From positions 1 to 20,209 of the IMG/VR virus record IMGVR_UViG_3300017764_000157: a stretch of DNA of 20,209 nucleotides, one strand, 5' to 3'. Below, piece by piece: positions 1 through 20,209 of the stretch. The notes beneath the pieces were generated by a model. It was given only the letters and a program-made list of their open reading frames with translations. It was not told where the DNA came from and did not search any database. The stretch is from a virus. The translations under genes and the position numbers were made by a program. The stretch's first letter is position 1. Every line of letters begins with the position of its first letter.

Positions 1-2470
1 AGCCCGTGGCCGACAGTTGAGTTAGCTGCACCTCCCGTATAAGTAACAATACTGAACCCACTTTCTGGGGAACTTCTGACTGTTGATGCGATGCTTGGGG
101 TCGTAATAGATACGCTGGCGTCAACCAGTAGTTTTCCGTCAATTTCGATAGCGCCGACACCTGAAGCGTAGCTACCGTTTGTTGTATAAAATTCAAGTTT
201 GCTAAGTGATGTAATTGCTGTTCCAGTATCTGGTGTAAACCACCCTACGTTAGAAGGAACATTGGTTGCAGCATTGTCATTTATTTTGATAAATTCAGTG
301 CTGGAAGACTGCGCTCCATAAATACGAATAGAGCTTGTGACTGTAATTGGTGTCGTTGGAGTAAAGGTGATAGATGACCCAGTGTTTGCATAACATATTC
401 CACTAGCAGATCCATCGAACATAGTTGCAACGCTATAGCCAGAGAAAGGGGTTCCTGTAACTCTGGAACTCCAGTTATCACTCTGGTTATACAACGAGCT
501 ATTTAAACTACCAGCAGCAATCGTTGTGTTGGAAGATCCGGCGTCCCACGCCCAGGCTGCGTATGTGACATTATTGTCATTTACAAGGCTGCTGCTCCCA
601 AGAGTAAAACCGTTGCTGTCAAACGACGTTAATGTGGTGGTTGAAGTTGATTCAGCATTGGTTGAATTGGACTCCAGATATTTATGTACTCCACGAATAG
701 AATCAAACAACTCGTGATCGCCGCTTGCACTTCTTTCTTTTAACCATACAAAACCAGGAGACATTGTAGAATTAGACATTGTCAAAGCCTGCGTTCCAGA
801 ATTACCCGTATATAACTTCGTATCAAAGTAAAGACTGCCATCCGCAATCGTTGAACTTAAATTTGCAGTATTTAAACACTTGTAGCCGCTGACAGGATAG
901 GCGAATACACGTTGGCCGAAGTTAATTACATAAGTTGCAGTTGCTGAATTATCATAATCAGTTACACAAAACACCCAGCCAATGTCAGTCCTTATATTTG
1001 TAAATTGGGTTCCTTGAGACACACCATTTTTGTAACATTGAAGAGTTCCGTTCTCAGCATCAAACGCCCAGCCAAGAATATCTCCAACGGCAAAAGTTGC
1101 TGTTGCGGTACCTGCAGTTGCTGCGCCGCTTGCTGCATTAACATCCCCATTGTATCCAACATAAACACTTATTCCTCCATGTAAATGTGGAGTATTGCTA
1201 GCACCTTGCACATAATCACTATCTCCAGGAAGCATCCCCACCATTGTGTAGTTAGAACCGCTCAATGCGTCTAGCTCAAACTCCCAATACCACTTACCTG
1301 TACCAGCTGGCGTGTAAAAGTTAGCCATATCCAATGGATACCCAGAACCACCACTGGTCGTTGCTTGCAGGTTGCCGTTGCTGAAGGTTGAAGATGATTG
1401 GACAAGAGGGTTCCATGTCGCATAATTGCCCGTGATTTCTCCACCCGCTCCAGTGTCACTTGCTGTGTCGCCGTTGCTTGGGGTGTCAAATAGGGAGTCA
1501 ACTCCTTCTCCGCTAGGCTTTGACGCATATGCTGCGTAGATGTAATCATTGCTTGTTCCGTGAGTCGAAGCAGATGTAGAAGTTAATTTAAACCCATTAG
1601 ACAAAAATTCAACGGTACTTGTAGTATCGCCACCAAGATATGTAGAATCATTTTCAACAACGTTTAAATCTGCCGCCAACTTTTTTGTCACACCACGGGC
1701 TGAGTCAATTATGACCCAAGATCCACCGCCAGAGACCCTTTTGATCAGCACAAATGCAGGCTTAAAACCACAATCAATGGTCTGGTCTGATCCAGTCCCC
1801 GTGTATGCCCCAAACTTGGAAAATCCGGGAATTTCAGACCAGCAATATGCAATTTGAGTGGTGCTAGCAACTAAATTAGAGCCCAGGCTAAAAACTGAAC
1901 TCGTAGGTGATGTCGCATTCCACCAATCATTTCCTGACTGCTTTGCATCAGAAAGGTTTAATTTTAATCGATGATCATTGCCAGTTGCTTCATGATAGAC
2001 CGACCAATTCCCAGAAGATCCTCTAAACTTCGCAAAGATCATTTTTGGGGCGCTGGACAAGCCGTGGCCAACGGTACATGCCGAACCCCCATCAGTAAAG
2101 CTGACAATGCTGAACCCATAAGTATTATTTGCCGAGACAGAACTTGTTATCGTTCCAGCAGTATTAGACGACGCAGCGCCACCGGCCTTCCAGCACCAGG
2201 CTACAAATGTTTGACCATTACCATTTACATAGCCTCCATAGCCAACAGTAAACCCATTGCTGTCAAACGATTGAAGATCGTTGGCATTGGTTCCTTCGGC
2301 ATCAGTTAAATTAGACCTAAGACTTTTAGTAGCGCCGCGCACTGAATCATTCAGCATGTGGTCATAGGCAGCACTTCTTGCCTTGATCCACACAAAGTCC
2401 GGCTGAAATGCCAAGCCACTAATTGCAGTGTTAGTAGTCCCGTTGCCGGTATAAGTAACAACATCCATCC
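1..2470 (-). repeat. Repeated DUF7483-like units within the giant receptor-binding gene
   Basis: Divergent protein-level repeats of about 100 residues lie at roughly 2470-2170, 2120-1810, 1810-1510 and 800-525, and a fifth begins at 70. Shared signatures are a (V/I)V(T/S)(Y/F)T start, a P.(F/M)(V/I)...(K/R) strand, a D..(R/L) segment, (L/F).SNGF and a closing YAAWAW, VAWCW or YAAYA strand. A SPRY-like domain (about 1420-890) interrupts the series between the third and fourth units. The DNA copies have diverged too far to be recent exact duplications. Unit edges were set by eye. Confidence 0.7.
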
Positions 2471-3686
2471 CTTGGTTAGCAGTCGCGAGGCCAAGTGCTG
2501 ATGCCGTTAAGTTATTAACAGTCCAGTTATTGGCGGGGCTGACACCACTTGTGTCCGTACCAAGCGCAGCGTTGCTGCTGTTGTCCGCAAAGTCGAGGTG
2601 GAAGGAGTTGTCGGCAAGGGATACGCCGGAGTCAATAAGCTGCTTACCATCTACGATAAGCCCTGCCAGTGCTGTCCAGTCGTTGCTTACGTTAAGAGTA
2701 ATTGCTGTGATTGATGCTCCAAAAGTTGAGTAAGGGTTGCTTACAACTGTTGAAGCAATATTAGCTGAATCAACTGGTGTTATTGCTACTGAACCATTGC
2801 TACATGTAAAGGTAATGTTGCCATTAGAGCTAGTGTTGTGCCAAGCGTAAATTTCAAAAGTGCTAGACGCAGTGAGAGTAATAGCAGCAGGAAGCGTTAA
2901 AGTTGCCGTCCCAGGGAAAAACCCCCACATCTTTCCTGTCCCAAAAGAATCGCCAGGGACGCCAACGCCATTAAACGCTTTGGCCGTTTCATAACCACTC
3001 TGCGCTGCAGTTCCACTGTATGCACCACTGCTCCACGTCTGGCTATTGTCAAACCAACCATACGTCCCAGCGTATGCCTTCGGCACCCACAGGTTATCGG
3101 TGTTAGTTTCCCCGAAATCTGTTGGCGCTAATGCTTGACCATCGATGAAATGTACGTCGGCCATGCAGCCGTCAAAGTATGCAGCATACCTACCAATATT
3201 ATGTGCAGTTGCGCTATTCCAATCCGTTTCAAAACCAGAAGGAACTGTTGTCCCAGATAAGGTTTGTAATACTCCGTTGACCCAAATTTTTGCTCTATCT
3301 GAAGCGGTACTTTCTGTCGAATTGTAAGCTAGAACAATGTGATACCAAGCACTGGGATCCCTAAATACTGCTGCTGTACCTAGCCGAATATTATAACTAC
3401 CAGTATAATCATGAAATTTAAGTGCTTCAGATTCCCAAAACAATGACGTGTTTGGGTGTGCTCCTGCGTAAGTAGAAAATATTCCACCCTCAGTTCCTAA
3501 TGCAGTTCTTTTTAACCATGTACTGTAGGTCCACGTCTTGCGATTACCTGCAGCACTTGGGGTTCTAGATAAATGGGCTGAATCCGAGGCGTTGAAACGC
3601 AAGGATCTTGAAATACCCGCACCACCGCCACCACCAGCAGACTGACCACTAGCGCCAGCAAGAACGTTAGAACCAATGACGCTCAT
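1..3686 (-). CDS. Giant LamG / DUF7483-like / SPRY repeat receptor-binding protein (3' end outside window)
   Basis: I translated this frame codon by codon from ATG 3686 to the left edge: it stays open for 1228 codons with no stop, so the C-terminus is missing. After a Gly-rich linker (about 8-24), residues 28-190 look like a LamG/concanavalin fold (WTYSTWLKR, AYFDG, FIDGQALAPTDFG). Residues 215-361 are a beta-rich module (copy A). Residues 406-726 hold three DUF7483-like units with TYTGNG, P.F.WIK, D..RG and SNGF motifs. Residues 756-933 resemble SPRY (WYWEFEL, GW.FD...G.L..Y.NG). A fourth unit follows (963-1054), then module copy B (1073-1198) and the start of a fifth unit. The start overlaps the upstream stop as ATGA; no clear Shine-Dalgarno is seen. 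Such repeats occur in marine phage tail proteins. A host-surface or glycan adhesion role is inferred. Confidence 0.88.
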   Translation of the reverse strand, partial: MSVIGSNVLAGASGQSAGGGGGAGISRSLRFNASDSAHLSRTPSAAGNRKTWTYSTWLKRTALGTEGGIFSTYAGAHPNTSLFWESEALKFHDYTGSYNIRLGTAAVFRDPSAWYHIVLAYNSTESTASDRAKIWVNGVLQTLSGTTVPSGFETDWNSATAHNIGRYAAYFDGCMADVHFIDGQALAPTDFGETNTDNLWVPKAYAGTYGWFDNSQTWSSGAYSGTAAQSGYETAKAFNGVGVPGDSFGTGKMWGFFPGTATLTLPAAITLTASSTFEIYAWHNTSSNGNITFTCSNGSVAITPVDSANIASTVVSNPYSTFGASITAITLNVSNDWTALAGLIVDGKQLIDSGVSLADNSFHLDFADNSSNAALGTDTSGVSPANNWTVNNLTASALGLATANQGMDVVTYTGNGTTNTAISGLAFQPDFVWIKARSAAYDHMLNDSVRGATKSLRSNLTDAEGTNANDLQSFDSNGFTVGYGGYVNGNGQTFVAWCWKAGGAASSNTAGTITSSVSANNTYGFSIVSFTDGGSACTVGHGLSSAPKMIFAKFRGSSGNWSVYHEATGNDHRLKLNLSDAKQSGNDWWNATSPTSSVFSLGSNLVASTTQIAYCWSEIPGFSKFGAYTGTGSDQTIDCGFKPAFVLIKRVSGGGSWVIIDSARGVTKKLAADLNVVENDSTYLGGDTTSTVEFLSNGFKLTSTSASTHGTSNDYIYAAYASKPSGEGVDSLFDTPSNGDTASDTGAGGEITGNYATWNPLVQSSSTFSNGNLQATTSGGSGYPLDMANFYTPAGTGKWYWEFELDALSGSNYTMVGMLPGDSDYVQGASNTPHLHGGISVYVGYNGDVNAASGAATAGTATATFAVGDILGWAFDAENGTLQCYKNGVSQGTQFTNIRTDIGWVFCVTDYDNSATATYVINFGQRVFAYPVSGYKCLNTANLSSTIADGSLYFDTKLYTGNSGTQALTMSNSTMSPGFVWLKERSASGDHELFDSIRGVHKYLESNSTNAESTSTTTLTSFDSNGFTLGSSSLVNDNNVTYAAWAWDAGSSNTTIAAGSLNSSLYNQSDNWSSRVTGTPFSGYSVATMFDGSASGICYANTGSSITFTPTTPITVTSSIRIYGAQSSSTEFIKINDNAATNVPSNVGWFTPDTGTAITSLSKLEFYTTNGSYASGVGAIEIDGKLLVDASVSITTPSIASTVRSSPESGFSIVTYTGGAANSTVGHG

Positions 3687-4216
3687 GAGTAATTAGCGGT
3701 GAATACACAGTGAATTGATGTCGCGCTACGAACCACATAATCGATCCGATCTACAGCAGCAGCGGCTGTACTTAACGTTGGTGCGGTGCCACCAGCAAAG
3801 TCAAGCTGCGATCCATACGCCAAAGTGCGACTGCCCGTAGCGTCCTGGACAATAAAGATTGATCCGCTTTGACCAGCAACAATGTTTGTTGGGTTATCTA
3901 ACGTCCGGTTTCCAGCCAGCGTTACGGTGAAGTTATTGCTTGCTGCTAAGTCAACACTGATGTTTGCTCCATCGGTCAGCGTTGTAATCTCACCGCGTTG
4001 ACCAGCTGTAAAGGTTTGGGCAACGTCAGTTACAGCAGTGTCAGGGTCTATAGCTGCTTGTGTACTAACAAGCGCAGCGCCTTCTTTCACATACAGCTTG
4101 TCCTGATCTGTTGCGTAAACAACTTCGCCTTCTTGCAGATCCGAAAGACTGCTATTTAAATTTGCGTAGGTGCCTCTGGCTAGCCGGACAGGCGTTCTAG
4201 TTGCTGGTGTTGGCAT
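3683..4216 (-). CDS. Short tail fibre protein with Mtd_N-like N-terminus
   Basis: This is a 177-aa protein. Residues 9-50 (RLARGTYANL, then LQEGEVVYATD and KLYV) match the short N-terminal motif found in phage tropism-determinant and fibre proteins, where R.TRGT..NL..L..GE..YATD..RLY is typical. Residues 78-177 form a beta-rich tip that contains NRTLDNPTN, AGQSGSIFI, GSRTLAYGS and DYVVRSATSI, a C-terminal type I recognise from other phage fibres. There is no enzymatic motif. ATG 4216 shares one base with the TAA of the preceding gene (TAATG), and its own stop overlaps the giant gene's start (ATGA), so the three fibre genes are probably translationally coupled. The family type is seen in the sequence; the role as a fibre or tip spike is inferred. 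Confidence 0.8.
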   Translation of the reverse strand: MPTPATRTPVRLARGTYANLNSSLSDLQEGEVVYATDQDKLYVKEGAALVSTQAAIDPDTAVTDVAQTFTAGQRGEITTLTDGANISVDLAASNNFTVTLAGNRTLDNPTNIVAGQSGSIFIVQDATGSRTLAYGSQLDFAGGTAPTLSTAAAAVDRIDYVVRSATSIHCVFTANYS

Positions 4217-4806
4217 TAGTCGAACGAGCCCCCGTTAATAACCGTTGAGGTTGTGGCGATTGAACTGCCATTGGCAAAGTTCCCTCCATCCACAATAACC
4301 ACAGTCTGACTTGCGTCCACCCAGGCTATCGCAGCTGACGCTCCACCACTGGTTAAAACCTGACCACTGGTGCCGTAGTTCGCTCCTGCTAAACCAAGCT
4401 GACCTGCAGGGCCAACACGAACTCTTTCAGTGCCTTCAGTCGTAACTTTGAAGTGGCCATCTGAGCCAGTGTCAACAACTTCAGCTTCCGTATTGCCTTC
4501 AACAATCTTGTCGGTATCAGCAGCCGTTCCAGATGATGCAGCAGTAACCCGGCCTTGAGCGTCAACAGTAACGCTGGAAAGCGTATAAGACCCAGGCGTA
4601 ACAGCAGTATTGGCAAGCTTGTCTGCCGTAACGGCATCGTCTGCAATCTTTGCTGTAGTAATAACTCCAGCGCCTAAGCCAGTGGCAACCACATTGCCGA
4701 CCGTGACCTTTTTGGTCTGGTCATTAAGGGTGTCAACAATCGGCAGAACATCAGATGTCTGAACTGAAACCAGTTCAGTGAGATCTGAGATTTTTGTGTT
4801 GCTCAT
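4216..4806 (-). CDS. Short tail fibre protein with KISDLTEL docking-type N-terminus
   Basis: This is a 196-aa protein. The N-terminus (MSNTKISDLTEL, then DVLPIVD and KKVTVGNV) is the short anchoring motif common in phage fibres and is shared with the next upstream gene (KITQLTQL, then FVVVDSS). Residues 50-75 carry ITTAKIADDAVTADKLANTA, a repeat style typical of trimeric fibre shafts. The middle and end (GTSGQVLTSGG, AIAWVDAS) resemble fibre repeats that end in a small beta tip. The start lies 30 nt after the previous stop, with AGAGG about 12 nt upstream. The stop TAA overlaps the next ATG by one base. No catalytic residues are apparent. Assignment as a structural fibre is firm by composition and context; the receptor is unknown. 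Confidence 0.78.
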   Translation of the reverse strand: MSNTKISDLTELVSVQTSDVLPIVDTLNDQTKKVTVGNVVATGLGAGVITTAKIADDAVTADKLANTAVTPGSYTLSSVTVDAQGRVTAASSGTAADTDKIVEGNTEAEVVDTGSDGHFKVTTEGTERVRVGPAGQLGLAGANYGTSGQVLTSGGASAAIAWVDASQTVVIVDGGNFANGSSIATTSTVINGGSFD

Positions 4807-4836
4807 GGCTTAGTCAACCTCTAGGGGCTAAAGGGG

Positions 4837-5937
4837 TCACGACCAAGTTGAGATCGCTACCCGTTTCCAGGTGTTGGTCGCCGTGCAAACGTAAATGTAG
4901 TTGGCGTCCCAAGCAATTTCTCCAGCCGTACCCGCAGCTGTTGCAGATGCTGGAGTGTGAGTTGGAAGCACTGGACGGCTACCTAACGTCACATTTGCCG
5001 CTGTGATCGCAACCATGCTGGTCAACGTTCCAGCAGCTTGAACCTTTAGATCAATCTTGCCGTCTTCTGTTGTGTCACTGGCATCAACGATTGAACTCGC
5101 AATCGATCCAAAAACAATCTGCTCTGGTGTTGACGCATCGTTATTGCCCTGGAAAAGCAAGCTGCTAATAACGTCATTGTCCTGACCAGCAACTGCACTC
5201 CCGCGATGGTGATACAGCGTTATGTCGGCTGCGCTAACCGAAACAGCTTCTGCTGACTCAACAAATAAACCCGTGTTTGCAATTGACTCCGTGATGTGGA
5301 GCGGGTGTAGCGGAGCAGATTCGTTGATCCCAACCTTGTCGCTTTTGACAGTGACGCGTGCAGCAACCGTTCCAGCAGCTGCAGACATCAGTTGTAAAAC
5401 ACCGTCCTCACTGCCGTCTGTGATGTCTGTAATTTGAGCAAGAATTTGCGCGTAAGCAAAGCTTTCGTTGTTGTCGTTCTTGCCGCGAAACTCCAGATTG
5501 CCCAAGTTGTCATTAACAGCAGGCGATACAGAGTTGCGATACAACACAACATCAGGTGCAGTGTCTAAACCCGCATCGGTGTTCTCAATAACAACCTGAT
5601 CAGTCGTATCAACACTGAACAAGTGCAGCTGTGCTGCTGCCGTTCCAGTGCCTAGCTGAAATCCTGTTGCCGTAAATTTACCGATGAAACTGCTGTTAGC
5701 AGTTACTCCAATCTCATTAGCAGCTGCACGATAAAAACCTGAAGCACTGCTGTCAGTCAGGAAACTAATTGAAGGTGCAGTAACGCTGCCATCTGGCACG
5801 GCTTTATGTAAAACACCAAATGACAACCTCTTGTTCTTTTCAGAGCTGGTCGCAACAGAAGAGTCAACAACAACAAAATCGTCAGCTGCAGCTGGCGCAA
5901 GCAGTTGCGTTAATTGAGTAATTTTGCGATCAGCCAT
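4837..5937 (-). CDS. Tail fibre protein with an internal tandem duplication
   Basis: This is a 366-aa fibre. The N-terminal docking-like motif (MADRKITQLTQL, FVVVDSS) is shared with the downstream 196-aa fibre. Residues 49-70 (GSVTAPSISF, TD, GFYR) match residues 80-100 of the upstream S74 fibre. Two copies of a roughly 100-residue unit follow at 104-203 and 213-317, each with an LH(L/I) start, a LY strand, an LEF.G.N or LLFQGNN segment, EDG..(L/D)L and AAGT. The C-terminus (GEIAWDANYIYVC, NTWKRV) is a common fibre ending. ATG 5937 shares one base with the previous TGA, and GGAGG lies 7 nt upstream, which supports the start. This gene has no S74 domain of its own. Structural role is confident; the receptor is unknown. 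Confidence 0.82.
   Translation of the reverse strand: MADRKITQLTQLLAPAAADDFVVVDSSVATSSEKNKRLSFGVLHKAVPDGSVTAPSISFLTDSSASGFYRAAANEIGVTANSSFIGKFTATGFQLGTGTAAAQLHLFSVDTTDQVVIENTDAGLDTAPDVVLYRNSVSPAVNDNLGNLEFRGKNDNNESFAYAQILAQITDITDGSEDGVLQLMSAAAGTVAARVTVKSDKVGINESAPLHPLHITESIANTGLFVESAEAVSVSAADITLYHHRGSAVAGQDNDVISSLLFQGNNDASTPEQIVFGSIASSIVDASDTTEDGKIDLKVQAAGTLTSMVAITAANVTLGSRPVLPTHTPASATAAGTAGEIAWDANYIYVCTATNTWKRVAISTWS
4987..5628 (-). repeat. Tandem duplication of a ~100-residue fibre unit
   Basis: Copy 1 is about 5628-5329 and copy 2 about 5301-4987, separated by roughly nine codons. The alignment by eye pairs LHLFSVDTTDQ with LHITESIANT, VVLYRNSVSP with ITLYHHRGSAV, NLEFRGKND with SLLFQGNND, and SEDGVLQL..AAGT with TEDGKIDL..AAGT. 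The match is clear in protein and weak in DNA, so the duplication is old or under diversifying selection. Confidence 0.7.
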
Positions 5938-6881
5938 CAGCCTGCCTCCAGAGTTGCAACTCTTGCAGTTAACGCAGTAATTTCTGCATAAGCCTCTTGC
6001 AGCCCTTTCATCAACAATGGCACCAAGGCTGCCTTGCCAACTCCCATGTATTCAATATTGCCATCCTCATCGACATCGTTCTCTGTACCCATTACCGCTT
6101 TAGGAACTACGGTTTGCAGCTCTTGAGCAATAAAACCTTCCTCGTAATTACCTGACCCAATCATGCGGAAACGGTGCATCTGAATCTCATTAATTCGAGA
6201 TTTAGCCTCTGGCATATCAGTAATATTATCTTTTAACCGACGATCGGAATTGTCAATTAATTGAATATCATCTGCATCAATAATTCCAATACGACCAGCC
6301 TGAGAGCCATTATAATGAAACTGCATAATAGAACCGACGCTGCTAAGTCGGTTAATTTTTATACAAGGCCCCGCATCAAAAGCAATATTTAGTCTTCCTC
6401 TTCTTTGAATTTGTAAACCTTCAAGTGTGCTTGTATTTGAAGGGTTATCAGAAGTACCAGCAGCCGTAACTTGAGCACCCCAATACAAAGATGGGCCTTC
6501 ACCTACATCTTTCCCAAGAGTAAAAAGCGTATGGTCTGCGCCGCTTAATTGAGTAGCATAAGCGACTTGACCAGTGCCGTAACGGTAAAAGCCGTAATCA
6601 GGGCCATCCGTTCCAAACGTTAATGATGGTGCAGTAATACTGCCCGCTGGAGCGTCAATTCCGCCAGTAGCGGTTGATCGCAATGTAATCCAATCAGTGT
6701 TACCTGAGTTTCTAATCTTTAACTCATCAGATGTAGTATCTAGCCAAAACTGATATGCACGAGTTGTTGCTGGAGCTGTTGGACCGCTGTTATTCGTGAT
6801 AATTGCCAGCAGCTGAGCATTTAGGTCAGACCTAACGGCCGCACCACTGGCATTTGCGACGACACCATCTGCCTGAGCCAT
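5937..6881 (-). CDS. Tail fibre with C-terminal S74 intramolecular chaperone (autoprotease)
   Basis: This is a 314-aa protein. Residues 1-70 include AYQFWLDTT and LKIRN, a common phage fibre start. Residues 80-100 carry GSITAPSLTF...GFYR, shared with the next fibre. Residues 210-314 are an S74 endosialidase-type chaperone: SDRRLKDNI places Ser212 and Lys217 five apart, as in the characterised catalytic pair of this family, followed by F.AQEL..V.P and a C-terminal helix (LVPLLMKGLQEAYAEI) expected to form a trimeric coiled coil. The family helps fibres trimerise and then cuts itself off just before the Ser, which would release about 103 residues here. The gene starts 9 nt after J. No Shine-Dalgarno is visible. 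Function by family is confident; cleavage itself is predicted. Confidence 0.9.
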   Translation of the reverse strand: MAQADGVVANASGAAVRSDLNAQLLAIITNNSGPTAPATTRAYQFWLDTTSDELKIRNSGNTDWITLRSTATGGIDAPAGSITAPSLTFGTDGPDYGFYRYGTGQVAYATQLSGADHTLFTLGKDVGEGPSLYWGAQVTAAGTSDNPSNTSTLEGLQIQRRGRLNIAFDAGPCIKINRLSSVGSIMQFHYNGSQAGRIGIIDADDIQLIDNSDRRLKDNITDMPEAKSRINEIQMHRFRMIGSGNYEEGFIAQELQTVVPKAVMGTENDVDEDGNIEYMGVGKAALVPLLMKGLQEAYAEITALTARVATLEAG

Positions 6882-6890
6882 AACAAAGCT

Positions 6891-9800
6891 TTAAGTCTGC
6901 TGTGTTCCATATCCTATTGCAGTGTACTGAAAATTCCTATCGATGACAGAGCTGCCGTTCTTAAACGTGACAGTAAACCCAGTACCAGTCGGTTCTGACA
7001 TCACGTAGTAATCACCGGAGGCAAGGTCAAACGCTGTAATGCCAACAGCTACCTTCGTATTGCTGTCGGTGTAGAACGCATTGGCAAAAGTGACCGCCTT
7101 GCCATTTGCTGCCGTACCAGATGCAATTGTTGTGCCGTTTTCGGTGCGGCGCTCAAACTGCAATATGGCACCAAGTCGATCAACGATTGGCGTTTGGTCA
7201 ATATGGTCTGCAGTTAGAACAGCTTTAAATTGGAACGATCGGCCAACATAAACGTTATTTTCGAGCGGGATCCAGTCGTCAAACACAAGGTCTGATTCTT
7301 GCTGTAAATCTGAATACGTGCCAATAGCCGTATTTAATTGACCACCCATCCCTGAATGGACAGAGCAGTAGTAATAAAGCGTTGGTGCGCCATCTGCCAA
7401 ATCAATCTTTGTGTAAGCGCCAGCCGTTCCAGGTGTGCCGACAATTGTTACGCCTGTGGTGTAGGCAGAACCGCCACCATGCGTTCCATCGTTAGTTGCA
7501 CTGATTTGCAGAGGATGCGTACTATTGCTGGAATCTGATTGATCAAAAATATATATGTTGCCCTCGGTCAGGCTTAGCGTTTGATTGTCAACGCTCGACC
7601 CGTCAACTCGATATTTGTTTCCTCCGCCTGAAGCGACAACAGTTATGGCGTAAGTGACGGTAGATCCTTCGCCTTGCTCTTGTCGAATCTTGCTGCCATC
7701 CTCAGCAACAATGTCTGAGTCAGTAGCCGTAAGATCTGATTTTCTAAAATAAACCTCAACGTTTGTGTCGTCAGGAATTTCCCCATCAAAGTCAGACCAA
7801 GTGTCAATCAATGCCAGACGGTCATCAATTAAATCACTGGTATAAAGGCCACGAGCTGTAAGCGTGCGTTGCATACGCAGGCTAAACTTGGCGCCGAGAT
7901 CAACTATGCTTTGGAAGAAATACTCACCGTTTAAGAATTGATCTCCCCTTAATGAGTCAATATTTGCAGCAAAAGCATCAAGGTCAGGAATGTCGTCAAA
8001 TGAACCGTCATGAGATAAAACTAAGCCGTCATACGCATCGCTATAAAAAGTCTGAACCTTGTCGCCAGGAAAATCTGAAGGAGTGTCTTCACGTATGACT
8101 TCATAATTCAACCTAGGAATATTGTCGGGGATGTTGATTAAGGCACTGACAGCATTTTGACTGCGTTGCTTTTGTGCGTTTTCAAACTTGAGCAGGTATT
8201 CACCGTTTAGTAATGGCAACACCGCAGATGTTGTTCGAGCTTCAACCTTCCTTAGAAGAGTGCTATTAGGCCAAGTGCCCGTGCCATCTGTACTGCCTGT
8301 GTGCCTAATGACAGCAACAAAGCTTTCAACCTTTTGGCCATCTGCCGTTGGTGACCAACGCAAAACAACTTGGTCAACACCAAAAGCTTCGATTGTTACT
8401 TCCTCTGGATCGGGAGGTAAAACAACTATTGGAAAATCATTGCTACCGTCAGACGTACCACCAACAGCAATCTCACGATTGACTTTTGCCCAGTCAGACT
8501 GATGCTTGTCAGGCTCAGGGCCAACAGCTTTTACCTGGGCATATAAACGCTTCCCTGGCTGCAAGTTTGAATTGACATCTAAAAATGTGTTGCGGGTAAA
8601 AGTTTCGTTCCAGTTGTTAGCTTCACCAACTTTCCACTGCACCCTAAATTCAGCAACAGATCCAACAAGCCCCCTAGTCCAAGAAATTGTTGCCCGATTT
8701 GTTGTATTACGTCCATCATCAACTTGCTGGAATGTAATCTTTAAATCCTGCGGTGGAGTAGGTTTTGCCCCATAGAAGAATGGGTCTGGCAAATCCAAAG
8801 AAGCACTGTCGTCTTCAACGACTGTGTAAAGCCCATCAACGTGTCGCACTCCAACAACGCTGTAAGTCCCTCCTTCTCCTTCTGCAACAGCTAAGCAGCG
8901 ATATTTACGCAAGGCCGCAGAGTCATTCTTGATTGCGTAAAGCGCATTGTCAGGTGGAACTTGAGTGAAATTAGAACTAAGCGTTACCCTTGTTCCGCTG
9001 ACGCTTGCGATTGGCGCGACTTCTACCGTGCCATCCTTCATGACAACGCTTAGCTTGTTATTTGTTCCAGCCGGTAAAACTGCAGGCTGATCTAAATCAA
9101 CAAGGTCTACACGCGCACCAACAATGCGACCAGCCAATCGAGTACCAAGACGCATCTCGTCTGATACTTCAAAGATTTGACCGGGCAACACGTTTAGCCC
9201 TTCAAGACCAACCGAGAATGTGACGGTGTCATCGTGCAGTTTTTCAGACTCAAGTACCCAGCGCCCCATGCGTTGCGCTTGATATTTAGAGCTACAACCA
9301 AATGCAACGATAGATTTTTCTTGTACTCCGTAACTTTCGATTAAGGCTCTGTCTTCAATAACAATAAAGTTAGGCTTGAAGAAATTATCTGGGTCGTTGT
9401 AACGGACACGAACTCTTGTGCTGCGAGTTTTAAGCGATGAACCGTTATAAACAAACGCGCCATTGACAACGTTTGAATTGCTAAAGACATGGATCGCTGC
9501 GAGTGGGCTTGCGTTTTTACCACCAAGATTTCCGTGGTCAGCAGTAATCTGCACGTTGTCTGCTTTCCAAAAAAGCATTCCACGAAAGATACTTGCCATG
9601 TCCTGCAAGACTTCATAAGCACTTGCCTGCGAGCCAAGCACTGTATTAATCGCAAAACGTGCTTCAGGCCCTTCAGGCGTTTGAACCTCTTCGTTGCAGT
9701 ATTTGGCTAACTCGATCAAATCAACCCAATTTAAATTTTCAGGGCTGATAAAATCACCCGCTCCATACCTTGTATTGGTCAGCAAGTCATAAAAACAACA

Positions 9801-10799
9801 GACTGGGCAAGTTGTCCACTCACGATCATCTTTTAAACTTCCGTCGAATGGCTTTAGATCGTCAAATTTTAAACTGCCATCAAGTCGATCACTTGTCCTG
9901 TTAACAGTAGCGTTTGAAGGAATTTGAACCTTTAAGCCTCTTATGTCATACGCTCTAGCAGGGAGTGTGTTGTACTCCTCTGAATCAATACTAAGGCTAA
10001 CCAGTGCTGTATTTGGGTAAGTTGTTCTTATTCGTTTGCCAACAATGATGCTGCTCCAGATAAGGCTATCTGCGCGTTTGTTCGCAAGTGGCGTGTCTTC
10101 TGGCAGGTCCTCAAGGTCTTTAAAAGATATTTCAAAAGCATCTTCAGCATTTTCAAACTTGCGCTTTCTAACTCTTATGTTATACGGAGCTTTTCTTTCA
10201 CCCTTGTAATTTGCTAAATAGATTGGAGCAGTTTTAAATTGGTATTGAGAGGTTGAGATTCCTTTGATAACATTAATTTGGTTTTGGTTCTCTACCAATA
10301 CAGGAAAATTGTTGTAGGTGCCATCTGCGTCTTGAATGGAGACTTGTAGCCTGATTTGTGCGAAGAATAACTGTCCACGCGCCAAACCCTCTGGGGCAAC
10401 ACAGAACAACTTTGGAACGTTAAAGACAAGCTGCACAAAAGCAGTTTCAGTGTCAGTGATAGCCCTGATAACAGTCCCTTCGCCGTAGTCCCGAGAGACA
10501 ACGAGGTTCTCATCGTTAATTTCTTCGCTAAAACTTTTGCCAACTTCCTCGTTAACTGGAACGATGGTTGTCGTGACATCGCTCAAAAGCGAAGTTTCAT
10601 CGAAACCAGGCTGAACTGCTGTTCCGTTTCTTGATGTATAGCTTACGGAAGGTGGGTTATTTTCTCTTTCAGTAAGCTGCCTGCGCGTTACAAGCGTTTC
10701 ATTTAGCAAAACACCTTTATTCTGCTCTGCAAGACCTTCGATCGGCCCCTCGCAGATCGCGTCAATAATCTTGAGATTGGTCTTAGAGTTGAGAGCCAT
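6891..10799 (-). CDS. J: Tail tip attachment / host specificity protein (lambda gpJ-like) with cupredoxin insert
   Basis: This 1302-aa protein forms the distal tail tip and contacts the receptor. The N-terminus (KIIDAICEGPIEGL) is the J-family signature. The central tip domain (about 345-520) includes RYGAGDFI, SQASAYEVLQDMASIFRG and FWKADNVQI. Two fibronectin-III-like domains lie at about 677-790 and 800-900. Residues 1050-1163 form a cupredoxin-like insert with a full set of candidate type-1 copper ligands: His1095, Cys1145, His1148 and Met1151 (HPLQ, then YYYCSVHSGMGG). Sequence on both sides (VEVYFRKSD before, YVGRSFQFKAVL after) looks like one J domain that the insert interrupts. The last 80 residues (KAVTFANAF, ASGDYYVMSEP, YTAIGYGTQ) are a small beta domain seen at J C-termini. 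Position after I follows lambda order. Length exceeds lambda gpJ (1132 aa), partly because of the insert. No Shine-Dalgarno is obvious. Confidence 0.93.
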   Translation of the reverse strand: MALNSKTNLKIIDAICEGPIEGLAEQNKGVLLNETLVTRRQLTERENNPPSVSYTSRNGTAVQPGFDETSLLSDVTTTIVPVNEEVGKSFSEEINDENLVVSRDYGEGTVIRAITDTETAFVQLVFNVPKLFCVAPEGLARGQLFFAQIRLQVSIQDADGTYNNFPVLVENQNQINVIKGISTSQYQFKTAPIYLANYKGERKAPYNIRVRKRKFENAEDAFEISFKDLEDLPEDTPLANKRADSLIWSSIIVGKRIRTTYPNTALVSLSIDSEEYNTLPARAYDIRGLKVQIPSNATVNRTSDRLDGSLKFDDLKPFDGSLKDDREWTTCPVCCFYDLLTNTRYGAGDFISPENLNWVDLIELAKYCNEEVQTPEGPEARFAINTVLGSQASAYEVLQDMASIFRGMLFWKADNVQITADHGNLGGKNASPLAAIHVFSNSNVVNGAFVYNGSSLKTRSTRVRVRYNDPDNFFKPNFIVIEDRALIESYGVQEKSIVAFGCSSKYQAQRMGRWVLESEKLHDDTVTFSVGLEGLNVLPGQIFEVSDEMRLGTRLAGRIVGARVDLVDLDQPAVLPAGTNNKLSVVMKDGTVEVAPIASVSGTRVTLSSNFTQVPPDNALYAIKNDSAALRKYRCLAVAEGEGGTYSVVGVRHVDGLYTVVEDDSASLDLPDPFFYGAKPTPPQDLKITFQQVDDGRNTTNRATISWTRGLVGSVAEFRVQWKVGEANNWNETFTRNTFLDVNSNLQPGKRLYAQVKAVGPEPDKHQSDWAKVNREIAVGGTSDGSNDFPIVVLPPDPEEVTIEAFGVDQVVLRWSPTADGQKVESFVAVIRHTGSTDGTGTWPNSTLLRKVEARTTSAVLPLLNGEYLLKFENAQKQRSQNAVSALINIPDNIPRLNYEVIREDTPSDFPGDKVQTFYSDAYDGLVLSHDGSFDDIPDLDAFAANIDSLRGDQFLNGEYFFQSIVDLGAKFSLRMQRTLTARGLYTSDLIDDRLALIDTWSDFDGEIPDDTNVEVYFRKSDLTATDSDIVAEDGSKIRQEQGEGSTVTYAITVVASGGGNKYRVDGSSVDNQTLSLTEGNIYIFDQSDSSNSTHPLQISATNDGTHGGGSAYTTGVTIVGTPGTAGAYTKIDLADGAPTLYYYCSVHSGMGGQLNTAIGTYSDLQQESDLVFDDWIPLENNVYVGRSFQFKAVLTADHIDQTPIVDRLGAILQFERRTENGTTIASGTAANGKAVTFANAFYTDSNTKVAVGITAFDLASGDYYVMSEPTGTGFTVTFKNGSSVIDRNFQYTAIGYGTQQT

Positions 10800-10805
10800 A
10801 GGTGT

Positions 10806-12110
10806 TTACAAGAGATCGTAGCCGTAAGCCAGTAATTCAAATGTGGTTCTTTGACGAACGCCAACTTCAATAATTTCTACTTTTATGTCTAAGTCTTCAC
10901 CAGAACGTTTTTCGATCCTTGGTGCTTCAAGCCTGTTTCCAAAAATAACGTCTTGGTTAGCACTCGTTAACCCCTGTAGTGTTATACGAGCTGATGCTAC
11001 GTCAATGTCCGGGCCACCAGTAGTGTTTGACAACGTAATCTGATAAGTAATAAACCCATCAATCCTGGTGCTTCCGTTCCCAGCCACGAAGTCGTCTAAA
11101 CCTTTTGAAATTTTAAAAATAACGTCAATTCTTTTTCTCTTGCCTGAGCTATTTTTAAATTTAAGAGCGCCCCAACCGCCACTGCCGCTGTTGCTGTCAT
11201 ATTCAGCTTCTGCCTCAAGCGGTTTTGACTCCCCAGGGCCAAAAGTTTTTCCAATAAAAACCCTTTCATCACGGTTCGTATCTGAACTTTTGAAATCACG
11301 AACGCCTCTTCTGCTTTTTACACCACCGCAATCTTTTAATTCTCTAGTCAAAGATTCACCATTGATTTTAATTGTATTGACTGAAGGAGTCTGCGTTGCT
11401 GTTTGCAATGGGTCGGAGTTGTCAGTTACATCTAAATTTGCTGCCAAAAGGTGACTGCCAGCTATTACGCGCCCGTAAATAACAGGAAGAGTAGTTCCCG
11501 TTCCAACAGTATTTGCAGGGCCAGTAAAGGCATAAGACTCATTGCCGGATGCACCTCTTGTGATGCCATCAGGGCCAGGGCCACGAACATTTGTACCTTC
11601 GCCACTGATTCGATTTGCCTTTGGTAGTTCTGGTTGGGGCGAAAGGAGACTTGCCGTTCCAGAAAGAATGAGAGCAAGACCAATGTTGCCTCCAATCGCA
11701 GTAAGAGTCGCCCCGAATGTGGCAGCAGTAGCACCAGCAGCAGCACCAGCGCCAAATCCTGCAGCCCCGCCCAAACCAAAGCCAACTGCAGGATTAAAAA
11801 TTGCTAACGCAACCAAACCAACACCTAACAAAATCTGGCCTGCACCTCCTCCAGAACCCGTAATCACAGGCACCACCAGCAATGGCTTGCTGCCAAACGG
11901 CAATTGCAGTTCGTCATAATTCATTGCCGCACCACCCTGGATCACCTTGTATCCAACGCCGTTTTGGTGCGCTTGAACTAGCTCATTCTTCAACGCTGGA
12001 TAGTTGATGCAAAGCAGCTTGATTGCATCAGCAGGTGTTTGAAGGTTGTAATACTCGTGCTTCTGGCCGTACTTCTCGCCCAGTTCACCCGCCAACAGAA
12101 CTAGCTGCAT
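10806..12110 (-). CDS. I: Tail assembly protein, lambda gpI-like, with long C-terminal extension
   Basis: Starting at ATG 12110 the protein has 434 residues and begins MQLVLLAGELGEKYG, matching the LYGDLG.KFG start of lambda gpI. A TTG at 12128 would add six residues and has AGGA 6 nt upstream, so the longer start is also possible. Residues 1-85 are the I-type beta-grasp-like region, ending LLVVPVITGSGGGAGQ. Residues 90-160 are very hydrophobic and Gly/Ala-rich (LLGVGLVALAIFNPAVGFG, LALILSGTASLLSPQPE), a usual I feature. Lambda gpI has 223 residues; here a further ~250 residues (SYAFTGPANTVGTG, LPVIYGRVIAGS onward) form a beta-rich domain I cannot name. The start overlaps the NlpC gene, and the stop is 6 nt from J. 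Gene order supports a tip-assembly role. Confidence 0.87.
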   Translation of the reverse strand: MQLVLLAGELGEKYGQKHEYYNLQTPADAIKLLCINYPALKNELVQAHQNGVGYKVIQGGAAMNYDELQLPFGSKPLLVVPVITGSGGGAGQILLGVGLVALAIFNPAVGFGLGGAAGFGAGAAAGATAATFGATLTAIGGNIGLALILSGTASLLSPQPELPKANRISGEGTNVRGPGPDGITRGASGNESYAFTGPANTVGTGTTLPVIYGRVIAGSHLLAANLDVTDNSDPLQTATQTPSVNTIKINGESLTRELKDCGGVKSRRGVRDFKSSDTNRDERVFIGKTFGPGESKPLEAEAEYDSNSGSGGWGALKFKNSSGKRKRIDVIFKISKGLDDFVAGNGSTRIDGFITYQITLSNTTGGPDIDVASARITLQGLTSANQDVIFGNRLEAPRIEKRSGEDLDIKVEIIEVGVRQRTTFELLAYGYDLL

Positions 12111-12474
12111 GGCGAAAAACTGCCGCAACGCTTTTCCTATAGTAACTGCTTAAAGGCTCTATAGCACTCAAGCTGTTCATGCGTTGGTGCAAGATCTTGT
12201 CCCCTCCTACATAGATGGCTGCGTGCATTGGAGTCCTCGTACCAAGGCGCATGACCAATAAATCATGTTGGCAGCGATCTTCAAACAACACAGGGTAAAA
12301 CCCAAAAACTGGAGCGTGCTTCAAAAATATGCTGTCTGTACGCTCTAAAGACTCAGGCCGCACAAAGTCTGGCAGGTCAATCCCAAGCAATCCGTAATAC
12401 TCGCGAAACAAGGAGTAACAGTCATTTTTGCCGTAATCCCACTGACGGCCTAGCAGGGCTTGATAGTTAACCAT
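12085..12474 (-). CDS. NlpC/P60 peptidoglycan hydrolase (C-terminal half of lambda gpK function)
   Basis: This 129-aa NlpC/P60-type cysteine peptidase has Cys19 in KNDCYSLFREYY, His84 in MHAAIYVGG and a third candidate His96 in ILHQR, the order expected for the family. In lambda, gpK joins a JAMM domain and this hydrolase in one polypeptide; here the NlpC domain is its own gene. It starts 25 nt inside the end of the JAMM gene, in another frame, and a stop codon lies two codons upstream of ATG 12474, so this is a separate start. Its end overlaps the gpI start. It is inferred to help tail tip assembly and local cell-wall opening at DNA injection. Confidence 0.88.
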   Translation of the reverse strand: MVNYQALLGRQWDYGKNDCYSLFREYYGLLGIDLPDFVRPESLERTDSIFLKHAPVFGFYPVLFEDRCQHDLLVMRLGTRTPMHAAIYVGGDKILHQRMNSLSAIEPLSSYYRKSVAAVFRHAASSVGG

Positions 12475-12791
12475 TGATCATCTGGCACGGAATAAACGTA
12501 CCAAGGAATCTTGGTCTGCGTACAGGCTTTTCGATCATGCTCACTGACTGGTGTCCCTTGTGGGTGTGAATGAACTACGGCTTCAATCGTGCCAGCAAAC
12601 ATCGCACGGGCATAGTCCACAGGATTGATTGCGAAATCTGCAGCTGGGTCTAGCGCAATGTTTCGACAAGGAAAATAACGCCCATCAACGACCAGGCCAC
12701 ACGCTTCGTTGGGGCAAACAGTCTTGGCGTGCTTTACAGCATTAAGCCTGAAGTCTTGCCCCATAGAACCCGCCATAGGGTAGATCGACAT
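12450..12791 (-). CDS. K: Mov34/JAMM metalloprotease (N-terminal half of lambda gpK function)
   Basis: This is a 113-aa protein with the zinc-binding JAMM signature: a Glu in NEACGLVV, then HSHPQGTPVSEHD supplying two His and the distal Asp. The spacing from the second His to the Ser is six residues, one shorter than the textbook x7. I chose ATG 12791 because AGAGG sits 10 nt upstream; a TTG three codons earlier (12800) and internal ATGs at 12776 and 12764 are alternatives. It overlaps the end of gene L by about 50 nt and the NlpC gene by 25 nt. Lambda gpK fuses both activities, so this gene is the N-terminal half. A role in processing tail-tip components is inferred from the family and gene order. 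Confidence 0.87.
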   Translation of the reverse strand: MSIYPMAGSMGQDFRLNAVKHAKTVCPNEACGLVVDGRYFPCRNIALDPAADFAINPVDYARAMFAGTIEAVVHSHPQGTPVSEHDRKACTQTKIPWYVYSVPDDQWLTIKPC

Positions 12792-13773
12792 TGCCGCCAA
12801 ACCTCTTTTTGCAACTTGATAAACGCTTGCCGCAAATGTCGTTAGTCACATTTCCATTGGCATCAACAACTTTGTCTGCAGCAGCAAGCAACGTGTCGTT
12901 AACCGTAAAACACTTGTCTCCTTTGTAGCCGCACTCTGTTCCTCTGTACTTCCAAGGGCAAAACTCCTCAATAGTTCTTCGCGGCAAACTTACGTTGACC
13001 AAATCAATCTTTGGTGCAAGCTCAAATTCAACAAATTGCTGGTTCTCGCCCGAAACTCGATCGATATACCAAGTCTCTACAATCTTGGCATTATCATCTG
13101 CTGTGTCGTTAAAGGTTTGCATTATCAAAGAATCGCCGCCTTCTGTAGTCAAGGCGTCGGCAACATCTGACTCAACCGCAAAAGGCACTTCCTGATTAAA
13201 GTTAGTCGTATCAATAAATTTAGCAAACGTGCGAATCCTTTGGACCTTTGCGCCCAAAGGGTTATACGTCAACATTAAAGTTGTGATTGCATTGTTTACG
13301 TTTGCAACCTTTAGCGTTGGGCGAGGTAATGTTCCTCTCCCTGAAAACTCAAACCCATCAATCTCAACTGGTACAGCTGGGTACGCTTGGCCGCCAAATT
13401 TAATTTCTTCTGTTAGGCCATTTGTACCTGCGTGGTAATACAAAGTAATTGCGCTTCCTCCATTAATTTCTGGCGTTAGATACACCTCAAATAAATCGAT
13501 AATCGCTGTTGGCGCAAGGCGAAGCAGTTCTTCAGCTAACGGTTCAAATGCCTCCCAAGTACACGTCCCATCTACTAACGTTTGCGTGATCTTGAACGGA
13601 AACGCAGGTTCTTGATTAGGGAATGTGGAGTAAGTGTCAAGGCTGTCTGTCGTTCCAGCAACAATGCACTTGAAGCCAAGCGTGTTGTCTTTTACGGGAT
13701 TGGCACGGACTACGTCACCAACCGCATAAGCCTTTCCAGCTTCCCACTTATGTAAAGCGTAGGGATAAGCCAT
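12742..13773 (-). CDS. L: Minor tail protein, lambda gpL-like, with N-terminal binding module and Fe-S cysteines
   Basis: This 343-aa protein has its L domain at about 85-343 (PTAIIDLFEVYL, VEIDGFEFSGRGTLPRPTL). Five late cysteines lie at 272, 281, 288, 314 and 321 (CPWKYRGTEC, ICGKRLSSCKKRF). Lambda gpL is known to bind an iron-sulfur cluster through four C-terminal cysteines; I infer that 272, 281, 314 and 321 are the equivalents. Lambda gpL is 232 residues. The extra N-terminal ~80 residues (KWEAGKAYAVGDVV, FKCIVAGTT, LVDGTCTWEA) look like the small carbohydrate-binding-like module often attached to phage structural proteins. ATG 13773 shares one base with the gene M stop (TAATG), with GAGG close upstream. 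It sits in the lambda M-L-K order. Confidence 0.9.
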   Translation of the reverse strand: MAYPYALHKWEAGKAYAVGDVVRANPVKDNTLGFKCIVAGTTDSLDTYSTFPNQEPAFPFKITQTLVDGTCTWEAFEPLAEELLRLAPTAIIDLFEVYLTPEINGGSAITLYYHAGTNGLTEEIKFGGQAYPAVPVEIDGFEFSGRGTLPRPTLKVANVNNAITTLMLTYNPLGAKVQRIRTFAKFIDTTNFNQEVPFAVESDVADALTTEGGDSLIMQTFNDTADDNAKIVETWYIDRVSGENQQFVEFELAPKIDLVNVSLPRRTIEEFCPWKYRGTECGYKGDKCFTVNDTLLAAADKVVDANGNVTNDICGKRLSSCKKRFGGNVDLPYGGFYGARLQA

Positions 13774-14114
13774 TAGACCTCAAATACCTGGACAAAAGTA
13801 GCGTTGATATTGAATAAATTTAGATATGGCATTGTCTTCGTCCAGCTTTGACAAATCCATTTATAAGTATTCGTATCGTCTGGTGGCGACCAGTTGAACG
13901 ATTCAACGCCCTTGCGAGCTTCTAGAAAATCTTCAATTAAATTTGCATCAGTTGTTGTCCTATTCTGCCAAGTTAAGTCCCAAACTTTTGGATCCTGATT
14001 AATCCCAAAGCTTGCGCGTTGTGAATACCCTGATCCAAATTGAATTGATCGAATATTCGGTTGAGCTTTTTTTGATGCCCCGTAATCTGGAGCAATATCA
14101 GGGAAATTAGCCAT
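13773..14114 (-). CDS. M: Minor tail protein, lambda gpM-like
   Basis: This 113-aa protein is close to lambda gpM in length and character (Phage_min_tail family). Recognisable parts are FPDIAPDYGA, IQFGSGYSQR, VWDLTWQNRT, FLEARKGVESFNWSPP and the closing NATFVQVFEV. M-family proteins join the tape-measure end of the tube to the tip complex. ATG 14114 overlaps the tape-measure TAA by one base (TAATG), and GGAGGA lies 11 nt upstream. The stop overlaps gene L in the same way, so H, M and L are probably translated as a coupled series. Confidence 0.9.
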   Translation of the reverse strand: MANFPDIAPDYGASKKAQPNIRSIQFGSGYSQRASFGINQDPKVWDLTWQNRTTTDANLIEDFLEARKGVESFNWSPPDDTNTYKWICQSWTKTMPYLNLFNINATFVQVFEV

Positions 14115-16978
14115 TAGCTAAGAAGTCCTCCGGGTCGTTTTTGCTTAACCAGCTCAGCCTGCACAGCTGTACCAATTGCAGAGCCAAGAGCCTTAGCATT
14201 TGGCTGATCGCCTTGCACGTTAGATCCAGAAGCATCAACGTTCACAACTACGTTACCAACACCACCACCAGAAGATTCAACACCAAGCCTGCCATTTGCT
14301 CCACGACGCAAAGGCATGATTGCCTCGGTGCCAGCCTCACCCATCAAGCCGTAGTTGCCGACTCCGCCCTGTTTGTACTGGAATAAAGTTGGTTTTGTAA
14401 CTAGACCACCCTTGGCGTAAGGGACAATTCCGTTCTTAGCTACTGCAAGGCCATTTGCTGCCATAGCGCCGACACCACCGGGAATTGTTGTAGGAGGAGT
14501 CATTCCTTTAGTTACAGCTCCTTTCGCTGCGCCAAGACCCAAGAAACTGCCTACTCCTGGAATAGCGGAAAGGGCTTGAAATAGGGCAGCCTTGGCAATC
14601 ATTCGCGACAGGTCTTGCAATATCGACTTGGCCATATCAGCAAAACTTGCCTTGCCAGTAGTGACAAAATCAGCAAAAGCATCTCCAAAACTATTAACTG
14701 CTTGAATGCCAGCCTCACCCAATGCAGTATTGAGATCCATTGCTGACTCAAATACCTCTTTCAAACCATCCTTGAACTTGCCTAGAGGGCTTGAAGCTTC
14801 TTCAAGTGCAGCACGTACAGCCTCAAACTGTTCGGGGAATAGCTTGGTGAGTTCGAAGGCTTGCTGCCTGATCTCTGCTTGTCTACCTTCCTCTTCTGTT
14901 ATCTCTCCTGTTACTAATTTAATCTGGCTGAGAGCAAGTGCTTTTTCTTGCTCTTTCTTGATCTTGTCTTCTGCTTGCTTCCTCTGTCTCTCCTCTAACG
15001 CAAAAATATCATTAGCAGCTTGTACGTTAATTTTATTGATTTCTACTCGTCGTTTTTGAGGAAGAAGTGACTTAGCCGCCTCTAGTGCAATTTTTTGCTG
15101 CGCTAATATGTCCTCTTTAGTTATCTCAACACCTTTTCTCTTTAAATTATTGGCGGCAATCAATGCATCTGCTTCTGGCTTTAATATGTCTTGCGTCCCT
15201 TTGCGGCCACTGCCGCCTTCGTCATCTTCTTCGGCAACAGGGTTGTACTTGAAAGGAGACTTAGGGTCTCTTTTTACAGGTGTAGTCAAACGTTCCAGAG
15301 CTTTATCGAATCCCGCGATTTCTTTTCTAAGTTCTACAATTCTATTCCTAACTTTGATAGGAGCCTCTTCTACGGTTTGCCCCTTGTAAAGAGATCCTAA
15401 CTGATCTTCAAGTTCCTTCTCAGCGGTTGCTCTTAAAGATTTAGTTGAGGAAATTTTTGTTGCTCTTTCTTCATTTGAGAGACTTGCATATGTCTGTCCA
15501 GGCTTAAGCTTGGCAAGCTCTTGCAATTCTTTTTTTTGTCGCCCAAGGGCGTTGGTTACTGCAACAATGCCTGCAACAATGCCTGCAACTGCTAACGCTC
15601 CGCCAAACAATGGGTTTATAGCCATTGAAGCCGTCAGCGCACCAATTCCAGTGGCCGAACCCTTAGCAGCTATGCCTAAGAGTCCAAGCCCTGACGCTAA
15701 ATTTGTAAGGGTACTAATTAAACCTGCGGCAGTAATTATGCCTACAAAGGTTCCTAAGCCTGCCAATGCTGGACCTAAATTGTTAGCCAAGCCAGACATT
15801 GCTTTGGCAATTACTTTTGCTGCCTTAACCATCGATGGCGTTATGTCTTGAATAAATTTTGTGAAAGTATCCTGCAACTCGGCTCCAGTCTCACCCAATG
15901 CCAAGCCAACAGACGCCCTCATTTCATCGAAAGCGACAGTAAGCCTTGTGCCAGCCTCAGCGTTTGAAGCGGCAATTTTTAGAGCGGTTCCAGAGTATTT
16001 AACGCCTAATTCTTCAATAAATGCCATTAACTCATTAAGACCAACCGTTCCTGCTTTTAAATTCTTTTGAAGCTCAGGCAAGGTCATCTTGTTGGCCTTA
16101 GCAAACAAAGTTACAGCACCAGGCAAACGTTCTCCAAGCTGCCCAGATAGCTCTTCTGCGCTGACCTTACCTTTTGAGAACACCTGCACCATGGCAGTAA
16201 TCGCGCCTTTCACATCCTCGGTACTGCCACCAGTGGCTTTAATTGCCGCAGTTACGTTTTTAAATGTTGTCTCGGCATCTTGCAAAGGTCCGCCAGCCCC
16301 AGTTACAGCCGCAGTCAATCGAGTTACACCTCGGACTGCATCTTGCTGCGGAACGTTTAGAGAGCGTGTGACTTGAGCCGCGGTATCTAAAGCTGATGTG
16401 TAATTTTCTTGAGATCCAGCAACACCACGAAGAGCTATCTGAAGTTTTTGAATTTGCGCCGAATAATCAGCAGCAGCGCCAATAGATTTCCTAATACCAC
16501 CAACTTGAGCGCCAATAGCAGCGCCAGCGAAAGCTCCCTGAACACCGCCAAAGGCACCTAGTGCGCCGCCGATCGCACCTTCAGGCCCACCAAAAATGCC
16601 GCCAGAAATAACGGCGCCAGCCACCTGTGTTGCCTGACGAGCCCCGCCACCACCTCTTTGACCTTGCGCCTTGCTTAATTGCTTTTCATACTTTCCAATG
16701 TCAGCTGTTAGCTCTTTGAACTCCTTGCTATTGATGTCTGCTTCTCTTCTTAATGCCCTTAATGCTGTAACTTGCCCTTCAATCGTGCTGATGCTTCTAT
16801 TGCCTTGCTTTGCAAAGTCGTTTATTGATCTTCTTACTTTTTCAATAGAAGGAGCCGTCTTGCCTGTTATTACTTTTAAGTTTTTTATTGAATTGCCAAT
16901 CTTGTCAATTATCTGCTGAGAGCCAGATCCCGCCTTAAAATCAAGCCTGATGGAAAGAGTGTCAATTGCCTTTGCCAT
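14114..16978 (-). CDS. H: Tail length tape measure protein
   Basis: This 954-aa protein sets tail length and is thought to pass through the membrane during DNA entry. Residues 1-110 are helical and charged. Residues 110-165 are Gly/Ala-rich (GGPEGAIGGALGAFGG). Residues 160-350 match the tape-measure N-terminal domain (SAEELSGQLGERLPGAV, AGTVGLNELMAFIEELG, NAEAGTRLTVAFDEM). Residues 400-478 hold three or four hydrophobic stretches that could span a membrane. Residues 620-730 form a coiled coil rich in Lys, Glu and Gln. Residues 743-812 resemble the lambda tape-measure C-terminal region (FGDAFADFVTTGKASFADM). The YGLMGEAGTEAIMPLRRG motif near 870-890 is typical of tape-measure C-termini. At about 0.15 nm per residue the tail would be near 140 nm. 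The start overlaps the gpT stop by 17 nt. Confidence 0.95.
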   Translation of the reverse strand: MAKAIDTLSIRLDFKAGSGSQQIIDKIGNSIKNLKVITGKTAPSIEKVRRSINDFAKQGNRSISTIEGQVTALRALRREADINSKEFKELTADIGKYEKQLSKAQGQRGGGGARQATQVAGAVISGGIFGGPEGAIGGALGAFGGVQGAFAGAAIGAQVGGIRKSIGAAADYSAQIQKLQIALRGVAGSQENYTSALDTAAQVTRSLNVPQQDAVRGVTRLTAAVTGAGGPLQDAETTFKNVTAAIKATGGSTEDVKGAITAMVQVFSKGKVSAEELSGQLGERLPGAVTLFAKANKMTLPELQKNLKAGTVGLNELMAFIEELGVKYSGTALKIAASNAEAGTRLTVAFDEMRASVGLALGETGAELQDTFTKFIQDITPSMVKAAKVIAKAMSGLANNLGPALAGLGTFVGIITAAGLISTLTNLASGLGLLGIAAKGSATGIGALTASMAINPLFGGALAVAGIVAGIVAVTNALGRQKKELQELAKLKPGQTYASLSNEERATKISSTKSLRATAEKELEDQLGSLYKGQTVEEAPIKVRNRIVELRKEIAGFDKALERLTTPVKRDPKSPFKYNPVAEEDDEGGSGRKGTQDILKPEADALIAANNLKRKGVEITKEDILAQQKIALEAAKSLLPQKRRVEINKINVQAANDIFALEERQRKQAEDKIKKEQEKALALSQIKLVTGEITEEEGRQAEIRQQAFELTKLFPEQFEAVRAALEEASSPLGKFKDGLKEVFESAMDLNTALGEAGIQAVNSFGDAFADFVTTGKASFADMAKSILQDLSRMIAKAALFQALSAIPGVGSFLGLGAAKGAVTKGMTPPTTIPGGVGAMAANGLAVAKNGIVPYAKGGLVTKPTLFQYKQGGVGNYGLMGEAGTEAIMPLRRGANGRLGVESSGGGVGNVVVNVDASGSNVQGDQPNAKALGSAIGTAVQAELVKQKRPGGLLS

Positions 16979-17318
16979 CAGAGCGTTTCCGGAGTTCCTT
17001 TAGGGCTGCCGCCTCCATTATCTGGAGACGCTCAAGCATGTCTCTACGATCCTCCACATTGTAGAGGCCAAACAAGCCTTCGGAACCTAGCAGTACTTCA
17101 TATTTCAATCCGACATATCCACTCATTGAAACCTGCCACTGGGTCTGCAGTCGCAGAAACATGATGACTGCATCCCAGTTTTCTTCCCAAACCTCAAAAT
17201 CCGTAGACTCTGTCGGCTCCGGCTTTGGCAAAATCATTCCAAAAGCAGCTGCATCATCATTGGTGCTGTCCTCGACTTCTTTGCCGCCGGACGCCCAATA
17301 AATCGCAGCCTCTCTTAG
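16962..17318 (-). CDS. gpT-like extension of the tail assembly chaperone (reached by -1 frameshift)
   Basis: This frame is open from the frameshift point (CTA at 17318) to the stop at 16962, adding 118 residues to gpG to make a 228-aa gpG-T protein. It contains LREAAIYWASGGK, MILPKPEPTE, FEVWEENWDAVIMFLRLQTQW, GYVGLKYEVLL and MEAAALKELRKR. The W..NW.....FLRLQTQW....G..GL.Y pattern is the DUF1799-type family found between gpG and the tape measure in lambda-like phages. An ATG lies at 17237, but the open reading continues in frame upstream to the heptamer, so frameshifted expression is preferred over independent initiation. In lambda, gpGT binds the tape measure and recruits tube protein. The end overlaps the tape measure by 17 nt. 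Confidence 0.85.
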   Translation of the reverse strand, partial: LREAAIYWASGGKEVEDSTNDDAAAFGMILPKPEPTESTDFEVWEENWDAVIMFLRLQTQWQVSMSGYVGLKYEVLLGSEGLFGLYNVEDRRDMLERLQIMEAAALKELRKRSDGKGN

Positions 17319-17647
17319 TTTCCCGCTTCCGCTCCCTCGTAAGTTTTGGTGTAAGCCGCAAGGACAGCTTTCACCCAGTCGACATCGTCAGAGAACGATT
17401 CAAGCTCTTTACTGGAAAAAGGCACTTCTTTACCTTCCTCATCCTGGATGCCTTCCCAGCCAATCATCACTTTCTTCAATAACGGCAATCCTGACTCTTC
17501 CCCTAAAGACTCAAGTTCAGAAAGCTTTACTCGTTTGAATACAGCCGTAAACTCAAACTTGTCAAATTCGCCCGGACGATCTTCGCTTGGTTCTGTTACT
17601 TGTACGGGCCACTTAAAAGTTTTTACCTTTTTACGTACAAAAGCCAT
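17315..17647 (-). CDS. G: Tail assembly chaperone, lambda gpG-like
   Basis: This 110-aa protein begins KTFKWPVQV and has EFDKFEFTAVFKRVKLSELE, KKVMIGWEGIQDEEGKEV and VKAVLAAYTKTYEGAEAGN. The FTA.FKR and GW..I.DE.G patterns match lambda-like tail chaperones encoded just before the tape measure. It is expected to coat the tape measure during assembly and to be made in excess over the frameshifted G-T form. The last two sense codons lie in the slippery heptamer. The gene stands 80 nt downstream of the tube gene, with an intrinsic terminator between them, so its transcription probably depends on read-through or a separate promoter. No clear Shine-Dalgarno was seen before ATG 17647. Confidence 0.88.
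   Translation of the reverse strand: MAFVRKKVKTFKWPVQVTEPSEDRPGEFDKFEFTAVFKRVKLSELESLGEESGLPLLKKVMIGWEGIQDEEGKEVPFSSKELESFSDDVDWVKAVLAAYTKTYEGAEAGN
17318..17324 (-). promoter_or_regulatory. Programmed -1 frameshift slippery heptamer GGGAAAC
   Basis: In the gpG frame the codons are GCG GGA AAC TAA, so the heptamer G GGA AAC fits X XXY YYZ exactly and is followed immediately by the gpG stop. Stepping back one base leads into CTA AGA GAG, a frame that stays open through the whole gpT-like segment. Lambda uses GGGAAAG at the equivalent place. I saw no convincing downstream stem-loop or pseudoknot by eye; the adjacent stop codon may itself provide the pause. Confidence 0.9.
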
Positions 17648-17679
17648 TGGGTAAGTGCATAAGCAGAATTAGCTTACAC

Positions 17680-17707
17680 AAAAAAAGGGAGCCTGAAAAG
17701 GCTCCCT
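17680..17707 (-). terminator. Intrinsic terminator after the tail tube gene
   Basis: Read on the minus strand, AGGGAGCCT, loop TTTC and AGGCTCCCT form a perfect 9-bp stem that runs straight into a T tract (TTTTTT, then GTG). It lies 21 nt past the tube gene stop and 33 nt before the gpG start. The inferred role is to keep tube protein mRNA abundant while letting less through to the chaperone, tape-measure and tip genes. Confidence 0.88.
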
Positions 17708-17727
17708 AAAACTCAACAGAGGCTTGA

Positions 17728-18663
17728 TCAGGTGTAAACGATCTCTACCTCGTCGTTTCCAGCACTGCTAGGAATTGCTGTGAATGGAATTTCCAGCATT
17801 GCAATCCCATCAAGATCGCCATAAGAGACATCAGCAATGTCGCCTCGTGCAGAGTCAACCTTGACGATGTTTCCAGCACCGGTTCCATGCGTGAACTCAA
17901 TGATCCCAAGCGTGTCAGCCAATGCTGTCGCGAAGTAGTCCTTAGTGGCAAGCGCAACAGCCTCAATGCTGAGGTTCCCACTCACGTTCCTGTTTGTGAG
18001 AAGAACTTCTCCAGTGCCGCCAACAAGTTCTCGATAGACAATTTCATTGCCGATATCAAGCGAATAAGTTGACAACTTGGCAGTAGTCAGCCCCATTACA
18101 TTGAGACCAGTAGTGTTGCCTTGCTTAAAGATCAAAGGAGTTGCTTGATCCGCATAAGTAACGCTTGGCTGAGCACTGTCATCTGGTGGCACATAGATTC
18201 CAGTTAGCGTGAAATCAAGTGTTGGGATTTCGCCCACGTTTGCCGAAACAGTAAAAGTGCCCCGAGCACCAGTCACTTTGTGTCTGACACCATCAACGTT
18301 GTAGTGGACAGTGACTGAATCGAAACCTGTGCTGACAGGGGCGTAGGTGACGCTTGTTCCAGCCGCAACAGTCTCGCTAAAGCCACACGCTTTTAGAGCT
18401 TTGCCATACCTAGGAGCAGTCCCAGCCGTACCTGAACCGGCAAGCTCAACACTGAAGGTGCATTCAACACGAGTATTAGCTAGTAACTGCTCAGAAGCTC
18501 CTAAATAAGGACGAATCAAGTCACGGCTAACAATGTCACTCTGTTGAGGCACAATGTTCAAATCGCGAACAAGGACAGCGTCAGCCCCCGTCGGAGTCGG
18601 ATCCGTCCCGTAAGTCGACTCCTCCTCGATCAGAATCAGACGTTTGCGGAGTAGCAGTGCCAT
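17728..18663 (-). CDS. Major tail tube protein
   Basis: This 311-aa protein starts LLLRKRLILIEEESTYGTDP, with DAVLVRDLNI, DIVSRDLIRPYLG and VECTFSVELAGSG, a pattern I associate with siphovirus tube proteins. The middle (VTYAPVSTGFDSVTVHYN, VHYNVDGVRHKVTGARGTF) and the end (LEIPFTAIPSS) are beta-rich, as expected for the tube fold. The protein would stack as rings around the tape measure. ATG 18663 is well supported by AAGGA 8 nt upstream. The start lies 83 nt inside a small upstream open frame, and the gene is followed by a strong terminator, which fits a highly expressed structural protein. Lambda gpV has 246 residues; no separate C-terminal Ig-like domain is obvious. Confidence 0.88.
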   Translation of the reverse strand: MALLLRKRLILIEEESTYGTDPTPTGADAVLVRDLNIVPQQSDIVSRDLIRPYLGASEQLLANTRVECTFSVELAGSGTAGTAPRYGKALKACGFSETVAAGTSVTYAPVSTGFDSVTVHYNVDGVRHKVTGARGTFTVSANVGEIPTLDFTLTGIYVPPDDSAQPSVTYADQATPLIFKQGNTTGLNVMGLTTAKLSTYSLDIGNEIVYRELVGGTGEVLLTNRNVSGNLSIEAVALATKDYFATALADTLGIIEFTHGTGAGNIVKVDSARGDIADVSYGDLDGIAMLEIPFTAIPSSAGNDEVEIVYT

Positions 18664-18775
18664 CGGATTTTTCCTTTGATGGGGTTTGTGGTTGCGTGCG
18701 CCTAATCAAAGTACGAACGCCTGTTTCAGGGTCAAGAAGGTAACTGCCACCTTGACCACTGTGTTCATCTGCCAT
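18581..18775 (-). CDS. Small GGSY protein of the head-tail region
   Basis: This is a 64-aa open frame. Its first half (MADEHSGQGGSYLLDPETGV, then RTLIRRTQP) resembles small phage proteins I recall with a GGSY.RDPETG.L.L..RT.P pattern, encoded beside tube genes; the function is unknown to me. The second half is Ser/Asp/Gly-rich and low complexity, and it overlaps the tube gene start by 83 nt in another frame. The overlap would need a +1 shift to fuse with the tube protein, and no such site is apparent. No Shine-Dalgarno is visible before ATG 18775. The conserved-looking first half makes it likely real; the annotated end is less sure. Confidence 0.55.
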   Translation of the reverse strand: MADEHSGQGGSYLLDPETGVRTLIRRTQPQTPSKEKSDGTATPQTSDSDRGGVDLRDGSDSDGG

Positions 18776-18819
18776 GGTAAATGGAGAGAGTGGTTAGGTT
18801 TTAGCCTAGTCCGAAAGGA

Positions 18820-19245
18820 CTACTGACTTAAATCAGCAACTTCAGTGCGGTAACGAATCTCAAATTCGCAGAAAATAATTCCAGCTGGCTGGTCGGCTTC
18901 TAAAAGCTGAAAACTTGTTTGAGCAGGTTGAACATCAATCGCATAGCCGCCCAAAGTCAGGTCAGCCATCATCTTGCTGTGAAGAGATTCAATCGTGTCA
19001 TCTGCCGCTTGATCTGGAACCGTACCTCTCTCAATTACCGCAATTCTTATGCGAAGAGTCCAATCCAGAGTGGGTAAGCTGGTGTTCTGGACTGGGGTGT
19101 CAGAAACAGGCTCAATAATGATCGCTGGAGACTCCCCCCTAGTCATAGGCTCAACACGGCTTCTGTAAATCCTGGTGCCTACTCCAGTCGTGTTAGCTAG
19201 TGCCGTCTCGATAGCAGCAAGGATGTTTTCGCGTTTTGTTGTCAT
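18820..19245 (-). CDS. Tail terminator protein (gpU-like role)
   Basis: This 141-aa protein begins KRENILAAIETALANTTGV, then RIYRSRVEPMTRGESPAIII and LDWTLRIRIAVIERG. The I..A...AL...TGV..R.YRSR..P..R.E.PA..I pattern is familiar from siphovirus tail terminator or completion proteins encoded between the connector and the tube gene. The later segment DDTIESLHSKMMADLTLGG fits that fold. It is predicted to form the ring that ends tube growth and meets the head connector. ATG 19245 has AAGGA 8 nt upstream, inside the end of the connector gene. Sequence similarity is from memory of the pattern, so the assignment leans partly on position. Confidence 0.72.
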   Translation of the reverse strand: MTTKRENILAAIETALANTTGVGTRIYRSRVEPMTRGESPAIIIEPVSDTPVQNTSLPTLDWTLRIRIAVIERGTVPDQAADDTIESLHSKMMADLTLGGYAIDVQPAQTSFQLLEADQPAGIIFCEFEIRYRTEVADLSQ

Positions 19246-19249
19246 CGAA

Positions 19250-19540
19250 TTAATCCTTCATCAGCATCACACGCATAATCTTGCCATCGTCAAGCAGCAT
19301 TTGCTCACGCACCGTATAAGCAACACCCTCAACAGTCATCGCGTCCCCTCTTGAGACGGCTGAAAAGTCAGAAGTCTTGACCACAACTGCATAATCAGTG
19401 GTCAGTACAACTCCATCAGCAATGATTTCGTTAGGCGATTCAAAGTAGCCAACACTTGTTGTTGATCCTTGAACGACTGGAACCGTAAACCCAGGCGTAT
19501 CGAAGAAAGCGTCTAAATCTTCGGTGAACTCAAGTGCCAT
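19250..19540 (-). CDS. Head-tail connector / joining protein
   Basis: This 96-aa protein contains DLDAFFDTPGFTVPV, GVVLTTDYAVVV, VSRGDAMTVEGVAYTVRE and DDGKIMRVMLMKD. The RGD.(V/M)TV.G..Y.VRE..LDDG strand pattern matches small head-tail joining proteins of the gpFII type. It would sit between the portal-side stopper and the tail terminator. The gene begins directly after the T tract of an intrinsic terminator, so the only purine-rich stretch before ATG 19540 is the GGGGG arm of that hairpin, 9 nt upstream. Its stop is 4 nt before the tail terminator start. Confidence 0.75.
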   Translation of the reverse strand: MALEFTEDLDAFFDTPGFTVPVVQGSTTSVGYFESPNEIIADGVVLTTDYAVVVKTSDFSAVSRGDAMTVEGVAYTVREQMLLDDGKIMRVMLMKD

Positions 19541-19568
19541 AAAAAAAGACCCCCGGTAATCCGGGGGT
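19541..19568 (-). terminator. Intrinsic terminator abutting the connector start codon
   Basis: On the minus strand ACCCCCGG, loop ATTA and CCGGGGGT form an 8-bp GC-rich stem, followed by C and seven T. The T tract touches ATG 19540. It lies 11 nt after the stop of the 126-aa structural gene, so it should limit transcription from the head genes into the tail genes. The 3' arm also contains the only candidate ribosome-binding purines for the next gene. Confidence 0.88.
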
Positions 19569-19579
19569 TATGAAACAAA

Positions 19580-19960
19580 TCAGCCGTACTTAGGAGAGGC
19601 AAGACCCAAAACGCTGACTGCGCCTGCGCCTGTGCCACCCGCGACTGTCACGACACATTTGATGAATCGCTTGGTCTCGTCGCTGTTAACAACAAGCTGT
19701 TCAACTAGCGCAGTATTTGCACCAGTCGTTGTGAATGCAGCGCCAGAAACGTCGGTATAAGTACCGTCAGTAGCGTCTGATTCAGTCAGCTTTACCGCGT
19801 AGGTAACGCTGCCGCCGCCTGCTTCAGCGTCAAGACTGAGAGCGATATCACCCTCATAGTCCTCTAAATCAACTGCAGAACCAGTCTTGGTTGCTGTAGT
19901 TACGTCATTCGCGATGAATGTGAGCAGAGTTGTGGCCCTGCGAGTGTTGCCGATGCTCAT
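19580..19960 (-). CDS. Phage structural protein, possibly head decoration
   Basis: This 126-aa beta-rich protein includes VDLEDYEGDIALSLDAEAG, VKLTESDATDGTYTDVSGA and ETKRFIKCVVTVAGGTG. The VDL..YEG.....D.....G....V.L.ESD....Y..V pattern, followed by a (K/R)R(F/Y)(I/V)(K/R) strand, is one I have seen in hypothetical structural proteins close to capsid genes. Decoration of the capsid or a neck role is inferred only from context. ATG 19960 overlaps the previous stop as ATGA and has GAGGA 7 nt upstream. A strong terminator follows the gene, which suggests that it is the last member of a highly expressed head unit. Confidence 0.7.
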   Translation of the reverse strand: MSIGNTRRATTLLTFIANDVTTATKTGSAVDLEDYEGDIALSLDAEAGGGSVTYAVKLTESDATDGTYTDVSGAAFTTTGANTALVEQLVVNSDETKRFIKCVVTVAGGTGAGAVSVLGLASPKYG

Positions 19961-20187
19961 TCTTTAGTCCTCTTGCGAGTAGTGGTCTTTGGCTTAGCAG
20001 CCTTCTCTTCAGAAGACGCTTCTTTAGCAACAGGCTTTGCCTCACAAGCTTCAGCTTCTCCCTTGAACTCGACAGCTTTGCCGAGGTTGATCAAAGTTGC
20101 AGCTTGCTGGTATTCAACCTCCAAAATGGAGCCCGCCGAAACGGACTCCCCGGAGATCATTACCTGTCTCAGAATTTCAATCTTCAT
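19957..20187 (-). CDS. Small phage hypothetical protein with Lys-rich tail
   Basis: This 76-aa protein starts MKIEILRQVMISGESVSAGS and continues ILEVEYQQAATLINLGKAVE, a pattern like the short phage proteins that read V...G....GE.L.L....A..LI..GKA. The last ~30 residues are charged and low complexity (EEKAAKPKTTTRKRTKE), probably disordered and possibly nucleic-acid binding. The function is unknown. It ends with an ATGA overlap into the 126-aa structural gene. No Shine-Dalgarno is clear upstream of ATG 20187, where only 22 nt of window remain. Confidence 0.6.
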   Translation of the reverse strand: MKIEILRQVMISGESVSAGSILEVEYQQAATLINLGKAVEFKGEAEACEAKPVAKEASSEEKAAKPKTTTRKRTKE

Positions 20188-20209
20188 GAGTCAGAAACGA
20201 TTGAACAAG

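Follow-up and report, generated by a model that had tools for sequence, protein, structure and literature searches.

The DNA analysed here, referred to as the window (20,209 nucleotides, IMG/VR record IMGVR_UViG_3300017764_000157), encodes the tail module of a marine bacteriophage, a lambda-like siphovirus, whose genes lie on the minus strand in the order tail tube, tape measure, M, L, K, I and J, followed by tail-fibre genes (Table 1). J has both the sequence profile and the position in the tail gene order that characterize the lambda gpJ family, since its residues 3-1235 match phrog_31 'central tail fiber J' (E 7e-134) and it matches Pfam Phage-tail_3 (E 5e-20). A sequence-only reading of the window had placed a cupredoxin-like domain with a full set of candidate copper ligands in this protein, at positions 7310-7655. 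There is indeed a domain there, although its best limits lie slightly upstream, and the stretch that is extra relative to homologues with an empty site spans approximately J aa 1040-1163 (window 7311-7682).

Table 1. Features of the tail module and of the distal part of J (positions in the window; A2 is the broad alignment of domain relatives described in the text).
Feature	Position	Strand	Basis
Tail tube	17728-18663	-	
Tape measure	14114-16978	-	
J, tail tip/central fibre host-specificity protein, 1302 aa	10799-6891	-	phrog_31, Pfam Phage-tail_3, gene order
Upstream part of split host domain, J aa 900-1040	7680..8102	-	Has a homologue in empty-site J that runs directly into the downstream part; model m6e21440a42a8
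Inserted cupredoxin domain, J aa 1044-1158 (~115 aa)	7326..7670	-	AlphaFold2 pLDDT 93.9; structural matches (Foldseek, VIA-align) to rusticyanin and to cupredoxin domains of laccase and nitrite reductase
Candidate copper ligand His1095 (domain position 52)	7515..7517	-	Invariant in A2; pairs with the copper-binding His in amicyanin and plastocyanin
Candidate copper ligand Cys1145 (domain position 102)	7365..7367	-	Invariant in A2; aligned with blue-copper ligand
Candidate copper ligand His1148 (domain position 105)	7356..7358	-	Invariant in A2; aligned with blue-copper ligand
Candidate axial ligand Met1151 (domain position 108)	7347..7349	-	Invariant in A2
Downstream part of split host domain, J aa 1159-1245 (DDWIPLENNVYVGRSFQFKAVL...)	7065..7325	-	Empty-site J comparison; model of aa 880-1302
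C-terminal beta-rich tip after insert, J aa 1246-1302	6894..7064	-	Predicted strands, pLDDT ~80-92

The four residues proposed as ligands were all found where they had been reported, and the same is true of the amicyanin-type C-x2-H-x2-M spacing and of the 50-residue gap between the first His and the Cys. In sequence, the domain thus has the type-1 copper ligand set His...Cys-xn-His-xn-Met in its canonical places, with a loop of amicyanin length, a spacing that alone is no sign of specific kinship to amicyanin. The C-x2-H-x2-M motif occurs only once in J, and a chance motif was ruled out because the complete domain recurs elsewhere with its ligands conserved.

The cupredoxin fold and its insertion into J are near certain. 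An AlphaFold2 model of the domain, built on an alignment of 42 viral sequences (A1, the close set), has a pLDDT of 93.9 and a pTM of 0.87. When it was compared to the PDB with Foldseek, the first 12 matches (E<=0.001) were rusticyanin and the three-domain Hyphomicrobium nitrite reductase (HdNIR). VIA-align superposed 99 residues on the N-terminal cupredoxin of 2dv6, the Hyphomicrobium denitrificans nitrite reductase (Z 10.1, 2.4 A), and 107 residues on rusticyanin 1rcy (Z 8.1). The model displays the Greek-key beta sandwich of the cupredoxin superfamily, and its best structural matches are cupredoxins across residues 1-115, which bears out the fold that had been claimed. The first His is found directly before a strand, the Cys at a strand end and the second His and the Met in the next loop, which is the canonical placement of cupredoxin ligands.

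Evidence from sequence profiles points the same way but is less decisive. Neither the domain alone nor the narrow A1 profile gave a meaningful match by sequence to solved structures, and only a broader alignment, A2 (36 members that are 25-75% identical to the window, ligand-less members being excluded), reached the blue copper proteins. The comparison to plastocyanin and amicyanin that the sequence-only reading had advised was run with hhalign against a reference set also including rusticyanin and pseudoazurin, each sequence being checked against its PDB copy; it gave a probability of 93% (E 3e-7) and paired the first His, the Cys and the second His with the known ligands of these four proteins. 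Against all PDB sequences, the top matches of A2 were type-1 copper proteins (nitrite reductases, plastocyanins, amicyanins and rusticyanin), for example nitrite reductase at 6e-5 and plastocyanin at 0.004, with His, Cys, His and Met in register, including in plastocyanin 1kdi. Such values are modest, ranging from 6e-5 to 0.3, and among the lower matches antibody chains score similarly, so that the fold is the stronger evidence. No match was found between the window domain and Pfam PF00127 (Copper-bind) or PF13473 (Cupredoxin_1), and none of the 42 sequences in A1 scores above the Pfam or NCBIfam cut-off for any copper family. Relatives reach up to 20.4 bits with Copper-bind, the score of one member from Woeseiaceae, just under the cut-off of 21.2, and it is these scores below curated cut-offs that keep the domain out of both Pfam families.

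The domain thus shares its fold, the order and register of its ligands and an amicyanin-length loop with the small blue copper proteins and the N-terminal type-1 domain of HdNIR, and a long segment between first His and Cys with rusticyanin. In contrast to these proteins, it has no prolines in the ligand loop, possesses a conserved GTHGGG..EYTTGV segment of its own and falls below the Pfam cut-offs. Moreover, blue copper proteins are free, exported electron carriers, whereas the J domain is an insert in a virion protein.

That the sequences on both sides of the insert belong to one J domain was confirmed by homologues with an empty site and by a model of J aa 880-1302. A comparison of J homologues, as had been suggested, covered both flanks in 87 distinct proteins, of which 19 have the cupredoxin and 68 lack it. 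In the nearest cupredoxin-free proteins, ..EDG.KI..ED.. is followed by ..QESDL.FE.WIPLEN.. with only 2-4 residues in between, as compared to ~121 in the window. In the model (pLDDT 76), whose database matches are mostly to the insert, the insert sits between two host-domain strands and is flanked by low-confidence, probably flexible linkers, into one of which the strand at aa ~1012-1021 leads. A quick tree of the J flanks requires at least three to four gains or losses of the cupredoxin. In a tree of the domain itself, nine ligand-bearing J sequences, including the window, form one starred group (99), while J inserts lacking the ligands are placed elsewhere with weaker support and perhaps represent a second insertion at the same site. 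At this position, unrelated inserts of 45-67 aa are found in more distant J homologues, marking a hot spot for insertion. At least three kinds besides the cupredoxin were seen there (L331, L274-L295 and L262/L268/L341), namely a beta-rich 'ItItkssHG..' kind of 45-53 aa, a 'GYKILTVGTTDFVAIGA' type and a 67-aa 'LITQAGDSLIAN' type.

The protein that hosts the insert is a homologue of lambda gpJ, which also has beta-sandwich domains (FNIII-A and the HDIV sandwich) inserted between neighbouring strands (PMC10721106). The distal part of lambda gpJ holds the central-fibre and receptor-binding domains, and by this comparison the cupredoxin lies beyond the FNIII domains, towards the receptor-binding tip (PMC10721106). 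The difference with lambda is that the window cupredoxin is C-terminal to the FNIII domains and is optional among close relatives.

The whole 115-aa unit was found again in hundreds of marine viral contigs. The only four invariant columns in A2 are the four candidate ligands, an invariance that is partly selected since ligand-less members were left out; a count over 118 non-redundant relatives (mean pairwise identity 56%, minimum 14%) therefore weighs more. All four ligands, His-Cys-His-Met, are kept in 112 of these, and their columns rank 1, 2, 3 and joint 5 in conservation among the columns of the domain. Both synonymous codons are widely used at both His and at the Cys, which argues that the ligands have been maintained by selection rather than by recent copying. 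Some search patterns contained the Cys and the second His, and none the first His or the Met. In the subset of 22 relatives independent of these patterns, all four ligands are present in 16 and the ligand columns are 73-86% conserved, which is high but not uniquely so. G37, Y40, F42 and Y100, which are not ligands, are about as conserved as the ligands.

The sequence-only reading had named, as evidence against itself, homologues in which the domain persists without the ligands; such homologues do exist, in a minority. Examples are J inserts in which the four positions read Phe/Cys/Gln/Met (L248, L242/L247) and the domains found in S-P4, S-RIM2 and PSS2. The six deviants among the 118 relatives lack 2, 2, 3, 3, 3 and 4 ligands, two of them being partly gapped so that their counts are less certain, and none lacks just one. 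This grouped loss is best read as loss of a functional site and not as counter-evidence, although the ligand-less J inserts do indicate that the metal site is dispensable for the presence of the domain in J. Two of these inserts (L247:5439-5771 and L248:425-751) have lost both His ligands but kept Cys and Met, and they have two extra Cys directly after the domain (LCTIRGQACPN), possibly a switch to a disulphide.

The domain is not restricted to J. In T4-like cyanophages, it is found in baseplate wedge, wedge-fibre connector and virion structural proteins, and in pelagiphages and Methylophilales phages in tail fibres. Its metagenomic relatives lie in proteins that match families of tail fibres, minor tail proteins and virion structural proteins. 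Cultured carriers include S-TIM61 and S-B68, with Synechococcus as host, and HTVC028P, with Pelagibacter as host. Cyanophage PSS2 has a stand-alone 112-aa version in its tail region that has lost ligands; this cupredoxin-like protein (gp80, L216:3977-4321) is annotated as a baseplate wedge subunit and has three of the four ligands replaced. PHROGs matches were rejected as an identity for the domain, because the tail-fibre, baseplate and virion families concerned merely contain it. Genomes of SAR86 and Woeseiaceae encode the domain in proteins with what was judged by eye to be a lipoprotein-like start (..LAACGGGGG..). In the two cases checked, the neighbouring genes are metabolic (enoyl-CoA hydratase, short-chain dehydrogenase, FAD hydroxylase), arguing that these are not prophages. 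In cultured Photobacterium species, the domain forms part of open frames longer than 2700 aa (L122, L123 and L125). Ig-like, FNIII and BACON modules are known to be promiscuous in phage structural proteins, and the cupredoxin resembles them in being a beta-sandwich inserted into and shuffled among unrelated virion proteins, but it keeps a full copper ligand set where these modules have no defining metal site.

Taken together, these findings moderately favour a scenario in which a shuffled, host-facing cupredoxin module, belonging to a marine family found in both phage virions and bacterial surface proteins, brings a functional type-1 copper site to J. It is quite probable that the J domain holds a single copper ion in a type-1 site whose C-x2-H-x2-M loop is as long as that of amicyanin. 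That it works as a host-contact module is suggested by the kinds of virion protein carrying the domain and by its presence in bacterial surface proteins, but the chances of this are about even. The insert itself is a complete cupredoxin domain, placed on probably flexible linkers within a loop of J's distal, host-facing region. Since J is made in the host cytoplasm and undergoes no export step, copper would probably enter the site after lysis, being drawn from seawater or acquired at the next host's surface. If J is a trimer like its lambda counterpart, as is expected, up to three cupredoxin copies would sit beside the receptor-binding tip, where the copper site would keep the docking face rigid or join in binding a surface partner, perhaps the same one as that of the marine bacterial surface proteins bearing the domain. 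Against this scenario, phage proteins fold where free copper is scarce, and most of the J homologues compared (68/87) do without the domain.

Other explanations account for parts of this evidence. The domain could be a loop-inserted spacer or adhesin merely stiffened by copper or zinc, much as iron stiffens the HxH tip of T4 gp37. Virions may plausibly need such stability in seawater, the linkers around the domain are modelled with low confidence and are probably flexible, and there is a precedent in the HxH iron sites of T4 gp37-type tail fibres (the Trojan horse or Ferrojan idea), which have been discussed for marine phages (PMC11705849). Both cases involve a metal site in a host-contacting tail protein, yet T4 gp37 holds octahedral iron by pairs of His, whereas the J candidate is a single-chain, copper-type Cys/His/Met site. 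This explanation is unlikely, because ligand-less virion members persist with their fold-defining residues kept, indicating that metal is not needed for folding, and because the full His/Cys/His/Met set exceeds what a stabilizing site needs.

The same ligand-less copies would fit if the domain were a metal-free, Ig-like sandwich of cupredoxin descent binding a host glycan or protein, its ligand residues being kept for packing or surface reasons. Phage tails commonly acquire beta-sandwich modules, and the comparable conservation of G37, Y40, F42 and Y100 would fit as well. However, in relatives that are 25-75% identical to the window hardly any core residue is as durable as the ligands, which also line up with those of real copper proteins, and packing would not predict that ligands are lost in groups of two to four but never singly, so that a purely adhesive role appears distinctly improbable. 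As for a redox device, which would swap electrons with a host surface protein or sense copper or redox state to trigger the tail, the four ligands of an electron-transfer cupredoxin are present and cysteines of the L protein, described below, may match the Fe-S cluster described in lambda gpL (PMC10721106), in which case the tip may hold a second metal centre. Nevertheless, no partner protein was identified, which makes electron transfer possible but less likely, and triggering cannot generally depend on a domain found in a minority of homologous J proteins; we therefore give this idea very little credence.

The cupredoxin fold, the copper-ligand pattern and domain shuffling in phage tails are already known. 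What appears to be new is that a blue-copper-type site is conserved within a module shuffled among virion proteins: the papers searched do not describe it, and the scanned libraries contain no curated family for it. Specifically, no prior description of a cupredoxin or blue copper domain together with phage, cyanophage or tail fibre was found in open-licence papers, and an earlier mention elsewhere is possible; that family libraries give it no name would explain why the domain has gone unnoticed. If the shuffled cupredoxin module does hold copper in J, blue-copper-type metal sites would be spread across the host-contact apparatus of abundant marine phages and a metal would be added to phage adsorption. 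The question would then arise of how a protein made in the cytoplasm obtains its copper, and there would be a testable link among phage tails, host surface proteins and ocean copper chemistry. A bolder and rather doubtful extension is that several unrelated marine phage lineages use a horizontally shuffled blue-copper domain for copper-dependent host recognition, shared with surface proteins of marine bacteria and filled with copper outside the cell, so that virions would form a copper-binding pool in seawater.

Three other proteins of the window, all encoded on the minus strand, deserve mention. The L homologue (12742-13773, Phage_tail_L) retains C-terminal cysteines at positions 272, 281, 288, 314 and 321, which may be the counterparts of the ligands of the Fe-S cluster reported in lambda gpL (PMC10721106), in which case a second, different metal centre could sit in the same tail tip. 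Downstream of the tail-fibre genes, a large protein with DUF7483, laminin-G/concanavalin-like and SPRY domains (3-3686) is likely to be another host-contact protein. The product of 3683-4216 displays a weak match to the N-terminal domain of the major tropism determinant Mtd (23.2 bits, for a cut-off of 26.3).
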